Source: Methylosinus sp. Sm6
GTDB lineage: Bacteria; Pseudomonadota; Alphaproteobacteria; Rhizobiales; Beijerinckiaceae
Direction: 5' to 3'
Assembly: GCF_019802345.1 (NCBI RefSeq)
Contig: NZ_JAINDZ010000002.1
Span: forward strand, 158,603 to 222,602
Length of the DNA stretch: 64,000 nt
The notes under the pieces were generated by a model. The model worked only from the letters and a program-made list of their open reading frames with translations, had not been told where the DNA came from and did not search any database. Shown piece after piece: positions 1 through 64,000 of the stretch (its first letter is position 1; the number at the start of each line of letters is the position of its first letter). Made by a program: the position numbers and the translations under genes.

Positions 1-1313
1 TCAGGCAATGGCTTGATGCCGTCTTCCTCCTCAGGCTCGGCGTCCCCGTCCTCGACCTTTCCGCCGACCGTAATAATGGCGACACGCGATGCAGGATCGT
101 CACAGACGCCTGCGTGCTTTACATCGCCCTTTACGTCGCATGCTTCGTCCTCGCGTCGGATGTAGCCGCGTTCGATCTTGACGTCGCCGTCATTATCGAC
201 GCTGAGAAAAGCGCCCGCCCGCACGACATCGGCGGGATCGTAGACGGCGGGACGCTCATCGAAGGCTTCGATCGCTTTCTCGACCTCCGCCATGCGGGCG
301 TCGACCTCGTCCGGCACGTCCTCGCCGTCAGGGCATGAATCCGCAAGCTGTTCGAATTCCTCCTGAAGCGCATGATAGGTCTGCTGCTCCTCATCGGTCA
401 GTTCGGGCTCTTTGCCGATGATGCGACGCAGCCGCGACGTGTGCCCATACGGAAAATCGACAGCGGCTTCGATCCATTTCCAGCCCTCGGCGTGAAGAGT
501 CTCGGCTTCCTGACGGAGTTTGTCGGCGACGAGCCGATCGAGCAGCGCTGAATCCTGAAGCCAGCCTTCGCCATCTTCGTCGAAGAGATCGTGAACGACG
601 GCGCCGCCAGAGGATTCGTATAACGCGAGTCCTACGAATAGTGCGCGCTTGTCCGATGTGTGAACGGCACCTTCTGTCAATTGCTGCCGGATAAGGTGCG
701 GCGACTTATTGTAGGAGAGCGTCGCCCACACGCGTTCCTGCCGCGCATGGTCGTCCGTCACAGTGAACGCCATGAGCTGTTCGAGCGTCATCTCGTCCTC
801 GGCGTAAAGCTCCAACAGTTTCGGCGAGACGGATGCGAGCTTGAGACGTTGCCGCACGACCGTCGCGCTGACGAAGAACCGGGTGGCGATTTCTTCCTCG
901 CCGAGACCTTGTTCGCGCAACGTTTGAAAGGCGCGGAACTGATCGAGCGGATGCAACGCCACGCGCTGCACGTTCTCGGCCAGCGAGTCTTCCTCGGCGA
1001 TACCGTCGGTGCGGATGATGCAGGGAATCGCCTGTGTCTTGCCGAGCCGCTTCTGCTTGACCAGCGATTGCAGGGCGCGGTAGCGGCGGCCTCCTGCGGG
1101 TATTTCATACATCCCGGTCGGCTCGCCGTCGGCGCCGCGAACCGGCCGCACGCTGAGGCTCTGAAGGAGCCCACGGCGTGCGATGTCCTCGGCCAGCTCC
1201 TCGACCGAAATTCCGGCCTTCACCTTCCGGACGTTCGCCTGGGAGAGAATAAGCTTGTTGAAGGGGATGTCCTGGGCCTGGTTCAGGACGATTTTCGTTT
1301 GAGCGCTTGTCAT
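1..1313 (-). CDS. ParB/RepB/Spo0J-family partition protein, 3' end beyond window
   Basis: The frame is open from an ATG at 1313 to base 1 without a stop, giving at least 437 residues. An AGGAG ribosome site lies 7 bases before the ATG. The N-terminal part reads as a ParB nuclease-like domain (PFNKLILSQANVRK, then the box EIPAGGRRYRAL near residue 75, then LAENVQR near 115). A helix-turn-helix region follows (GEEEIATRFFVSATVVRQRL). The rest is acidic and typical of the long ParB-like proteins on rhizobial plasmids and integrated elements. Such proteins bind centromere-like sites or act as nucleases or CTPases on DNA. No ParA is visible; it could lie outside the window. The gene shares strand with the defence operon but sits 142 bases behind it, so co-transcription is possible but unproven. 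Confidence 0.85.
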   Translation of the reverse strand, partial: MTSAQTKIVLNQAQDIPFNKLILSQANVRKVKAGISVEELAEDIARRGLLQSLSVRPVRGADGEPTGMYEIPAGGRRYRALQSLVKQKRLGKTQAIPCIIRTDGIAEEDSLAENVQRVALHPLDQFRAFQTLREQGLGEEEIATRFFVSATVVRQRLKLASVSPKLLELYAEDEMTLEQLMAFTVTDDHARQERVWATLSYNKSPHLIRQQLTEGAVHTSDKRALFVGLALYESSGGAVVHDLFDEDGEGWLQDSALLDRLVADKLRQEAETLHAEGWKWIEAAVDFPYGHTSRLRRIIGKEPELTDEEQQTYHALQEEFEQLADSCPDGEDVPDEVDARMAEVEKAIEAFDERPAVYDPADVVRAGAFLSVDNDGDVKIERGYIRREDEACDVKGDVKHAGVCDDPASRVAIITVGGKVEDGDAEPEEEDGIKPLP

Positions 1314-1455
1314 AAGAGGTCTCCTCGACGGGCCAGCCGAAAGACTCTCTCTCGACCTTCAACCCTGTCATCGAGACGCCTTCACCCTCTTACTCTTTTG
1401 GACCGCCACCTTCGGCCACGAAAACTCCCCAAATATTGCGTTGCCGTTCGTCGGT

Positions 1456-3516
1456 TCAGTCGCTTCCTGCCTCCTCAGCAAGATTTGGATTTTCTGTGTC
1501 GTCGTTAATCCCCCAAGCTTCCAGAACTCCAGTAAGAGGAAACCGCTCGTTCTTGATCCAATCTGCATACGGCGCAGCCGTCGTGCTCCACGGCTGTTGC
1601 TTCGGAATTTTGATCTGTACTCGCGACGGGACGTGAACGGCACTGCCAAACACGATGGCTTCACCGGAAGCCAGTACTGTAACCTGATCGAGCAGACGTT
1701 GCGCTTGTCTTGGAATGATGCGCTTAAAATGGTCGATGTCGTCGGGGTTTTGGAGTCGATGAGAGAAAAAGTTTGCGCATTGACTGATTATCGTCGGGCT
1801 TATTTCGCTTGGCCGCTGGCTGGCGACAATGAGGGACAAGCCGAACTTGCGCCCTTCCTTTGCCACCCGCTCAAACGCTTTTCTGGAAAGAGCTTGACCG
1901 CGATCCTCGCTTTGGCGGGAAGGTCGGGCATAATTGTGCGCCTCCTCCAATACGAGAACCCATGGGTTCGAATAACGCTGGCTTGCCTGCAACTTCTCCC
2001 TTGCTTCGAGCAAAATCCTGCCAATTGTCGAACAGATGAACGGCAAAGCCTCGTGCGAGAGCATAGACAGATCAAAAACAGTGATCTTCGAGGCTCCGGT
2101 TTCAAAGCCAAGGCTCCTGAACCATTTTCCCGTGCTGGTGATGCCCAACTCGTCGAAATTCGTGAAAACAGACCAGCGCCGGTCGGCCAGTCGTGTCTTT
2201 AACCGCATGCGCAGAGTCGTTAGATGCTGATCGATCTGTGAAGCCTCCTCCTGAGACGCTGCCGCTGCAAGAGTTGCCGTATTTCGAAGGGCGGCTGTCG
2301 AGAAATAAGTCGGTGTATCGCCGCTTCTGATTGATTCCGAAGAGGCTGGTGCCGTCGCAATCTTGTCCTCAACAGCGGCGATCAGCGGGACCAGCGCAGC
2401 ATTGATCGCAACGCCGTTATCCACCGGTTCACCATAGAAGTTCTTGTATTCTTGTCCGGTCTTCACGAGATAAGGGGCAATCGTCGCCTTAAGCGGGCCG
2501 ACGTCCAGATCGCTCCCTGAAAGGTAATTTTCGATAGCGAGGTAAATTGCCCTCGCTTGATTCTTCTTAAGGGCATTTAGCGGATACATCTGTTGGATCG
2601 AGGCCAACGCCTCCGCCATGAAGTCGGCCTCGACCTTGGCTTCGCCAGCGGATTTTCCCTTAAGAAAGGCCCACCACGCCTTTAGTACCGGTTGCTGTGT
2701 CTGTTCGGACGCACTGAGCCACTCGCAAATTTCCTCCGAGTTCATCAGCCAGATCGGGACCGACAGCTTCTTGCCATTGACGTAGGCCTGATTTGGTTCT
2801 GGCGTATATGTCCGATGCTCCTCCGACAGGAATGCGTTGGCATATTCGCCATTGATGTCGAGGATGAAAATGTGGGGATCGCGTGCCCCCGCAGCGTTTA
2901 CTTTTTCATTTTCGAGCACGCCGCGTAGAAGGCTGGCGACGGTATAAGACTTGCCGGACCCTGTGTTACCGACAATCGCAAGCGGGCGCGAGAAGAGGTC
3001 ATTAAACGAGGCTTTGACTCGCGTGTTTTCGTCGCCGGTCTGATGACCAAGCTCCAGGGCAAAATCGAAGTCGCCGTCCGTCCAGCCCTGAGGGCGGTTG
3101 CGTTTTGGAGGCTGGCCAAAAACGCAGGATAGTATCTCCGGGTTGGCGACCTCTGCAGGGGTGTCCAGTGTGGGCAGCATCGTGATTCCGGCATCGAATA
3201 TCCATTGGCTCCTGCCCACCTGCCGGATGGTTCCAAGCAATTGCACGGACGCAATTCGCCGTGGTTTCGTCAACTCAAGAGATAGTTCGTCGTCCTGAGT
3301 AGGATCGTAGCTCTCGCGGGCTTCAAGATCCGAGAGGTTGCCGATGGCATGGGACCCGGCACCAAGGTCAAATGTTAAGAAGGAGTTGATGGCGACGGCC
3401 CGTTGGACGCCGTCCAGTGTTGCCCGCGATGAAGATTTGGCGTCCGGGGCAAGTTCGACCTTCAGGCGAAAGCCGCTGACGGAAACAACGTGCCCGATGA
3501 CGCGCGACTGCTCCAT
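1456..3516 (-). CDS. HerA-like hexameric ATPase/helicase (DUF87), partner of SIR2
   Basis: This is a 686-residue HerA/FtsK-superfamily ATPase. An N-terminal beta-barrel-like region precedes the Walker A motif GNTGSGKSYT near residue 180. The Walker B motif VLVLEEAHNY lies near 523, and VASQRPSEIS follows as the sensor segment. HerA proteins pump or unwind DNA as hexamers. When paired with SIR2 they form a known two-gene anti-phage system in which HerA assembles the SIR2 subunits. The ATG at 3516 overlaps the SIR2 stop by one base (TGATG), so translation is coupled. A TTG one codon upstream is also possible. It is the last gene of the defence operon, and no hairpin terminator is obvious after it. 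Confidence 0.9.
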   Translation of the reverse strand: MEQSRVIGHVVSVSGFRLKVELAPDAKSSSRATLDGVQRAVAINSFLTFDLGAGSHAIGNLSDLEARESYDPTQDDELSLELTKPRRIASVQLLGTIRQVGRSQWIFDAGITMLPTLDTPAEVANPEILSCVFGQPPKRNRPQGWTDGDFDFALELGHQTGDENTRVKASFNDLFSRPLAIVGNTGSGKSYTVASLLRGVLENEKVNAAGARDPHIFILDINGEYANAFLSEEHRTYTPEPNQAYVNGKKLSVPIWLMNSEEICEWLSASEQTQQPVLKAWWAFLKGKSAGEAKVEADFMAEALASIQQMYPLNALKKNQARAIYLAIENYLSGSDLDVGPLKATIAPYLVKTGQEYKNFYGEPVDNGVAINAALVPLIAAVEDKIATAPASSESIRSGDTPTYFSTAALRNTATLAAAASQEEASQIDQHLTTLRMRLKTRLADRRWSVFTNFDELGITSTGKWFRSLGFETGASKITVFDLSMLSHEALPFICSTIGRILLEAREKLQASQRYSNPWVLVLEEAHNYARPSRQSEDRGQALSRKAFERVAKEGRKFGLSLIVASQRPSEISPTIISQCANFFSHRLQNPDDIDHFKRIIPRQAQRLLDQVTVLASGEAIVFGSAVHVPSRVQIKIPKQQPWSTTAAPYADWIKNERFPLTGVLEAWGINDDTENPNLAEEAGSD

Positions 3517-4886
3517 CAAGCCTCCACCGGCCCGTCTTTGGCCTTCTTGAGCTGATCTTCGAAAGCCCGTAGGCGCTTATAGTCGTCAAGCCACTTCACA
3601 TCGGGCATGACGTTTTGCGCGAAGTCGGCGAAGGTCGCGAGCTTGTAGGAGCATCCACGACCAGCTTCGACTCGCTCTGAAAGGACGAACGCTCGCTGAC
3701 CGAGGCTCTGATATCTCTTCACTCGTTCGATGATGGGAGCCGATGGATTCGGTTCGACAATCAGCATGACCAACGAAGGATTCATCAGAGCGGTTTCAAT
3801 GATGCGCGTGACGTGGTCGTCACCAAATCCGTACCCCGCGACAATCAAGAAGGTCTGCGGTTGATTCAAACGGGCGTGGAAGAGCCGGAACAAGTGAGCA
3901 TACGGCATGTCCAGAGTTTGCGTAAACTTCTGGCAGGTCGGTAATATACCGAATGACTCGATGGTGTCGAACTCCGCGCTGACAAGCATTGCGGCCTTAC
4001 CTTTGGGCTCCGCAGCACGATAGGCTTGGGCAAAGGCTAAATCCTGGTGCTGCGCCCTGAAGCGATCCGCCTCGTCCATTCGCCAGTGGATCGAGCCGTG
4101 CAACTTGTAGAACTGAAGAAACTTATCGAAGCGGCGCACCCGCCCTTCGGCGACATCTCCCGGATAGTATACATCAAGACCATACACGGCGGGATCGAAA
4201 CGAGAGTTGGCTTTCCCAGAAAATCCATCGAAATATTGAATGCCTAACTCTTCCATAGCCTGCTCGAAAAGCGTGTCATAGTTGAGCGTGAAAAGGTGAG
4301 TTCGCCCGAGCGTAGCATCTCGTGCAATAAGCTTTGCAAGAAACGGAATGTGGCCTGACGATTCCCCTGCGGTATTGGCGCCAGATAGTTCGCCACGATC
4401 TAACTCAAGTGCGCATTCGGCAAATATTGCTTTTTCGATAAGCCGTCGAAGCTCCTTCTCGCCGGTAGCAGTGAGCAAAACATCATCTTTCCAATAAACG
4501 GCTTTAATGGGTGATTTATTGCTGCTTGATAAGCTGGATGCATTAAAGACATAGCCAAGCCACTCTTCGAAATTGCCCGAGCCGAAATGATTGGTCTTTT
4601 TCCAGGCAATAACGGCTTTGGCTTCGTCAGTTAGTGGACAGCTTTCGACCGCTTCAAGAACCAAGCATTCAAGATTATTTACACTTGGCCCCGTCATCAG
4701 TCGGCCACCGGCCCCCACGGAACATCCCGCAGCGGTGAGGACAACCACGTTCTCCATCCGCAGCCAGTCGGCGAGCAGCGCCTGAATGCGTCGCAGGCCA
4801 TCTTCCTTGCTTTTACCAGCAAGGAGATCTGCGCTCTCTCCCGCCGATACAGGGGAGATCAACTGGTACGGACACAGCTCGATCAA
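3516..4886 (-). CDS. SIR2-like NAD-degrading domain protein
   Basis: The 456-residue protein has the SIR2 nucleotide-binding motif LTAAGCSVGAGG near residue 50, TLNYDTLFEQA near 202, the catalytic-His segment KLHGSIHW near 260, and the C-terminal strand GYGFGDDH near 352. Bacterial defence SIR2 proteins hydrolyse NAD when phage is sensed. I infer that role here because the next gene is HerA. The first Gly of the usual GAG triplet is Ala, which may or may not alter NAD binding. The start is a TTG that overlaps the Res stop by four bases (TTGA). A strong GGAGG lies seven bases upstream of it, and the frame is well formed from there. A later ATG would remove 43 conserved-looking residues. Confidence 0.88.
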   Translation of the reverse strand: MIELCPYQLISPVSAGESADLLAGKSKEDGLRRIQALLADWLRMENVVVLTAAGCSVGAGGRLMTGPSVNNLECLVLEAVESCPLTDEAKAVIAWKKTNHFGSGNFEEWLGYVFNASSLSSSNKSPIKAVYWKDDVLLTATGEKELRRLIEKAIFAECALELDRGELSGANTAGESSGHIPFLAKLIARDATLGRTHLFTLNYDTLFEQAMEELGIQYFDGFSGKANSRFDPAVYGLDVYYPGDVAEGRVRRFDKFLQFYKLHGSIHWRMDEADRFRAQHQDLAFAQAYRAAEPKGKAAMLVSAEFDTIESFGILPTCQKFTQTLDMPYAHLFRLFHARLNQPQTFLIVAGYGFGDDHVTRIIETALMNPSLVMLIVEPNPSAPIIERVKRYQSLGQRAFVLSERVEAGRGCSYKLATFADFAQNVMPDVKWLDDYKRLRAFEDQLKKAKDGPVEA

Positions 4887-7831
4887 AATATCACCTCCGC
4901 TAACGAAGTGACGACACTGAAATCCACCCCGATTGTTTCAAAATGCCTGCGACCACAGGCGATTTTCTGGTTTTCTTTCGTGCGCCGTTCCTCCGAATCC
5001 AGCGTGCTTTTGGTCTCACGCACGAAATAGAGCTTCTCTTCACGCTCGGTGACGAAGGCCCAATCGGGATTGTACGAACCGATGGGTGTGTCGATCTTGA
5101 ACCATGATGGAAGCTTGACGAAGAGCTTGACCGCTTCGTTGTGGTCCAGATCGCGAGCAAATTGCTTCTCGACCTCGGATTCGTATTCGATGGCGTCGAA
5201 CAGAGATTTTTCCCGGTTCTGCACCTCGTAGAGGTTACTCAAATACCGGATAATTCCTTCTTCGGCGTCTTGTTCGATACGGCTTTGCTCCCAGTAGGCC
5301 CCGGCCACTTTCTCATATTTGATACCTTCCAGCATCAGGTCGTGCAGCGCACGCGAAATTTCCTTCGCGACCGCCGCCATGAATGCCTGCGGATTGATCT
5401 TGAACTCAGGCAACCGCCCGGAGCGCTTCAATACCTCGGCGAGTGTGTGCCGAGTCAGCTCGGTTTCCTTCTGTAAGAAGGCGAGAATGTCGGGCAGCAC
5501 CCTGACTGGTTCCGCGTCACGCATGCGCGTGGCAATCTGCTTGTCCGCCGACACGCCCGCGTCGGTAATATCCACCTCGGCCACAGTGGTTGCGATGCGC
5601 GGCGCCTTGATCGGCTCGATCTGCCTTATGCGAGCCAGTGCGCGGTCGATCAGGTCGGCGGTGTTAAAAGTCACGCGGTAGCGCGTGCGAGGTTTGATCT
5701 TCTCCCAAAGTTTCTGGAAATCCTCGCTCAATTGGACTTCCTTGCGGAATTTCACCTCTCGCCGATCCCGGGCGTTGACGATACGGTTCTTGAAGACCTT
5801 ACTGTTGATCGCGTCCGTGATCGCGGCGCGAAGGTCTTCGTAGCCCTTGGGCACTTTCAGCTCGAAGTGCGGGTTCTTTGGGTCGAACTTATCCAGAATG
5901 TCACCATCGGCGCTGATGTATTCGCCCGCGACGAGGCTGGCCCATATCTTCCTCGACTCGTCCTGCCCGATCTCGGCTTCGGTTCCGTCCTCGGCGCGTC
6001 GAACGAGCTTGGCAAAAGCGATCTTTTCGATCTTGCCGAAGCGAATGCCGAAATCCTCCTCGAATTCGGTCTGGAGTGATCGTGCGAACTCTTCATAAGA
6101 CTCGTTGGCTATGACGGTCAGGCGGTTGACGGTTTCATCATGCACGCGCTCCCCCGCCGCGTTGACAGGCAGGCGCAGGCCGCGCCCGATCTCCTGCCGC
6201 TTCTTGTCGGCGGACTGGGTCTCATTGAGGGTGCAAATCTGGAAGACGTTTGGATTGTCCCACCCCTCCCGCAATGCGGAATGGGAGAAGATGAAGCGCA
6301 GGGCCACGGCGGGGTCGAGCAGCCGCTCCTTGTCCCGCATGATGAGGTTGTAGGTATTCTCGTCGTCGGCGGTATTGCCACGCGTGTCCTTGGCGTGGCC
6401 CTGCTTATCCTGCGAGAAATAGCCGTTGTGAACCTCGGCAACGTCAAAGAGGATCAAGTCTTTGTAAATCGGCTTGGCGGTCAGCTCACGATAGGCTTCC
6501 TCGAACCATTGGCCGATCTTGCCCAGGCTGGTGGTACCGCCCTCGTTGTAGATTCGGTAATTGGCGACGCGGTCGATGAAAAAGAGCGAGAGAACCTTGA
6601 TGCCCTTGCCCTTGAGTGCACGCTCCTTCTTGAGGTGCTGCTCTACGGTCTCATAGACCTGAGCCTTCATGATGTCGTCAGCCTGGCCTCCGGTTTCCTG
6701 TCCGAGCTCAAGGAACCGGCCCTGATTGAATTCGACATATTCCGCGCCTGGGGTGCAGTCGATGTTCTGCACGATGTAGCCGTTGCGGTACGCCTCGCGC
6801 TCACCGGACTTCACGAACAGGTCGTCGCCCTGCTTGACCCACATCTTGGTCGGCTTGGGTCCAGACTTGCCTTCCTTGTGAATCTCGACGCGGGCGCGGA
6901 TGCCGTTGGTGTTGTCCGTGGCGATCAGCTTGACATAAGCATCGTTGAAGTTGTCGTCGGAGCGGACCGACGCGACCTCGATCCGCTTCACGAGGCGCAG
7001 GTCGTAGGCCCGAATAGGATCGAGCTTGTAGACGAGGTTGTAGGGGTTCTTGTGCGTTGCGCTGTAGCGCAGCGTCACCATCGGGTTGAGATTGCCGATG
7101 GCCTTGCGCGATTTTTCGGTCGTATCGACGCTCTGCGGCTCGTCGATGATGACGATGGGGCTGGCGGCCTGAATGAACTCGATGGGCCGCCGCCCGGACA
7201 TGCGGTCGTTCTCGCGGTTGATGACGTTGAGCTTCTTCAGCTCGTCCTCCGTCATGTCCGCTAAATCCTTGTCGGCCACATCCTTCTGGAAAGATTGGAT
7301 GTTGATGACCATGATCTGAATCTGGTTGCTGGTGGCGAACTGGCGCACCTTGCCGAGGCGCTTGCTGTCGTAAACGAAGTGGTCGAACGGCGCTTTGTCG
7401 TAGAGTGTCTGGAAATGCTCCTTCATCATGTCGATGCTTTTGAGCACGCCCTCGCGGATGGCGACGCTCGGCACGACGATGATGAATTTTTTGAAGCCGT
7501 AGGTCTTGTTCAGTTCGAAAATGCTGCGCAGGTACACATACGTCTTGCCGGTGCCGGTTTCCATTTCGACGGAGAACTCGCGCCCTGCAAATGCCGCGAC
7601 CTTCTCGATCCCGTTGGTTTCCTGAAGCCGGTGAACGTTCTTAAGGATTTCATCGTCCGGCAGGTTGAGTCGGTTGCCCATGCCAAGCTCGTTCTGGAAC
7701 AGCCCGCCGATCTGGATGGACTGCAATGCCATCGCACCGGTCTGCACGAAGGGCTGGCCATCGAACACGCCGACGACGGAATTGATCGCGTCTTGCTGAT
7801 ATTGAAGGGAGGGGTCGAATTTGAGCTTCAC
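4883..7831 (-). CDS. Type III restriction enzyme Res subunit (helicase-nuclease)
   Basis: The 982-residue protein is a superfamily 2 helicase with Walker A METGTGKTYVYL near residue 95, motif II IIDEPQSVD near 227 and motif VI EIGRGLRLP near 549. The C-terminus carries a PD-(D/E)xK-like signature: NPDW near 920 and RETKS near 940. Res subunits use ATP to communicate between two Mod-bound sites and then cut. I chose the GTG at 7831, which begins VKLKFDPSLQYQ. A GAGGGGG ribosome site precedes it and the family usually starts M-K-L-K-F. A TTG at 7846 overlapping the mod stop is the alternative. All core motifs look intact, so the enzyme should be active with the upstream Mod. Confidence 0.92.
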   Translation of the reverse strand: MKLKFDPSLQYQQDAINSVVGVFDGQPFVQTGAMALQSIQIGGLFQNELGMGNRLNLPDDEILKNVHRLQETNGIEKVAAFAGREFSVEMETGTGKTYVYLRSIFELNKTYGFKKFIIVVPSVAIREGVLKSIDMMKEHFQTLYDKAPFDHFVYDSKRLGKVRQFATSNQIQIMVINIQSFQKDVADKDLADMTEDELKKLNVINRENDRMSGRRPIEFIQAASPIVIIDEPQSVDTTEKSRKAIGNLNPMVTLRYSATHKNPYNLVYKLDPIRAYDLRLVKRIEVASVRSDDNFNDAYVKLIATDNTNGIRARVEIHKEGKSGPKPTKMWVKQGDDLFVKSGEREAYRNGYIVQNIDCTPGAEYVEFNQGRFLELGQETGGQADDIMKAQVYETVEQHLKKERALKGKGIKVLSLFFIDRVANYRIYNEGGTTSLGKIGQWFEEAYRELTAKPIYKDLILFDVAEVHNGYFSQDKQGHAKDTRGNTADDENTYNLIMRDKERLLDPAVALRFIFSHSALREGWDNPNVFQICTLNETQSADKKRQEIGRGLRLPVNAAGERVHDETVNRLTVIANESYEEFARSLQTEFEEDFGIRFGKIEKIAFAKLVRRAEDGTEAEIGQDESRKIWASLVAGEYISADGDILDKFDPKNPHFELKVPKGYEDLRAAITDAINSKVFKNRIVNARDRREVKFRKEVQLSEDFQKLWEKIKPRTRYRVTFNTADLIDRALARIRQIEPIKAPRIATTVAEVDITDAGVSADKQIATRMRDAEPVRVLPDILAFLQKETELTRHTLAEVLKRSGRLPEFKINPQAFMAAVAKEISRALHDLMLEGIKYEKVAGAYWEQSRIEQDAEEGIIRYLSNLYEVQNREKSLFDAIEYESEVEKQFARDLDHNEAVKLFVKLPSWFKIDTPIGSYNPDWAFVTEREEKLYFVRETKSTLDSEERRTKENQKIACGRRHFETIGVDFSVVTSLAEVIF

Positions 7832-7842
7832 GCCATGCCCCC

Positions 7843-9792
7843 TCAAACCGTCTTGAAGACGATTTCGGATTCCTCGGCCTCGGCCCGCGCCCGGAAGGTC
7901 TGAACCGCGTTCGCCTTGAGCTGGTCGTTGCCCTTGAAGCCTTCGTCCAGACAGATGACCTGCAACGGGTTTGCCTCCGCCAGAGCATCGATCAGTTCCG
8001 ACGTGATCTCCTTCTCAAGGCAAATGAGCATCGTACCGTCCTGGATAGAGAACACCTCCTTGCCCGCAAGCTTGATCGCTTTGACCTCGGTGGTCAGAGG
8101 GAAGCCGGCCTTGAGCAGCAATTCGTAGAGAACGTCTTCGCTAGTGCTGGCAGCCGAAAGGTGATCGACGTGGAACTCCAACTGTTGAGCAAGTTCGTCG
8201 GTATCGGCAGCACCGTTTCCGTTCCACAGCTTAAAATTGGAGCGGTCGAGGCTTAGCACCTTGAAGCCGAGGTCCGTGTGCCTTCTCCGCTCCAGGTCGA
8301 ACATGCCAGCCGGCTGTTCCTGCCACTTCTTGATAACCCGACGAATCCTCTCCTTGCCAATTTCCGCTATGGTACGGAAACCTGCTTTCGCAGCGTTCGA
8401 CGTTTCGTCGGTCGGCTCCGGAAGTTGCACGACGATGAACCTCCGGCTGCCGCCGTCCTCGACGTTCTGCTCGATCACCGCCTGCGCTGTGGCGCAGGAG
8501 CCTGCGAAAAAGTCCAGCACGATGTCGCCGGGGCCGTTGCAGGCGTGGTCGATCACCCTGCGGATCAGCTGAACGGGTTTGGGATTGTTGAACACCTTGC
8601 CGGGGATCAATGTGTCAAGGTCTCGCGTCCCCTCGTCGGTGTGGCCGGCATAGTCATGCGCCCAGAAGTTGACGGGTGTGAGCCCCCTTGCTTCTGAAAG
8701 GAACATCTTGATCGACGGGACGGCCGCCCTCCCGTCCGGTCCCCAGTAGAGCCGATTGTCGGCCAATAGCTCATGAAAGGCTTCTTCCGAGCGTCGCCAG
8801 GCATTTGTGGTTGGAAGCACGACGCCGCCGGTGTTCGGATTCTTGAGCGGATAGCAGAGGTTCGGACGGTCCTGCGGGGATGCAGGATTGAGGAATGAAG
8901 CGCCCTTCCAAACGCCCCGCGGATCGTTGTCGGGATTTGTATAGCGCGCATCGGCCTCCTCGGTGCGCGGCAGCAGACTGACCTCAAATGCCTCTGATTT
9001 AGCGTAGACTAATAGATGTTCAACGACAGTCGTGAAATCGACCGTGTTGTTGCTGCGCGTGTACCGCTTCTGCCAAGCAATGTCGGCCTTGAAATTCTCC
9101 TCGCCGAAAATCTGATCGCACAACTCCCGCAAGCGACTCAATTCGTGGTCGTCGATGGAGATGAAGATAACGCCGTCGTCGCGAAGAAGATTCCGCGCAA
9201 GATAGATGCGCGGGTACATCATATTGAGCCAGTTGGAATGGTATCGCCCAACCGTATCCGTGTTAGTGGAGAAGCGGCGTCCCTCGGCATCGGCCTGACT
9301 GGTGTAGGCGAGATAAGTCTCTAGTGTTTCCGCATATTTGTCTGGATAGATAAACTCTTGGCCAGTATTGTATGGCGGATCAATATAGATCAGCTTAATC
9401 TTGTCAAAGTACGCCTTCTGCAAAAGTTTCAGGACTTCCAGGTTGTCTCCCTCGATGAAGACATTGCCGGTGACCTCGAACCCCACCGAGTCGGTGCGCT
9501 TTGGTTTTAGAGTCGCTACGCTCGGCTGCTGAATGATTTTCATGCACTGGGCTTTGCCAGGCCATGACAGACCAAATCGCTCCTGGCCGGCCTCAACTCT
9601 ATCGCCCAACGCTCGCTTCAATTGCTCAAAGTCGATCTGTCCCTCGGCGAGGCACTCTGGCAGCGTCTGCGCGAGGAAATTGCGCAAGAGGGCGCGTTTG
9701 CGGTCCGCGACATCGTCGGATGTCAAAGCGAGCCTTGCCGGGCTGCCCGATTCCATGCCGGCGAGCGGCACTTCTTTATCTTCTACAATCAT
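7843..9792 (-). CDS. Type III DNA adenine methyltransferase Mod
   Basis: The 649-residue protein is a beta-class N6-adenine methyltransferase. The catalytic motif DPPYNTGQEF lies near residue 136, and the AdoMet motif DFFAGSCATAQAV lies near 425, in the order typical of type III Mod. The region between them contains the target-recognition domain. It would methylate one strand of a short asymmetric site and guide the Res subunit encoded next. The open frame extends 56 codons upstream, but the ATG at 9792 overlaps the PLD stop by one base (TGATG) and starts a normal Mod N-terminus, so I take that. The motif-I Cys replaces the commoner Gly (SGTT to SCAT). Confidence 0.92.
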   Translation of the reverse strand: MIVEDKEVPLAGMESGSPARLALTSDDVADRKRALLRNFLAQTLPECLAEGQIDFEQLKRALGDRVEAGQERFGLSWPGKAQCMKIIQQPSVATLKPKRTDSVGFEVTGNVFIEGDNLEVLKLLQKAYFDKIKLIYIDPPYNTGQEFIYPDKYAETLETYLAYTSQADAEGRRFSTNTDTVGRYHSNWLNMMYPRIYLARNLLRDDGVIFISIDDHELSRLRELCDQIFGEENFKADIAWQKRYTRSNNTVDFTTVVEHLLVYAKSEAFEVSLLPRTEEADARYTNPDNDPRGVWKGASFLNPASPQDRPNLCYPLKNPNTGGVVLPTTNAWRRSEEAFHELLADNRLYWGPDGRAAVPSIKMFLSEARGLTPVNFWAHDYAGHTDEGTRDLDTLIPGKVFNNPKPVQLIRRVIDHACNGPGDIVLDFFAGSCATAQAVIEQNVEDGGSRRFIVVQLPEPTDETSNAAKAGFRTIAEIGKERIRRVIKKWQEQPAGMFDLERRRHTDLGFKVLSLDRSNFKLWNGNGAADTDELAQQLEFHVDHLSAASTSEDVLYELLLKAGFPLTTEVKAIKLAGKEVFSIQDGTMLICLEKEITSELIDALAEANPLQVICLDEGFKGNDQLKANAVQTFRARAEAEESEIVFKTV

Positions 9793-10856
9793 CAGTACCA
9801 GCCATACAATCTCGTGGGCGTGCGGCCCCACGTGCCAAGCGCGAGCGAACGATCTACAACGTCCATGAGAGGCTGCCCGGGCTTCAATATCTCGAACGAC
9901 AGGACGCCCGCCTCGTCGTGCTCGACGTAGGCAATGCCTGTCTTGTTTGCGCGAGCCCAATCGACCATTGGCGCTGCATTGGGGACGTTCAGGCGAAACA
10001 TACCGTTGTCTTCGTAGAACCTGAACTTGAAGGTGCGGGTGATCCCGTCAGCGCAAAGTATGTCGATGGAGCCATCTTTGGATGGCTTTCCAAAAACTCT
10101 GCGGAGCACAAGCCCGGCCTCTTTGGGAAACTCAACCTGCAAGTTATATTCGCCCGTGAATGACTGAAGCCCCGCCCAGGCAACGGAAGCAGCCGTCTCC
10201 GATATGGCTTTCTCGGCAGTCTTGGGCGGTGTCGCGGTCTTTGGCGGGGTGCCGGCGGCGGTGGTCTTGAGAGACCTGTCCACAACTCCGAGCGTCACAA
10301 GGTCTTCAGGTCTGCGGTGACGATTCCGAAGCGCGAAATATTTCTCGTAGTCTTTCAGTTTCGCCTTAGTCAGGGGCACACCGAGTTGCCAACAATCAAG
10401 CCAAGCCCGAGCGGCGGAGTCTCGGCTGTGAGGCGCAACGCTCCAAAACGCGCATTCGCCATTCCTGGAGAACGCGCCGAGGCTGAGATTCTGTGATCCT
10501 GCAATGACAAGCGAGAGACCATCGACGCCCTTTGTCTCATCGAAGCTGTTGGCGCCAACGTACAGTTTGGGATGGAAGGTGCCGGGCAGACTGTCAACGA
10601 CTCTAACCCCCCATCCGCTATCCATGGCAGTCTGAAGCGCCTTCGGATGAGTCACACCGTCTTTCGTGTCGGCAACGAGCCTGACTTCGTCGACACCTCC
10701 TTCATCAAGAATGCTCTTCACGAGATTGAATCCCGACGCGGACACATATGCCACGGCGAGGCCCACGACGGACGGCTTGGTGTGCAGGATGTGCTTCCTA
10801 AGAAGCGCCTTGTATGTATTGCCACTAATGCCCGTTGTGACGACTGAACTTGTCAT
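9792..10856 (-). CDS. PLD-fold putative nuclease
   Basis: The 354-residue protein has one HxK-type phospholipase-D motif. It reads TFHPKLYVG near residue 94, with GSQNLSLGAF about 25 residues later. This is the layout of bacterial PLD-superfamily nucleases and helicase partners that work as dimers. The C-terminal half (after about 200) has no domain I recognise. A Pro/Thr-rich linker sits around residues 205-225. It lies between the SNF2 helicase and mod; its stop overlaps the mod start, and its own start is 16 bases after the SNF2 stop. DrmC of DISARM is also a PLD protein that occurs with a methylase and SNF2 helicase, but similarity to DrmC cannot be claimed from this reading. Confidence 0.8.
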   Translation of the reverse strand: MTSSVVTTGISGNTYKALLRKHILHTKPSVVGLAVAYVSASGFNLVKSILDEGGVDEVRLVADTKDGVTHPKALQTAMDSGWGVRVVDSLPGTFHPKLYVGANSFDETKGVDGLSLVIAGSQNLSLGAFSRNGECAFWSVAPHSRDSAARAWLDCWQLGVPLTKAKLKDYEKYFALRNRHRRPEDLVTLGVVDRSLKTTAAGTPPKTATPPKTAEKAISETAASVAWAGLQSFTGEYNLQVEFPKEAGLVLRRVFGKPSKDGSIDILCADGITRTFKFRFYEDNGMFRLNVPNAAPMVDWARANKTGIAYVEHDEAGVLSFEILKPGQPLMDVVDRSLALGTWGRTPTRLYGWY

Positions 10857-10872
10857 TGCGTGTGCGCCCCCA

Positions 10873-13722
10873 TCACACTATCTTAAACCTAATGGCGAAT
10901 AGCTCCTCGTCGGACACGCTCTGTCCGAGGCGCTCTTCCACCTGATCCAGAAGACCGTCCTTCTGAACCTCAATATCCTTCGCGGCGGCGTCATAGGCGC
11001 GCCATGCTTCATCGCGCCTGGCTTCCAGTGCACGGGCCTGCCGTTGCAAGGCCAGCTTATCCGGCAGATTGCCGGTCTGGCGGATCGCCTTCTTGAGCGC
11101 CTTGATCTGCTCGTCCAGCTCTTTCATGTCCGCCTTCAGCCCAGCGCGCTTGTCCTCCGCCCAGTTGTCGAGCTTATCCATTTCCTCGTCGAACCATGCG
11201 GATTGCCGCGCGGCCATGTCGTCCAGGATGGTCTTACGCGCGCTTTCGACGCTCTGCTTGACCGGATCGGACAGGGTCAACTCTGCGGCGCCGTTGATAC
11301 GGGCTGGAAGCTCGAAGAGGCGCATGGCATCCTTCGGATCGAGCCGTCCACCGTCATCCGTAATCGCCGCCAGAATGATGTGATCCTGATCGTCGGTCCC
11401 GCGTACCGAAACCTTGTGCGCGACGAGCGTACCGCCCCTGCCGACAAATCGCTCGATAGCAACGGCCGTCTGCGGCCATGCCGCGTAATCGAACACGACG
11501 GACGCGCCGTTGAGCTTGCGCGTCGCGGCCATAGATAAAAGGTGCTGCGCCAGAGGATGGCCGAGCCGATAGCGGTGTCCGTCGATACCGTGACGGGCCA
11601 TGAAATAGATGCCCGGCGCGACGTTGATCCCGGCAGGCGAGCCTTTGAGGGTGAAGGTGAAATAGTCGTCGTCGAACTTGGCCTGCTTTCCGAGTTCGTG
11701 CTTTGTCACTGCCCAGAGCATCCGTGCGTAGCGGTCGAGATATTCCTTGCTCTGGCTCATATTGATCTTGAGGCGGTCATGAACCTCGGCATCGAAGTTT
11801 TCGAGGAGCTTACGGCGCGTGTCCTCCATGGTGACGGTAATGTTGGAGTCCATTTCGGTACGCAGCCGTTCGAACTCCGCCTCGATGTCCTCGGTCGAAC
11901 GGCAATTCTGATAGATGGAGACGATGCGCTTCTCGAACTCGACGCCGGATTCGATAGCGCCAAGCACTTCGTCGCTCGCGCCAAACACGCCTGAAAAGAG
12001 CTTGAATTTCTCGGCAAGCAATTCGTACACGCGCTGGTCTGCTGCATTGTTTTTATTGAGGAAATTGACCACTACCACGTCGTAGCGCTGGCCATAGCGG
12101 TGGCAACGCCCGATACGCTGTTCGATACGCTGCGGATTCCAGGGCAGATCATAGTTGACCGCCATGGAGCAGAACTGGAGGTTGATGCCCTCGGCGGCAG
12201 CCTCGGTCGCGATCATGATCGAGGCTTTTTCGCGGAAGTAGTCGACGAGCGCCGCCCGCATGTCGGCGGTACGCAAGCCGGTCACACGGTCGGTTCCTTT
12301 ATGGCGTTCGACCCACGCCCCGTAGATCGCCTTGGACTGCGCGTCGGAATTCGAGCCGTTGAACAGGACGAGCTTGCCGTCGTAGCCGTTCGCGCCAAGC
12401 AGGCGTACAAGATATTCCTGGGTGCGCCGGGACTCGGTGAAGATGATGGTCTTTTCGGCCCCGCCCAGTTCCAGCGCCTTGGCGAACCCGGCGCGCAGCG
12501 CGCTGAGGAGCGCTTGCCCCTTGGCGTTTTCGGAAATTGAAACCGCAAGGTCGCGGAAGGCCCGCAGATCGGCGATCTCCCGCTCGATGTTGGCGATGTC
12601 GTCGGGCGTCAGAAGTTCGGATTCTTCGCCTTCTTCTTCCCATTCGTCCGCGACGTCCTCATATTGTTCGTAGTCCTCGGCGATTTCCTCTTCGAGCTTG
12701 TGGCGTAGGTGTTTGTCGTCCCGAAGCTGGCGCTCCAGCTTACGTGCAAGGGAATCGAGCGCACCGGCAATGGCGAAGGTCGAAGACGCCAGCAGCTTAC
12801 GCATGATGAGGGTCATCAGCGAACGCTGGCTCGACGGCAGGGCTTGCAACGAGGGCCGCCGCAGATAATCGGACACCATGTCGTAAAGCTTCTGCTCCGC
12901 CTCGGTCGGCATGAACTCCTGCGGTATGGGGATGCGGTTGGTGTAGCGGATATATTCAAGCACCTGCCGCCGCAAGGTGCGGTGGCAGACGGGCTTGAGG
13001 CGGCCTTTCAGCTCGTCGAAGAGATTATCGCCCGCAAGACGTGCATACTGGGCGCGAAAACTCTTGGCATCGCCGAAGGCATAATCGTCGACCAAGCTTA
13101 CAAGCCCGTACAGCTCCATGAGCGAGTTCTGAAGCGGAGTTGCCGTGAGCAGTACCTTGGGGGCGTTGGCAAGCGCGCCTTTCAGCGTCTTGCCGATGCG
13201 ATTGTCGAGCCGATAGACATTGCGCAGCCGGTGCGCCTCGTCGATCACCACCAAATCCCACGGGATCACCATCAGCTCGTCGGCATGCCGGGCGGCGAAC
13301 TGGAACGAACAAATGACAAGGGCCTTCTGCTCGAAGGGCCGGCGCATGCCGTCCTTGGCCATCTTGTTGTAATTGCGCGCCTCGAGGATCACCGATGGAA
13401 GAAAGAACTTTTCCGCGATTTCTTGCGCCCATTGTTTACGGAGGTTCGCAGGCGTGACGACAAGGATGCGGCGGCGGCCTTCTGTCCATTTCTGTGCAAG
13501 GACAAGTCCGGCCTCGATGGTTTTACCAAGGCCTACTTCGTCAGCGAGAATTGCGCCCTTGGACATCGGGGACTTGAACGCGAACAACGCCGCCTCGACC
13601 TGATGGGGGTTGAGGTCGACCTGAGCATCCATGAGAGCGCCAGCCAGCTTCTCGGCATCCGCAACGGAATGCCGCCTGCCCAGTTCATGAGCGAATAGCT
13701 TGGCGTGGTACTCTGTTATCAC
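10873..13722 (-). CDS. SNF2/RapA-type DEAD-like helicase
   Basis: The 949-residue protein is a Swi2/Snf2 ATPase. It has LADEVGLGKTIEAGLVLAQ near residue 60, the DEAH box VIDEAHRLRN near 157 and motif VI IGRCHRYGQRYD near 537. The sequence AAAEGINLQF marks the second RecA lobe. A very acidic coiled segment (about 325-375) separates the lobes. A charged coiled coil fills the last 120 residues. Proteins of this form translocate on double-stranded DNA without full unwinding. DISARM class 1 has a related DrmD. The GTG start overlaps the HTH gene stop by four bases (GTGA), which supports one mRNA. The immediately downstream PLD gene could be the effector for its movement. Confidence 0.88.
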   Translation of the reverse strand: MITEYHAKLFAHELGRRHSVADAEKLAGALMDAQVDLNPHQVEAALFAFKSPMSKGAILADEVGLGKTIEAGLVLAQKWTEGRRRILVVTPANLRKQWAQEIAEKFFLPSVILEARNYNKMAKDGMRRPFEQKALVICSFQFAARHADELMVIPWDLVVIDEAHRLRNVYRLDNRIGKTLKGALANAPKVLLTATPLQNSLMELYGLVSLVDDYAFGDAKSFRAQYARLAGDNLFDELKGRLKPVCHRTLRRQVLEYIRYTNRIPIPQEFMPTEAEQKLYDMVSDYLRRPSLQALPSSQRSLMTLIMRKLLASSTFAIAGALDSLARKLERQLRDDKHLRHKLEEEIAEDYEQYEDVADEWEEEGEESELLTPDDIANIEREIADLRAFRDLAVSISENAKGQALLSALRAGFAKALELGGAEKTIIFTESRRTQEYLVRLLGANGYDGKLVLFNGSNSDAQSKAIYGAWVERHKGTDRVTGLRTADMRAALVDYFREKASIMIATEAAAEGINLQFCSMAVNYDLPWNPQRIEQRIGRCHRYGQRYDVVVVNFLNKNNAADQRVYELLAEKFKLFSGVFGASDEVLGAIESGVEFEKRIVSIYQNCRSTEDIEAEFERLRTEMDSNITVTMEDTRRKLLENFDAEVHDRLKINMSQSKEYLDRYARMLWAVTKHELGKQAKFDDDYFTFTLKGSPAGINVAPGIYFMARHGIDGHRYRLGHPLAQHLLSMAATRKLNGASVVFDYAAWPQTAVAIERFVGRGGTLVAHKVSVRGTDDQDHIILAAITDDGGRLDPKDAMRLFELPARINGAAELTLSDPVKQSVESARKTILDDMAARQSAWFDEEMDKLDNWAEDKRAGLKADMKELDEQIKALKKAIRQTGNLPDKLALQRQARALEARRDEAWRAYDAAAKDIEVQKDGLLDQVEERLGQSVSDEELFAIRFKIV

Positions 13723-13913
13723 TTGTCGTTGCCCCCTTGCTGCTCCTCAACCTTGCGTCTGATCCACCTTGCAATTTCCTGCCGCTCAAAACGCCATGAT
13801 CCCCCGACCTTGAAACCGGGAACCTTGCCTGCCGAGGCCAGCTTGTAGGCGGTCTTCTCATTGATCTTGAGAAGTTCCGCTACCTCCCGGATCGTCAGGA
13901 TTTCGTCGTTCAT
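13719..13913 (-). CDS. Small excisionase/MerR-type HTH protein, first gene of the defence operon
   Basis: The 64-residue protein is a single winged helix-turn-helix of the excisionase family. It begins with LTIREVAELLKINEKTAYKL and is followed by the wing GFKVGGSWRFER. Its stop overlaps the SNF2 start by four bases. As first gene in the unit it could be an autoregulator of the defence genes, or a DNA-recognition subunit. Excisionase-like proteins also control mobile elements, but no integrase is seen in the window. The ATG at 13913 is the only sensible start. Its promoter should lie within 13914-14100, where I see no convincing -35/-10 pair on this strand. Confidence 0.8.
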   Translation of the reverse strand: MNDEILTIREVAELLKINEKTAYKLASAGKVPGFKVGGSWRFERQEIARWIRRKVEEQQGGNDK

Positions 13914-14228
13914 GCGTCCAAGCCGCAGGTTGATTCGAAAGAGAATAGGCGAAAATTAGAGAAAATCCGAGAGGAAGATCGACACCTTTGCACGCTATCG
14001 TTGTGGCGCGGTCCGACTGGATCATTCAGGAAAGTCCCTGCCGATAGAGGTCGACGAGCATCTTTGCTGGGGGCGTTCAATGGCCGCATTAGGCGCATAG
14101 CCTCTACGAGGACGCCTATCGACCGGACGAAATCACAGAAGCGCAATCCGACACGATGCCGGGCGGCATTGCACGATTTAAATACCGGTCACCGAAGCTA
14201 CAGCGCAGTGTCACCGATCATTTACATA
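13914..14228. other. Intergenic region between divergent defence operon and hipBA
   Basis: No gene is supported here. It must carry the minus-strand promoter of the defence operon. An AT-rich stretch around 13940-13975 is the likeliest place, although no clean consensus was found. The small open frame on the minus strand (13910-14146) overlaps this region without a ribosome site and looks spurious. Confidence 0.5.
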
Positions 14229-14258
14229 TTGACATGTCACCGTACGATGTCATATAGA
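14229..14258 (+). promoter_or_regulatory. hipBA promoter with overlapping palindrome
   Basis: TTGACA at 14229-14234 is followed, after 18 bases, by TATAGA at 14253-14258, a good sigma-70 layout just before hipB at 14281. The -35 box is part of the perfect palindrome TGACATGTCA (14230-14239). Further GTCA/TGAC half-sites occur to 14277. HipB proteins repress their own promoter, so this palindrome is a reasonable operator. The spacing and sequence differ from the E. coli HipB site, so this is inference. Confidence 0.55.
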
Positions 14259-14280
14259 TGTGTGATCGAATGGTGTCATT

Positions 14281-14577
14281 ATGAATGTCCGAACTGCTCT
14301 CGAACTGGGCGCTGCGATCCGCGAGCGCCGCCGCCAGTTGAACCTCGACCAGGATAGACTGGCGAAGATCGTCGGCGTGAGCCGGAAATGGATCATCGAC
14401 GTCGAGAAAGGCAAGACGCGTGCGGAGATCGGGCTGATTTTGCGTACACTCGACGCCCTGGGGATCAGCGTGTCGCTCGACACAACGGAAACCGGGGTGT
14501 CCGGAGCCAATACCCCCGACGCGATCGAAACGCCCGACATCGACAGCGTCCTTGATCGGACGCGGGATCGCCGATGA
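14281..14577 (+). CDS. hipB: HipB-like XRE-family antitoxin/repressor
   Basis: The 98-residue protein has a lambda-repressor-type HTH at residues 8-62 (GAAIRERRRQLNLDQDRLAK, then VSRKWIIDVEKGKTRAE). An acidic C-terminal tail probably contacts HipA. The stop overlaps the hipA start by four bases (ATGA). HipB binds DNA as a dimer, neutralises HipA and represses the pair. There is little Shine-Dalgarno before the ATG, so the transcript leader may be very short. The alternative is a simple XRE regulator, but the adjacent hipA makes the antitoxin role strong. Confidence 0.85.
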   Translation: MNVRTALELGAAIRERRRQLNLDQDRLAKIVGVSRKWIIDVEKGKTRAEIGLILRTLDALGISVSLDTTETGVSGANTPDAIETPDIDSVLDRTRDRR

Positions 14578-15854
14578 CAGCCGAACTCCTCGCTCTCGCT
14601 AATGGCCGCAAAGTCGGGCGCGTGATCCGCGATCAGCGCGGGCGTCTGGCCTTCGTCTACGAGGAGACATGGCGCGCCGCACAGGGCGCCTATCCGCTTT
14701 CGCTCTCGATGCCGCTCACGGCGGAGAAGCACGGTCATCAGCCGATCGACGCATTCCTGTGGGGGCTGCTGCCCGACAATGAAGCCGTGCTCGCCCGGTG
14801 GGCGCGGCGGTTTCAGGTGTCGGCGCGCAATCCCTTCGCGCTTCTCTCCCATGTCGGCGAGGATTGCGCCGGCGCCGTTCAGTTCGTCCGCCCCGACAGG
14901 GTCGATGCGATCCTCGGCGAGGAGCGTGGCGCTGTGGAATGGCTGAACGAGGCGGACATCGCCGAACGCCTGAGAACCCTTCGGGCCGACCATGCCGCAT
15001 GGCGAGCGCCCAGCGACACGGGGCAGTTCAGCTTGGCGGGAGCCCAGCCCAAGACGGCTCTTCTTTGCGAGAACGGGCGATGGGGCGTCCCGTCGGGACG
15101 AACGCCGACGACCCATATCCTCAAGCCGCCTACCGGCGAATATGACGGCCATGCCGAGAACGAGCATCTCTGCATGTCGCTCGCCAGCCGGCTCGGCCTG
15201 CTCACGGCGCGTTCACGCGTCCAATGGTTTGGCGACGAGGTCGCCATCGTGATCGAGCGCTATGACCGGGATTGGACAGATTCGGCGATCATCCGGGTTC
15301 ATCAGGAGGATTTTTGCCAGGCGCTGGCGATTCCGCCGACGCGCAAATACGAGAATGAGGGCGGGCCGGGCGCACGCATGGCCGTCGATCTCCTGCGAAC
15401 CGTGTCGGGCCGGCCCCAGGAAGATGTGCAACGCTTCGTCGAGGCCGTCATTTTCAACTGGCTGATCGCGGGGACGGACGCGCACGCGAAGAACTATTCG
15501 CTGCTGATCGGCGCCCAAGGGCGGGCGCGGCTTGCCCCGCTCTACGACATCGCCAGCATCCTGCCTTACGGCTTCGATCCCCACCGGGTGCGTCTGGCGA
15601 TGAAAATAGGCGACACGTACAAGCTCCGCGACATCGGCGCGCCGCAATGGCGAAAATTCGCCGGGCAGCTTCGGCTGAATGGCGACGAAGTGTTGCACCG
15701 GATTCGGGAAATGGCGGCGATGCTCCCCGACCATCTGGCGGATGTGCGCCGGACCGCCGAGTCCGACGGAATCGCCCATTCGATCATGGCCAGGCTTTCT
15801 GACGCGCTGACAGAACGCGCCGACCGGTGCCGCAAGGCCATTGGTGAGTTATAG
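14574..15854 (+). CDS. hipA: HipA-like serine/threonine kinase toxin
   Basis: The 426-residue protein has the HipA N-terminal domain (GRVIRDQRGRLAFVYE, WGLLPDNE near residue 65) and the kinase C-terminal domain. Key segments are FSLAGAQPKTALL near 150, the catalytic loop GTDAHAKNYSLL near 300 and the metal-binding YDIAS near 325. Family members phosphorylate glutamyl-tRNA synthetase or other proteins and stop growth. The length is normal and no motif is missing. The last codons lie inside a 44-bp sequence that is repeated 358 bases downstream. A short perfect hairpin (ATAGAAC/GTTCTAT) follows the stop. Confidence 0.9.
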   Translation: MTAELLALANGRKVGRVIRDQRGRLAFVYEETWRAAQGAYPLSLSMPLTAEKHGHQPIDAFLWGLLPDNEAVLARWARRFQVSARNPFALLSHVGEDCAGAVQFVRPDRVDAILGEERGAVEWLNEADIAERLRTLRADHAAWRAPSDTGQFSLAGAQPKTALLCENGRWGVPSGRTPTTHILKPPTGEYDGHAENEHLCMSLASRLGLLTARSRVQWFGDEVAIVIERYDRDWTDSAIIRVHQEDFCQALAIPPTRKYENEGGPGARMAVDLLRTVSGRPQEDVQRFVEAVIFNWLIAGTDAHAKNYSLLIGAQGRARLAPLYDIASILPYGFDPHRVRLAMKIGDTYKLRDIGAPQWRKFAGQLRLNGDEVLHRIREMAAMLPDHLADVRRTAESDGIAHSIMARLSDALTERADRCRKAIGEL

Positions 15855-15874
15855 AACGGCGTTCTATCGCTCAT
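15831..15874. repeat. Direct repeat copy 1 (hipA 3' end plus hairpin)
   Basis: These 44 bases include the last codons and stop of hipA and a palindrome (arms ATAGAAC and GTTCTAT around GGC). They recur at 16189-16232 with about three mismatches. The offset is 358 bases. Confidence 0.85.
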
Positions 15875-16000
15875 GACAGAAACGGCGGCAGGTTTTTGAG
15901 ACGGTGCCCCCGCATGCGTGGGGCCAAGAACAACCGCCTTTCTTGGGTCATCTCATTTCTTGGGGCCCATTCGCCACCCGATAGCCCTTCAGCGAGAGGG

Positions 16001-16046
16001 CATTTTATAACTTTCCCGCGCTTGAAGAACGCGAAAGTTATAAATG
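16001..16046. repeat. Long imperfect hairpin
   Basis: The left arm (16001-16019) and right arm (16030-16046) pair over about 16 bases. The core is ATAACTTTC against GAAAGTTAT, around a loop of roughly ten bases. There is no T-tract on either side, so it is not a standard terminator. It could be an inverted-repeat end of a lost small element or a regulatory RNA stem. Confidence 0.6.
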
Positions 16047-16188
16047 GCGCTCCGCCTGTCGACGCTGGCGACGGACATAGGCGCCACGGTGCTCAGGCAT
16101 GCCGTGCCCATACATCGCGCACTATCTCTATCCACGCACCTGTCTCTCTGCCGCAAGCGCGCTTGCTCGGCCCGACCCGCGACGGCCA

Positions 16189-16232
16189 CGCAAGGCCGTT
16201 GGTGAGTTATAGAACGGCATTCTATCGCTCAC
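16189..16232. repeat. Direct repeat copy 2 (orphan hipA 3' end)
   Basis: Near-identical to 15831-15874, but here no hipA frame leads into it. The sequence preceding the repeat is unrelated to hipA except for a short CGCGACGGCC-like segment. The central palindrome has one base changed, which shortens its stem. Confidence 0.85.
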
Positions 16233-17190
16233 GAAATGGAACGGGTAACAGACTGGCCCAACCCCGGAGCCTGCCAGGACACGCAAAAGGCTGCTCACCT
16301 TTTCGGGAAAAGCGGAACGCTCTCGATGTTCGCTTTTTTGGCCGATTCTTTGTCAGCCATAACATCATGAACTTGATTGAAGAATTGAAATTCATCCAGC
16401 TTTTTTGGCCGAACCTTTGGCCGATCTCACGAAGCGCGTCTTTACCGGTCGGCGCTATCACCGCAGATGCTGTCGACAAGGTGCGGAGCCTGTTTGCTCG
16501 ACGATGGGCGAATTCGATTAAGGCGATCCGTCATTCAGAGGTTCGAAACCCGTGAGGCGCTTCCAACCTCCTGTCCAACAGGAATGTCCAACCTAGCGTC
16601 CCACATCGGCGCGGAGGCACACTCAAAAAACAGTTGATTTTCCACACAAACCTGTGTAATTTGTCAATGAAAACAAGCTCTTCGCCCGCTCCAAAATAAC
16701 TCAAGAAAATCCAGCAATTATGCGAGGGCTGCTACAAAGCGGCCTTTCTCGCATTTTGCGTGGTGTCCACATGGTGTCCACCAAGGCCGAATCCGAGGCT
16801 TCCTTCTCCGGGGCGTTCGCGCCACCCGTCAGCCGCGTATTTGTGGCTTTTCCGCCCTCGCCTGTGAATCTCGTCGAACGGACTGCAAAAAAATGCCCTA
16901 GGATACGCCGGACTCAGCAATTTTGACCGATTGACCGTCCACGAAGACCGGTGTCGCCTCGCGGTCTGCCGCACTCTCATGCGTGCCTGACAAAAATGCA
17001 GACGTGACGCTATGCGTTTAAACGTTTCTGTGCCCTCCCTAAACGGTGAAAGCCCTTTTGTAGAAACCGCTTAGGTCTATAAATTACCAGCCGTACCGCG
17101 TTGGTGGGGCATCGATGGCCGCAGAGAAATGCGACCGTCAAAGGTGCGGATGATCTGCACATACCCCTCATGTTCAAGCAATGCTGGACC

Positions 17191-18190
17191 TCAATCCTTA
17201 GATATCCAGAGGACCCCGGAGGCCTCACGTACCGTCCAAGTCGCAGCATTGCCGAACTGGTCAATGATTTGCAGAGCGCCGGGAGGAAGTCCGCATCCCT
17301 TGTTTGTGACGGCGGAGGGCTTCGACGCGAGCGCCCGCGCGCGCAGGCGAGAGGCGTCGACGCCGAGCCGCGTCAGCGCCAGGACGACCGCCTCCGCCCG
17401 CTGCTTCGACAGCTTCCTGGCGTCGCCATGGACGGCGACGATCGCTCTGGCGCGGGGATGGGTCGCCAGAACATCGGCGATCGTCTGCAATCGCATCTCG
17501 CGCAGTGGGTTGCAGGCCGGCTCCGCGCGGCTCGAACGCCACGCCGTCGAGCTCGAACCAGGCGAGCTTTCGCGCTGGCGGCGTTTCGCGCTCGAGGTAG
17601 GCGCGCAGCTTCGACTCCACCGCTTCGCTCGCGGCGACGCCGGATCGCGCATCGGTCTTCGGCGCTTCGGCGGGTCGCTCGGTGACCGAGGGCGCCGGCT
17701 CGCGCCGTGCTGGCGGAGATGGCGGCGTCTCGGCGATGGGGAAGCGCGGCCGCCAGTCGAGCCACGCCAGCCCCGCCGCGATCGCCAGCGCGGCGGCCGT
17801 CGCACCCGCCAACGCCAGACCTCTCGATCTTTCCGGGCGACGCAGGGCGCCGGCGGCCGCGGCCGGCTCTTCGTGATGAAGGCCGAAGAAATGCCCGCCC
17901 ATTTCCAGAACGACGCCCGGAACGGCGAGAGCGAGGCCGATCCAGAACCGCCGTGTCACGTCGACGAGCTCCGGGCTCGGGCCGCTCTCCGCGCTTGCGA
18001 GGACAGGTTCGAGCGTCATTCCGCAGATTGGACAATTGCCGGGCTGTGGCCGGCGGATCTGCGGATGCATCGGACATGTGTAGATCGCGTCTGGGCGAAA
18101 GCTTCGCCCAGCGCCTTCTCCGAGCGTGATCCCCGCCGGACGAGGCGCATGCTCCTCTCGCGAGTGGCGATGGGCGCGCTCATGGGCCAT
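17191..18190 (-). pseudogene. CopA N-terminus fused to OmpA-like domain, frameshifted
   Basis: Reading from the ATG at 18190, the first ~110 residues are those of the copper ATPase at 61803. They include the metal-binding box YTCPMHP...CPICGM and the first helix [20 protein letters not shown]. After GLHH the sequence switches to an unrelated protein: one membrane helix (GATAAALAIAAGLAWL), a Pro-rich linker and an OmpA-like domain (LDGVAFEPRGAGLQP). A frameshift near 17495-17515 then throws the rest (IADVLATHPRARAIVAVHGD, RAEAVVLALTRLGVDASRLR) into another frame, which ends at 17191. The ATPase core (CPC, DKTGT) is absent. I call it a broken chimera made by rearrangement. A sequencing error at the shift would instead leave an intact fusion protein. 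Confidence 0.8.
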
Positions 18191-18345
18191 GAGAGAACCC
18201 TTCAGAGACAATGGGGCGCGGATCGCCTCATTCGGAACGGGGGCATCGATTGAAAAACCAGAGATGGGAATATACAGGCGGAAATCGCCGCGTTCGACCA
18301 CCATGTCGCATGGCGGTCTCTCTATGTCGTGGCGAGCAAGGCCTG
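17873..18345. repeat. Inverted duplicate of the copA 5' region (partner 61415-62085)
   Basis: The reverse complement of this segment matches 61680-62085, covering the copA start, leader and first ~100 codons. It also retains the first codons (MSWRA at 18323) of the small gene at 61426. In this copy the two start codons are 133 bases apart; in the other copy they are 377 apart. One copy has therefore lost or gained about 244 bases. Confidence 0.85.
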
Positions 18346-18366
18346 TCCGCCGTTGAGCCGCGGCCA

Positions 18367-18448
18367 TTTTTTTTCACTCCGCCTGCGTCAGCTTTACGGA
18401 TGACGGGGCATGAGCATTGTCGCGAGCGTCGCCGGCGCGCCCGCTCGA
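18367..18448 (+). pseudogene. Fragment of TolC-like outer-membrane efflux gene
   Basis: The stretch encodes a divergent version of the signal-peptide end and first mature residues of the channel gene at 59625-61115 (SACV.F..DDG, then MSIVASVAG). One base is missing before the ATGAGC, which shifts the frame. The rest of the gene is absent: the match stops at the codons for S-P-L-E, where sequence from upstream of vapB begins. It lies in the same relative order to the copA remnant as in the intact locus. Confidence 0.75.
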
Positions 18449-18551
18449 ATGACGGGCTCGCGATCTGCTGCGCTTCTCGACGGATTGACCAATGCGCTGG
18501 CCACAAGAGATCTATCAAAAGATCTATCAAAGATCGTCACCGAGACGCGAG

Positions 18552-18841
18552 ATAACCGCGAGCGCCGGCAAGCCCACCGAAGGAAAAGCGACCGCCAAGC
18601 TGTTCATGCACGGCCGCAGCCAGGCCGTGCGCCTGCCAAAGGAGTTCCGCTTCGAGGGGAAAGAGGCGCGCGTCAGCAAGGAGGGCGACAAGGCGATCTT
18701 GGGAGCCGGTGCAAAAAAGAGCCGTTCGACGTGGAGGCTCGGCGCGCGCGGCTCGACGCCTTGGGCGCGCGGGACGTCTTGCCCGATGGTCTGCCCGACG
18801 ATCCGCCGCTCGAGCCCGACGACTCGATCTCATTCGATTGA
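18552..18841 (+). pseudogene. Decayed vapB antitoxin copy
   Basis: This is a copy of the vapB gene at 57499-57786. It shares [29 protein letters not shown] and FRFEGKE, then shifts frame after DKAIL. It has two lesions: the start ATG is ATA (18552-18554), and the gene is 290 bases against 288, a +2 frameshift near 18705-18715. The C-terminal [13 protein letters not shown] codons survive in the shifted frame. It cannot make a normal antitoxin. Confidence 0.88.
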
Positions 18842-18849
18842 CGCGGACG

Positions 18850-18875
18850 ATGTTGAACAAGCGGAGACTCTGGAT
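18850..18875 (+). pseudogene. vapC toxin remnant
   Basis: The ATG is followed directly by codons matching L-N-K-R-x-x-W-I of the intact vapC. About 34 bases encoding the first catalytic Asp (CLDTN) are deleted, and all similarity ends about 26 bases in. It marks the end of the inverted duplicate. Confidence 0.7.
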
Positions 18876-18927
18876 CTCCGTGCATTCTATCGTCTCTGCT
18901 TTCTCGATGGGCATCGTGGCGGCGCCG

Positions 18928-20019
18928 TCATTCGGCAGGCTCGTCGATATGATTGCCCGCTCGGGAAAGCGGCAAAACGATCTCGAAGATCGCGCCGCCG
19001 GCTGCGGAGGCTCTGTATTGCGCGCGGCCGTGATGCGCCTCTGCTATGGCGCGCACCACGGAGAGGCCGAGGCCCGCGCCGCCATGTCGACGCGAGCGTG
19101 AGGCTTCCGCCCGGCTGAATGTATCGAACGCATGGGGCGCGAAGTCGGGAGCGAGGCCCGGCCCCTGGTCCTCGACGGCGATCACGATGTCGTCCTCCTC
19201 CGCTCGCGTCGAAACGCGCAGGAGCCCCTGCGTCGCATAGCGTTTTGCGTTCTCGAGAAGGGCGAGCAGCGCCTGCCGCAATCGAACCCCGTCGCAGGCC
19301 AGGACGATTCGGCGGGTCTCGAGCTCGATCGTGAAGCCGGCCTCGACGAGAGCGGGCCGCATGGCGTCGACGGCCTGCCGAATCTCCTGCTCGAGATCGG
19401 TCGGCTCGAAACGCATCTCCAGACGGCGACTCTCCGACAATGTGACGATGCGCAAATCGTCGACGAGGCGCGACAAGCCTTCCACCTGCGACAGGAGATT
19501 GCGGAACAATTCGTCGCTCGGCGCGAACACGCCGTCGGCGAGGCCATGCAGCCGGCCTCGCAGGATCGTCAATGGCGTGCGGAGCTCATGCGCGATCGCG
19601 GCGTTCCAGGAGGCCATCGCCGCGACGCTATCCTCGAGGCGTTGCGCCATCGCATTGAAGTCGTCCACCAGTCGAGCTGTTTCACCCAGCGATCTGTCGC
19701 CGGGCGAGGCCCGCGCCGTGAGATCGCCGGCGGCGATGCGGCGCGCGCCTTCGGCGAGCGACTCGAGGGGAACGAGAATCCGCTTCGTCAGGCGGAGCGC
19801 CGCGAAGATCGCGATGACGAGAGCAAAGAGCAGCAGGACCGCGATAAGTACGAAGTCCGGCGCCTCGGGAAGAAGCGGCGGCGGCCCGGGCGGCGGCGGG
19901 TAGTAGGTCAGATAGATGCCGTAGAAGGTGAAGGAGCCGACGAAAACGATCATGACGGCGACGGCGACGACCGCGCTCATCGACAGCGTGATCTGTCGGC
20001 TCAAACGATGGCGGCTCAT
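18928..20019 (-). CDS. Sensor histidine kinase, BaeS-like
   Basis: The 363-residue inner-membrane kinase has two helices (about residues 10-32 and 52-74). Between them is only a ~20-residue Pro-rich loop, [22 protein letters not shown] domain follows, with the H-box [14 protein letters not shown] (His near 143), the N-box LLENAKRYA, and the ATP-binding G-boxes DQGPGLAP and [10 protein letters not shown]. It should phosphorylate the regulator encoded just upstream; the ATG overlaps that gene's stop by four bases. With so small a periplasmic part, the signal is probably read in or at the membrane. The divergent RND pump suggests envelope stress or toxic compounds as the input. Confidence 0.88.
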
Positions 20020-20702
20020 GGCGTCGCCAGCCGATAGCCGACGCCGCGCACGACATTCATCAGCCCGGTCGCGCCGCCTTCGTCGAGCTTGCGGCGCAGA
20101 TTGCTCATATGACTGTCGACGGTCCGCTCGAGCGCGTCGCCGCCGGGCAGACAAGCGTCCACCAGCTCGCCGCGGGTGAACGCGCGCGAGGGCGATTTCG
20201 CCATATGGGCGAGGAGGCGGAATTCCGTCAGCGTCAAGGGCAGCGTCGCCGTGGCGTCGCCGTCTCGCACCTTGGCGAGAAAGCTCTGGAGATCGATCTC
20301 GAGCTTGCCGATGCGCAAGACGGCGCTGTCGGCGCGTGCATTGGTTCGCCGCAGAACCGCTTTCACGCGCGCGACGATTTCCGCCGGATTGAACGGCTTC
20401 ACCACATAATCGTCGGCGCCGAGACGCAGTCCCTGCAGGCGCTCTATGTCCTCGTCGAGCGCGGTAATCATGATGACCGGCGTGTCGCCGCGGCGCCGCA
20501 GCTCGGCCAGAGTCTCCCAGCCGTCGACATTCGGCATGTTCACATCCAGCAAGACGATGTCCGGCTTCAGAATCACATGTTGATCGAGCGCGATCCGGCC
20601 ATCCGCCGCGCTCACGGTTCGTAGCCCTTCCCGCGCCAGATAGGCTTCCAGAATCGCGGTGATGTCCGCTTCGTCGTCGGCGATGAGAACGAGCTCGTTC
20701 AT
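20016..20702 (-). CDS. OmpR-family response regulator, BaeR-like
   Basis: The 228-residue protein has a receiver domain (IADDEAD, phospho-acceptor Asp in LLDVNMP near residue 52, switch Thr in MITA, Lys in YVVKPF). A winged-helix DNA-binding domain follows (LTLTEFRLLAHMAKSPSRAF, HMSNLRRKL, VRGVGYRL). The frame is open 37 codons further, but the ATG at 20702 begins the standard MNELVLIADD. It is first in a two-gene unit with the kinase and is divergent from the RND adaptor 238 bases away, so it probably controls both. Confidence 0.9.
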   Translation of the reverse strand: MNELVLIADDEADITAILEAYLAREGLRTVSAADGRIALDQHVILKPDIVLLDVNMPNVDGWETLAELRRRGDTPVIMITALDEDIERLQGLRLGADDYVVKPFNPAEIVARVKAVLRRTNARADSAVLRIGKLEIDLQSFLAKVRDGDATATLPLTLTEFRLLAHMAKSPSRAFTRGELVDACLPGGDALERTVDSHMSNLRRKLDEGGATGLMNVVRGVGYRLATP

Positions 20703-20849
20703 TGTCGAACGCTCGCGGGCTTGCTGGATAGGCTCACATCGGTCCTCGCGGGTCGGACGGCGCCTTCGCGCTCTCTCCGCCTCGACATATGGCCGAATTT
20801 CCAGCCGCTGCAAACGCTCCCGACGACTCGGAATGACAGGCGTCGGCGG

Positions 20850-20871
20850 TCTCCATCAAATCTCCATCAAA
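20850..20871. promoter_or_regulatory. Tandem 11-bp repeats, likely response-regulator site
   Basis: TCTCCATCAAA occurs twice in tandem (20850-20860 and 20861-20871), followed by a third TCTG start. An 11-base period places both on one DNA face, as OmpR-family dimers need. The E. coli BaeR box contains TCTCCAT, which matches. The site sits between the regulator and the pump genes. Confidence 0.6.
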
Positions 20872-20940
20872 TCTGCGCGATCCGCGAACGGCGACGGCGT
20901 AGGTCACGATCCGACCCGATATCTCCTCGAGAGCGCGCCC

Positions 20941-22134
20941 ATGGATATTCGCTCGGCGATCGCCATCTTCACCGCCGCCGCCGCGCTCGCCGGATGCGAT
21001 TTTCAATCGAGCGACCGAGGCGAGGCGCCCCCCGCGCGGCCCGAGGTGGGCGTCGTCACCTTGCATCCACGAAATGTCGCCATCGCCTCCGAGCTGCCTG
21101 GCCGCGTCGTCGCGTCGCTGGTGGCGGAGGTGCGGCCACAGGTCGCGGGGATCATTCAGCAGCGGCTGTTCCAGGAGGGCGGCGAGGTCGCCGAGGGCGC
21201 GCCGCTCTATCAGATCGATCCCGGGCCCTATCGCGCCGCTCACGACAGCGCCGTCGCCGCCTCGCAGAAGGCCGAGGCCTCTGTGCCCAGCGCTCGAGCC
21301 AAGGTCGAGCGCTACCAGGGATTGAGCAAGAAGAACGCCGTCAGCACGCAGGATCTGGAGACGGCCGTCGCGGCGCTGGCCCAGGCGCGCGCCGATGTGG
21401 CGACCGCACGGGCGAATGTCGCGAGCGCCAAGATCAATCTCGACCATACGACGATCAAGGCGCCGATCGGCGGCCGCGCCGACAAATCCTCGCTGACGCA
21501 AGGCGCGCTGGTGACCGCCGGTCAGGCCGACACGCTCACCACGATCCGCACGCTCGATCCGATCCATGTCGACCTCGCCCGATCGAGCGCCGCCATGCTC
21601 GATCTGCGACAGGCCATCGACGAGGGCCGCATCAGATTGTCGGAGCGCACTGTCGAGGTGAGGCTGAGGCTCGAGAATGGCCGGGTCTATCCGATGACGG
21701 GTCGGCTCGAATTCACAGAGGCCAAGGTCAGCCAGACGACCGGAACCGTGACGATGCGCGCGACCTTCCCCAATCCGTCGCGCCTGCTGCTGCCGGGAAT
21801 GTATGTCCGCGCGATCGTCGAGGAAGGCGTCGCGCCCGGCGGCTTCCTCGTCCCGCAGCGCGCCGTCGTCCGCAATGTCAAGGGCGAGGCGACCGCGCTG
21901 GCGCTCGGCAAGGACGACAAGATCGAGGAGCGCGTGCTCACGATCGTCAAGGCCGTCGGCAATAATTGGCTGGTCACGGCGGGGCTCGGCGATGGCGACC
22001 GTGTGGTGGTCGAAGGCCTTCGGCTCGTGCGCGCCGGGCAGCAGGCGAGAGGCGTCGAGGTCGTGATCGACGACGCCACCGGCGAGCTGCGCGAGCGCGA
22101 GCCGACGATTGCGAAAATCAAGGCGAAAGGCTGA
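20941..22134 (+). CDS. RND efflux periplasmic adaptor lipoprotein (AcrA/MexA family)
   Basis: The 397-residue protein has a lipoprotein signal ending at LAGC (Cys19). It has the usual adaptor order: [20 protein letters not shown] lipoyl half, an alpha-hairpin rich in Ala and Gln (about 95-165), the second lipoyl half [14 protein letters not shown], and a beta-barrel ([15 protein letters not shown]). It links the inner-membrane pump encoded five bases later to an outer-membrane channel. No channel gene adjoins it. The frame is open upstream, but this ATG alone gives the signal peptide. Confidence 0.92.
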
Positions 22135-22139
22135 CGCGC

Positions 22140-25100
22140 GTGATCTCGGCGTTTTTCATCGTTCGTTCGATCTTCGCCTGCGTGATCGCGATCGTCGTCA
22201 TGCTCGGCGGCCTGCTGGCGCTCATCGGCCTGCCGGTTTCGCAATATCCGGAGATCGCGCCGCCGACGATCCAGGTCGCCGCCACCTATCCCGGCGCCGA
22301 TGCGCGGACGGTCGAGAATTCGGTCACCAAGATCATCGAGCAAGGCATGACCGGCCTCGACCATCTCGACTATATGACGTCGACGTCGACCTCGACCGGC
22401 CAGGCCGACATCACTCTCACCTTCACCAACGCCGCCAATTCCGATGTGGCGCAGATGCAGGTGCAGAACAAGCTGCAGCTCGTCACCGCGCTGCTGCCGA
22501 CCATGGTCCAGTCCAATGGCCTCACCGTCACCAAATCCTCGAGCGCCTTTTTGATGGTCGTCGGTTTCGTCTCGACCGACGGCAAGATGACCGACACGGA
22601 TCTGTCGGATTACGTCAAGAGCGCGCTCAATGACACGCTGAAACGAGTCGAAGGCGTCGGCGCCACCCAGCTCTTCGGCGCCGGCTATGCGATGCGCATA
22701 TGGCTCGATCCGGACAGGCTCGCCGAATATGCGCTGATCCCGAGCGATGTCGCGAGCGCGATTCAGGCGCAGAATGCGCAAGTGTCGGCAGGACAGCTCG
22801 GCGGTCTGCCGGCGCGCAGAGGGCAGCAGCTCAACGCCACCGTCACGGCGCAGAGCCGCCTGCAGACGCCCGAGCAGTTTCGGAATGTCATCGTGAAAAG
22901 CGCGGCCGACGGCTCGCTGGTCCGCATCGGCGATGTCGCGACCGTCGAGCTCGGCGCCGAGGATTATGTCAGCGCCTCGACCTATAATGGCGCGCCAGCG
23001 ACCGGCCTCGCCATTAATCTGGCGACGGGCGCGAATGCGGTGCGTACGGCCGCGTTGGTGAAGGCGGCGATCGATCGACTCGCGCCGACTTTCCCCGAAG
23101 GAATGAAGGTCGTCTATCCCTACGACACGACGCCTTTCGTCAAAATCTCGATCGAGCAGGTGACGCACACGCTGATCGAGGCGATCGCGCTCGTCTTTCT
23201 TGTCATGCTGGCCTTTCTGCACAATATTCGCGCCACGCTCATTCCGACGCTCGCCGTGCCGGTGGTGCTGCTCGGAACCTTCGGCGTTCTGGCGGTGGCG
23301 GGATATTCGATCAACACGCTCACCATGTTCGCCATGGTGCTGGCGATCGGGCTCCTGGTCGACGACGCCATCGTCGTGGTCGAGAATGTCGAGCGCATCA
23401 TGCATGAGGAAGGACTGTCGCCACGCGAGGCGACGGTCAAATCCATGCGCGAGATCACCGGCGCGCTCATCGGCGTCACGACGGTCTTGTCCGCGGTCTT
23501 CGTGCCGATGGCCTTCTTCGGCGGCTCGGTCGGCGTCATCTATCGCCAGTTCTCGGTCACCATCGTTGCGGCCATGGCGCTGTCGGTCGGCGTCGCGTTG
23601 ATCCTGACGCCGGCGCTCTGCGCAACGCTTCTGCGTCCGCCGAATCCGGGCGCCGAAAAGGCCGGCTTGTTCCGCTGGCTCGATCGCGAGATGGAACGCG
23701 GCGCCGACGCCTATCGAGATGGCGCGCACGCTGTTCTGCGGCGCCCGAGACGCGGCTTCGCGGCTCTGGCCGTGATGACGATCGCGGCCGCCGCGCTGTT
23801 CACGCGCCTGCCGAGCTCATTCCTGCCGCAGGAGGATCAGGGCTATCTGATGGTCAGCGTGCAGCTGCCTGTCGGCGCGACCAGCGACCGCACGGAACGC
23901 GCGCTCGATCAGGTGACGCGCTACTTCCTCGATCGGGAGAATAAGGCTGTCGACGGCGTCATGACGGTGAGAGGCTTCGCCTTCAGCGGACTCGGCCAGA
24001 ATGTCGGCATGGCCTTCGTGGGCCTGCGCGACTTTTCGGAACGCAAGGCGTCCGACCTCTCCGCGACCGCGGTGACGGAGCGCGCGACGGCGGCGCTCGC
24101 CGGCATTCGCGACGCACAGGTCTTCGTGCTGGCGCCGCCGGCGATCGAGGGATTGGGCACGAGCAGCGGCTTCGATTTCTATCTCGAGGATATGACCGGC
24201 GCCGGCCACGAAAAGCTCTTGGCCGCGCGCGACCATCTGCTCGCCGCATCGGCGCGAAGCAGGCTCTTGAACGGCGTGCGGCCGAACGGCCAGGACGACA
24301 CGCCGCAATTTGCGATCGAGGTCGATCAGGACAAAGCGAGCGCCCTCGGCGTCGGACTTTCCGACGTCAACGCCACGCTGTCGACGGCCTGGGGCGGCGC
24401 CTATGTGAACGACTTCATCGATCGCGGCCGCGTCAAGAAAGTCTATCTGCAATCGGCGGCCGATTTCCGCATGCAGCCGGACGATCTCGACCGCTGGCAT
24501 GTCCGCACTGCATCGGGCGAGATGGCGCCTTTCTCGTCCTTCGCGTCCGGTCGCTGGGCATTCATCTCGCCGCGCCTCGAGCGCTACAATGGATCGCCCG
24601 CCGTTCAGATTCAGGGCGAGGCCGCGATCGGCGCCAGCTCCGGCGACGCCATGACGGAGATCGACCGTCTCGTCGCCGGCCTGCCGCCCGGATTCTCCCA
24701 TGAGTGGGCCAGCCTGTCGCGGCAGGAGCGCCTCTCGGGCAACCAGGCCACGGCGCTCTATGCGATCTCGCTCCTCGTCGTTTTTCTATGCCTCGCCGCG
24801 CTCTATGAGAGCTGGACGGTCCCGCTCGCCGTCATGCTGTGCGCGCCGATCGGTGTGCTCGGCGCGCTCGTCGCGGCGCTGATGTTCGGCGAGGCCAATG
24901 ACGTCTATTTCAAGGTCGGCCTGCTGACGACGATCGGTCTCGTCGCCAAGAACGCTATTCTGATCGTCGAATTCGCCATCGACCATCAAAGGGCGGGCAT
25001 GGATGTGTTTGAAGCGACGCTGCTCGCGGCGCGCCAGCGGCTGCGTCCGATCGTCATGACCTCCTTCGCCTTCATTCTCGGCGTCGCGCCGCTCGCCTTC

Positions 25101-25256
25101 GCCCGTGGCGCCGGCTCGGCCGCGCAAAATGCGATCGGCGTCGGCGTCATGGGCGGCATGATCGCGGCGACGACGCTCGCCATCTTCTTCGTTCCTCTGC
25201 TGCTCGTCGGCGTGCGCGGCGTCTTCGAGGACGGAAGCGGATGGTTGCGCCGATGA
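22140..25256 (+). CDS. RND efflux permease, HAE1/AcrB family
   Basis: The 1038-residue inner-membrane pump begins with a GTG in a typical AcrB N-terminus ([20 protein letters not shown]). It has twelve expected helices and two large periplasmic loops. The proton-relay helix is visible in [20 protein letters not shown] near residue 405. The family signatures [12 protein letters not shown] and [14 protein letters not shown] are present. It exports hydrophobic drugs, solvents or bile-like compounds by proton antiport. Length matches AcrB (1049). The start is only five bases after the adaptor stop, so they are co-translated. Confidence 0.93.
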
Positions 25257-25628
25257 GCGCTGCGGAGGCGGGCAAGAGCGAGCCGAAGAACGGGCGGCCT
25301 TGTCGAAAAGGGCGAGACCATAGCCTGGACAAATTCCGAGCGGCGTAGCGCGCCTTCGTATTCGCTCGCGATCGTCGCGATAGCCGCTGATCGTCACACG
25401 CGCGCGCCAGCTGCGCCAGTCGCGTGCATGTGGGACCGCGCACGAAGGCGCTCTTGTTCGGAAGTCTTACAATTCCAAATTTGCCGGAATGCGATAGCTA
25501 AACTGCTATTGCAATTGAGCAAAATCATAATCTGCAAATGTTTCAACATGAGCTGTGCCGCAATTGACCCATATGGCTCAGTTTATAGGATAAGCGAAAG
25601 ATATGTTGATGTAATGTGAAGGGAAAAC
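25257..25628. promoter_or_regulatory. Intergenic region with siderophore-operon promoter
   Basis: There is no gene here. TTGACC (25564-25569) and TAGGAT (25586-25591) form a plausible sigma-70 promoter with 16-base spacing. A Shine-Dalgarno AAGGGA lies before the receptor ATG. Upstream is an imperfect palindrome, GC(G)ATAGC...GCTATTGC (about 25490-25512), and AT-rich ATCATAATC-like text to about 25535. These could bind an iron regulator (Fur, Irr or RirA), but no clean consensus is visible. Confidence 0.45.
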
Positions 25629-27983
25629 ATGAATACGCTCTGCCCATGCCGCGCCACGACCTCGAGTCGTTCCCGAGTAAAAAAACGGTCGGACAGCCGG
25701 CCCGATGGGGGCAGATTGCTGAGCGCCGCGGCGCTTCTGCTCTTGAGCGCGGACGCGGCTGCGCAGGCGGAGCCCGCCGTGACCTCCTTGCCGGCCGTGG
25801 CCGTCGATGCGCCCAAAGAGAAGCCGCGGCCGGTCGTGCGGCAGAACGCAGCCGCGACGCGCGTCGCGCGGACGCGAGCACGCGCCGCGACGACGCCCGC
25901 GCAGAGACATGCGCCGTCGCCAACGGTCTCTGCGACGCCATCGAGCGCGTCCGCGCCTTTTGCGGCGCCCGCGCGAGCGGAGCTCGGCAACCTGCCGAAG
26001 GAATATGCCGGCGGCCAGGCGGCGCGCGGCGCGCGTCTCGGCATGCTCGGCAATCGCGATTTTCTGGACACGCCTTTCAATGTGACGAGCTACACGTCGA
26101 AGCTCATCGAGAACCAGCAGGCGCGCACGCTCTCCGATGTTCTCGAGAACGATCCCTCCGTACGCTTCACCGTCTCTTCCGGTCAGGTCCGCGAGAATTT
26201 TCGCATCCGCGGCTTTTCCGTTCTCGTGAGCGAGACGGCGCTCAATGGGCTCTACGGCGTCGCGCCGGACGGACGCGTGCCGACGGAGTTTCTAGAGCGA
26301 GTCGAGGTGTTGAAAGGACCAGCGGCTCTGCTGAGCGGCATGGCTCCATATGGCGCGGTCGGCGGATCGATCAATCTCGTCACCAAGCAGGCCGGCGATA
26401 CGCCGGTCACGAGAGTCACCGGCGATTATACGTCGAACTCGCAATTCGGGACGCATATCGACATCGGCAGGCGCTTCGGCCAGGACAACGCCTTCGGCAT
26501 TCGTTTCAACGGCGTGTATCGTGGCGGCGACACGACGCTCGATTATCAATCTCGTGAGCGCGGGCTCGAGGCGCTCGCGCTCGACTATCGCGGCGTGAAG
26601 CTGCGCATCGCGCTCGACGCTTATTTCAACCAGGAGGTCGCCCGCGGCGGCGTGCCGATGATGGCGAGCTTCACCGGAACGGGCGTCGCCGCCGCGCCGG
26701 ATTCCAGCAACAATATTTTCCGCGGACTCTCTGGCCGCATGAACAATTCCGGCGCCATGGGGCGTGCGGAATATGATCTCGCCGATAATGTCACGCTGTT
26801 CGCGAGCGCGGGCGCGATCGACGCCCGCTTCAACGGGCTGACGAACTCGACCGTCGCGACCAATGTCAATGTGCTCGGACGCTACAACGGAACCGCCATT
26901 AATCTGCGCGGCTATACAGACACGATTTCGTTTCAAGGCGGCCTGCGCGCCGACTTCCGAACTTTCGACATCGGGCATCGATTGTCCTTGAGCGCGGCCA
27001 ATCTCGAGTCGAAGACCGGCTCGGCCTTTCAGCGCGGCTCGGCCTTTGTGTCGAGCATTTATTTTCCCGTCACGCCGCTCGTCGCGCGCGATCCGGGAGA
27101 AGCGCCGAAGTCGACCGATACGACGCTGTCGAGCATCGCCCTCGCCGATACGCTCTCGGCCTTCGACGATCGCGCGCAGCTCATTCTCGGCCTGCGCGCG
27201 CAGCGTGTTCAGGCGAAGAGCTATAATGCGACCGGCGCCGAGACGAACTATTACGACGAGAGCGCGGTGACGCCTGCTTTCGGCCTCATCGTCAAGCCTC
27301 TGCCGATGCCCATGTCGGTCTACGCCAATTACATCGAAGGCCTGACCCAGGGCGACCGCGTCACCGACACGACGGCGAACTATAATCAGATGTTTCCGCC
27401 CTATAAGTCGCGGCAGATCGAGACGGGCGTCAAATGGGACGCCGGAACCGTCGCCAACACGCTGAGCTTCTATGAGATCGAGAAGCCGAGCCTCATCAAG
27501 AGCGGCAATGTCTACAATTCCGACGGACGTCAGCGCAATCAAGGCATAGAATGGAACGTGTTCGGCGAAATCGTCGAAGGCGTGCGCATTCTCGGCGGCG
27601 CGGCCTATACGATCGGCGTGCTCACCAAGACGGCGAATGGCCAGCTCGACGGCAAGACCGCCTATGGCACGCCGAAATGGCAGGTCAATCTCGGAGGCGA
27701 ATGGGACACGCCATTCGTTCCGGGCCTGACGCTCGAAGGACGCGTCGTCTACACGAGCGCGCAATTCGTCAACTCCGCCAATACGCAGAAAATTCCCGAA
27801 TGGGCGCGCCTCGACGCGGGCCTTCGCTATTCGACGCAGCTCGTCGACAAGAAAGTCACCTTCCGCGCCAATGCGAATAATCTGCTCGATCACAATTATT
27901 GGGCCGGGTCCTATTTCGCGGATGGCATCGTCACATTGAGCTCGCCGCGAACGGTTCTCATGTCTGCGACCGTCGATTTCTGA
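25629..27983 (+). CDS. TonB-dependent siderophore receptor
   Basis: The 784-residue outer-membrane receptor has a long signal peptide ending near AAAQA (about residue 47). A TonB-box-like LPAVAVDAP comes next, then an unusual ~60-residue Ala/Arg/Pro linker. The plug follows (DVLENDPSVRF, NFRIRGFSV, RVEVLKGPAALL, GGSINLVTKQA). The beta-barrel ends in the terminal Phe of SATVDF. There is no signalling STN domain, so it is not a FecA-type transducer. It heads the siderophore unit and is presumed to import the ferric form of the product made downstream. Substrate assignment rests on position only. Confidence 0.92.
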   Translation: MNTLCPCRATTSSRSRVKKRSDSRPDGGRLLSAAALLLLSADAAAQAEPAVTSLPAVAVDAPKEKPRPVVRQNAAATRVARTRARAATTPAQRHAPSPTVSATPSSASAPFAAPARAELGNLPKEYAGGQAARGARLGMLGNRDFLDTPFNVTSYTSKLIENQQARTLSDVLENDPSVRFTVSSGQVRENFRIRGFSVLVSETALNGLYGVAPDGRVPTEFLERVEVLKGPAALLSGMAPYGAVGGSINLVTKQAGDTPVTRVTGDYTSNSQFGTHIDIGRRFGQDNAFGIRFNGVYRGGDTTLDYQSRERGLEALALDYRGVKLRIALDAYFNQEVARGGVPMMASFTGTGVAAAPDSSNNIFRGLSGRMNNSGAMGRAEYDLADNVTLFASAGAIDARFNGLTNSTVATNVNVLGRYNGTAINLRGYTDTISFQGGLRADFRTFDIGHRLSLSAANLESKTGSAFQRGSAFVSSIYFPVTPLVARDPGEAPKSTDTTLSSIALADTLSAFDDRAQLILGLRAQRVQAKSYNATGAETNYYDESAVTPAFGLIVKPLPMPMSVYANYIEGLTQGDRVTDTTANYNQMFPPYKSRQIETGVKWDAGTVANTLSFYEIEKPSLIKSGNVYNSDGRQRNQGIEWNVFGEIVEGVRILGGAAYTIGVLTKTANGQLDGKTAYGTPKWQVNLGGEWDTPFVPGLTLEGRVVYTSAQFVNSANTQKIPEWARLDAGLRYSTQLVDKKVTFRANANNLLDHNYWAGSYFADGIVTLSSPRTVLMSATVDF

Positions 27984-27993
27984 GGACAGCGAA

Positions 27994-28257
27994 ATGTCGG
28001 CGGCGCTCTTCCATTCGTCGGCTCTCGCGCTCGTCCTCGCCGGCTCGGCCTGCATCTATGGCGCCTCGCCGCGGCAATCGCTCTTGCGCGTTCGGCGGCG
28101 GAGAGCCGGCGTCTTCGCTGTCGCTTTACTCCTCGCCGCTTGGATGGTCTGGCGGAGTCGTCTCGAATCCACGACGGCCTTCTTCACGACGCTCGCCGCG
28201 CTGATGCCGCTGCTGATCGCATGGCCGTGCCTCGCCGCCCTGAGAAAGAGGAAATAG
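27994..28257 (+). CDS. Small membrane protein of siderophore-uptake cluster (DUF3325-like)
   Basis: The 87-residue protein has three predicted helices: residues 6-23, 39-48 extended, and 60-78. It has a basic RRRRAG turn and a KRK end. It begins ten bases after the receptor stop. Small proteins of this type (DUF3325) often sit between TonB receptors and PepSY proteins in iron clusters, where they are thought to help siderophore reduction at the inner membrane. Family assignment is by size, topology and position and is not certain. Confidence 0.65.
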   Translation: MSAALFHSSALALVLAGSACIYGASPRQSLLRVRRRRAGVFAVALLLAAWMVWRSRLESTTAFFTTLAALMPLLIAWPCLAALRKRK

Positions 28258-28259
28258 GC

Positions 28260-28544
28260 ATGACGGAGTTTCGCTCCGATTGGCTGAGCAAGAGCGTCGC
28301 CGGCTCTGTCTTCGGCTTCACTTTGGCGATCGCGGTCGCCGGGCTCTTCGCCGTCGCGGGACCGGGCGGCCTCGAGGCGCGCAACAAATATCAATTCGTC
28401 ATGTGGCTCGTCGCGCCGATCTGGCTCTGCGTCGCGAGCCTCGTCTTCTTCTTTCGCAGCGGCCGCGCCGCTCTTTTGTGGCTCGGCGGCGCAAATCTTC
28501 TCGCCTTCGGCGGGCTCTATCTCTGTCGGCGGCTTCTGCACTGA
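28260..28544 (+). CDS. Small membrane protein, iron-uptake DUF3649-like
   Basis: The 94-residue protein has three helices (about 13-34, 45-66 and 71-88) with the pattern WLSKSVAGSVFGFTLA and RSGRAALLWLGGANLL. This fits the DUF3649 iron-uptake family found beside PepSY reductases. Its ATG is two bases after the previous stop, so translation is coupled. A longer in-frame start at 28140 would overlap the preceding gene and is rejected. Confidence 0.7.
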   Translation: MTEFRSDWLSKSVAGSVFGFTLAIAVAGLFAVAGPGGLEARNKYQFVMWLVAPIWLCVASLVFFFRSGRAALLWLGGANLLAFGGLYLCRRLLH

Positions 28545-28553
28545 GGACGAGCA

Positions 28554-30209
28554 ATGCGCGGCGAGATTTTGCGGCTCTACAAGAGCGTTCACACATGGAC
28601 CGGCCTCGTGACCGGCATGTTGCTCTTCATCTGCTTCTACGCGGGCGCGCTCACCATCTTCTCGGAGCCTCTCGCTCATTGGGCGTCGCCGCCGACTGGC
28701 GGATCGATTTCGGTCGAGGACGCCGATCGGCTCATCGAGACGACATTGGCGGCGCGGCCCGAAGCGGCCAAGGATTTTACGCTCCGTCTCGCGACGGCGA
28801 GCGAGCCGGCTCGTCTGAGCTGGCGCAAGAGCCGCAACGATGATGTCGTCTGGTCGGCGACGCTCGGCGCGGATGGCGAATTGCGCGTCGATCGCTCGAA
28901 TGTTTCCGGCGTCGGCGCCTTTGTGGACACGATCCATCGCACGGCGGGCCTCCCTCTCGATCGTGAGACGGGAACGACGGCGATGGGCGTCGTGAGCGCC
29001 GTCTACGCCGTCGCGCTCATCTCCGGCCTCATCCTGGTTCTGCCCTCGCTGGCCAAGGACCTTCTGGCGCTGCGCCTCACCACGAATCTGAAACGAATGT
29101 GGCTCGACGCGCATAATCTCGTCGGCGTCGCCAGCTTCCCTTTCCATCTCGTCATCGCGCTGACCGCCGTCGTGTTCGGCCTGCACGAGCCGATCTATGA
29201 TGCTTTGGATCATGTCGTCTATGACGGCAGGCTGCCGACCATCATGCGCTCGACCGGCCCCTTCGCCGGAGTGAAGCGCGACGAGCAGAAGGCGCCGATG
29301 AAGACGGTCGCGGAATTGGTCGCGGTCGTCGTTTCGGCATCGCCGAATTTCTCGCCCACCAGCCTGCACTATCGCGACGCGGACACGCGCGGCGCGCTGG
29401 TGCGCGTCATCGGAGAGGACCCGCGCTTTCTCTCGCGCGGCGGCGGCTTCGCCGTCGTGCGCGGCGCGACCGCGGAGGTCGTCAATGTCGATTATCTTCC
29501 CGAGAAGCAGAGCGGCTGGACGGCCGCCGTGTCGCCCTTCTTCGCGCTGCATTTCGGCAGCTATGGCGGCGAGCCCGTGCGCTGGGCCTATTTCTCGCTC
29601 GGCCTCGCGGGCGCCTTCCTGTTCTATTCGGGCAATCTCTTGTGGATCGAATCGCGTCGGCGGACCGCGCGCCGCCATGGGGAGAAGGTCGTGCAGACCA
29701 CGGCCGCGCGCCTCATGGCGGCGGCGTCGATCGGCGTATGCCTCGGATGCGTCTGCGCGCTCTCTTTCGCCATCGTCTCCACCAAATGGCTCTACGGCCA
29801 TGTCGAGGATGTCGATGCATGGCGCCGCGGAATTTATCACGCCGTCTTCTTCGGCGCTCTCGCCTTCGCGCTTGTGCGTGGCGCGGCGCGCGCCGGAGTC
29901 GAGCTGGCCTGTGTCGCGGCGCTCGGCGCTCTCGCGCTTCCCGTCACCAGCGCGGTCGCATGGGCGGCGCCGGGCCTCGGGCCCTGGGCGGCCGCCGATC
30001 CCGAGAGCGCGGGCGTCGACATCGTCGGTTTGATCGCCGCGCTCTGCTTCGCGGCTCTGGCGCGGGCGACGGCGCGCCGCGCAGAGCGCGGACCGACCGA
30101 TAGCGTCTGGTCGGCTCGCGAAGCGAGCCGAAGCGCCCGATCTCCACTTTCTTCGAACGGATGCGCCGTTGCGGTCGGCGCCGATGCAGGAGACGACATC
30201 CATGGATGA
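28554..30209 (+). CDS. PepSY-associated membrane protein, putative ferric-siderophore reductase
   Basis: The 551-residue membrane protein opens with the PepSY-TM signature LYKSVHTWTGLVTGMLLFIC. It has a periplasmic domain, paired histidines in later helices (MWLDAHNLVGVASFPFHLVI) and four or more further membrane segments. Homologues such as FpvG and FoxB reduce iron in the periplasm to free it from siderophores. In this cluster it would do the same for the catecholate product, with the two small membrane proteins upstream. The C-terminus overlaps the MbtH gene by eight bases. Haem ligation by the histidines is inference. Confidence 0.82.
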   Translation: MRGEILRLYKSVHTWTGLVTGMLLFICFYAGALTIFSEPLAHWASPPTGGSISVEDADRLIETTLAARPEAAKDFTLRLATASEPARLSWRKSRNDDVVWSATLGADGELRVDRSNVSGVGAFVDTIHRTAGLPLDRETGTTAMGVVSAVYAVALISGLILVLPSLAKDLLALRLTTNLKRMWLDAHNLVGVASFPFHLVIALTAVVFGLHEPIYDALDHVVYDGRLPTIMRSTGPFAGVKRDEQKAPMKTVAELVAVVVSASPNFSPTSLHYRDADTRGALVRVIGEDPRFLSRGGGFAVVRGATAEVVNVDYLPEKQSGWTAAVSPFFALHFGSYGGEPVRWAYFSLGLAGAFLFYSGNLLWIESRRRTARRHGEKVVQTTAARLMAAASIGVCLGCVCALSFAIVSTKWLYGHVEDVDAWRRGIYHAVFFGALAFALVRGAARAGVELACVAALGALALPVTSAVAWAAPGLGPWAAADPESAGVDIVGLIAALCFAALARATARRAERGPTDSVWSAREASRSARSPLSSNGCAVAVGADAGDDIHG

Positions 30210-30414
30210 CGCGCAGATCAATCCCTTCGATGATGAGCGGCTGAGCTTCGTCGTTCTCGTCAATTCCCGCGCGCAATACAGTCTGTGGCCAGATTTCTCC
30301 GCCGATCCGAACGGATGGCGCCGCATCTTTGGTCCGGGGACGCGCCAGCAATGCATGCAATATGTCGACGATCATTGGATCGACATGCGACCGCGCGCGG
30401 AGGCCGGGGGATAA
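30202..30414 (+). CDS. MbtH-like NRPS accessory protein
   Basis: The 70-residue protein carries the full family signature: NPFDDERLSFVVLVN, QYSLWPDF, GWRRIFG, then a Cys and the ending WIDMRP. MbtH proteins bind adenylation domains and are needed for their folding and activity, so the NRPS encoded 63 bases downstream is its partner. The ATG at 30202 lies inside the end of the PepSY gene. This links iron uptake and siderophore synthesis on one message. Confidence 0.95.
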   Translation: MDDAQINPFDDERLSFVVLVNSRAQYSLWPDFSADPNGWRRIFGPGTRQQCMQYVDDHWIDMRPRAEAGG

Positions 30415-30477
30415 CGCGCCTTTTCGCATGAGATTTTCTGTTTCGTGACCATTCTTATTTCGAAAGGACGAGAAATC

Positions 30478-33400
30478 GTGCTCGCAGACATCGCTTCAGA
30501 GCGGCAGCTCGCGGCTGCGCGGACGCTTCCGCTCGTCGCGGCGCAGCCCGGCATATGGATGGCGGATCAGCTCTCCGCCGGGTCCAACGCCTATGTCGTC
30601 GCGCAATATGTCGAGCTGAACGGTCGGCTCGATGTCGCCTGCTTCAGCGCCGCGGTTCGTGTCGGCCTCGCCGAGGCCGATCTCGTCCATGCGCGCTTCG
30701 TGGAGACGGAGGAGGGCCCCGCGCAGATCGTGCCGAGCGATCTGCAGGCGGCCGATCTGCCGGAGCCGGAGCTTGTCGATGTTCGAGGCGAGAGCGATCC
30801 CGGCGGCGCCGCGCTGCGCGCGATGCGCGCCGATCTCGAGACGCCCTTGTCGATCGCGCAGGGCGCGCGGCTCTATCGCCACATTCTGTTTCGTCTCGGC
30901 TCGGCGACGGAGGCAGGCGTCGAGCGCTGGTTCTGGTTTCAGCGCTATCATCATCTCTCGGTCGACGGCTTCGGGTTCACGGCGATCGCGCGCCGGGTCA
31001 GCGAGATCTACACCGCGCTGCGTCGTGGCCTCACGCCGTCTCCATCGCCTTTCATCTCCTTCGCCGAGGTGGTGAAGGAATATGCGGCCTATGAGGGCTC
31101 GCCTGCGCAATCCGCCGATCGGCGATTTTGGGCGGAGCACGCGCGCGATCTGCCGCCTCCTCTGCGCCTGTCGACGCGGCGTGCTCCGGCGGAAGGAAAA
31201 TTCGCGCTCCCGCGGCGCGAGCGGATCGTGCTGGACGCGCGCACGACGGCGCTGCTGTCCGAGCAGGCGGAAGCCGGGCGCGTCTCCGTCGGCGTCACGG
31301 CGATGGCGGCGGTCGTCGTCTATCTGCGCCGCATGACGGGCGCGGCCCGCCTCGCGGTCGGCGCGCATTTCATGCGCCGCATGGGCTCAGTGGCGTTGCA
31401 TGCCGTGGGGCCGGTGGTGAATGTCCTGCCCCTGCAGATCACGATCGACGCCGATATGTCCTTCGTCGATGTCGCCGCCGCGCTCGGGCGCGAATTGGAT
31501 GTGGTGCGTCGGCGTCAGCGATATGAGGCCGAGCAGCTGCGGCGCGATCTCGGCTTTCTCGGCTCGGGACGTTCGCTCTATGGGCCTCTTCTGAATTTCA
31601 AAATGTTCGACTATCGTCTCGATTTCGCGGGGGTTGAAGGGATCACGCATCAGCTCGCGTCCGGTCCCGTCGAGGACATCGAATTCGACCTCTATCTCGG
31701 CGAGCGCGAGCTGATCGTCGATGTCGTCGCCAATGGCGAGCGCTACAAGGAGCAAGAGCTCGAGCTGCACGCGGAGCGACTCTCGCGCTTCGCGCGTCGG
31801 CTCGCCGAGAGCCCCGAAGCGCCGATCGGCGAAATCGCGCTCATGACGCCGAGCGAAGCGGCGCTGATGGCGGCGGCCAATGACACACGGCGCGCCGTTC
31901 CATCGATCACGCTCTGCGATCTCCTCGACGCGCAGGCCGAACGCACGCCGAATGCGCCCGCCCTGATCGATGGCCGACATACGTTGTCCTATCGCGACAT
32001 GCGCCGTGAAGTCGCGCGGCTGGCGCGGGACCTCGCCGCCGCCGGCGTCGTTCGCGGCGATCGCGTCGCCGTGGCGCTGCCGCGCTCCGTCCATCTGAGC
32101 CTGGCGCTGATGGCGGCGCTCGAAGCGGGCGCCGCCTATCTGCCGCTCGACACCGGCTATCCCGACGAGCGCCTCGCCTTCATGGTCGAGGACGCGGAGC
32201 CACGGCTCATCGTCACCGATAGCGCGTTGCGCGGGCGCTTCGAGACGATGGCTCCGGTTCTGATCTTCGATACGCTCGGCGTCACAGAAGCGGATCCGCG
32301 GCCCACGCGCGTCGCTTCGCCGTCGCCAAAGGATGCCGCCTATGTCATCTATACGTCCGGCTCGACGGGGCGGCCCAAGGGCGTCGTCGTGCCGCATGGG
32401 GCCGTCGTCAATTTTCTGCTCTGGCTGCAGCATGAATATCATCTCACGACCGATGACGTCGTGCTGCAGAAGACGCCGTGCAGCTTCGACGTGTCGGTCG
32501 GCGAATTCTTCTGGCCGCTGACGGCGGGCGCGCGCCTCGTGATGGCGCCGCCGGAAGTGGATCGCGATCCGGAGGAATTGCTGCGTGTCATTCGCGCGCA
32601 TCGCGTCACCACGCTGAATTTCGTGCCGTCGCTGCTTTCGGCCTTCGTGGGGGCCGCGCGCGCGACGCCGGGCGCGGAGCCGGAAAAGACCGATTTGCGG
32701 CGCGTGTTCTGCATTGGCGAGCCGCTGTCGCGCGAGCTCGCGGAAGCGTTCGAGCGGAGTTTCCGCGCGCCGCTGCATAATGTGTACGGCCCGACCGAGG
32801 CGACCGTGGAGGTCACCTATCAGCCGGCGTTCGGCGCGTCGCTCGCGGCGGCCGAGGGCGTCGGCGTGCCCGTGGGGCGCCCGCTGTGGAATTGCGGCGT
32901 GCGCGTGCTGGACGCGCGGCTGCGTCCGGTCCCGATCGGCGTCGCCGGCGATCTCTATCTGATCGGCGCGCAGCTCGCTCAATATTATTGGCGGCGGCCT
33001 TCGCTGACGGCGAGTCGCTTCGTCGCCGATCCCGACGGCGACGGCGAGCGCATGTATCGCACCGGCGACGTCGCCCGTTGGCTGCCCAGCGGCGTTGTCG
33101 ATTTTCTCGGGCGCAACGACGATCAGCTCAAAATTCGCGGGCAGCGCATCGAATTGGGCGAGATCGAGAGCGCGCTCCTCGATCAGCCCGGCGTCGGCGG
33201 CGCAGCGGCGGTCGCGCGTCTCTTCGGCGCGGCGGCGGGGGACGTCGACGCGCGCCAGATCGTCGCCTATGCGACGCCGGACGCGCCGGGGCGCGCGCTC
33301 GACGCGGACGCTTTGCGCGCCGCTCTGGCGCGCCGCCTACCGGCCTATATGACGCCGGTCGCCATCGTTCTTCTCGACGAATTTCCGCTCGGCGCGAGCG

Positions 33401-36400
33401 GCAAGCTCGATCGCAAGGCGCTGCCCGACCCGTCCTTGGATGTGCCGACGGCGCGCGCGCCGGCGCCCGGCCTCGAGACTCTGCTCGCGGAAATTTTCAC
33501 GGAGGCGCTGCAGGTCGAAGCGGTCGGCGCGGAAGATGATTTCTTCTTTCTCGGCGGCGACAGCATTTCCGCCATCGGCTTCTGCGCGGCGCTGCGCAAG
33601 CGCGGCTTCCTGCTGCGGCCGCGCGACGTGTTCGAGCTGCGCTGCGTCGCGCGCCTCGCAGCCGCGCTACGGCCTGCGGAGGAGTCGTCTCCGCTCGAGG
33701 ATCGCGTCGATGCGGAGATCGTCGCCGCCCTGCGCGCGCGGCACGGCGCGATCGCGGCCGTGCTGCCGGCGCTGCCGTTGCAGGAGGGGCTGTTGTTTCA
33801 CGCCCGGCTCGGCGACAGCGCGAGCCGCTACAACGCCATTTCGCGCTTCGATCTCGACGGGCCGCTCGATGTCGGCCGACTGCGCGACGCGCTCGAGGCG
33901 CTGCTGCGCCGTCATCCGCAGCTCGCCGCGATCTTCGACGTCGAGCAGGGCAGGGCGTTCCAGATTCTGCCGCTCGTCGAGGGGCCGCAGGCGCTGCGCC
34001 GCTGGCCCTGGAGCGAGCATCGTCTAGACGGTCTCGGCGCGCAGGAGCGCGCCGCCGCCCTCGATCGGATCGAGCTCGAAGAGCTCGCCCGCGACCTCAT
34101 CGCCGAGAGCGGCGGACGCCGCATGCTCGCGCGCGCCGTGCTGGTTCGGCTGGCCGAAGAGAGCCATGCGCTGCTTGTCGTCTCCCATCATCTCATCGGC
34201 GACGGCTGGTCCTCCGGCGTGATGATGCGCGATCTTCTCGCCGCCTACGCCGGCGCCGCGCTCGCGCCGATCCTTCCCGATTATGCGAGCGTCGTCCGCC
34301 GCCTCGCGGCGCGTGATCCAGAACCCGCTCGCGCCGCATGGCGGGAGGCGTTCGCCGGCGCCGAGCCGACGCTGCTGTTCGATCCCGCTGCGCCATTCGG
34401 CGAGACGCGTGAGTTGACGCTCGATCTGCGTCCCGGCCTGGCGAAGGAGCTGGAGGCGTTCGGCCGCCGGCGCGGCCTCACCTTCGCCACTCTGATGCAA
34501 GGCGTGTGGGGCGCCTTTCTCTGCGCGATGACCGGGCGCGGCGATGTGGTGTTCGGCGCGCCGGTCTCCGGGCGCTCGGAGGCGGAGGCGGGGCTCGACG
34601 AGCATATCGGTCTCTTCACCAACACGCTGCCCGTGCGCGCGCGGCTGCGGCCCGATCGGCCGCTCGCCGCGCAACTCGCCGAGCTGCAGGCGCGGCAGAT
34701 CGCCCTCATGGAGCATGACGGCCTCGGCCTCGGCGAGATCCAGCGTCTCGCCGGCGTCTCGACGCTGTTCGACACGCTGCTCGTCGTCGAGAATTTTCCC
34801 GACGACGCGCGCCTCTACGCCGCGGAATTCGCGGGCCTGCGCCTCGCCGGCGCGCGCAATCGCAGCTACTCGCATTATCCGCTGACGCTGATGGCGCCGC
34901 CCGGCCGCGAGTTGGAGCTGCGGCTCGAATATCGCGAAGGCGTCGCCGCGCCCGAGCGCCTCAGACACCGCATTCTCCGGCTGCTCGAGCAGCTCGTCGC
35001 CGCGCCCGACGTCCCGCTCGCGGCGTTCGACCTCCTCACGCCGGACGAGCGCGCGACGATCGCCGCCGCCAATGACACGCGCGTCGCGACGCTGGCGGCG
35101 ACGCTCTGCAGTCTGCTCGAGGATCAGGCGCGGAGGACGCCGCATGCGCTCGCGCTGATCGACGCGGACCATGCGCTCACTTACTCGCAAGTTCGCCGTC
35201 AGGTCGCGCGATTGGCGCGCCGTCTCGCCGGGGCCGGAGTCGGAAGAGGCGACCTCGTCGCGGTCGCCCTGCCGCGGTCGGCGCGGCTCTCCATCGCTCT
35301 GATGGCGGCGCAGCAGGCCGGCGCCGCCTATCTTCCGCTCGACACGAGCTATCCCGACGAGCGTCTGCGCGACATGGTCGAGGACGGCGCGCCGCGCCTC
35401 ATCGTCACGGATGAGGCGTCGCGAAGCCGCTTCGAGGGGCTGGCGCCGCTGCTCGCCTTCGACCGCTTGCCGGAGATCGGGGAAGAGGAGGAGCCCGGCT
35501 TCGCCTCTCCCGCGACGCCCGACGATCCAGCCTATGTGATCTACACCTCCGGCTCGACTGGTCGGCCCAAGGGCGTCGTCGTCTCGCATCGCGCCATCGT
35601 CAACCGGCTGCTGTGGATGCAGCACGAATATGGCCTTTGCGCCGAAGACGTCGTGCTGCAGAAGACGCCGTCGAGCTTCGACGTCTCGGTCTGGGAGTTC
35701 TTCTGGCCGCTGATGACCGGCGCCGTTCTCGTCATGGCGCCGCCGGAGGCGCATCGCGATCCGGCGGAGATTTTGCGTCTCATCCGCGCGCATCGCGTCA
35801 CCACCCTGCATTTCGTTCCCTCGATGCTCGCGGCCTTCGTCGCCGCGACCGACGCGGCGCGCGCCGCCGAGGCGGAGAGCCTGCGCCGCGTGTTCTGCAG
35901 CGGCGAGGCGCTGTCGCGGGAGCTGGCCGAGGACTTCGAGAGGCTGTTCGGCGCGCCGCTGCACAATCTCTATGGGCCGACCGAGGCCGCCGTGGACGTC
36001 ACCTACCAGCCGGCCTTCGGCGCGGCGCTCGCCGGGCTCGAGACCTCGGGCGTCCCGATCGGCCGGCCGGTGTGGAACACGGGCGTGCGCGTGCTCGACG
36101 CATGGCTGCGGGAGACGCCGATCGGCGTTCCGGGCGACCTCTATCTCACCGGCGTCCAGCTCGCGGAGGGCTATCTGCGCCGGCCGTCGCTGACGGCGAG
36201 CCGTTTCGTCGCCGATCCCAACGGCGACGGCGAGCGCATGTATCGCACCGGGGATATCGTCCGCTGGCGCCCGGACGGCGCGCTCGACTATCTCGGACGC
36301 GGCGACGATCAGATCAAGATTCGCGGCCAGCGCGTCGAGCTCGGCGAGATCGAGAGCGTCTTGCGGGAACAGCCCGGCGTGGAGCAGGCGGCCGTCGTCG

Positions 36401-37653
36401 CGAGGGCGCCCTCGGCGGGCGGCCTCGCCGGCGCGGACGAGCGGCGGCTCGTCGGCTATGTGGTCGCGGCCGAGGGCGCCGAATTGAACGCCGAGGCGCT
36501 GCGCCGCGCATTGGCGTTGCGGCTGCCGGCGCATATGACGCCCGCAGCGATCGTTCGCCTCGCCGAATTTCCGCTCTCCGCCAGCGGCAAGCTCGATCGC
36601 AAGGCGCTGCCGGAGCCGGAGGCCGCGCCGCGACGCAATGGACGCAAGCCGACGCCCGGCGTCGAGATCGCGCTCGCCGAACTCTTCGCCCGCGCGCTCG
36701 GCGTCGATCAGCTCGACGCGGACGATGATTTCTTCGCGCTCGGCGGCCATTCCTTGATGGCCATGCGCCTCGCCGCCGATATTCAGCGCGAGATGAAGGT
36801 TTCCGTCTCGGTCGGCCAGCTGATGGCGGCGCCGAGCGTCGAGAGCCTCGCGCGCGAATTGTTCTCGGAGCGTCGCGAGGAGGACCGCCGCGCGGGATTT
36901 GGCGAGACGCTGCGCCTGCGCGCGGGCGAGGGGTCGCCGCTCGTCTGCATCCATCCGGCCTCGGGCTTCTCCTGGCAATTCGGCGCGCTCACCCGCTATC
37001 TGCGCAGCGATTGGCCGGCAGTCGCGCTGCAATCGCCGCGGCCGTCGGGGCCGATCGCCTCCTGCCGCAATATGGAAGAGGTCTGCGATCGGCATCTCGC
37101 GACGCTGCGCGAAATCCAGCCGCGCGGTCCCTATCGGCTGCTCGGCTATTCGCTCGGCGGCGTCGTGGCGCAGGCCATTGCGGCGCGTCTTTCGGCCGAA
37201 GGGGAGGAGATCGCCTTTCTCGGCCTGCTCGACACGTACCCTTCAGAAATCCAGGATTGGAGCAAGCCGCTCGACGCGGCCGGCGAAGCGGAGATCGAGC
37301 GCGAGAAGGCGCTGTTCATGGACGCTTCGCAAGTGGCGCTCGACTCGGCGCTCGCGCGCGAGAAGGCGGAGATGTTCGGCCATATCATGGCCAATTACGA
37401 GGACTCGGTCCGGCTGCTCGCCTCCGCGCGAACCCCTCGCTACGAGGGCGAGGCGACGCTCTTCGTCGCGCTGCGCACGCTGCCGGAAGGCATGGACGTC
37501 GAGGCGACATGGCGGCCCTATGTCGGCGCGTTGAACGTCGTCGCTTTCGATTGCCCGCACACCGAGATCATCTCGCCGCGCATGCTGCGGGAGCTCGGCC
37601 CCGCGCTGAACGAGATTCTCGTCGCGATCGACGCGAAGCGAGGCGCGCGATGA
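30478..37653 (+). CDS. Two-module EntF-like NRPS for a DHB-X-Ser siderophore
   Basis: The 2391-residue enzyme reads C-A-PCP-C-A-PCP-TE. C1 has HHLSVDG (about 160). A1 has YTSGSTGRPKG (about 624). PCP1 has GGDSISA (about 1027), C2 has HHLIGDG (about 1237) and A2 starts its core near 1689. PCP2 has GGHSLMA (about 2089), and TE has GYSLGG (about 2223) with a later CPHTEI. Read against GrsA positions, A2 gives D-V-W-H-F-S-L-V-D, the EntF serine code. A1 gives D-V-G-N-F-I-V-V-E, which I do not recognise. The Gly and Glu leave room for a larger, perhaps basic, side chain. No epimerase domain is present. C1 should accept DHB from EntB; TE should trimerise and cyclise through serine. The GTG at 30478 has AAGGACGA before it; a GTG at 30445 is the alternative. 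Confidence 0.93.
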   Translation: MLADIASERQLAAARTLPLVAAQPGIWMADQLSAGSNAYVVAQYVELNGRLDVACFSAAVRVGLAEADLVHARFVETEEGPAQIVPSDLQAADLPEPELVDVRGESDPGGAALRAMRADLETPLSIAQGARLYRHILFRLGSATEAGVERWFWFQRYHHLSVDGFGFTAIARRVSEIYTALRRGLTPSPSPFISFAEVVKEYAAYEGSPAQSADRRFWAEHARDLPPPLRLSTRRAPAEGKFALPRRERIVLDARTTALLSEQAEAGRVSVGVTAMAAVVVYLRRMTGAARLAVGAHFMRRMGSVALHAVGPVVNVLPLQITIDADMSFVDVAAALGRELDVVRRRQRYEAEQLRRDLGFLGSGRSLYGPLLNFKMFDYRLDFAGVEGITHQLASGPVEDIEFDLYLGERELIVDVVANGERYKEQELELHAERLSRFARRLAESPEAPIGEIALMTPSEAALMAAANDTRRAVPSITLCDLLDAQAERTPNAPALIDGRHTLSYRDMRREVARLARDLAAAGVVRGDRVAVALPRSVHLSLALMAALEAGAAYLPLDTGYPDERLAFMVEDAEPRLIVTDSALRGRFETMAPVLIFDTLGVTEADPRPTRVASPSPKDAAYVIYTSGSTGRPKGVVVPHGAVVNFLLWLQHEYHLTTDDVVLQKTPCSFDVSVGEFFWPLTAGARLVMAPPEVDRDPEELLRVIRAHRVTTLNFVPSLLSAFVGAARATPGAEPEKTDLRRVFCIGEPLSRELAEAFERSFRAPLHNVYGPTEATVEVTYQPAFGASLAAAEGVGVPVGRPLWNCGVRVLDARLRPVPIGVAGDLYLIGAQLAQYYWRRPSLTASRFVADPDGDGERMYRTGDVARWLPSGVVDFLGRNDDQLKIRGQRIELGEIESALLDQPGVGGAAAVARLFGAAAGDVDARQIVAYATPDAPGRALDADALRAALARRLPAYMTPVAIVLLDEFPLGASGKLDRKALPDPSLDVPTARAPAPGLETLLAEIFTEALQVEAVGAEDDFFFLGGDSISAIGFCAALRKRGFLLRPRDVFELRCVARLAAALRPAEESSPLEDRVDAEIVAALRARHGAIAAVLPALPLQEGLLFHARLGDSASRYNAISRFDLDGPLDVGRLRDALEALLRRHPQLAAIFDVEQGRAFQILPLVEGPQALRRWPWSEHRLDGLGAQERAAALDRIELEELARDLIAESGGRRMLARAVLVRLAEESHALLVVSHHLIGDGWSSGVMMRDLLAAYAGAALAPILPDYASVVRRLAARDPEPARAAWREAFAGAEPTLLFDPAAPFGETRELTLDLRPGLAKELEAFGRRRGLTFATLMQGVWGAFLCAMTGRGDVVFGAPVSGRSEAEAGLDEHIGLFTNTLPVRARLRPDRPLAAQLAELQARQIALMEHDGLGLGEIQRLAGVSTLFDTLLVVENFPDDARLYAAEFAGLRLAGARNRSYSHYPLTLMAPPGRELELRLEYREGVAAPERLRHRILRLLEQLVAAPDVPLAAFDLLTPDERATIAAANDTRVATLAATLCSLLEDQARRTPHALALIDADHALTYSQVRRQVARLARRLAGAGVGRGDLVAVALPRSARLSIALMAAQQAGAAYLPLDTSYPDERLRDMVEDGAPRLIVTDEASRSRFEGLAPLLAFDRLPEIGEEEEPGFASPATPDDPAYVIYTSGSTGRPKGVVVSHRAIVNRLLWMQHEYGLCAEDVVLQKTPSSFDVSVWEFFWPLMTGAVLVMAPPEAHRDPAEILRLIRAHRVTTLHFVPSMLAAFVAATDAARAAEAESLRRVFCSGEALSRELAEDFERLFGAPLHNLYGPTEAAVDVTYQPAFGAALAGLETSGVPIGRPVWNTGVRVLDAWLRETPIGVPGDLYLTGVQLAEGYLRRPSLTASRFVADPNGDGERMYRTGDIVRWRPDGALDYLGRGDDQIKIRGQRVELGEIESVLREQPGVEQAAVVARAPSAGGLAGADERRLVGYVVAAEGAELNAEALRRALALRLPAHMTPAAIVRLAEFPLSASGKLDRKALPEPEAAPRRNGRKPTPGVEIALAELFARALGVDQLDADDDFFALGGHSLMAMRLAADIQREMKVSVSVGQLMAAPSVESLARELFSERREEDRRAGFGETLRLRAGEGSPLVCIHPASGFSWQFGALTRYLRSDWPAVALQSPRPSGPIASCRNMEEVCDRHLATLREIQPRGPYRLLGYSLGGVVAQAIAARLSAEGEEIAFLGLLDTYPSEIQDWSKPLDAAGEAEIEREKALFMDASQVALDSALAREKAEMFGHIMANYEDSVRLLASARTPRYEGEATLFVALRTLPEGMDVEATWRPYVGALNVVAFDCPHTEIISPRMLRELGPALNEILVAIDAKRGAR

Positions 37654-37696
37654 CCTCTCGCCTCCCTCTCCCGAGATTTCCAGCGATAGGACGACC

Positions 37697-38977
37697 ATGA
37701 CCAGACCTCGCATTTTGACGGACTTCAGCCTGCTGCGAAACAATCGCGATTTCCGCGCGGTCTTCGTGGCGCGGACGCTGTCGCTGCTCGCGCTCGGCCT
37801 GCTCACCGTCGCGGTTCCCGTGCAGGCGCTGCAGCTGACCGGCTCCCCGGCCGCCGCCGGATTCATCGTCGCATTCGGCGGCGCCGCGGCCTTCGTCGGC
37901 CTGCTCGCAGGCGGCGTGCTGGCGGATCGTCACGACCGCCGCCAGCTCATCCTCTTCGCGCGCGGAACCTGCGGCCTCGGCTTCGTCGCGCTCGCCCTCA
38001 ACGGCTTCTCGACCTCGCCCTCGCTCGCCGTCGTCTATGCGCTCGCGGCCTGGGACGGCTTCTTCAGCGCATTGGGCATTACGGCGCTGCTCGCCGCGAC
38101 GCCCGCCATCGTCGGGCGCGAAAATCTCGCCGCGGCCGGCGCGCTCAATATGATCGCCATGCGCCTCGGCGGCGTCGCGTCGCCGGCGCTCGGCGGGCTG
38201 CTCATCATGTCGGCCGGCCTCGGCTGGACCTATGCCTGCGCCGCGGCCGGCGTGCTGGCGACGCTGGCGCCGCTCATGCGCCTGCCGTCGCTGCCGCCCA
38301 AGGGCGCGAGTCCCGAGACGCCGGCGCGCGCGCTGCTCGCGGGCGTGCGCTATCTCTTCGAAAACCGCGTCGTCGGCGCCGTCGTCGCAGTGGGGACGCT
38401 GGCGAGCCTCGCCGGCGGCGTGCGCATTCTGTTTCCCGCGCTCGCCGGCGCCTATGGGGGCGGTCCCGCCGAAGCGGGGCTCATGTATTCCGCCGTTCCG
38501 CTCGGCGCGGCGCTCGGCGCGACGACGAGCGGCTTCGTCGCGCGCATCGCCCGCCCCGGCCTCGCGCTGCTCTCCTGCGCCGCGGCCGCCTTCGTCGCGC
38601 TGGCCGCGCTCGACGCCGTCGGCGGGCCCGTTCCTGCGCTCCTTCTTCTCGTGGTCTACGGCTATCTCGGCTCCATCGTCTCGCTGCTGCAATTCACGCT
38701 GGTGCAGAAGAACACGCCGGACCGTTTGCTCGGCCGCGTCAACGGCCTCTGGACCGCGCAATTCATCGTCGGCGACGCGCTCGGCGCGCTCCTGCTCGGC
38801 CTCCTCGGCGGCGTTCTTTCGCCTGCGCCGGCGGTGGGCATGTTCGGCCTCGCCGCTCTTCTCTCGTGCCTCACGATGGCAGCGGCCTTCGGCGCTCTGC
38901 GCCGATCGCCGGCCGAACCCTCCGCCGAAGTCGAGGCGACCGAAAAGGAAAAGCAGAGCTTCGCGCCCTCGAGGTGA
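37697..38977 (+). CDS. entS: MFS siderophore exporter, EntS-like
   Basis: The 426-residue major-facilitator protein has about twelve helices. The inter-helix motif GGVLADRHDRRQ lies near residue 72, and VQKNTPDRLLGRVNGLW appears in the second half, as in EntS. It starts 43 bases after the NRPS stop with AGGACGACC before the ATG. Its place between the NRPS and entC supports export of the finished catecholate across the inner membrane. Drug export is the alternative. Confidence 0.85.
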   Translation: MTRPRILTDFSLLRNNRDFRAVFVARTLSLLALGLLTVAVPVQALQLTGSPAAAGFIVAFGGAAAFVGLLAGGVLADRHDRRQLILFARGTCGLGFVALALNGFSTSPSLAVVYALAAWDGFFSALGITALLAATPAIVGRENLAAAGALNMIAMRLGGVASPALGGLLIMSAGLGWTYACAAAGVLATLAPLMRLPSLPPKGASPETPARALLAGVRYLFENRVVGAVVAVGTLASLAGGVRILFPALAGAYGGGPAEAGLMYSAVPLGAALGATTSGFVARIARPGLALLSCAAAAFVALAALDAVGGPVPALLLLVVYGYLGSIVSLLQFTLVQKNTPDRLLGRVNGLWTAQFIVGDALGALLLGLLGGVLSPAPAVGMFGLAALLSCLTMAAAFGALRRSPAEPSAEVEATEKEKQSFAPSR

Positions 38978-39101
38978 CGCGCGACGCCCGAAACGAACAC
39001 AGGGGACGGTCTTCTCGATGATCGCGACGGCGCTGGCCGACGCGGCTGGAAGCGCGCGTCCCACGCGACCGATTTTCATTCGTCCACAAAGGAGAGTTCC
39101 G

Positions 39102-40289
39102 ATGGACGCGATTGTCGCAGAGAGGCCGTCTCGAGACGTGTCGGGGCATGCCGAAAAACCGTCGTTTCTGTTCGGTTCGCCCCATTGCGCCATAGAGGCC
39201 TATGGCGTCTTCGAGAGAATTCGCACGCCCGCCGTCGGCGGCGGGCGTGCGGACAGCGTCCTGCAGGCGGCGGTGGACGCCACGCTGGCGCGAGCGCGGC
39301 GCGCGGGGCAGGAAAATCCGATCGTCGTCGGCGCGATCCCCTTCGACTCGCGTCAGCCCTCTTTCCTCTTCGCCCCGAAGACGCATCGCATCTCGGCGCC
39401 GCGCATCGCGACGAACGCGCCCGAGGCGCAGGCGAATGTTTCCGCGCTGTGGTTTCGCAGCGTGCCGGGTCAGAGAGGATTCGAGGAGGCGGTGGCCCAG
39501 GCCATCGCAACATTTCGCGACGGCCATGCGAGCAAGGCGGTGCTGTCGCGTATTCTCGAGATCGAATTCTCCGAGCGCGTCGACGCCATGGCGATTCTCG
39601 AAATCCTGCGGCGCCAGAATCCCGCTGGCTATCATTTCCACGCGCCATTGCCAGACGGCGGCGTTCTGCTCGGCGCGAGCCCGGAGCTGCTGATCCGCAA
39701 GATCGGCGGCTCGATCCGATCCAATCCTCTTGCCGGCTCGGCGAAGCGCGTCGCCGACGCCGAAGAGGATGCGCGCGTCGGGCGTCGTCTCCTGCAATCG
39801 AGCAAGGATAATTTCGAGCACAGGCTGGTGATCGACGAAATCCGTCGCCTGCTCGCGCCGCTCTGCGCAAAGCTGAGCATTCCGGAGGAGCCGGCGCTGA
39901 TGAGCACGCCGACCATGTGGCATCTCTCGTCCTCCGTCTCCGGCGAGCTCGCCGACGGGCGGCTCTCCTCGTTGCAGCTGGCGAGCCTGCTGCATCCGAC
40001 GCCTGCCATATGCGGATCTCCGACGGCGCAGGCGCGCATGTTGATCGAGCGGCTCGAGCCTTTCGACCGCGGATTCTTCGCCGGAATCGTCGGCTGGTGC
40101 GACGAGAAGGGCGATGGCGAATGGGCGATCGCCATAAGATGCGGCACGGTGAACGAGATGGTCGTGCGCCTGTTCGCGGGAGCGGGAATCGTCGAAGCCT
40201 CCGACCCGCGCGCCGAATGGGCCGAAACGGAAGCCAAGCTCGGCACCATGCTGCGCGCTTTCGGCGTCGAGCGGGGGATCGCGCCATGA
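39102..40289 (+). CDS. entC: Isochorismate synthase
   Basis: The 395-residue chorismate-binding enzyme converts chorismate to isochorismate, the first step of dihydroxybenzoate synthesis. Motifs include ASPELLIRK, NPLAGSAKR, the His-containing FEHRLVIDEIR and the C-terminal FAGIVGWCDEKGDGEWAIA, all matching EntC/DhbC. The ATG at 39102 has AAAGGAGA before it. The open frame continues far upstream in the exporter but has no role there. Its stop overlaps the entE start (ATGA). Confidence 0.93.
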   Translation: MDAIVAERPSRDVSGHAEKPSFLFGSPHCAIEAYGVFERIRTPAVGGGRADSVLQAAVDATLARARRAGQENPIVVGAIPFDSRQPSFLFAPKTHRISAPRIATNAPEAQANVSALWFRSVPGQRGFEEAVAQAIATFRDGHASKAVLSRILEIEFSERVDAMAILEILRRQNPAGYHFHAPLPDGGVLLGASPELLIRKIGGSIRSNPLAGSAKRVADAEEDARVGRRLLQSSKDNFEHRLVIDEIRRLLAPLCAKLSIPEEPALMSTPTMWHLSSSVSGELADGRLSSLQLASLLHPTPAICGSPTAQARMLIERLEPFDRGFFAGIVGWCDEKGDGEWAIAIRCGTVNEMVVRLFAGAGIVEASDPRAEWAETEAKLGTMLRAFGVERGIAP

Positions 40290-41917
40290 GCGTCGCTCTC
40301 ACCAATGTCGACTTCACCCCTTGGCCGGAAGAATTCGCGCGCCGCTATCGCGAGAAGGGCTATTGGCGCGGCGAGCCTCTGACCGCGATCCTGGCAAAGC
40401 GGCTGGCGGTCGCTCCCGACGCCGCGGCGATCATCTGCGGCGAGCGCCGCTTCAGCTACGCCGAGCTCGACGCCTGGTCGACGAGCCTCGCCATAGGATT
40501 CTCGCGCCAGGGCCTGCGCGCCGGCGACACGGCGCTCGTGCAGCTCCCGAATGTCGCGGAGTTCTACGCGGCGCTCTTCGCTCTCCTGAAAATCGGCGTT
40601 GCGCCCGTCAATGCGCTGTTCAGCCACAATCGGTTGGAGCTCTCGGCCTATGCCGAGCAGATACGGCCTGCGCTTCTCATCGCCTGCGCGCGGCATGCGC
40701 TGTTCGCCAATGGCGCTTTCGTCGAAGCCTTGCAGATCGCCATTCCGGCGCTGCGCGTCGTGCAGATCCTCGGCGAGACGTCCTATGCGGAAAGCCTGCA
40801 GCCTTTCGCCGAGCGTCGCTACGAGGTCTCGGCCCGAGAGCTGCGCGGCTCTGCGCCGGGAGAGGTCGCCTTTCTGCAATTGTCGGGCGGCAGCACGGGA
40901 GCGCCCAAGCTCATCCCGCGCACGCATGACGATTATTACTACAGCGTGCGCCGCAGCGCCGAGATTTGCGGCTTGACCGAGAATAGCCGCTATCTCTGCG
41001 CGCTGCCGGCTCCGCATAATTTTCCATTGAGCTCGCCGGGCGCGCTCGGCGTGTTTCACGCCGGCGGAACGGTCGTGCTGGCGCCGGACCCGAGCCCATC
41101 CGTCTGCTTCGATCTCATCCGCCGCCATGGCGTCGACATCGCCGCCGTCGCGCCGCCGATCGCCATGCTCTGGCTGGAGGCGGCGGCGGACGAGGCGCCG
41201 ATTCCAAGCCTCCGCCTGCTGCAGGTCGGTGGCGCGAGGCTCGGCGAAGCGGTCGCGCGGCGCATTCCCGCGACGCTCGGCTGCCGCTTGCAGCAAGTGT
41301 TCGGCATGGCCGAAGGGCTGGTGAACTATACGCGCCTCGACGATGACGAGGAGTCGATCTTCACGACACAGGGGAAGCCCATGTGCGAGGACGACGAGGT
41401 GAAGATCGTCGATGCGGATGGCGCGGCGGTCGGCGTCGGCGAGACCGGCGAATTGCTCACGCGCGGACCCTATACATTCCGCGGCTATCATCGCGCCCCG
41501 GAGGAGAACGCCCGCGCCTTCGACGCCGAGGGCTTCTATCGCTCCGGCGATCTCGTGCGCATGACGGAGACCGGCCATATTCAAGTCGTCGGGCGCAAGA
41601 AGGATCAGATCAACCGCGGCGGCGAGAAATTCGCGGCGGAGGAGCTCGAGACTCTGCTGCTGACGCATGCCCAAGTCGCCGACGCCGCGCTGATCGCGAC
41701 GCCCGACGCGCTGATGGGCGAGAAGAGCTGCGCCTGCGTCGTGGCGCGCGGCGATGTGCGGCCGCTCGCTCTGCGCAAGCATTTGCGCGCGCTCGGCGTC
41801 GCCGAATTCAAGCTGCCGGACCGTTTCGAATTTCTCGAGCGGCTGCCGGTCACGGCCGCCGGCAAGATCGACAAGCGCGCCTTGCGCGATCTCGTCGCGA
41901 GTAGACCGGCTCATTGA
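40286..41917 (+). CDS. entE: 2,3-dihydroxybenzoate-AMP ligase
   Basis: The 543-residue adenylating enzyme has LQLSGGSTGAPKLIPRTHDD near residue 195 as its P-loop. YRSGDLVRMTETGHI and GRKKDQINRGGEKFAAEE come later, as in EntE/DhbE. It activates DHB and loads it on the aryl-carrier domain of EntB. The Asn found at the aryl-acid pocket of EntE is seen in PAPHNFPLSSPG. It overlaps entC by four bases. Confidence 0.94.
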   Translation: MSVALTNVDFTPWPEEFARRYREKGYWRGEPLTAILAKRLAVAPDAAAIICGERRFSYAELDAWSTSLAIGFSRQGLRAGDTALVQLPNVAEFYAALFALLKIGVAPVNALFSHNRLELSAYAEQIRPALLIACARHALFANGAFVEALQIAIPALRVVQILGETSYAESLQPFAERRYEVSARELRGSAPGEVAFLQLSGGSTGAPKLIPRTHDDYYYSVRRSAEICGLTENSRYLCALPAPHNFPLSSPGALGVFHAGGTVVLAPDPSPSVCFDLIRRHGVDIAAVAPPIAMLWLEAAADEAPIPSLRLLQVGGARLGEAVARRIPATLGCRLQQVFGMAEGLVNYTRLDDDEESIFTTQGKPMCEDDEVKIVDADGAAVGVGETGELLTRGPYTFRGYHRAPEENARAFDAEGFYRSGDLVRMTETGHIQVVGRKKDQINRGGEKFAAEELETLLLTHAQVADAALIATPDALMGEKSCACVVARGDVRPLALRKHLRALGVAEFKLPDRFEFLERLPVTAAGKIDKRALRDLVASRPAH

Positions 41918-41937
41918 GACTCGAAGAGGAAACGACA

Positions 41938-42807
41938 ATGGCTATTCCCCGGCTTCCGACCTATTCCCTGCCGCAGCCAGAGGATTTTCCGAAGAACAGG
42001 GTCGGCTGGACCTTCGCGCCGAAGCGCGCTGTGCTGCTCATTCACGACATGCAGGATTATTTCCTGCATTTCTTCGGCGAGGACAGCCCGCTCGTCGCGC
42101 AGCTCGTCGCCAATGTCGCGGCGCTGCGCGCCTTCTGCACGTCGCACGCCGTTCCGGTCGTCTACACGGCGCAGCCGATCGATCAGAGCCTGGAGGATCG
42201 CGGCCTGCTGAACGATATGTGGGGGCCGGGGCTGAACGCGCATCCGCAGCTGAAGGACATAGCCGCGGCGCTGGCGCCTCGAAGCGAGGATATAGTGCTC
42301 GTCAAATGGCGCTACAGCGCCTTCCAGCGCTCGCCGCTCGAGCAGATGATGAGAGAGTGGGGCCGCGATCAGCTGGTGATCTGCGGCGTTTATGGGCATA
42401 TCGGATGCCTGACGACGGCGCTCGACTCCTTCATGCGCGATTTCGAGACCTTCGTCGTCGGCGACGCCATCGCCGATTTTTCGCCAGAGGACCATGACAC
42501 GACCTTGCGATATGTCGCCGGCCGCTGCGGCGTCGTCGTCGGAGTGGATGCGTTGATCCGCGCACCCGCGTCGCGTCTGACGCGCGCGGAGGTCGAGGCG
42601 CATGTGCGAACGCTCATTTCCCTCGACGGGGAGATGTTCGATCCGACTGAAAATCTGATGAACTACGGGCTCGATTCCGTTCGGGTCATGACGCTGGCGA
42701 CGCAATGGCGCAAGCTCGGCGTCGATGTCGGCTTCGTCGACCTCGCCGATAATCCGACGCTCGAAGGCTGGTGGGCGCTGATCGAGCGCAAGCTCGCCGC
42801 GGCGTGA
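41938..42807 (+). CDS. entB: Isochorismatase with aryl-carrier domain
   Basis: The 289-residue protein is bifunctional. The N-terminal isochorismatase has LLIHDMQDYF (catalytic Asp), KWRYSAF and CGVYGHIGCLTTALD. The C-terminal ~75 residues are a carrier domain with phosphopantetheine Ser in YGLDSVRVM. It makes 2,3-dihydro-DHB and carries activated DHB to the NRPS. A phosphopantetheinyl transferase is needed, and none is in the window. The ATG at 41938 is 20 bases past entE, preceded by AGAGGAAACGAC. Confidence 0.94.
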   Translation: MAIPRLPTYSLPQPEDFPKNRVGWTFAPKRAVLLIHDMQDYFLHFFGEDSPLVAQLVANVAALRAFCTSHAVPVVYTAQPIDQSLEDRGLLNDMWGPGLNAHPQLKDIAAALAPRSEDIVLVKWRYSAFQRSPLEQMMREWGRDQLVICGVYGHIGCLTTALDSFMRDFETFVVGDAIADFSPEDHDTTLRYVAGRCGVVVGVDALIRAPASRLTRAEVEAHVRTLISLDGEMFDPTENLMNYGLDSVRVMTLATQWRKLGVDVGFVDLADNPTLEGWWALIERKLAAA

Positions 42808-42835
42808 CGTTCATCGTCGAGGAGGGACGGTCGAG

Positions 42836-43606
42836 ATGAAGTCTGCGCGGGGTCCACAGATGGACTTCACCGGCAAGAGCGTCTGGGTGACGGGCGCAGG
42901 GCAAGGGATCGGCCTTTGCGCCGCGACGACATTCGTCGCGCTCGGCGCGAATGTCATCGGGCTGGACAAGGCGTTCGCCGAAGCGAGCTATCCATTTCGC
43001 ACGCTCAACGTGGACATCGCCGATCACGAGCAGACGGCGCGCGCCTGCGCGCATCTGCTGGACGACGCCGGACGGCTGGATGTGCTCGTCAACGCGGCGG
43101 GAATTCTGCGGCTCGGCGCGACGGAGGAAGTGAGCCTCGAGGATTGGCGCGCCTCTTTCGACGTCAATGTTTCGGGCGCCTTTCATCTGCTGCGCAACAC
43201 CATCGCTCAGTTCAAGCGTCAGCGCTTCGGCGCCGTGGTCACGATCGGCTCCAATGCGGCGCATGTTCCGCGCCTGTCGATGGCGGCCTATTGCGCCTCC
43301 AAGGCTGCGCTCGCCAGCCTGACGCATTGCGTCGCGCTGGAGCTGGCGCCCTTCGGAGTTCGATGCAATCTCGTCTCGCCCGGCTCGACCGACACGCCCA
43401 TGCAGCGCTCCATGTGGCGCGCGCCGGACGCCGAGCAGCGCGTCATTGCCGGCAATCCCGAGACGTTCAAGCTCGGCGTTCCGCTCGGCAAGATCGCGAC
43501 GCCGCAGGAGATCGCCAATGTCGTCGCCTTTCTGGCGTCGGATCTTTCGAGCCACATCGTCATGCAGGACATCGTCGTCGATGGCGGCGCCATATTGACG
43601 GCATAG
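42836..43606 (+). CDS. entA: 2,3-dihydro-2,3-dihydroxybenzoate dehydrogenase
   Basis: The 256-residue short-chain dehydrogenase has the NAD motif VTGAGQGIG, the NAAG strand and the catalytic YCASK with an upstream Ser (TIGSNAAH). It oxidises dihydro-DHB to DHB. GAGGAGGG lies before the ATG at 42836; an ATG eight codons later is also possible. It is the last gene of the biosynthetic unit. A weak stem (GCGATC/GATCGC, 43611-43629) lacks a T-tract, so termination here is uncertain. Confidence 0.92.
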   Translation: MKSARGPQMDFTGKSVWVTGAGQGIGLCAATTFVALGANVIGLDKAFAEASYPFRTLNVDIADHEQTARACAHLLDDAGRLDVLVNAAGILRLGATEEVSLEDWRASFDVNVSGAFHLLRNTIAQFKRQRFGAVVTIGSNAAHVPRLSMAAYCASKAALASLTHCVALELAPFGVRCNLVSPGSTDTPMQRSMWRAPDAEQRVIAGNPETFKLGVPLGKIATPQEIANVVAFLASDLSSHIVMQDIVVDGGAILTA

Positions 43607-43758
43607 CGTCGCGATCCGCCGAAGATCGCAGCGAGGTCGTCAGGGTCAAATCGCGGTCGTCGTCTCGTTTGCGCGGCCGAACGAATTTGGCGGCAGGAAG
43701 CGGAGCAGCGATCCTCACGCTTTGAGCTATCGTTGGTGGAGAGTAGCATTCGGATACA

Positions 43759-44847
43759 ATGACAATGGGTCGACCAACCCTCCATGCTGACGAGATGCTT
43801 CGGGCCGTGGCGACGCGCGACAGGGCCTATGAGGGCCGGTTCCTCTATGGCGTCGAGACCACGCGAATATTCTGCCGTCCATCATGCCCATCGCGCGCCG
43901 CGAAGCCGGAAAATCTCCGTTTCTTCGCGGATGTTCCGGAAGCGCAGGCGGCGGGCTATCGCGCATGCAAACGTTGCAGGCCTCAGGAACGACCTTCCGA
44001 TGTCGAGAAGGCGCAGGAAATCGCCCGCCTCATCGAAAAGCGCGCGGAGGAAGTCTTACCGCTCTCCCGACTCGCAGCCGCGGTCGGCTTATCCCCGACC
44101 CATATGCAAAAGCTATTCAAAGCGGTGTTCGGCGTCTCGCCCAAAGCCTATCAGGATGGGCTGAGAGCAAGACGTCTCAAGGAGCTTCTACGAGACGGCG
44201 ACGGCGTGACGGGCGCCATCTACGAGGCCGGCTATGGCCGGCCGAGCCGGGTCTATGGCGAAGGGCGACGCAATATCGGCACGGCCCCATCGGCTTATCG
44301 AGCGGGCGGCGCCGGCGAGACGATCAGCTATGCGTGTCGCTGTTGCGCGCTCGGCCCGCTCATGATGGCCGCCACCGATCGTGGCGTCTGCTTCGTCATG
44401 TTCGGCGAAAGCGAAGCGTCGCTTGTGGACGCCTTGGCCGCCGAGTTCCCGAAAGCGCGGCTGCAACAATCGATCGAGGTTGATGGCGAGCAGTTGAGCC
44501 GATGGATCGACGCGCTCGATGCGCATCTTTCGCGGCGTGGACCGCGCCCGGAGCTGCCGCTCGATCTTCGGGGAACGGCCTTTCAGCTGCTGGTCTGGCG
44601 ATTTCTGATCGGCCTTCCCGAAGGGAATGTCGTCAGCTACGCCGATGTCGCGGCAGGAATAGGCAAACCGAAAGCGCATCGCGCCGCGGCGTCGGCATGT
44701 GCTGCCAATCGCTTGGCGGTGCTGGCGCCATGCCATCGTGTGCTTCGTGGGGGTGGCGGCCTCGGCGGTTACCGCTGGGGCGTCGACCGAAAGCGAGCGC
44801 TCCTCGATTTGGAGCGCGCCAGCCTTCCCGATGCGCGAAAACGATAG
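43759..44847 (+). CDS. ada: Bifunctional Ada: DNA methyl-repair protein and activator
   Basis: The 362-residue protein has the Ada N-terminal zinc domain, whose phosphotriester-accepting Cys lies in FCRPSCPSR and is followed by CKRC. An AraC-type HTH comes next (LSPTHMQKLFKAVFGVSPKAY). The O6-methylguanine methyltransferase domain has the acceptor in APCHRVLRGGGGLGGYRWG. Length and order match E. coli Ada. It repairs alkylated DNA and activates its own gene once methylated. An ATG two codons later is an equal start, and TACAAT overlaps the first one. It is not part of the siderophore unit by function. Confidence 0.93.
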   Translation: MTMGRPTLHADEMLRAVATRDRAYEGRFLYGVETTRIFCRPSCPSRAAKPENLRFFADVPEAQAAGYRACKRCRPQERPSDVEKAQEIARLIEKRAEEVLPLSRLAAAVGLSPTHMQKLFKAVFGVSPKAYQDGLRARRLKELLRDGDGVTGAIYEAGYGRPSRVYGEGRRNIGTAPSAYRAGGAGETISYACRCCALGPLMMAATDRGVCFVMFGESEASLVDALAAEFPKARLQQSIEVDGEQLSRWIDALDAHLSRRGPRPELPLDLRGTAFQLLVWRFLIGLPEGNVVSYADVAAGIGKPKAHRAAASACAANRLAVLAPCHRVLRGGGGLGGYRWGVDRKRALLDLERASLPDARKR

Positions 44848-45011
44848 GTTCGGATATTGCGAATGTCTTCTGGCGGGCCTCGAGGAGGTCGAATGGCTTC
44901 GGCCTGGCCATTGCGAGGTCGTCGACCGGCGGTCATGATCGCCGCCTCGGCCGCCTCGGGCATGAGCGCCTGGCGAATATCCCAGCATCAGCTCGGCGCC
45001 GTGCGGGTCTG

Positions 45012-46046
45012 TCACGAGATGCTCTGCTCGCAGACGTCCATGACGGGAATATTCGTTCCGCAGCCCTGAAAGGGGCCGACATGAGTCGTGAAGTCTCCGA
45101 GAAAATCGAAACAGCTAGCGAGCCGGCTCTGCTTCAAGATGCGCCACGTATTGCCGCAGACTGGGAACGCTCGACCTGGCTCGAGGAGATGGCGGCTATC
45201 GAGCGTAAAGTCGCGCAGCCCATCCTCCATGCCGCCCTTATAGACGACAGCCTGACCATAGTCCTCGCAGGTGGGCTCGAGACCTTCGATCTTGAACAAG
45301 CGATAGGTTGCGGAATAGAAGCGTGCGGCGCCGATTTTCTTCTCCACCTCGGGGTCGGTGATGGCGAGCGGCCGGCTCGTGACGAGGCGGGGATCGCCGA
45401 AGCCGGCGGCTTTCGCCATCGTGAGAAAGTCGCTCCAATAGAGCGCGCCTCCGAGGCCTTCTCCATAGACAACCGGGTCTTTGCGAAGAGTGTCGCTCAT
45501 GCGCCTGTCGGCATACATGTCTGCGAAATAGAATTCGCCGCCGGGCTTCAACAGGTCGAACACCCCTTTCAATACCGCGGGCTTGTCCACCGATAGATTG
45601 ACGACGCAATTCGAGACGATGACGTCGAAGCTCTGCGGCTCGAGGCCGAGCGAGTCCAGCTTTTCGATGAATCCTTCGAGAAAATCGACATTGGGGCGAT
45701 CATAGCCGAACCTGTCCATGTGCCAGTCGACATATGCGCGGGCCGTTTGCAGCTGCTCGGGCGTCATATCGACGCCGATGACCTCGCCCGCGGGACCGAC
45801 GAGCTGCGACAGCGCATAGACGTCGCGACCCGAGCCGCAGCCGAGATCGAGGATGCGTCGGCCTTCCAACAATTCGGGAGCGACCAGTCCGCAGCCGTAA
45901 TATTTGGCCAGAACCTCCTCGTGGATGTTCGCGAGGAGCGTTTTGATGCGCGCGGGCATATCGCTCGCCGCGCAGGCCGTGGTCTTGAGATCGCCGGAAC
46001 CACGCAAGGTCTTGCCGTAGTAGTTTTTGACTGAATCGATGTCCAT
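45012..46046 (-). CDS. arsM: Arsenite S-adenosylmethionine methyltransferase (second copy)
   Basis: The 344-residue methyltransferase has the AdoMet motif ILDLGCGSGRDVY near residue 66, VIGVDMTPEQL, and conserved cysteines in YYGCGLV and VSNCVVNLS, plus TCEDYG in the C-terminal part. It adds methyl groups to As(III). The ATG at 46046 has GGGAGGA before it; a GTG one codon earlier is less likely. It is a close paralogue of the next gene upstream (157 bases away, same strand), and the two probably share a promoter. Its C-terminus lacks the Cys-Cys end of the other copy. Confidence 0.92.
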   Translation of the reverse strand: MDIDSVKNYYGKTLRGSGDLKTTACAASDMPARIKTLLANIHEEVLAKYYGCGLVAPELLEGRRILDLGCGSGRDVYALSQLVGPAGEVIGVDMTPEQLQTARAYVDWHMDRFGYDRPNVDFLEGFIEKLDSLGLEPQSFDVIVSNCVVNLSVDKPAVLKGVFDLLKPGGEFYFADMYADRRMSDTLRKDPVVYGEGLGGALYWSDFLTMAKAAGFGDPRLVTSRPLAITDPEVEKKIGAARFYSATYRLFKIEGLEPTCEDYGQAVVYKGGMEDGLRDFTLDSRHLLEPGRAFPVCGNTWRILKQSRLASCFDFLGDFTTHVGPFQGCGTNIPVMDVCEQSIS

Positions 46047-46203
46047 CACTTCCTCCCTCTCGACTGGTAAGCCGGGGCGAGGTCGTCCCGGCTCATTTCG
46101 TCGGAACGACCCAGATCCGCGCTCTCGCCTGTTCCCGATCGCTGCGCCTTTGTTTTTTATGCCGGCGCCACGAGTCTGCCGTTCGCGGTTACGGCCTTCG
46201 GCT

Positions 46204-47253
46204 TCAGCAACATTCCGTCGCCGCCCCGTCTCGATCGCTCGCGAACGGAATATTCGTTCCGCAGCCCGGAAAGACGCCGAAATGCGTGGAGAAATCGCCG
46301 AAGAACTTGAAATAAGGGGCGAACCGGCTCTCTTTCAACATGCGCCAAGTGTTGCCGCAGACCGGAAATGCGCGCCCCTTCTCGATGACGTGATGGCTGT
46401 CGAGCATGAAACTGTGCGGCGCGTCCGCACCGCTGCCGCCCGTGTAGACGACGACCTGCCCGTAATCCTCGCAGGCTGGCTCGAGGGCGTCGATCTTGAA
46501 TAGGCGATAGGTCGCGGAATAGAAGCGCGCCGCGCCGATTTTCTCCTCGACCTCGGCATCGGTGATCTCGAGCGGCCGGCTCGTGACGAGGCGGGGATCG
46601 CCGAATCCGGCGGCCTTCGCGAGCGTGAGGAAATCACCCCAGTAGAGCGCTCCGCCGAGGCATTCGCCATAGACGACGGGATCCATGCGGGCGGCCTCGT
46701 CCAGGCGCCTGTCGGCGTAGACGTCGGCGAAATAGAACTCTCCGCCGCTCTTCAATAGATCGAACACGCCCTTCAGCACCGCCGGCTTGTCGATCGACAG
46801 ATTGATGACGCAATTGGAGACGACGACGTCGAAGCTTTGCGGCTCGAGGCCGAGCGTGTCGAGCTTTTCGATGAGGCCGTCGAGGAAGCTGACATTGGGG
46901 CGATCATAGCCGAACCTGTCCATATGCCAGTCGACATGCGCGCGCGCCGTCTCCAATTGCTCTGGCGTCATATCGACTCCGACGACTTCTCCATTGGGGC
47001 CGACGAGCTGGGACAGCGCATAGACGTCGCGGCCGGCGCCGCAGCCGAGGTCGAGAACGCGCCGGCCCTCGAGCGTCTCCGGAACGACGAGGCCGCAGCC
47101 GTAATATTTGGTGAGAACCTCGTCGTGGATATTGGCGAGGAGCGCCTTGACGCGCGCGGGCATGTCGCCGGGCGTGCAGCAAGCCATGGTCTTCAAATCG
47201 TCGGAGCTGCGCAGGGTCTTGCCGTAATAGTCTTTGACGACATCGATATCCAT
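46204..47253 (-). CDS. arsM: Arsenite S-adenosylmethionine methyltransferase (first copy)
   Basis: The 349-residue protein keeps the motifs of its tandem paralogue: VLDLGCGAGRDVY, GVDMTPEQL, YYGCGLV and VSNCVINLS. It differs most at both ends: MACCTPGD near residue 25 adds a cysteine, and the tail ends ATECC. It is nearest to the palindrome at 47460, which may regulate it. Products would be methyl- and dimethylarsenite, which are more toxic as As(III) and are substrates for ArsI encoded upstream. Confidence 0.92.
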   Translation of the reverse strand: MDIDVVKDYYGKTLRSSDDLKTMACCTPGDMPARVKALLANIHDEVLTKYYGCGLVVPETLEGRRVLDLGCGAGRDVYALSQLVGPNGEVVGVDMTPEQLETARAHVDWHMDRFGYDRPNVSFLDGLIEKLDTLGLEPQSFDVVVSNCVINLSIDKPAVLKGVFDLLKSGGEFYFADVYADRRLDEAARMDPVVYGECLGGALYWGDFLTLAKAAGFGDPRLVTSRPLEITDAEVEEKIGAARFYSATYRLFKIDALEPACEDYGQVVVYTGGSGADAPHSFMLDSHHVIEKGRAFPVCGNTWRMLKESRFAPYFKFFGDFSTHFGVFPGCGTNIPFASDRDGAATECC

Positions 47254-47725
47254 GATTTCGCCCTTTTCTAAAAAAAGTGAATCGAGGGCGATCGCCTCGG
47301 CCGGCTCGCTTCGTCGAGGCCGAGCGCGACGTCCTCACTTACTAGACGATCGAGCGTCGGGCCAACCCGAAGGCAAATTTCAATTTTTGGCGGCCGGAAT
47401 GTCGAGGCGGAAAGGCCTCGGCTGATATGAAAGAGTTCGAAATGTCGAAACTCATTGACATATCGTGATATTGGATAGCCCGCCGCTTCCGCCGATTTTT
47501 TTTCACTCCGCTCTGCCGCGTCAGCAGACCCGGTGGGCTATGGTCGCTCGTTCCGGAGCGCTCGTTTTTGCGGCGCCGGCATAGAGAGCATTCGTCTCGA
47601 TCGAATTCGCGCCACTCTCGCGCAGGAGAGTCGGGGCGCCAGACCGAGCCGATGGGATGGTCGAATTGGTCGGCGGCGGCATTATAGGCGGCGGCCGCTT
47701 TCGCCCTATGCGGCTCCCAGCTCGT
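47254..47725. other. Intergenic region between acr3 and the arsM pair
   Basis: There is no convincing gene in 472 bases. The perfect short palindrome ATATCGTGATAT (47460-47471) lies about 205 bases before arsM and could be an ArsR-type operator. The 16-mer TTTTTTTTCACTCCGC (47496-47511) also occurs at 18367-18382, inside the TolC remnant. The open frame 47521-47808 has no motif or ribosome site and overlaps acr3. Confidence 0.5.
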
Positions 47726-48856
47726 TCATCGGATTGTCGCGATTGTCCCTCGGGCGCGCGCGGCCGCGGCGGAGTTCTCGTACCATGCGCGTGAGTTACG
47801 GACGACATGGACGACGGAGAGCATGACCGGCACTTCGACCAGTACGCCGACGACGGTCGCGAGCGCAGCGCCCGATTGGAAACCGAACAAAGCGATCGCC
47901 GTCGCGACGGCCAGCTCGAAGAAATTGCTGGCCCCGATCAGCGCCGAAGGCCCGGCGACGCTCCATTCGACGCCGAGGCGGCGATTGAGGAGATAGGCGA
48001 GCCCGGCGTTGAAATAGACCTGGATCAGGATCGGCGTCGCCAAGAGCGCGATGACCAGCGGCTGACGCATGATCTCCTCGCCCTGCAGGCCGAACAGAAT
48101 GACGAGCGTGAGCAGCAGCGCCGCGAGCGAGAGCGGACCGAGCACGTGCAGCGTCGCGCCGAGCGCCGCCGCGCCGCCCTTCGCCAGCAAAGCGCGGCGC
48201 CAGAGCTGCGATGCGATGACCGGCGCGACGATATAGAGGCCGACCGACAGCAGCAGCGTGCCCCAGGGCACGGTGATCGAGGACAGGCCGAGCAGCAGAG
48301 CGACGAGCGGCGCGAAGGCGACGATCATGATCGTGTCGTTGAGCGCGACCTGCGACAGAGTGAAATGCGGCTCGCCGTCGACGAGATTGGACCACACGAA
48401 CACCATCGCCGTGCAGGGCGCCGCCGCCAGCAGAATGAGGCCGGCGATATAGGCGTCGATCTGATCGGCCGGCAGATAGGGCCGGAACAGATGCGCGATG
48501 AACAGCCAGCCGAGCAGCGCCATCGAGAACGGCTTGACCAGCCAATTGACGCCGACCGTGACCGCGATGCCGCGCCAATGCTCGCGCACTTGCGCCAGCG
48601 CGGCGAGGTCGATCTTCAGCAGCATGGGGATGATCATCAACCACACCAGCGCCGCGACCGGGAGATTCACCTGCGCGATCGTCGCTTCTCCAATGGTGTG
48701 AAAAACGACGGGCGCCGCCTGGCCGAGCGCGATGCCGACGATGATGCAGAGCGCGACCCATAGCGTCAAATAGCGCTCGAAAACGCCCATGGCGGGCGCC
48801 GCGGATGCTTTGCTTCGATCCGGCTCCATGGCGGCGGGAGTTGCGCGCAGTTCCAT
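47726..48856 (-). CDS. acr3: Arsenite efflux permease, ACR3 family
   Basis: The 376-residue permease has ten predicted helices. The family Cys lies in LLAAAPCTAMVFVWSNL, and the Glu segment in GASNFFELAVATAIALFG. It exports As(OH)3, alone or powered by the ArsA ATPase encoded upstream. The ATG at 48856 has AAGGGA six bases before it; a start six codons earlier is weaker. It is the last gene of arsR-I-C-D-A-acr3, 23 bases behind arsA. Confidence 0.93.
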   Translation of the reverse strand: MELRATPAAMEPDRSKASAAPAMGVFERYLTLWVALCIIVGIALGQAAPVVFHTIGEATIAQVNLPVAALVWLMIIPMLLKIDLAALAQVREHWRGIAVTVGVNWLVKPFSMALLGWLFIAHLFRPYLPADQIDAYIAGLILLAAAPCTAMVFVWSNLVDGEPHFTLSQVALNDTIMIVAFAPLVALLLGLSSITVPWGTLLLSVGLYIVAPVIASQLWRRALLAKGGAAALGATLHVLGPLSLAALLLTLVILFGLQGEEIMRQPLVIALLATPILIQVYFNAGLAYLLNRRLGVEWSVAGPSALIGASNFFELAVATAIALFGFQSGAALATVVGVLVEVPVMLSVVHVVRNSRAWYENSAAAARARGTIATIR

Positions 48857-48879
48857 CAGTTTCCCTTTCGGCAAGAATA

Positions 48880-50646
48880 TCAGGCGGCGACGACGCGACT
48901 CGCCAACTCCAGAAGGCGAGAAACGCCGACCGGCTCTTCCTTCAGCAGAGGAACGATCGCATAGCGTCGCGCATGCGCAGCGGCGACGGCGTCGATCTCG
49001 CGTTTTTCATTGCGCGCGCGCTGACGCAGCAGCGGCGAATGCGGGCGCGCGGCGGCCACGCTATTGTTGATGATCCATGCCCAGGGCTCGATTCCGGCGC
49101 GCCGCAGATCGTCCTGAAGACCAGCGGCCTCGAGCACGGGCGTCGTCTCGGCGAGCGTCACCAGCAGAACCTTGGTCTGCTTCGGGTCCTGCAATTGCAT
49201 CATCGGGGTCGTGTAATGCGCGCCTTTGGCGTCCAATTGGCGCGCGACCTCGCGATGATAGGCGCCGGTTGCGTCCAGCAGCAGCAGAGTGTGGCCGGTC
49301 GGCGCCGTGTCCATCACCACGAAGCTCTCGCCCGCCTCGCGGATGATGCGCGAGAACGCCTGAAACACGGCGATCTCCTCGGTGCAGGGCGAGCGCAAAT
49401 CTTCTTCCAGCATCGCGCGGCCCGCGGCGTCGAGCTTGACGCCCTTGGCGGCCAATATCTCGCGACGATAACGCTCGGTTTCCGCATGCGGATCGATGCG
49501 GCTCACTTTCAGATGCTCCAATGATCCATGCAGCGTTTCGGCAAGATGCGCGGCCGGATCGGAGGTCGTGAGATGCACGGGCAGGCCGCGGCGCGCGAGC
49601 TCCACGGCGACGGCGGCGGCCAGAGTCGTCTTGCCGACGCCGCCCTTGCCCATCAGCATCACGAGGCCGTGACCATCCGCCGCTATAACGTCGACCAGCT
49701 CCGACAGACTCGGCGCATCGAGCGCGATCGGCTCGTCCTCGCTCGCGCTCGCCGGCGACGGCGTCGCGCCGAGCAATTGCCGCAAGGCGTCGAGCCCGAC
49801 CAGATTGAACGGCCTCAGCGCGACGCGATCGCAGGGCAAAGCGGCGAGCGCGGCGGGAAGCGCGCGCAACGCCGTCTGCTCGCGATCACAGATGGCGGCG
49901 GCGAGCGCATCCTGTTTCGCCTCCTCTTCCGGCAGCAAGCCGTTAATGACGAGATATTGCTGCGCGATGCCGATCGCCACCAGCTCCTTATGCGTGCGGG
50001 CGATCTCGTTCAGCGCGGAGCGCTGCGCGCGGGCGACCAGCACGAGGCGCGTGCGCGCGGCGTCGGCGAGCGCCTCCACGGCGCGGCCATATTGCGCGCG
50101 CTGCTTGTCCAGCCCCGCCAGCGGCCCGAGGCAGGAGGCGTCGCCCTTGCCGGATTCGAGAAAGCCGCTCCAGGCGCCGGGCAATTGCAGCAGGCGGATC
50201 GTGTGACCCGTCGGCGCGGTGTCGAAGATGATGTGGTCGTAATTAGCGGTCAGCGCGGAATCGACCAGCAGCGCGGTGAATTCATCGAAGGCGGCGATCT
50301 CCGTCGTGCAGGCGCCCGATAGCTGCTCCTCGATCCCCTTCACCACAGCGTCCGGAAGCACGCCGCGCACCGGGCCGACGATGCGGTCGCGATAGGCTCG
50401 AGCGGCCGCCTGCGGGTCGATCTCCAGCGCCGACAGGCCCGGCGCGCCGGGAATGTCGGTCATCCGATTGCCGATGATCGTTCCGAACACTTGCGCCACA
50501 TTGGACGCCGGATCGGTGCTGACCAGCAGCACGCGGCAGCCGGACTCGGCGAGCGCGATCGCCGTCGCGCAAGCGATCGACGTCTTGCCGACGCCGCCCT
50601 TGCCGGTGAAGAACAGAAAACGCGGCGGTTGCTCGAGGAATTTCAT
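48880..50646 (-). CDS. arsA: Arsenite-stimulated efflux ATPase ArsA
   Basis: The 588-residue cytoplasmic ATPase is a tandem duplication with two P-loops, FTGKGGVGKTSIACA near residue 15 and LMGKGGVGKTTLAAA near 330. Each is followed by a DTAPTGHT signal. Metal-site cysteines appear in GACTTEIAAF and RSPCTEEIAVF. It takes As(III) from ArsD and drives the permease. It is nine bases after arsD. A GTG one codon upstream is possible. Confidence 0.95.
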   Translation of the reverse strand: MKFLEQPPRFLFFTGKGGVGKTSIACATAIALAESGCRVLLVSTDPASNVAQVFGTIIGNRMTDIPGAPGLSALEIDPQAAARAYRDRIVGPVRGVLPDAVVKGIEEQLSGACTTEIAAFDEFTALLVDSALTANYDHIIFDTAPTGHTIRLLQLPGAWSGFLESGKGDASCLGPLAGLDKQRAQYGRAVEALADAARTRLVLVARAQRSALNEIARTHKELVAIGIAQQYLVINGLLPEEEAKQDALAAAICDREQTALRALPAALAALPCDRVALRPFNLVGLDALRQLLGATPSPASASEDEPIALDAPSLSELVDVIAADGHGLVMLMGKGGVGKTTLAAAVAVELARRGLPVHLTTSDPAAHLAETLHGSLEHLKVSRIDPHAETERYRREILAAKGVKLDAAGRAMLEEDLRSPCTEEIAVFQAFSRIIREAGESFVVMDTAPTGHTLLLLDATGAYHREVARQLDAKGAHYTTPMMQLQDPKQTKVLLVTLAETTPVLEAAGLQDDLRRAGIEPWAWIINNSVAAARPHSPLLRQRARNEKREIDAVAAAHARRYAIVPLLKEEPVGVSRLLELASRVVAA

Positions 50647-50655
50647 CACCGGCCT

Positions 50656-51012
50656 TCAGCAGCTGCCGCCGCCGCAGCATCCGCTCTGCTTCGGCTCCGT
50701 CGCGGTCTCGACGAGGCCGGCCCAGCGGGCCAGCTCGCTGCGGCTCGGATAGCGCCCGGCGAGAGCGACCTCGCCCGCAATGAGCACGAGCGGCAGCGCC
50801 TCCTGTCCGGAGCGCTCGAGAAAGCCTTTGACGATCGCATTCTCGGCGAAGGCGAGCGGCTGCTGCGCCAGATTGAAGCGCTCGATGCGGGCGCCGTTCT
50901 GCTTGGCCCAGTCGACATCGGCGGCAAAGCTCACCAGCGCCTGATCGACCTCGGTGCCGCACACGCCCGTGCTGCAGCAGAGCGCCGGGTCATAGATTTC
51001 GATTGCCGTCAT
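50656..51012 (-). CDS. arsD: ArsD arsenic metallochaperone
   Basis: The 118-residue protein has the ArsD signature: IYDPALCCSTGVCG with the Cys12-Cys13-Cys18 triad, plus a C-terminal CCGGGSC. ArsD binds As(III) and hands it to ArsA while weakly repressing transcription. It sits between arsC and arsA, which is the usual order. Confidence 0.95.
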   Translation of the reverse strand: MTAIEIYDPALCCSTGVCGTEVDQALVSFAADVDWAKQNGARIERFNLAQQPLAFAENAIVKGFLERSGQEALPLVLIAGEVALAGRYPSRSELARWAGLVETATEPKQSGCCGGGSC

Positions 51013-51030
51013 ATCCGTCTCCCTCGAATG

Positions 51031-51468
51031 TTATGCCGTCGCCACGCGCCGGCCGGCGGAATCGACGATGAGCTCGCCGTCCTCCTTGTAAAACGCGCCG
51101 CGCTGCGGCTGCGGCAGAATGTCCAGAACCGCCTCGGACGGACGGCACAGCTTCACGCCCATGGAGGTGACGACGATCGGCCGATTGATGAGGATCGGAT
51201 CCGCCATCATCGCATCGAGCAGCGCCTCGTCGGTCAGCGTCGGATCGCCGAGGCCGAGCTCGTGGTAGGGCGCGCCCTTTTCGCGCAGCAGCGCCCGTGT
51301 CGATATCCCCATGCGCGCGATGAGCTGCGCGAGCAGCGCGCGCGTCGGCGGCGACTTCAAATATTCGATCACATGCGGCTCGATGCCGGCGTTGCGGATG
51401 AGGCCGAGCGTGTTGCGCGAGGTTCCGCAATCGGGATTGTGATAGATGATCACATCGGGCGCGCTCAT
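51031..51468 (-). CDS. arsC: Glutaredoxin-type arsenate reductase
   Basis: The 145-residue protein is an ArsC of the Spx/glutaredoxin fold. The catalytic Cys lies in YHNPDCGTSRNTL, with the Arg pair in NRPIVVTSMGVKLCRPSE. It reduces As(V) to As(III) with glutathione and glutaredoxin. The ATG at 51468 overlaps the arsI stop (ATGA). The longer open frame upstream runs antiparallel to nothing useful and is ignored. Confidence 0.94.
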   Translation of the reverse strand: MSAPDVIIYHNPDCGTSRNTLGLIRNAGIEPHVIEYLKSPPTRALLAQLIARMGISTRALLREKGAPYHELGLGDPTLTDEALLDAMMADPILINRPIVVTSMGVKLCRPSEAVLDILPQPQRGAFYKEDGELIVDSAGRRVATA

Positions 51469-51971
51469 GCCGGCTCCTTCGCGCCACAGCAGGGCGCCTT
51501 TGCGGGAAGCTCCGGCTTCGGCGGACAGCATTCGCCTTGCGGCGTGGTCGGCGCGCAGCAAGGCGTGTCGCTCTTCAGCGCATCCAGCGCCGGATCGTCG
51601 CCATAGACCGCGCTCTCGCCCGTGGTAAGGAAGGTCTCCCATTTGAGACCCTGCGGATCGGCGATCCAGGATTTTTCAGAACTCGCATAGCAGCAGGTGG
51701 TCGCGCCTTCTTCAAAGACGCGCCCGCCGGCCTGCTTCAGGCGCCCGTAGACGTCGCGCAGCTCGTCTGTCGTTTCGACCTGAATGCCGAGATGCTCCAC
51801 GCCGAGGCTCGCGCCTCGCGCCGAAATGGCGAAATTCACGCGCGGATCGTCCAGCATCCATTTGGCGTAATCGGGCTTTGCGACCGTCGGCGCGGCGCCG
51901 AACAGCGCGCTGTAGAAATGGATGGATCGCGGCAGGTCCTCGACGGACACATGCAGATGCAGGCGCTTCAT
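51465..51971 (-). CDS. arsI: ArsI-type C-As lyase (VOC-fold dioxygenase)
   Basis: The 168-residue VOC-superfamily protein begins MKRLHLHVSV, with metal-ligand candidates His5, His60 (GVEHLGIQV) and Glu112 (LKWETFL). The substrate cysteine pair lies in TTCCYAS (93-94), as in ArsI. A Cys-rich tail (PCCAPTTPQGECCP, PCCGAK) follows. ArsI cleaves methylarsenite to As(III). CadI is a close relative, but the Cys-Cys loop and the ars operon favour ArsI. It overlaps arsR by four bases. Confidence 0.88.
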   Translation of the reverse strand: MKRLHLHVSVEDLPRSIHFYSALFGAAPTVAKPDYAKWMLDDPRVNFAISARGASLGVEHLGIQVETTDELRDVYGRLKQAGGRVFEEGATTCCYASSEKSWIADPQGLKWETFLTTGESAVYGDDPALDALKSDTPCCAPTTPQGECCPPKPELPAKAPCCGAKEPA

Positions 51972-52312
51972 GGAACCCTCTCGGTCTGGCAGGTCGTATC
52001 GGCTTCCGTGACGCAGCAGGAGGCGGCTTCGCCCTTGCAGCAATTCTCCGTCAGATAGGCGAGCAGCGCCGTCATGACGGGATAGGCGGCCGAATAGATC
52101 AAGGAGCGGCCGTCCCGGCGGAACGTGACGAGGTCTGCGTGCTTGAGCTGATTGAGATGGAACGACAAGGTCGTCGCCGGAAGTCCGAGCCGCTCGCTGA
52201 TCCGCCCCGCGGGAAGCCCCTCCGGGCCCGCTTGCATCAGCAGCCGGAAAATATCGAGGCGGGTCTCGTGCGCGAGCGCCACGAGGGCCGCGATGGCGTC
52301 ATTCTTTTCCAT
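51968..52312 (-). CDS. arsR: ArsR-family As(III)-responsive repressor
   Basis: The 114-residue winged-helix protein has LVALAHETRLDIFRLLMQAG and the recognition helix LPATTLSFHLNQLKHADLV. Metal-binding cysteines lie near the C-terminus (TENCCKGEAASCC), not in the classic alpha-3 site, which is the arrangement of C-terminal As(III) sensors. It heads the ars operon. The 24-base palindrome touching its start codon is its expected operator. Confidence 0.93.
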   Translation of the reverse strand: MEKNDAIAALVALAHETRLDIFRLLMQAGPEGLPAGRISERLGLPATTLSFHLNQLKHADLVTFRRDGRSLIYSAAYPVMTALLAYLTENCCKGEAASCCVTEADTTCQTERVP

Positions 52313-52334
52313 AATTCAAATATGTTTGAATTAT
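52311..52334. promoter_or_regulatory. ArsR operator palindrome
   Basis: The arms ATAATTCAAA and TTTGAATTAT are perfect 10-base inverted repeats around TATG. The site begins at the arsR start codon and covers its leader, so bound ArsR would block both promoter and ribosome access. The AT-rich 10-4-10 form is typical of ArsR/SmtB sites. Confidence 0.8.
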
Positions 52335-52390
52335 AGAAATTGTCAAGGCGGATGAGCGCGCGCGCGGCGAATTTCCGTTCGAGCGCCGAT

Positions 52391-53242
52391 TTACTCGTGG
52401 CGCCAGACTTTCACCGACGACGCCAAGAGAATCAGGGCGAGAGCCGGGATCAAGAGCTGGTCCGACACGATCCCGAGGAGACGCCCGCCTATGAAGGTTC
52501 CCGCGATCGAGCCCAACGCCATGATGAGGACGAACGCCTTGTTGCGCGTCACGACGCCAAAGGCGCTGTCGCGGCTGTAACGACTGAAGCCGACGATCAT
52601 GGTCGGCAGACTGACGGCGAGCGAGAGGCTGCCGGCGAGCTTGATGTCGGCGCCGAAGAGCAGCGCCAGAGTCGGAATCAACAACTCGCCTCCCGCGACT
52701 CCCATAAGGGACGAGACGATCCCTATGCCGAAGCCCGCGATCACGCCGGCGACGATCAGCAACGCTCCCGAGAGGTGCGCGGACGCCGCCGTCGCGCCAT
52801 GTCCGAAGACCAATGCTCCGGCGATCAGCGCCAGAAGCGCGGCGAGGGTCCGATACAGGTTGCGGGAGCTCAGCTTCGTCGCCCATCCGGCTCCGAACCA
52901 CGCGCCGGCCAGACTGCCGGCGAGCAAATTGAGAATGATCGACCAATTGGAGGCGACTGCTGCAAAGGGGACGGACGCTGAGCGAAACGGCAGAGCGGTC
53001 GCGACGACGATGAGACTCATCGCCTTGTTGAGGATCACCGCCTCGAGAGCGCGAAATCGAAAGGGCCCGATGAGCAGCGGCAGTCGAAATTCGGCGCCTC
53101 CGAGACCGATCAACCCGCCGAGCGCGCCGATCGCTGCGCCGCCGATGAAGGCGAAAGCCTGGCCAGGCTTGGTCACGGGCCGAGTGGCCTCCCCGCTCTC
53201 GCCGACAGTGGATGACGAAGCGGACTCTGACGGAACTGGCAT
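52391..53242 (-). CDS. TauE/SafE (TSUP) family permease
   Basis: The 283-residue membrane protein has the repeated TSUP motif GGLIGLGGAEFRLPLL near residue 40 and GIVSSLMGVAGGELLIP in the second half, with about eight helices. Relatives move sulfite, sulfonates or related organic anions. GGAGG lies six bases before the ATG at 53242. It is divergent from a regulator with a small-molecule-binding domain. Position within arsenic genes leaves open an arsenic-linked substrate, but nothing in the sequence shows it. Confidence 0.85.
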   Translation of the reverse strand: MPVPSESASSSTVGESGEATRPVTKPGQAFAFIGGAAIGALGGLIGLGGAEFRLPLLIGPFRFRALEAVILNKAMSLIVVATALPFRSASVPFAAVASNWSIILNLLAGSLAGAWFGAGWATKLSSRNLYRTLAALLALIAGALVFGHGATAASAHLSGALLIVAGVIAGFGIGIVSSLMGVAGGELLIPTLALLFGADIKLAGSLSLAVSLPTMIVGFSRYSRDSAFGVVTRNKAFVLIMALGSIAGTFIGGRLLGIVSDQLLIPALALILLASSVKVWRHE

Positions 53243-53297
53243 ATCGGACCTCCGAAGGGTTTCGGATCGCGACGCGCGGCGCAATACTCGAAACGAC

Positions 53298-53314
53298 ACG
53301 AAATGAAACGAAAT
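53298..53314. promoter_or_regulatory. Paired ACGAAAT repeats, site near TSUP gene
   Basis: ACGAAAT occurs at 53298-53304 and 53308-53314, ten bases apart, about 55 bases before the permease start. The same pair recurs near the divergent regulator, so it is a likely operator for that protein. Confidence 0.6.
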
Positions 53315-53431
53315 CGAGGATAGCGTTTCGCCACCCTCGACAGCGCCGTTTCAAATGCAATGGGACGGCGTCAATGTAAACATGAAGGGATTGAACCCAG
53401 GTGACGCCGCATCGGAAATGTGCCAAACAAT

Positions 53432-53448
53432 ACGAAATGTCACGAATA
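53432..53448. promoter_or_regulatory. Paired ACGAAAT repeats, site near regulator gene
   Basis: ACGAAAT at 53432-53438 and ACGAATA at 53442-53448 repeat with the same ten-base period as the site at 53298. The pair ends 12 bases before the regulator GTG, fitting autorepression. Confidence 0.6.
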
Positions 53449-53460
53449 TGGATGTAAGCC

Positions 53461-54420
53461 GTGCCGCCACACGAACGTCGCGCTCTGACCGCCGAGGACG
53501 TCGCCGAGATGCTGCACGTCAGCAAGAGCGGCGTGTACGGCCTGATCAAGAACGGCGACATCAACCATTACAAGGTCGGTCGAAAGATCCGATTCACCGA
53601 AGCTCATGTGCGGGAATACGTCGAGCGATCCGGCAAGACCGCGCGCGCCGCGATGCGCAATGGGCCGTCGGCGCTCGACGAGGACCGCTATTTCGATTTG
53701 TCGCCGGAACGCCGAAGCGCGAATGGTTTCGTCATCTGCGGCCAGGATCTGATACTCGACATTCTATCGAACTTCATGCGCATGCATGGCGTGATGGCGT
53801 TGCGGGCCTACATCGGCAGCTATGACAGCCTCGTCTCCCTGTACCTGGACAAGGTCAGCGCCGCCACCGCGCATCTTTGGGACAGTTCGACCGGCGACTA
53901 CAACGCGCCCTATGTCAGAGCGCTCGTGCCGGGCGTCCGCTGCCTGATCGTGAATGTCACCTATCGCATGCAAGGTTTTTACGTCGCCAAGGGCAATCCG
54001 AAAGGCATTCGTTCGTGGCGTGATCTCGCGCGAGACGACATCACGATGATCAATCGCGAGAAGGGCGCCGGCTCACGCGTGCTGCTCGACGAAAACCTCG
54101 GCCTCCTGGGGCTATACGGCAGCAAAATCAAGGGTTACGACAATGAGAACCCGTCGCATCTCACCGTGGCGAGCGCGGTGGGGAGAGGCGACGCGGATGT
54201 TGCGGTCGGCAACGAGAAAATTGCCCGGCAGGTCGAAAATGTCGATTTTGTTCCGCTCGAGAAGGAGCGCTACGACATCGTCGTCAAAAAGGAGCAGCTC
54301 GAGACGCCCGAGATATCGACAATGTTGAAAATTCTGCGATCCGACCGGTTCAGGAACGAGTTCGAGAACATTGGCGGGTATGATATTCGCGACATCGGAA
54401 AAATCGTCGCCGAAACGTGA
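53461..54420 (+). CDS. Excisionase-type HTH regulator with PBP-like sensor domain
   Basis: The 319-residue protein joins an N-terminal HTH (LTAEDVAEMLHVSKSGVYGL, wing VGRKIRFTEAHV; residues 8-57) to a substrate-binding-protein-like domain (about 80-319). The latter shows FVICGQDLILDILS, GSYDSLVSLYLDKV, INREKGAGSRVLLDE and GRGDADVAVG. This matches the PBP_like one-component regulators that sense oxyanions or organic ligands. The start is a GTG at 53461. It is divergent from the TSUP permease and flanked by paired ACGAAAT boxes, so it likely controls that permease in response to its substrate. Confidence 0.82.
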   Translation: MPPHERRALTAEDVAEMLHVSKSGVYGLIKNGDINHYKVGRKIRFTEAHVREYVERSGKTARAAMRNGPSALDEDRYFDLSPERRSANGFVICGQDLILDILSNFMRMHGVMALRAYIGSYDSLVSLYLDKVSAATAHLWDSSTGDYNAPYVRALVPGVRCLIVNVTYRMQGFYVAKGNPKGIRSWRDLARDDITMINREKGAGSRVLLDENLGLLGLYGSKIKGYDNENPSHLTVASAVGRGDADVAVGNEKIARQVENVDFVPLEKERYDIVVKKEQLETPEISTMLKILRSDRFRNEFENIGGYDIRDIGKIVAET

Positions 54421-54513
54421 GCCGGGCGCTCGAAAACAGCCATGGGGCTCCGAGCGTCGGAGCGTGGACGAACGGCGGGTCGCTTTGCGGAATCCGCTGC
54501 CACCCGCCACCGC

Positions 54514-55422
54514 TCACGCGGCATTATTCACCGCCAGCTCCGTCGCCCCCTCCATCGTCGCAATGTCGGCGAGACGGCTCTTCAGGGCGGCTCGGTCCAA
54601 CGACTCGAGCGGCAGATTGACGAAGGCCGTCAGCCTCGCGCCGAGGCGCCGATAAGCGTCCATGAAGGCGGCGCGCTTCTGCGCGTCGCCCTTCGCCAGC
54701 GCCGGGTCGGCGACGCCCCAATGCGCCAGCAGCGCGTTGCGCGGCCAGGGCCCCGAGGGCTGCTCGCAGATGTCGTCACAGAGGGTGATGACGAAATCCA
54801 TTCGCGGCGCGTCGGGCTTCGTAAACTGCTTCCAGCTCTTGGAGCGAAACGCGCGCGTGTCGTAGCCGAGCGACGACAGCAGTTCGACGCCGATGGGATC
54901 GGGCTGCTCGGCCGGCCGGCTGCCGGCCGAAAAAGCGCGGAAGCGGTCGCCGCCCTCGCGGTTCAGAATCGCCTCCGCCAGAATGGAGCGCGCGGCGTTG
55001 CCGGAGCAGAGAAACAGAACGTTGCGCGCCCGCTTGCCCGCCGATTTCGGACGCTTCTGCGGAAAGGCCGGCGCCGCGAGCGCGAGGCCGGGATGCGCGA
55101 CGTCGAGCGAGGCCCCGAGATCGGCGAGCATCGTCGTGAGCACATGGCCCAGTTTGCTGGAATTGGCGGCGTAGATCACCGAGCGCCCCTCTCGTCGTCC
55201 GAGGACAAGTCCAGCGCGCTCGAGATGAGCGATATGGGTCGAGAGCGTATTGTGCGGCACGGCGAGAAGGCGGGCGATATCGCCCACCGGCAGCCCATAG
55301 GGAAGATAGCGCAACAGCAGCCGATAGGCCTCGAGCCGCGTCGTCTGCGCCAAGGCGTCGAAAATGCCTATGATTTCCTCCGTGACGAGCCGATCTTCCG
55401 CCACTTTGTCCTTCGCCTCCAT
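54514..55422 (-). CDS. ArsR-ArsC fusion (repressor plus thioredoxin-type arsenate reductase)
   Basis: The 302-residue protein has an ArsR winged helix (residues 15-100: ALAQTTRLEAYRLLLRYLPY, VPHNTLSTHIAHLERAGLV). A low-molecular-weight phosphatase-type ArsC follows (about 133-295), with the CX5R loop VLFLCSGNAARS and partner cysteine in FVITLCDDICEQ. It may both repress ars genes and reduce As(V). The ArsR part shows no obvious metal cysteines near the DNA-binding helix, so sensing could come from the fused enzyme. The start lies six bases after the DUF4880 gene. Confidence 0.9.
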   Translation of the reverse strand: MEAKDKVAEDRLVTEEIIGIFDALAQTTRLEAYRLLLRYLPYGLPVGDIARLLAVPHNTLSTHIAHLERAGLVLGRREGRSVIYAANSSKLGHVLTTMLADLGASLDVAHPGLALAAPAFPQKRPKSAGKRARNVLFLCSGNAARSILAEAILNREGGDRFRAFSAGSRPAEQPDPIGVELLSSLGYDTRAFRSKSWKQFTKPDAPRMDFVITLCDDICEQPSGPWPRNALLAHWGVADPALAKGDAQKRAAFMDAYRRLGARLTAFVNLPLESLDRAALKSRLADIATMEGATELAVNNAA

Positions 55423-55428
55423 GGACCC

Positions 55429-55767
55429 TCAGCGGCCCTTTGGCGAGAATAGTCGTTTTCTCGATGCGTCGCTATCTATCGACATGCGCTCCTCGAGCGG
55501 AACGCATCGAGCGGCTGCCGAAGACGGAGCCGCGGCGGGCGCTCCGGCCGCGGCTTCGTCGGCGAATTGGCGCGCCGCCTCACGGCAGGCGCGCCAGAGC
55601 CACGAGGCTTCGCGGAAGGCTTGCTCATGGTCGGCGCTCATCCCGCGCCATTGCCGCAATTCGTCGAGATCGGCGCGCGTCGCTTCGTCCGAAAGCAAGC
55701 GGACGACCCATGAGAGCGCCTCGCACAGCAGCGGGTCCAAATCGGAAGGCGGATCGTCCGGTTCCAT
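55429..55767 (-). CDS. Orphan FecR N-terminal (DUF4880) fragment-like protein
   Basis: The 112-residue protein matches only the cytoplasmic N-terminal domain of FecR anti-sigma factors (ALSWVVRLLSDEATRADLDE, then MSADHEQAFREASWLWR). The membrane helix and periplasmic domain are missing; an Ala-rich tail replaces them. Full FecR proteins have about 320 residues. No ECF sigma factor is in the window, and the only TonB receptor here lacks the signalling domain. It is either a truncated remnant or a domain reused inside this arsenic unit, since it lies tightly between two arsC-type genes. Confidence 0.65.
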   Translation of the reverse strand: MEPDDPPSDLDPLLCEALSWVVRLLSDEATRADLDELRQWRGMSADHEQAFREASWLWRACREAARQFADEAAAGAPAAAPSSAAARCVPLEERMSIDSDASRKRLFSPKGR

Positions 55768-55827
55768 CAGATCGCGAGTCCGGTGTTTCGAGCATGACCA
55801 GGCCGCCTGCCTCCGCGCGTGACGCGC

Positions 55828-56346
55828 TCAGGCGGCCCCATCGACAGGCTTCGTCTTGCCGATCTCCTCGAGCCGTCTCTGCAACGAGAGCTTGTCGAGA
55901 CCCTTCATGGGCAAGGAGGCGAAGATCGAAATGCGATTATTGAGCATCCGGAATGCGTCGGCGAAGGCCAGATGCTTTTCGACCTCGGTCCCTTCGACAG
56001 CGGCGGGGTCCGGCAGGCCCCAATGCGCCGTCACCGGCTGGCCCGGCCAATAGGGACACTCTTCCTTGGCGGCGTCGTCGCAGACGGTGAAGACGAAATC
56101 GAGCGGCGGTGCGCCGGGCTCGGCGAATTCGCTCCAGCTCTTCGAGCGATAGCCGTCCGCCTTGAATCCGGACTTCTCCAAAATCGCCACTGTGTAGGGA
56201 TTGACCTCGCCTTTCGGCCGGGAGCCCGCGCTATAGGCTTTGAAGCGGCCGGCGCCCACGCGATCGAGGATCGCCTCGGCGATAATCGAGCGCGCGGAAT
56301 TGCCGGTGCACAGAAACAGCACGTTAAAGACTTTGTCCTCCGTCAT
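55828..56346 (-). CDS. arsC: Thioredoxin-type arsenate reductase
   Basis: The 172-residue LMW-phosphatase-like enzyme has the catalytic loop NVLFLCTGNSARS and later cysteines in FVFTVCDDAAKEECP. It reduces As(V) through an internal disulfide cascade and thioredoxin. The ATG at 56346 has GAGAAGGG before it; 26 extra open codons upstream are unlikely to be used. It heads a three-gene unit with DUF4880 and the ArsR-ArsC fusion. Confidence 0.92.
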   Translation of the reverse strand: MTEDKVFNVLFLCTGNSARSIIAEAILDRVGAGRFKAYSAGSRPKGEVNPYTVAILEKSGFKADGYRSKSWSEFAEPGAPPLDFVFTVCDDAAKEECPYWPGQPVTAHWGLPDPAAVEGTEVEKHLAFADAFRMLNNRISIFASLPMKGLDKLSLQRRLEEIGKTKPVDGAA

Positions 56347-57082
56347 TGCCCTTCTCCCGAGATTCGTCGTTATGTCCGCAGATATCGACATATCGACGTA
56401 TACCGCTCGCCGCTTGTTCTGCAAGTCAGGAGATCGGCTTTGATGCGATTATTTGATTGTCGCGATACGCCCGCGCTCGGCTCATGGCGTGATTCAGCTG
56501 ATTTGACAGGGCGTCGATGCCGAGCGTGACGGAACCGGCTCCTTCCCTCGCTCTATCTCGACCTCGTCCGGCTCCATAGGGACGATCTCGCGGAAGTCGG
56601 TCCAAATGTTCGCGCCTCCTTCCGCGCACGCTTCGACGGCGACTCGCCACGGTCGATCCGGCGCTCTATGGCGAGCGCCCACTCCTTTAGCGTCACGCCG
56701 GCGGAGAAACGTCTCGTTGACGTATTTCCCTTCGCGTCGAACTCGAGCGCGCGAGGAGCCAGCCTCGAGCCTCGTGAAGGTCGCCATTTCGTGTGCACTG
56801 AGAAGTCGAAAAGGAGCGAAAAGTGTCGTATCGAGGCGTGCGGGAGAGTGCGCACGACCCGACCTGGGGCCTCGAGAGCAAAATGAAATCGCTTACAAAT
56901 CAAGACATTAGATTCTCTACCGCGCCCATGATGGACTGGACTGAAATAGTCGCTATTTCAAATATATAACAGCTGTCGTGTGCACGCCGTGTGCAGGGCT
57001 TGTTCTCTTTTTCTTCCTGCTCGCCCAGCCGCGCTGGAACGCGCCGCCCCTCTCCCGGACGCGAGTTTCCGGACGACAATCG
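56347..57082. other. Intergenic region with tandem ATATCGAC and gene debris
   Basis: The 8-mer ATATCGAC occurs twice in tandem (56382-56389, 56390-56397) just upstream of arsC and may be an operator. Farther on, two overlapping minus-strand frames each hold plausible protein in different halves: ending ANIWTDFREIVPMEPDEVEIE in one, and TLKEWALAIERRIDRGES in the other. This suggests a small gene broken by a frameshift between 56640 and 56700. An AT-rich patch lies at 56900-56970. No intact gene is supported. Confidence 0.5.
56704..56762. repeat. 59-bp imperfect direct repeat, copy 1
   Basis: It matches 57984-58042 with about six differences over 59 bases. On the minus strand both copies can encode R-R-x-G-K-x-V-N-E-T-F-L. 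Confidence 0.8.
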
Positions 57083-57490
57083 TCATACCGCCCAATCCGT
57101 CACCAGCAGCCCCGGCACGCGCTCGAACTCGCGGCGATTGAGCGTCACCAGCGCCGCGCCGCGCCGCCGCGCCTGCGCCGCGATGAGATAGTCGAAGGGG
57201 CCGATCGGCGTCCCCTGCCGTTCGAGGAACGCCCTTATGTCCGCCGCTTCGCGCGCATCCTCGGCGTCGAACGCCGGCTGGCCGATCCCGGCCGATAAAA
57301 AGCCCTTGAGGAGGGCGCGCGCCTGTTCGGTTCGGTCGCTCTTGGCGATTCCATAATCGAGCTCGAATAGCACGATCGCGGGGACGATGAGCGCCGTTCC
57401 CGCCCTCAGCTCATTCTCGAGCCTCGTGGCGATCCAGGGCTTCCGCTTGTTCAGGGCGAAGATGACGATGTTGGTGTCGAGACAAAACAT
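57083..57490 (-). CDS. vapC: VapC-type PIN-domain ribonuclease toxin
   Basis: The 135-residue PIN protein has the acidic catalytic set: FCLDTNIVIF (Asp5), an inner Glu in VLFELDYGIA and the C-terminal TPIGPFDYLIAAQA with Asp100. It ends GLLVTDWAV. VapC toxins cut tRNA or rRNA. The ATG at 57490 follows the vapB stop by eight bases. The longer open frame upstream covers vapB in another frame and is not used. A decayed copy lies at 18850. Confidence 0.93.
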   Translation of the reverse strand: MFCLDTNIVIFALNKRKPWIATRLENELRAGTALIVPAIVLFELDYGIAKSDRTEQARALLKGFLSAGIGQPAFDAEDAREAADIRAFLERQGTPIGPFDYLIAAQARRRGAALVTLNRREFERVPGLLVTDWAV

Positions 57491-57498
57491 CGTCCGCG

Positions 57499-57786
57499 TC
57501 AATCGAATGAGATCGAGTCGTCGGGCTCGAGCGGCGGATCGTCGGGCAGACCATCGGGCAAGAAGTCGCGCGCGCCCAAGGCGTCGAGCCGCGCGCGCCA
57601 GGCCTCCACGTCGAACGGCTCCTTTTCCAAAGGCTCCAAGATCACCTTGTCGCCCACCTTGCTGACGCGCACCTCTTTCCCCTCGAACCGGAACTCCTTT
57701 GGCAGGCGCACGGCCTGGCTTCGGCCGTGCATGAACAGCTTGGCGGTCGCTTTTCGTTCGGTGGGCTTGCCGGCGCTCGCGGTCAT
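57499..57786 (-). CDS. vapB: VapB-type AbrB-fold antitoxin
   Basis: The 95-residue protein has the VagC/VapB swapped-hairpin DNA-binding domain ([34 protein letters not shown]). An acidic tail ending [14 protein letters not shown] binds VapC. It represses the pair and neutralises the toxin. A frameshifted copy with a lost start codon lies at 18552-18841. Confidence 0.93.
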
Positions 57787-58228
57787 CTCGCGTCTCGGTG
57801 GAGTGACGTCTATCTTTGGTAGATATCATGCGGCCAGAGCATCGGTCAATTCGTCGAGAAGCGCAGGCAGGCGCGCGCCGAACGGGGCGTGCGCCCGGAC
57901 GTCCGCCACGGTCGGAAAAAGGTCGCAAAGGCGTCGTCGACCCGCCGTCCGGCGGCGATCTCATCGACATGCTTGTCGAAAGAGAGAAACGTCTCGTTGA
58001 CGGATTTCCCCTTGCGTCGAGCTCGAGCGCGCCAGGAGCCGGATTTGAGCTAAGTGCAGGTCGTCCATCGCCCCCCGGGCGCGACCAAGCGGCCGCCACG
58101 ATTTTAGTCGCCCGAAGCGCATCCTTGTTACGCGCTGCGCATCAGCAGCCTCTGGCCCACTGCCGAAATAGAGTTCCGCTGCTGCGAGCCGACACCGTCT
58201 TGCCCATCAGATCGCCTATTTTCATTTT
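57787..58228. other. Intergenic region between vapB and multicopper oxidase
   Basis: It holds the vapB leader (to about 57866), which is also present in the inverted remnant at 18469-18551, and the second copy of the 59-bp repeat. A short minus-strand frame containing VNETFLSFDKHVDEIAAGRR is a possible remnant of a small gene but has no clear start. The rest shows nothing. Confidence 0.5.
57984..58042. repeat. 59-bp imperfect direct repeat, copy 2
   Basis: It matches 56704-56762 at an offset of 1280 bases, so the vapBC pair lies between the two copies. Confidence 0.8.
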
Positions 58229-59605
58229 TCAATGATGCTCATGCTGATCGTGGCCGGACGGTTGCGCTTTCGGGCTCTTCGTTTTCATCACTCCATCATG
58301 CCGCGGCGCGTCTTTAGGGCGACCCTCGACCTCATGAGCGACGGTCCCCTCCGGGAACTCATATGGACCCGGGTCTTTATAGTCGTCGCGCGCCAGACCC
58401 TCTCGGATCTTCATGAGCGTGAACATGCCGCCCATTTCGATAGGTCCAAATTGGCCTGTTCCCGTCATCATGGGAAGCGCATTGTTCGGCCCAGGCATTT
58501 GCATCGACGCCATTTCGCCCATCCCGGACGAACCCATGGGCATGTAATCCGGAACCAATTTGGTGATGGCTTCGACAATGCGGGGGCTCTGCTTCACTCC
58601 GATGAAAGTTCTCAAATCATGGCCCATCGCGTTCATCGTGTGATGCGACTTGTGGCAGTGCAAAGCCCAATCACCCGGGTTGTTCGCGACGAGCTCGAAG
58701 GCGCGAATTGTTCCGACAGGGACGTCTACGGTCGATTCGGGCATTTGAGCAGATCGAGGAATCCAGCCCCCATCCGTGCCCGTGACTACAAAATGGTGGC
58801 CATGCAGGTGAATCGGATGATTTGTCATGCTGAGATTCGCTATCCGCACGCGCACGCGATCGTTCAAGCGTACAACGAGCGGGTCGATGCCGGGAAAGAC
58901 CCGGTTATTGAATGTCCACATATTGAAGTTCGTCATCTCCACGACCTTGGGCACATAGGTTCCGGGATCGACGTCATAGGTGGCCAACATGAACGCGAAA
59001 TCGCGATCGACCCTATGCTGCTCGGGATCGCGTGGATGAACGATGATCATTCCCATCAAGCCCATCGCCATCTGCACCATTTCGTCCGAATGCGTGTGGT
59101 ACATGAACGTCCCGCTCGTCTTCAGCTCGAATTCGTAGACAAAGGTCTTGCCTGGCGGAATATGAGGCTGCGTGACGCCGGCCACGCCATCCATGCCATT
59201 CGGCAACAAGATTCCATGCCAGTGGATCGAGGTGGGTTCCGGCAGCTTATTCGTCGCGAAAATGCGGATCTTATCGCCTTCGACCGCCTCTATGGTCGGA
59301 CCCGGCGATTGGCCGTTATAGCCCCAAAGATGCACTTTCATCCCGGGCGCGAACTCACGCTCGACGGCTTCCGCGACGAGATGAAACTCTTTGACGCCCT
59401 CGTTCATGCGCCAGGGCAAGCTCCACCCGTTCAACGTCACGACGGGTCGGTATTCGGGACCATTCGAGGGGGACAACGGAGGCTGTGTCGCCGCGCTCGT
59501 CGCATAATGAGCTTCCGGTATGCTCGCCGCTTGCGCGCGGCCGCTGAGAGCGGCGACGCTTACAAGTCCAGCCGCGGCGCCGATGAAGCTCCTTCGAGAC
59601 ATCAT
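58229..59605 (-). CDS. Tat-exported multicopper oxidase (CopA/CueO type)
   Basis: The 458-residue periplasmic oxidase has a Tat signal (SRRSFIGAAAGLVSVAALSG). All four copper motifs are present: HWHGILLPNG near residue 122, YHTHSDE near 170, HPIHLHGHHF near 268 and LHCHKSHHTMNAMG near 320. A Met-rich stretch (GEMASMQMPG, LPMMTG) lies near 365-385, and the C-terminus ends HDQHEHH. It would oxidise Cu(I) in the periplasm and protect the cell. GAGGGGG lies before tandem ATGs at 59605/59602. It is 19 bases behind the TolC-like gene, so both belong to one copper unit. Confidence 0.93.
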   Translation of the reverse strand: MMSRRSFIGAAAGLVSVAALSGRAQAASIPEAHYATSAATQPPLSPSNGPEYRPVVTLNGWSLPWRMNEGVKEFHLVAEAVEREFAPGMKVHLWGYNGQSPGPTIEAVEGDKIRIFATNKLPEPTSIHWHGILLPNGMDGVAGVTQPHIPPGKTFVYEFELKTSGTFMYHTHSDEMVQMAMGLMGMIIVHPRDPEQHRVDRDFAFMLATYDVDPGTYVPKVVEMTNFNMWTFNNRVFPGIDPLVVRLNDRVRVRIANLSMTNHPIHLHGHHFVVTGTDGGWIPRSAQMPESTVDVPVGTIRAFELVANNPGDWALHCHKSHHTMNAMGHDLRTFIGVKQSPRIVEAITKLVPDYMPMGSSGMGEMASMQMPGPNNALPMMTGTGQFGPIEMGGMFTLMKIREGLARDDYKDPGPYEFPEGTVAHEVEGRPKDAPRHDGVMKTKSPKAQPSGHDQHEHH

Positions 59606-59624
59606 TGTTTGTCCCCCTCGTTCG

Positions 59625-61115
59625 TCACTGTCCGATCGCATCCGTCCGTGATCCGGACGTCTCCTCGACTCGCGCTTCGGCTCCGCCGATGACCGCAGCT
59701 CGAAGGTCTGTGCTAGCGAGCCAGAAATCGCGCTTGGCTTCGATCGCCGCAATTCTCGCCAATATCCTATGGCGCACCTCGGCGAGCAGTGGGAAGACGT
59801 CGATCAGCATCGCATTGTAGCGCAGCAGACTTTCATCCACGATGATCTTGCGCAGCGGTAAAATCTCGCGCTGATAATGATTTGCTATGTCCCACGTCGA
59901 GCGATAGGTGCGATACGCCAATCGTGCTTCCGAACGAATGTCGACCGCTTTTGCCGCCAGGCGGTTGAACGCCTGCATGTAGTTCTGCTCCGCTTCGCGC
60001 GTGCGCGCCTCGCCGAGATCGAAAATCGGAATCTCAATCGTGGCGCCTGGGCCAACAACCTTGAATCGAACATTCTCGGTGTCGATCGTCCCGTCACTCG
60101 AAACACTGGTGACGGTTTCTCGCGTGTCCTTGTAGATGCCGGACAACTGGAAGACATTGACGAAGCGGGTCGCTCCGACGAGCCCATACGACTTTGCGAG
60201 CGCGTCGAGTTCTATGCCTGCGACGAAAAGATCGGGGCGGCGCGCAACCGCCTCCTGCTCGACCATGGGCATGTTTTGTGGACGAGAGGGCGGCGCAGGC
60301 AAGGTGGCGGGAAGCTTGAAATCGAGATCATCGCCCCACAAGCCCAGCGAGCGGATCAGCTGCTCGCGCTCGGCGATCGCGCGCTGGCGAGCCTTCGCGA
60401 GCTGAGCAGTGAGATCGGCGTAGAACACTTGCTCGCGCGCCTGATCGAGCTTGTTCATCGCGCCGGTTTCGCCCAATGCTCTGGCGAGCCCCGCCGCCGC
60501 TTCGGCCGTCGAATTCGCCTTGGCGAGAAAATCGACGAGCTCCCGCGCAGCGACAGCGCGATAGTAGTCCCTCCGCGCGCTGGCTGCGAGCCGGAGTGTT
60601 TCCTCGGCCGCGCGCAGCTGCGCCTGATGGAACCGGTCCGAGGCGATCTCCGCCCGCGCCGGCAAAGTCGCCAATGCGAGAATATCGGCGGCAATGATCG
60701 CCTCGAGCTCCAATTTCAGCGGTCCGGCAATCCGCGAAATGGAAAAGCTCGGGTTTGGCGGAAGGATCGCGTTCACCATCGCCGCTTCCGCGGAGCCCAA
60801 GGCGTTATATGCCGCTTGGAGTCTGCGATTGCCGAGCAGAGCGATTTGCACCGCGGAGTCGGCGGTCAGCGCTCGCGAGAGCAGAAGCTCGACACGAGCT
60901 CGAGCCGACGCAGCGTCCTCCGGGGTGCGGATCGCCAGCACGTCCTTTTCGAGCGGGCTGCCGGCGACGCTCGCGACAATGCTCATGCCGCCATCGTCCG
61001 AAAAACCGACGCAGGCGGAGAGCGTAATGGCCGAGAGCAATGCTGCGCCAGCTCGAATCCTCGAGCCGAGCCGACGCCGTCGCAACATCGACGGAAAGCA
61101 TCGGAGCCGACTCAA
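59625..61115 (-). CDS. TolC/CusC-like outer-membrane efflux lipoprotein
   Basis: The ~496-residue protein has a lipoprotein signal (LLSAITLSAC). The tandem Ala-rich coiled repeats of outer-membrane efflux proteins follow: NRRLQAAYNALGSAEAAMV, NPSFSISRIAGP, then SEARLAYRTYRSTWDIAN near the end. It would form the outer channel for a copper exporter. The upstream gene's stop overlaps a TTG (TTGA) at 61115, which makes that start likely; an ATG at 61088 also gives the full signal peptide. No inner-membrane RND partner adjoins it. The 5' end has a broken copy at 18367-18448. Confidence 0.88.
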   Translation of the reverse strand: MSRLRCFPSMLRRRRLGSRIRAGAALLSAITLSACVGFSDDGGMSIVASVAGSPLEKDVLAIRTPEDAASARARVELLLSRALTADSAVQIALLGNRRLQAAYNALGSAEAAMVNAILPPNPSFSISRIAGPLKLELEAIIAADILALATLPARAEIASDRFHQAQLRAAEETLRLAASARRDYYRAVAARELVDFLAKANSTAEAAAGLARALGETGAMNKLDQAREQVFYADLTAQLAKARQRAIAEREQLIRSLGLWGDDLDFKLPATLPAPPSRPQNMPMVEQEAVARRPDLFVAGIELDALAKSYGLVGATRFVNVFQLSGIYKDTRETVTSVSSDGTIDTENVRFKVVGPGATIEIPIFDLGEARTREAEQNYMQAFNRLAAKAVDIRSEARLAYRTYRSTWDIANHYQREILPLRKIIVDESLLRYNAMLIDVFPLLAEVRHRILARIAAIEAKRDFWLASTDLRAAVIGGAEARVEETSGSRTDAIGQ

Positions 61116-61426
61116 TGCTCATGCTCCGAGCCGCCGTCACGCCCGTGACCCGATGATCGGGTCACCCGAGCATTTTGCTCTCTCCAGGAACCCGGTCGGA
61201 CCGGCTGTTGGCTGACGTAAGAGCCGATCGTAGAATGATAATGTGTAGCGGTCGCAGGCGCTCCGGCGTCGAACGGTTCAGGGGCGATAAACGGCAGCGG
61301 AGTTGGCGCGCAGCTATGAACTGTTCCGACAATCAATGAAACAGCGCCGACCTTCTCGAGAATATAAAGGAAGGACGCAAATAGCAGCCGCAGCTCAGCG
61401 GCGGACGTTTGTGCTCGCCACGACAT
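61112..61426 (-). CDS. Small exported protein with His-rich tail, copper unit
   Basis: The 104-residue frame begins MSWRAQTSAAELRLLF. It has a hydrophobic stretch ending VGTVHSCAPT (possible signal or membrane helix, residues 10-40), then a segment with HYHSTIGSYV, and ends GSEHEH. Its stop overlaps the TolC-like start by a TTGA junction, which argues that it is a real coupled gene. I do not recognise a family. Histidines at the end suggest metal binding. The first codons are preserved in the inverted remnant at 18323. Confidence 0.6.
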   Translation of the reverse strand: MSWRAQTSAAELRLLFASFLYILEKVGAVSLIVGTVHSCAPTPLPFIAPEPFDAGAPATATHYHSTIGSYVSQQPVRPGSWREQNARVTRSSGHGRDGGSEHEH

Positions 61427-61802
61427 AGAGAAGCCTCGGTCGCAGGGGATTCATACTCCGGCCACCGAATCACTCACGAGCAACGTTAGCTCGCTCATGC
61501 CGGCAAGGCTATTCGATAGGCGCCATAGGCCCAATACGCCGCTGATCGAGGAAGCCGCCAACATCAGGCGGCGTTCGCCTCGTCGGTGGTTCGAATGTCG
61601 CCTCACGGGGGAGATCGCTTCCCCATAAATCGGCTGGCCTAGTTCGTCGGCGAGCGGTTCGACCTCGGCCGCCATGTCCCGGCGACATAGTGGTCGAACG
61701 CGGCGATTTCTGCCCCTATATTCCCATCTCTGGTTTTTCAATCGATGACCGGCCGTTCCGAATGAGGCGATCCGCGCCCCATTGTCTCTGAAGGGTTCTC
61801 TC
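61427..61802. promoter_or_regulatory. Divergent control region of the copper genes
   Basis: It separates copA (plus) from the oxidase unit (minus) and must hold both promoters. The part from about 61680 to 61802 is conserved in the inverted remnant (18191-18320). About 244 bases (61433-61676) are absent there. No clear CueR-type palindrome was found. Confidence 0.5.
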
Positions 61803-62085
61803 ATGGCCCATGAGCACGCCCATCACCAATCGCGAGAAAGCGCTCGGCGAAGCTCTGGCCCGGACGCGATCTACACATGTCCGATGCATCCGCATATCCG
61901 CCGGCCGCAGCCCGGCAATTGTCCAATCTGCGGAATGGCGCTCGAACCTGTCCTCGCAAGCGCGGAGAGCGGACCGAGCCCAGAGCTCGTCGACATGACG
62001 CGGCGCTTCTGGATCGGCCTCGCTCTCGCCGTTCCTGGCGTCGTACTGGAGATGGGCGGGCATTTCTTCGGCCTTCACCATCTCA
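61680..62085. repeat. Inverted duplicate partner of 17873-18345
   Basis: This covers the copA leader and first ~94 codons. Identity to the reverse complement of the other copy ends at the codons for GLHH. Confidence 0.85.
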
Positions 62086-64000
62086 TTCCGCCGCAGACGT
62101 CCAACTGGATTCAATTCGCTCTGGCGACTCCGGTGGTGCTGTGGGCCGGCGCGCCCTTCTTCGCGCGGGCGGCGCGGTCGCTCGTCACGCGCAATCTCAA
62201 CATGTTCACGCTCATCGCCATGGGCACGGGAGTGGCCTTCGCCTATAGCGCGCTCGCGACTCTCGCGCCGTCGCTGATTCCCGCGGCCTTCCACAATGCG
62301 GATGGCTCGGTCGCGATCTATTTCGAGGCCGCCGCCGTCATCACCGTTCTCGTGCTGCTCGGCCAGGTGCTGGAACTGCGCGCGCGAGAGCAGACCGGCG
62401 GCGCGATTCGCGCCTTGCTCGATCTCGCGCCGAAATCTGCGCGCCGCATCGCGGCCGATGGCTCGGACGAGGATATTCCGCTCGAGGATGTCGCGGTCGG
62501 CGATCGGCTTCGCGTGCGCCCCGGGGAAAAGGTGCCCGTCGACGGCGAGCTGCTCGACGGCCGCAGCTCGGTCGACGAATCCCTGGTCACGGGCGAGTCT
62601 CTGCCGGTGGCCAAGGCGGCCGGCGACAAGGTCATCGGCGGCGCGCTCAACCAGAGCGGCGGCTTCGTCATGCGCGCCGATAAGGTCGGCAGCGACACGA
62701 TGCTCGCGCGCATCGTCGACATGGTCGCCGCAGCGCAGCGCAGCCGAGCGCCGATCCAGCGCCTCGCCGATCAGGTCTCCGGCTGGTTCGTGCCGGCCGT
62801 CATCGGCGTCGCCATTCTCGCCTTCATCGCCTGGACCCTCTGGGGACCGGAGCCGCGCATGGCCTATGGCCTCGTCGCCGCGGTCTCCGTCCTCATCATC
62901 GCCTGCCCCTGCGCGCTCGGCCTCGCGACGCCCATGTCGATCATGGTCGGCGTCGGACGCGGCGCGCAGAGCGGCGTGCTCATCAAGAACGCCGAGGCGC
63001 TCGAGCGCTTCGAGAAGGTCGACACGCTGGTCGTCGACAAGACCGGCACCCTCACCGAGGGCAAGCCGCAGGTCATCGCCATCCACCCGACAGCGGGGCT
63101 CGCCGAGAATGATCTCCTGCGTCTGGCCGCGAGCCTCGAAAGGGCGAGCGAGCACCCTCTGGCGCAGGCCATCGTGCAATCGGCGCTGGCGCGCGGGATC
63201 GAGCTCGCCGAGGCGAGGGATTTCGATTCACCGGTCGGCAAGGGCGTGACGGGCGTGGTCGAAGGCCGATTGCTCGCCATCGGCAATCGCCGTTTCCTGG
63301 ACGAGATCGGAATCGATGCCGCCGTCGCCGATGCGGAGGCGGAACGGCTGAGAGAAGACGGCGCCACGGCGATTTTCGTCGCCATCGATAGCGTTGTCGC
63401 CGGCGTGATCGGCATCGCCGATCCTGTCAAGGAGACAACGCCCGCCGCCCTGCAGGCGCTGCGGAAGGATGGCGTCCGCGTCGTCATGCTGACGGGCGAC
63501 AATTGGACGACCGCTCGGGCGGTGGCGAAGCGGCTCAGCATCGACGAGGTCGAAGCCGAGATCCTCCCGGAGGACAAGAGCAAGGTGGTGAGCAGGCTGA
63601 GAGAGTCCGGCCGCATCGTCGCCATGGCGGGCGACGGCGTCAATGACGCGCCGGCGCTCGCCGCCGCCGATGTCGGGATCGCCATGGGGACCGGAACCGA
63701 TGTCGCCATCGAGAGCGCCGGCGTCACCTTGTTGAAAGGCGATCTGCGGGGCATCGTCCGCGGCCGGCGCCTCTCGGCCGCGACGATGCGCAACATTCGC
63801 GAGAATCTCTTCTTCGCCTTTTTCTACAACGCCGCCGGCGTGCCCGTCGCCGCGGGCGCGCTCTATCCCGCTTTCGGCCTGCTGCTGTCGCCGACGATCG
63901 CCGCCGCGGCCATGGCGTTGTCGTCGGTGAGCGTGATCGCCAATTCGCTGCGGCTGCGCCGATCGCAAATCGAAGAGCCGGCCGCGGCCGCCGGCGCCCT
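61803..64000 (+). CDS. copA: Copper-exporting P1B-type ATPase, 3' end beyond window
   Basis: The frame is open to the last base (732 codons) and nearly complete. It begins with a His-rich tip ([10 protein letters not shown]) and a heavy-metal-binding domain, YTCPMHP...CPICGM (residues 24-50), instead of the usual ferredoxin-like HMA fold. Then come helices, the actuator TGES, the transport motif ACPCALG near 367, phosphorylation DKTGTLTEG near 412, [14 protein letters not shown] near 610, and last helices. It pumps Cu(I) from the cytoplasm. It is divergent from the multicopper oxidase unit. A truncated chimeric copy lies at 17191-18190. Confidence 0.94.

Follow-up and report, generated by a model that had tools for sequence, protein, structure and literature searches.

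The seven-gene cluster described here is best explained as an SNF2-Mod-Res core, accompanied by a small HTH gene, that likely performs SNF2-assisted type III restriction and carries an exchangeable PLD protein and an exchangeable SIR2-HerA pair, the latter predicted to act as an NAD+-draining last line; we put the probability of this explanation at about 0.55. The cluster occupies the minus strand of a 64,000-nucleotide stretch of Methylosinus sp. Sm6 DNA (the window), running from position 13913 to 1456, and all seven frames are open, intact and tightly packed. It begins with the gene of a small HTH_17/excisionase-like DNA-binding protein (HTH; 13913-13719, 64 aa), followed by those of a RapA/DrmD-like SNF2 ATPase (SNF2; 13722-10873, 949 aa), a PLD-fold nuclease-like protein (PLD; 10856-9792, 354 aa), a type III DNA methyltransferase (Mod; 9792-7843, 649 aa), a type III restriction helicase-nuclease (Res; 7831 or 7846 to 4883, 982 or 987 aa), a SIR2-family protein that is likely an NADase (SIR2; 4886-3516, 456 aa), and its partner, a HerA-family ATPase (HerA; 3519 or 3516 to 1456, 687 or 686 aa). 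The junctions measure -4 (HTH/SNF2), 16 (SNF2/PLD) and -1 (PLD/Mod) bases; that between Mod and Res is +11 from a GTG start of Res at 7831, which we consider likelier, or -4 from an upstream TTG at 7846; Res and SIR2 are joined at -4, with the TTG start of SIR2 lying over the TGA stop of Res, and SIR2 and HerA at -1 or -4. The seven same-strand genes and tight junctions of the original prediction were reproduced, coordinates included, and its single transcription unit is upheld as a predicted operon-like unit. Consensus scanning of both strands between 1000 and 14300 gave four sites resembling promoters, against 4.9 expected, and 24 resembling terminators, against 14.0 expected, among them, on the operon strand, a weak terminator-like stem on the Res/SIR2 junction (4912-4890) and a promoter-like site within SIR2 (3970-3943). 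Scans of the window for tRNAs and Rfam families found none.

Of the three core proteins, SNF2 matched Pfam SNF2-rel_dom (110.6 bits) and Helicase_C (65.2), contains GLGKT and DEAH motifs, scored 703.1 bits with PADLOC DrmD, and has RapA as its best solved relative. Mod, with Pfam N6_N4_Mtase and a DPPYNT motif, reached 654.4 bits with PADLOC MTase_III and 217.5 bits with EcoP15I Mod, and Res, with Pfam ResIII (53.7 bits) and RE_endonuc (132.9) and the motifs GTGKT, DEP and PDWA..ETK, reached 981.4 bits with PADLOC REase_III and 207.6 bits with EcoP15I Res. Mod thus possesses the EcoP15I-related methylase motifs and Res both the SF2 helicase and the endonuclease domains of a type III system, as which this pair had been named from the outset.

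We compared a chosen sample of 33 complete cores. Among SNF2 loci with enough sequence for a verdict, 33 of 34 had Mod and Res following SNF2, in this order. SNF2-Mod-Res is thus not a chance stacking, and this trio, often with a small HTH gene ahead, is the recurring unit. Five further SNF2 loci were excluded for having too little downstream sequence (L035, L067, L068, L070 and L076); also outside the 33 are L002, in which SNF2 is mostly deleted, L004, cut by a contig end, L043, of 4.6 kb, and L041, with no Mod or Res within 14.4 kb, while L020 and L024 were counted despite being broken. Twelve plasmid places, taken from the best 40 of 943 matching records, were examined too. Parts of the window's order recur: HTH-SNF2-PLD-Mod-Res in L003, at 75-87% identity to the window, and Res-SIR2-HerA in genome G316 (locus L039), with the same -4 Res/SIR2 overlap and identities of 77% (Res), 71% (SIR2) and 60% (HerA). 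Because of these two recurrences, the arrangement appears to be more than chance.

The HTH gene is a less constant companion, being found by profile in 9 of the 33 cores and named as HTH in the records of three more. Its product, which scored 61.8 bits with Pfam HTH_17 and 74.9 bits with the MAD1 model (cut-off 80, missed), is likely the operon regulator and would control a promoter ahead of its own gene. A direct repeat on the minus strand, ATTTTCTCTAATTTTC (13951..13966), which ends 37 nt before HTH begins, is a candidate operator or promoter element; the pattern TTTTCTCYRATTTTC has one match in the window at ≤2 mismatches against 0.31 expected. The repeat is present, with variations, in six aligned close loci, although the forms seen in two of these (L002 and L013) do not match the exact pattern. 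Since a search of the 400 bp preceding SNF2 located the exact-spacing pattern in just 5 of 40 loci (the window, L003, L035, L039 and L040), we rejected its conservation in all cores and restrict the claim to the six close loci.

Comparison of the cores revealed three places where further genes are inserted: between SNF2 and Mod (slot A, taken by PLD in the window), between Mod and Res (slot B), and after Res (slot C, taken by SIR2 and HerA). Of the 33 cores, 24 had cargo inside the core (slot A or B), a count that includes the window's PLD, added by hand because the gene caller had extended Mod over it; the other 9 cores had none there. Half of the slot-A loci (9 of 18) have a first passenger that, taken at its earliest start, can begin before the end of SNF2. 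Slots on closely related cores hold differing, sometimes complete, known abortive systems. Thus, a Roseomonas locus (L002), whose Mod, Res and PLD are 94, 93 and 95% identical to those of the window, has SPARDA (852.6 and 590.9 bits to 9jsb) behind Res, the place of SIR2-HerA in the window, and a Rhizobium locus (L013), with SNF2 and Res 91 and 88% identical and Mod only 52%, has a GmrSD-like/HNH gene and neither PLD nor SIR2-HerA. A different SIR2-HerA subfamily fills slot A of L021 (397.8 and 790.4 bits). Some cargo was met in two slots, namely AAA_21+DUF4276 (L016 slot B and L024 slot A; 35 and 40%) and RhuM (L073 slot B and L074 slot A; 48%), and the remainder includes AIPR, AlbA_2, a YhcG nuclease, a Dsr2-like SIR2 (478.4 bits), and GajA with GajB (838 and 760.6 bits). 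Two of three SIR2-HerA cases, as well as the SPARDA and Gabija cases, are located in slot C, whose content could be no more than separate systems lying side by side. We also examined eight other type III loci, picked among the best 40 matches, as a control: a named gene lay between Mod and Res in two of them, so SNF2 cores are not alone in carrying cargo; an unannotated 1.7-kb gap separated Mod from Res in another (L095), and in four of the eight Mod was preceded by a helicase gene together with a small one.

As for the passengers of the window, SIR2 carries Pfam SIR2_2 and its NYD and LHG motifs align with SIR2 of the solved SIR2-HerA entry 8j4u, while HerA carries Pfam DUF87/HerA with GNTGSGKS and EEAH motifs and has solved HerA relatives. 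Their original naming as a SIR2-HerA pair was correct, as these adjacent genes scored 705 and 934 bits with PADLOC SIR2 and HerA. Since the NCBIfam cut-offs were missed (SIR2_antiphage, 148.1 of 500; HerA_antiphage_2, 224.6 of 850), the pair is classed, on these scores, as a divergent relative of SIR2-HerA and not as the named NCBIfam subtype. The PLD protein showed a weak PLDc_2 match (20.5 bits, cut-off 27), has HxK and GSxN motifs, and its AlphaFold model found SauUSI, BfiI and Nuc as the best solved matches; because the mean pLDDT was 68.8, with poor regions at 194-237 and 329-354, only the PLD domain of the model was used. Motifs and model together support a PLD-fold nuclease-like identity. 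PLD was present in 4 of 33 cores, one of them distant and the window's own added by hand. As a context anchor it gave four loci in genome contigs (one weak) and one in viral contigs, plus a single weak plasmid match (Yoonia), and among 150 relatives it was found only in its own genome; since it gave so few loci, SNF2, SIR2 and Res served as anchors instead.

These findings led us to propose the following course of events. Mod would mark host DNA, and Res together with Mod would cut unmarked DNA, probably with help of the SNF2 ATPase acting on DNA, a role suggested by the persistence of SNF2 where entire classes of Mod-Res have been exchanged downstream of it. PLD may add a second nuclease. SIR2-HerA, elsewhere an autonomous two-gene system, would be co-expressed, sense infection by itself, and drain NAD+ if restriction fails. 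The layered defence that was initially envisaged remains the likeliest use, with NAD depletion as its presumed last line. Passages of two reviews (PMC12948488, PMC12198126) name phage DNA degradation as the way in which Sir2-HerA acts, alongside an NADase activity, and NAD loss is therefore one option for this step.

The leading alternative, which we regard as a real but minority possibility, is that a type III operon on a mobile element has passively accumulated hitchhikers in tolerated gaps, sharing a transcript by accident and having no functional tie. Consistent with this, relatives of the SIR2-HerA pair (SIR2 46-74% identical) had no SNF2 match in six of seven other genomes; in genome G243 the pair stands alone in a mobile element of the same kind (ParB 58%, strawberry-notch helicase 61-66%). 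Furthermore, the number of changes in cargo labels along the SNF2 tree is close to that obtained after shuffling (observed versus shuffled mean: PLD 4 vs 3.9, SIR2 4 vs 3.9, GmrSD 4 vs 3.9, AIPR 4 vs 4.8), which shows turnover and leaves function undecided. However, most cores (24 of 33) have cargo inside them, often overlapping the preceding gene, the nameable cargo belongs mostly to defence families, and G316 still has the -4 overlap of Res and SIR2, two proteins that are 71-77% identical to those of the window. The original prediction had accepted chance stacking should SIR2-HerA and Mod-Res pairs regularly be seen apart from SNF2-PLD in close relatives. This applies by half: SIR2-HerA relatives mostly come without an SNF2 match and PLD is present in few cores, whereas SNF2-Mod-Res stays joined. 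As close cores carry other weapons and most genomes with SIR2-HerA relatives gave no SNF2 match, this pair appears to be an autonomous, captured module. A bolder scheme, in which HTH-SNF2 is an immune chassis with a standard promoter and three bays, accepting Mod-Res classes and SIR2-HerA, SPARDA, Gabija, Dsr2-like or AIPR cargo whose firing is gated by the motor-restriction complex, strikes us as doubtful. We deem it improbable that SIR2-HerA and other cargo are kept silent by the restriction complex (Mod/Res or SNF2) and set free once a phage inhibitor hits restriction. Such guarding, for which the 24 of 33 cores with embedded cargo would speak, was proposed for restriction loci generally, with PrrC-PrrI as precedent, in a passage of PMC3506569, but the same SIR2-HerA family occurs in surroundings without core genes in six other genomes, so the core is not needed there as its brake. 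Finally, a fixed seven-gene system, as first predicted, or a DISARM variant, to which seven tight same-strand genes and the DrmD-like SNF2 (703.1 bits) might point, is very improbable, since no other examined locus has all seven, PLD (4/33) and SIR2-HerA (3/33) vary independently, and, as detailed below, DrmB was not among the matches listed and the DrmD_b cut-off was missed.

The SNF2-assisted, cargo-bearing restriction core that we favor allows the 2012 idea of restriction-suicide coupling to be tested on a concrete example, as nature provides close cores that differ mainly in the effector; comparing them would tell whether restriction loci merely collect or control abortive genes, and the slots would be a place to seek new abortive systems.

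Among known systems, a PLD protein also belongs to DISARM, and a link to it via SNF2 and PLD had been suggested. The window's SNF2 resembles DrmD, whereas its methyltransferase is a type III Mod. DISARM type I, as outlined in part of PMC9252829, requires DrmA, DrmB, DrmC, DrmD and DrmMI; membership was rejected, as no DrmB was among the PADLOC matches listed for the nine proteins scanned (the first 25 for two of them) and SNF2 missed the DrmD_b cut-off (707.7 bits of 950). MADS (Mad1-Mad8) was likewise rejected: HTH resembles MAD1 below its cut-off, HerA reached only 79.2 bits with mad8, and otherwise no Mad protein was among the matches listed for these nine, nor, for BREX (BrxC, PglZ, BrxX), anything beyond helicase cross-matches to BrxH (best listed, 231.8 bits). 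In helicase-DUF4391-Mod-Res type III operons, too, Mod-Res comes after the gene of a large accessory helicase and a further, small one, but the helicase is distant (110-129 bits to the SNF2 profile) and DUF4391 is present in 3 of 4 loci. With Nezha (SIR2-HerA) the window shares adjacent SIR2 and HerA genes and the SIR2 Asn/His motifs, and differs in that its divergent pair is attached to the end of Res. With EcoP15I it shares homologous Mod and Res, in which all catalytic motifs sought are kept; here, however, HTH and the RapA/DrmD-like SNF2 ATPase come first, and passengers lie in between and behind. Our literature search found no description of an SNF2-Mod-Res platform with slots. In the part of their article concerned, Makarova et al. 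(2012; PMC3506569) proposed that restriction and suicide genes are coupled, with restriction loci of types I and III housing toxin or abortive genes, Sir2 included, and undergoing repeated toxin displacement; in contrast to those loci and to PrrI-PrrC, an SNF2 core with three slots is involved here, and whole multi-gene abortive systems are exchanged on close cores.

The cluster comprises seven open genes, all on the minus strand between positions 13913 and 1456 of the window, with successive junctions of -4, 16, -1, 11 (or -4), -4 and -1 (or -4) bases. Pfam and PADLOC profiles identified them, in gene order, as HTH_17, SNF2 ATPase, a weak PLD-like protein, Mod, Res, SIR2 and HerA. Profile comparison related Mod and Res to those of EcoP15I (217.5 and 207.6 bits, respectively), SIR2 and HerA have relatives among solved SIR2-HerA complexes, the best solved relative of SNF2 is RapA, and a motif check found active-enzyme motifs in the cluster proteins. 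The predicted model of PLD (mean pLDDT 68.8) had SauUSI, BfiI and Salmonella Nuc as its top solved matches, and the family profile retrieved chain 7clg_A (SauUSI) with E=0.0019.

A direct repeat, (A/T)TTTTC-N5-TTTTC with variants, was revealed by alignment directly upstream of the HTH gene in six close loci and is a candidate operator of the HTH protein. The only match to TTTTCTCYRATTTTC in the window, at up to two mismatches, was the one upstream of HTH (0.31 expected), and at least one match occurred in 27 of 100 shuffles. Within the cluster, promoter-like sites were not above chance, while terminator-like sites on both strands numbered 24 versus 14.0 in shuffles, with one weak stem on the Res/SIR2 junction, which mildly argues against free read-through. 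Upstream, 367 bases from the HTH start, profile matches placed a HipB/HipA-like pair (window 14281-15854) that runs divergently from the operon. On the downstream side, HerA is followed by a ParB-like gene and by frames of a strawberry-notch-type helicase, which look like the backbone of a mobile element; this helicase is split into two frames of 817 and 652 aa (L031:982-5421) and forms one frame of 1418 aa in genome G243.

The PLD family was rare in the genomes searched: among 150 relatives it was found in the own genome only, and a scan of genome contigs gave four loci, including a weak one (31% over residues 28-152). The order HTH-SNF2-PLD-Mod-Res was present in two of the four, the Roseomonas locus L002 and the metagenome-assembled L003, at which SIR2 and HerA were looked for and gave no match. 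In Roseomonas KE0001 SNF2 is mostly deleted (L002:9023-9987), only residues 1-83 and 797-949 being matched, and the frames of PLD, Mod, Res and the downstream SPARDA pair are open. At E<=1e-130, SNF2 matched in 7/385 class genomes and 19/398 phylum genomes, the own genome counted in each; on plasmids, 943 records matched, 45 with at least 80% cover, and 12 loci chosen among 40 matches listed of the 943 were compared. Custom profiles identified 33 loci in which SNF2 is followed by Mod and then Res on the same strand; L041 carried SNF2 with neither Mod nor Res within 14.4 kb, and five SNF2 loci were too short to judge. A small HTH gene preceded nine of the 33 cores by custom profile (the window, L003, L013, L014, L016, L017, L039, L040 and L075) and is annotated in three further cores (L018, L020 and L021), a lower bound because the profile is narrow.

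Cargo of at least 190 aa occupied the SNF2/Mod gap (slot A) in 18 of the 33 cores, the Mod/Res gap (slot B) in 10 (nine without L024, since its Mod/Res frames lie in a transposon-broken stretch) and either gap in 24; the automated counts were 17, 10 and 23, as the gene caller ran Mod over the window's PLD, which was added by hand, and the sole cargo gene of L023 measures 198 aa by our own gene call versus 170 aa as annotated. A stretch of 414 nt separates SNF2 from the cargo in L022, and L017 also contains a transposase. Behind Res (slot C), a gene of this minimum size was present in 8/33 cores, counted across gaps of up to 60 bases; that of L063 is reached only via short frames, 720 nt behind Res. 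The cargo named by Pfam and PADLOC included PLD, SIR2-HerA, a 1190-aa Dsr2-like SIR2, AIPR, GmrSD, RhuM, AAA+DUF4276, AlbA_2, YhcG and NERD nucleases, SMC-like ATPases and GajA-GajB, and a few genes matched nothing in either collection. Some cargo occurs in more than one slot: SIR2-HerA in A (L021) and C (the window and L039), AAA+DUF4276 in A (L024) and B (L016), and RhuM in A (L074) and B (L073).

Several cargo genes deserve separate mention. In one SNF2-Mod-Res operon, Res is followed after 52 bases by a complete-looking Gabija pair (L073:2508-6571; GajA 838 and GajB 760.6 bits). A Mod/Res-gap family with no Pfam match (L003:13033-13644 and L063:11577-12272; 203 and 231 aa, 59% identical), possibly a new effector, is shared by two loci whose remaining cargo differs. 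The GmrSD-like slot-B gene of an alphaproteobacterial genome (L039:8928-10733) is 62% identical to the slot-B gene of a Planctomycetes plasmid (L021:19607-21304), and both operons also hold a SIR2-HerA pair.

Exchange was visible between close cores. The window and L002 share 94% identity in Mod, 93% in Res and 95% in PLD; they differ behind Res, where SIR2-HerA follows in the window and a SPARDA pair (852.6 and 590.9 bits against the solved entry 9jsb) begins after 120 bases in L002. Compared with the Rhizobium plasmid locus L013, identity was 91% for SNF2, 88% for Res and just 52% for Mod; L013 lacks PLD and SIR2-HerA and carries a GmrSD/HNH gene in slot B. On the SNF2 tree (32 labelled rows), the three Res classes required six changes (minimum 2; shuffled mean 14.9) and are therefore clustered, yet switched several times; they differ within the close SNF2 pair L072/L073. 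The Mod-Res pair itself is thus exchanged behind SNF2.

The class and phylum samples contained seven other genomes with a relative of the window SIR2 (46-74% identity). In one, G316, SIR2-HerA follows Res with the same -4 overlap as in the window. The other six had no SNF2 match at E<=1e-130 in these samples; there SIR2 adjoins HerA, and the SNF2, Mod, Res and PLD profiles were unmatched over 3.4 kb in G650 and 19-20 kb in the others. Core genes were likewise not found near a more distant pair in G232 (31%) or a Shinella plasmid pair (52%), and in G243 SIR2-HerA occurs by itself in an element whose ParB and helicase frames are related to those of the window (58% for ParB, 61 and 66% for the helicase). 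SIR2-HerA is therefore an autonomous pair. Its presence in the window and G316 reflects either separate acquisition by the two or retention there and loss from the closer cores L002, L003, L013 and L063.

In the mechanism we propose, Mod would methylate host DNA and Mod-Res would cleave unmarked DNA, likely assisted on DNA by the SNF2 ATPase, which is retained while Mod-Res classes and cargo change; PLD may add a further nuclease. SIR2-HerA, presumably expressed from the core's transcript, would deplete NAD+ when infection persists. One review links the Sir2 domains of defence proteins to depletion of NAD+ (PMC10952713), and in two others Sir2-HerA is an 18-subunit complex that has NADase activity and also nuclease or genome-degrading activity (PMC12948488, PMC12198126); SIR2-HerA may therefore also attack phage DNA directly.

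Cargo also occurs outside SNF2 cores: in two of eight other type III loci, which served as controls, a named gene separates Mod from Res. Four of the eight have a helicase and a small gene (DUF4391 in three) ahead of Mod. This second accessory-helicase layout, parallel to the SNF2 cores, is plasmid-borne in an archaeon, Vibrio, Enterococcus and Acinetobacter (L089, L090, L091 and L095). No description of an SNF2-Mod-Res platform with exchangeable slots was found among the papers listed in searches of mainly open-access literature, so that its novelty is only weakly indicated. Earlier papers proposed that other restriction operons contain SNF2 or HKD domains (2008; PMC2292703), that HEPN genes occur in restriction operons (2013; PMC3710099), and that restriction is coupled with suicide genes, Sir2 among them, with toxins repeatedly displaced in Type I and III systems (2012; PMC3506569).
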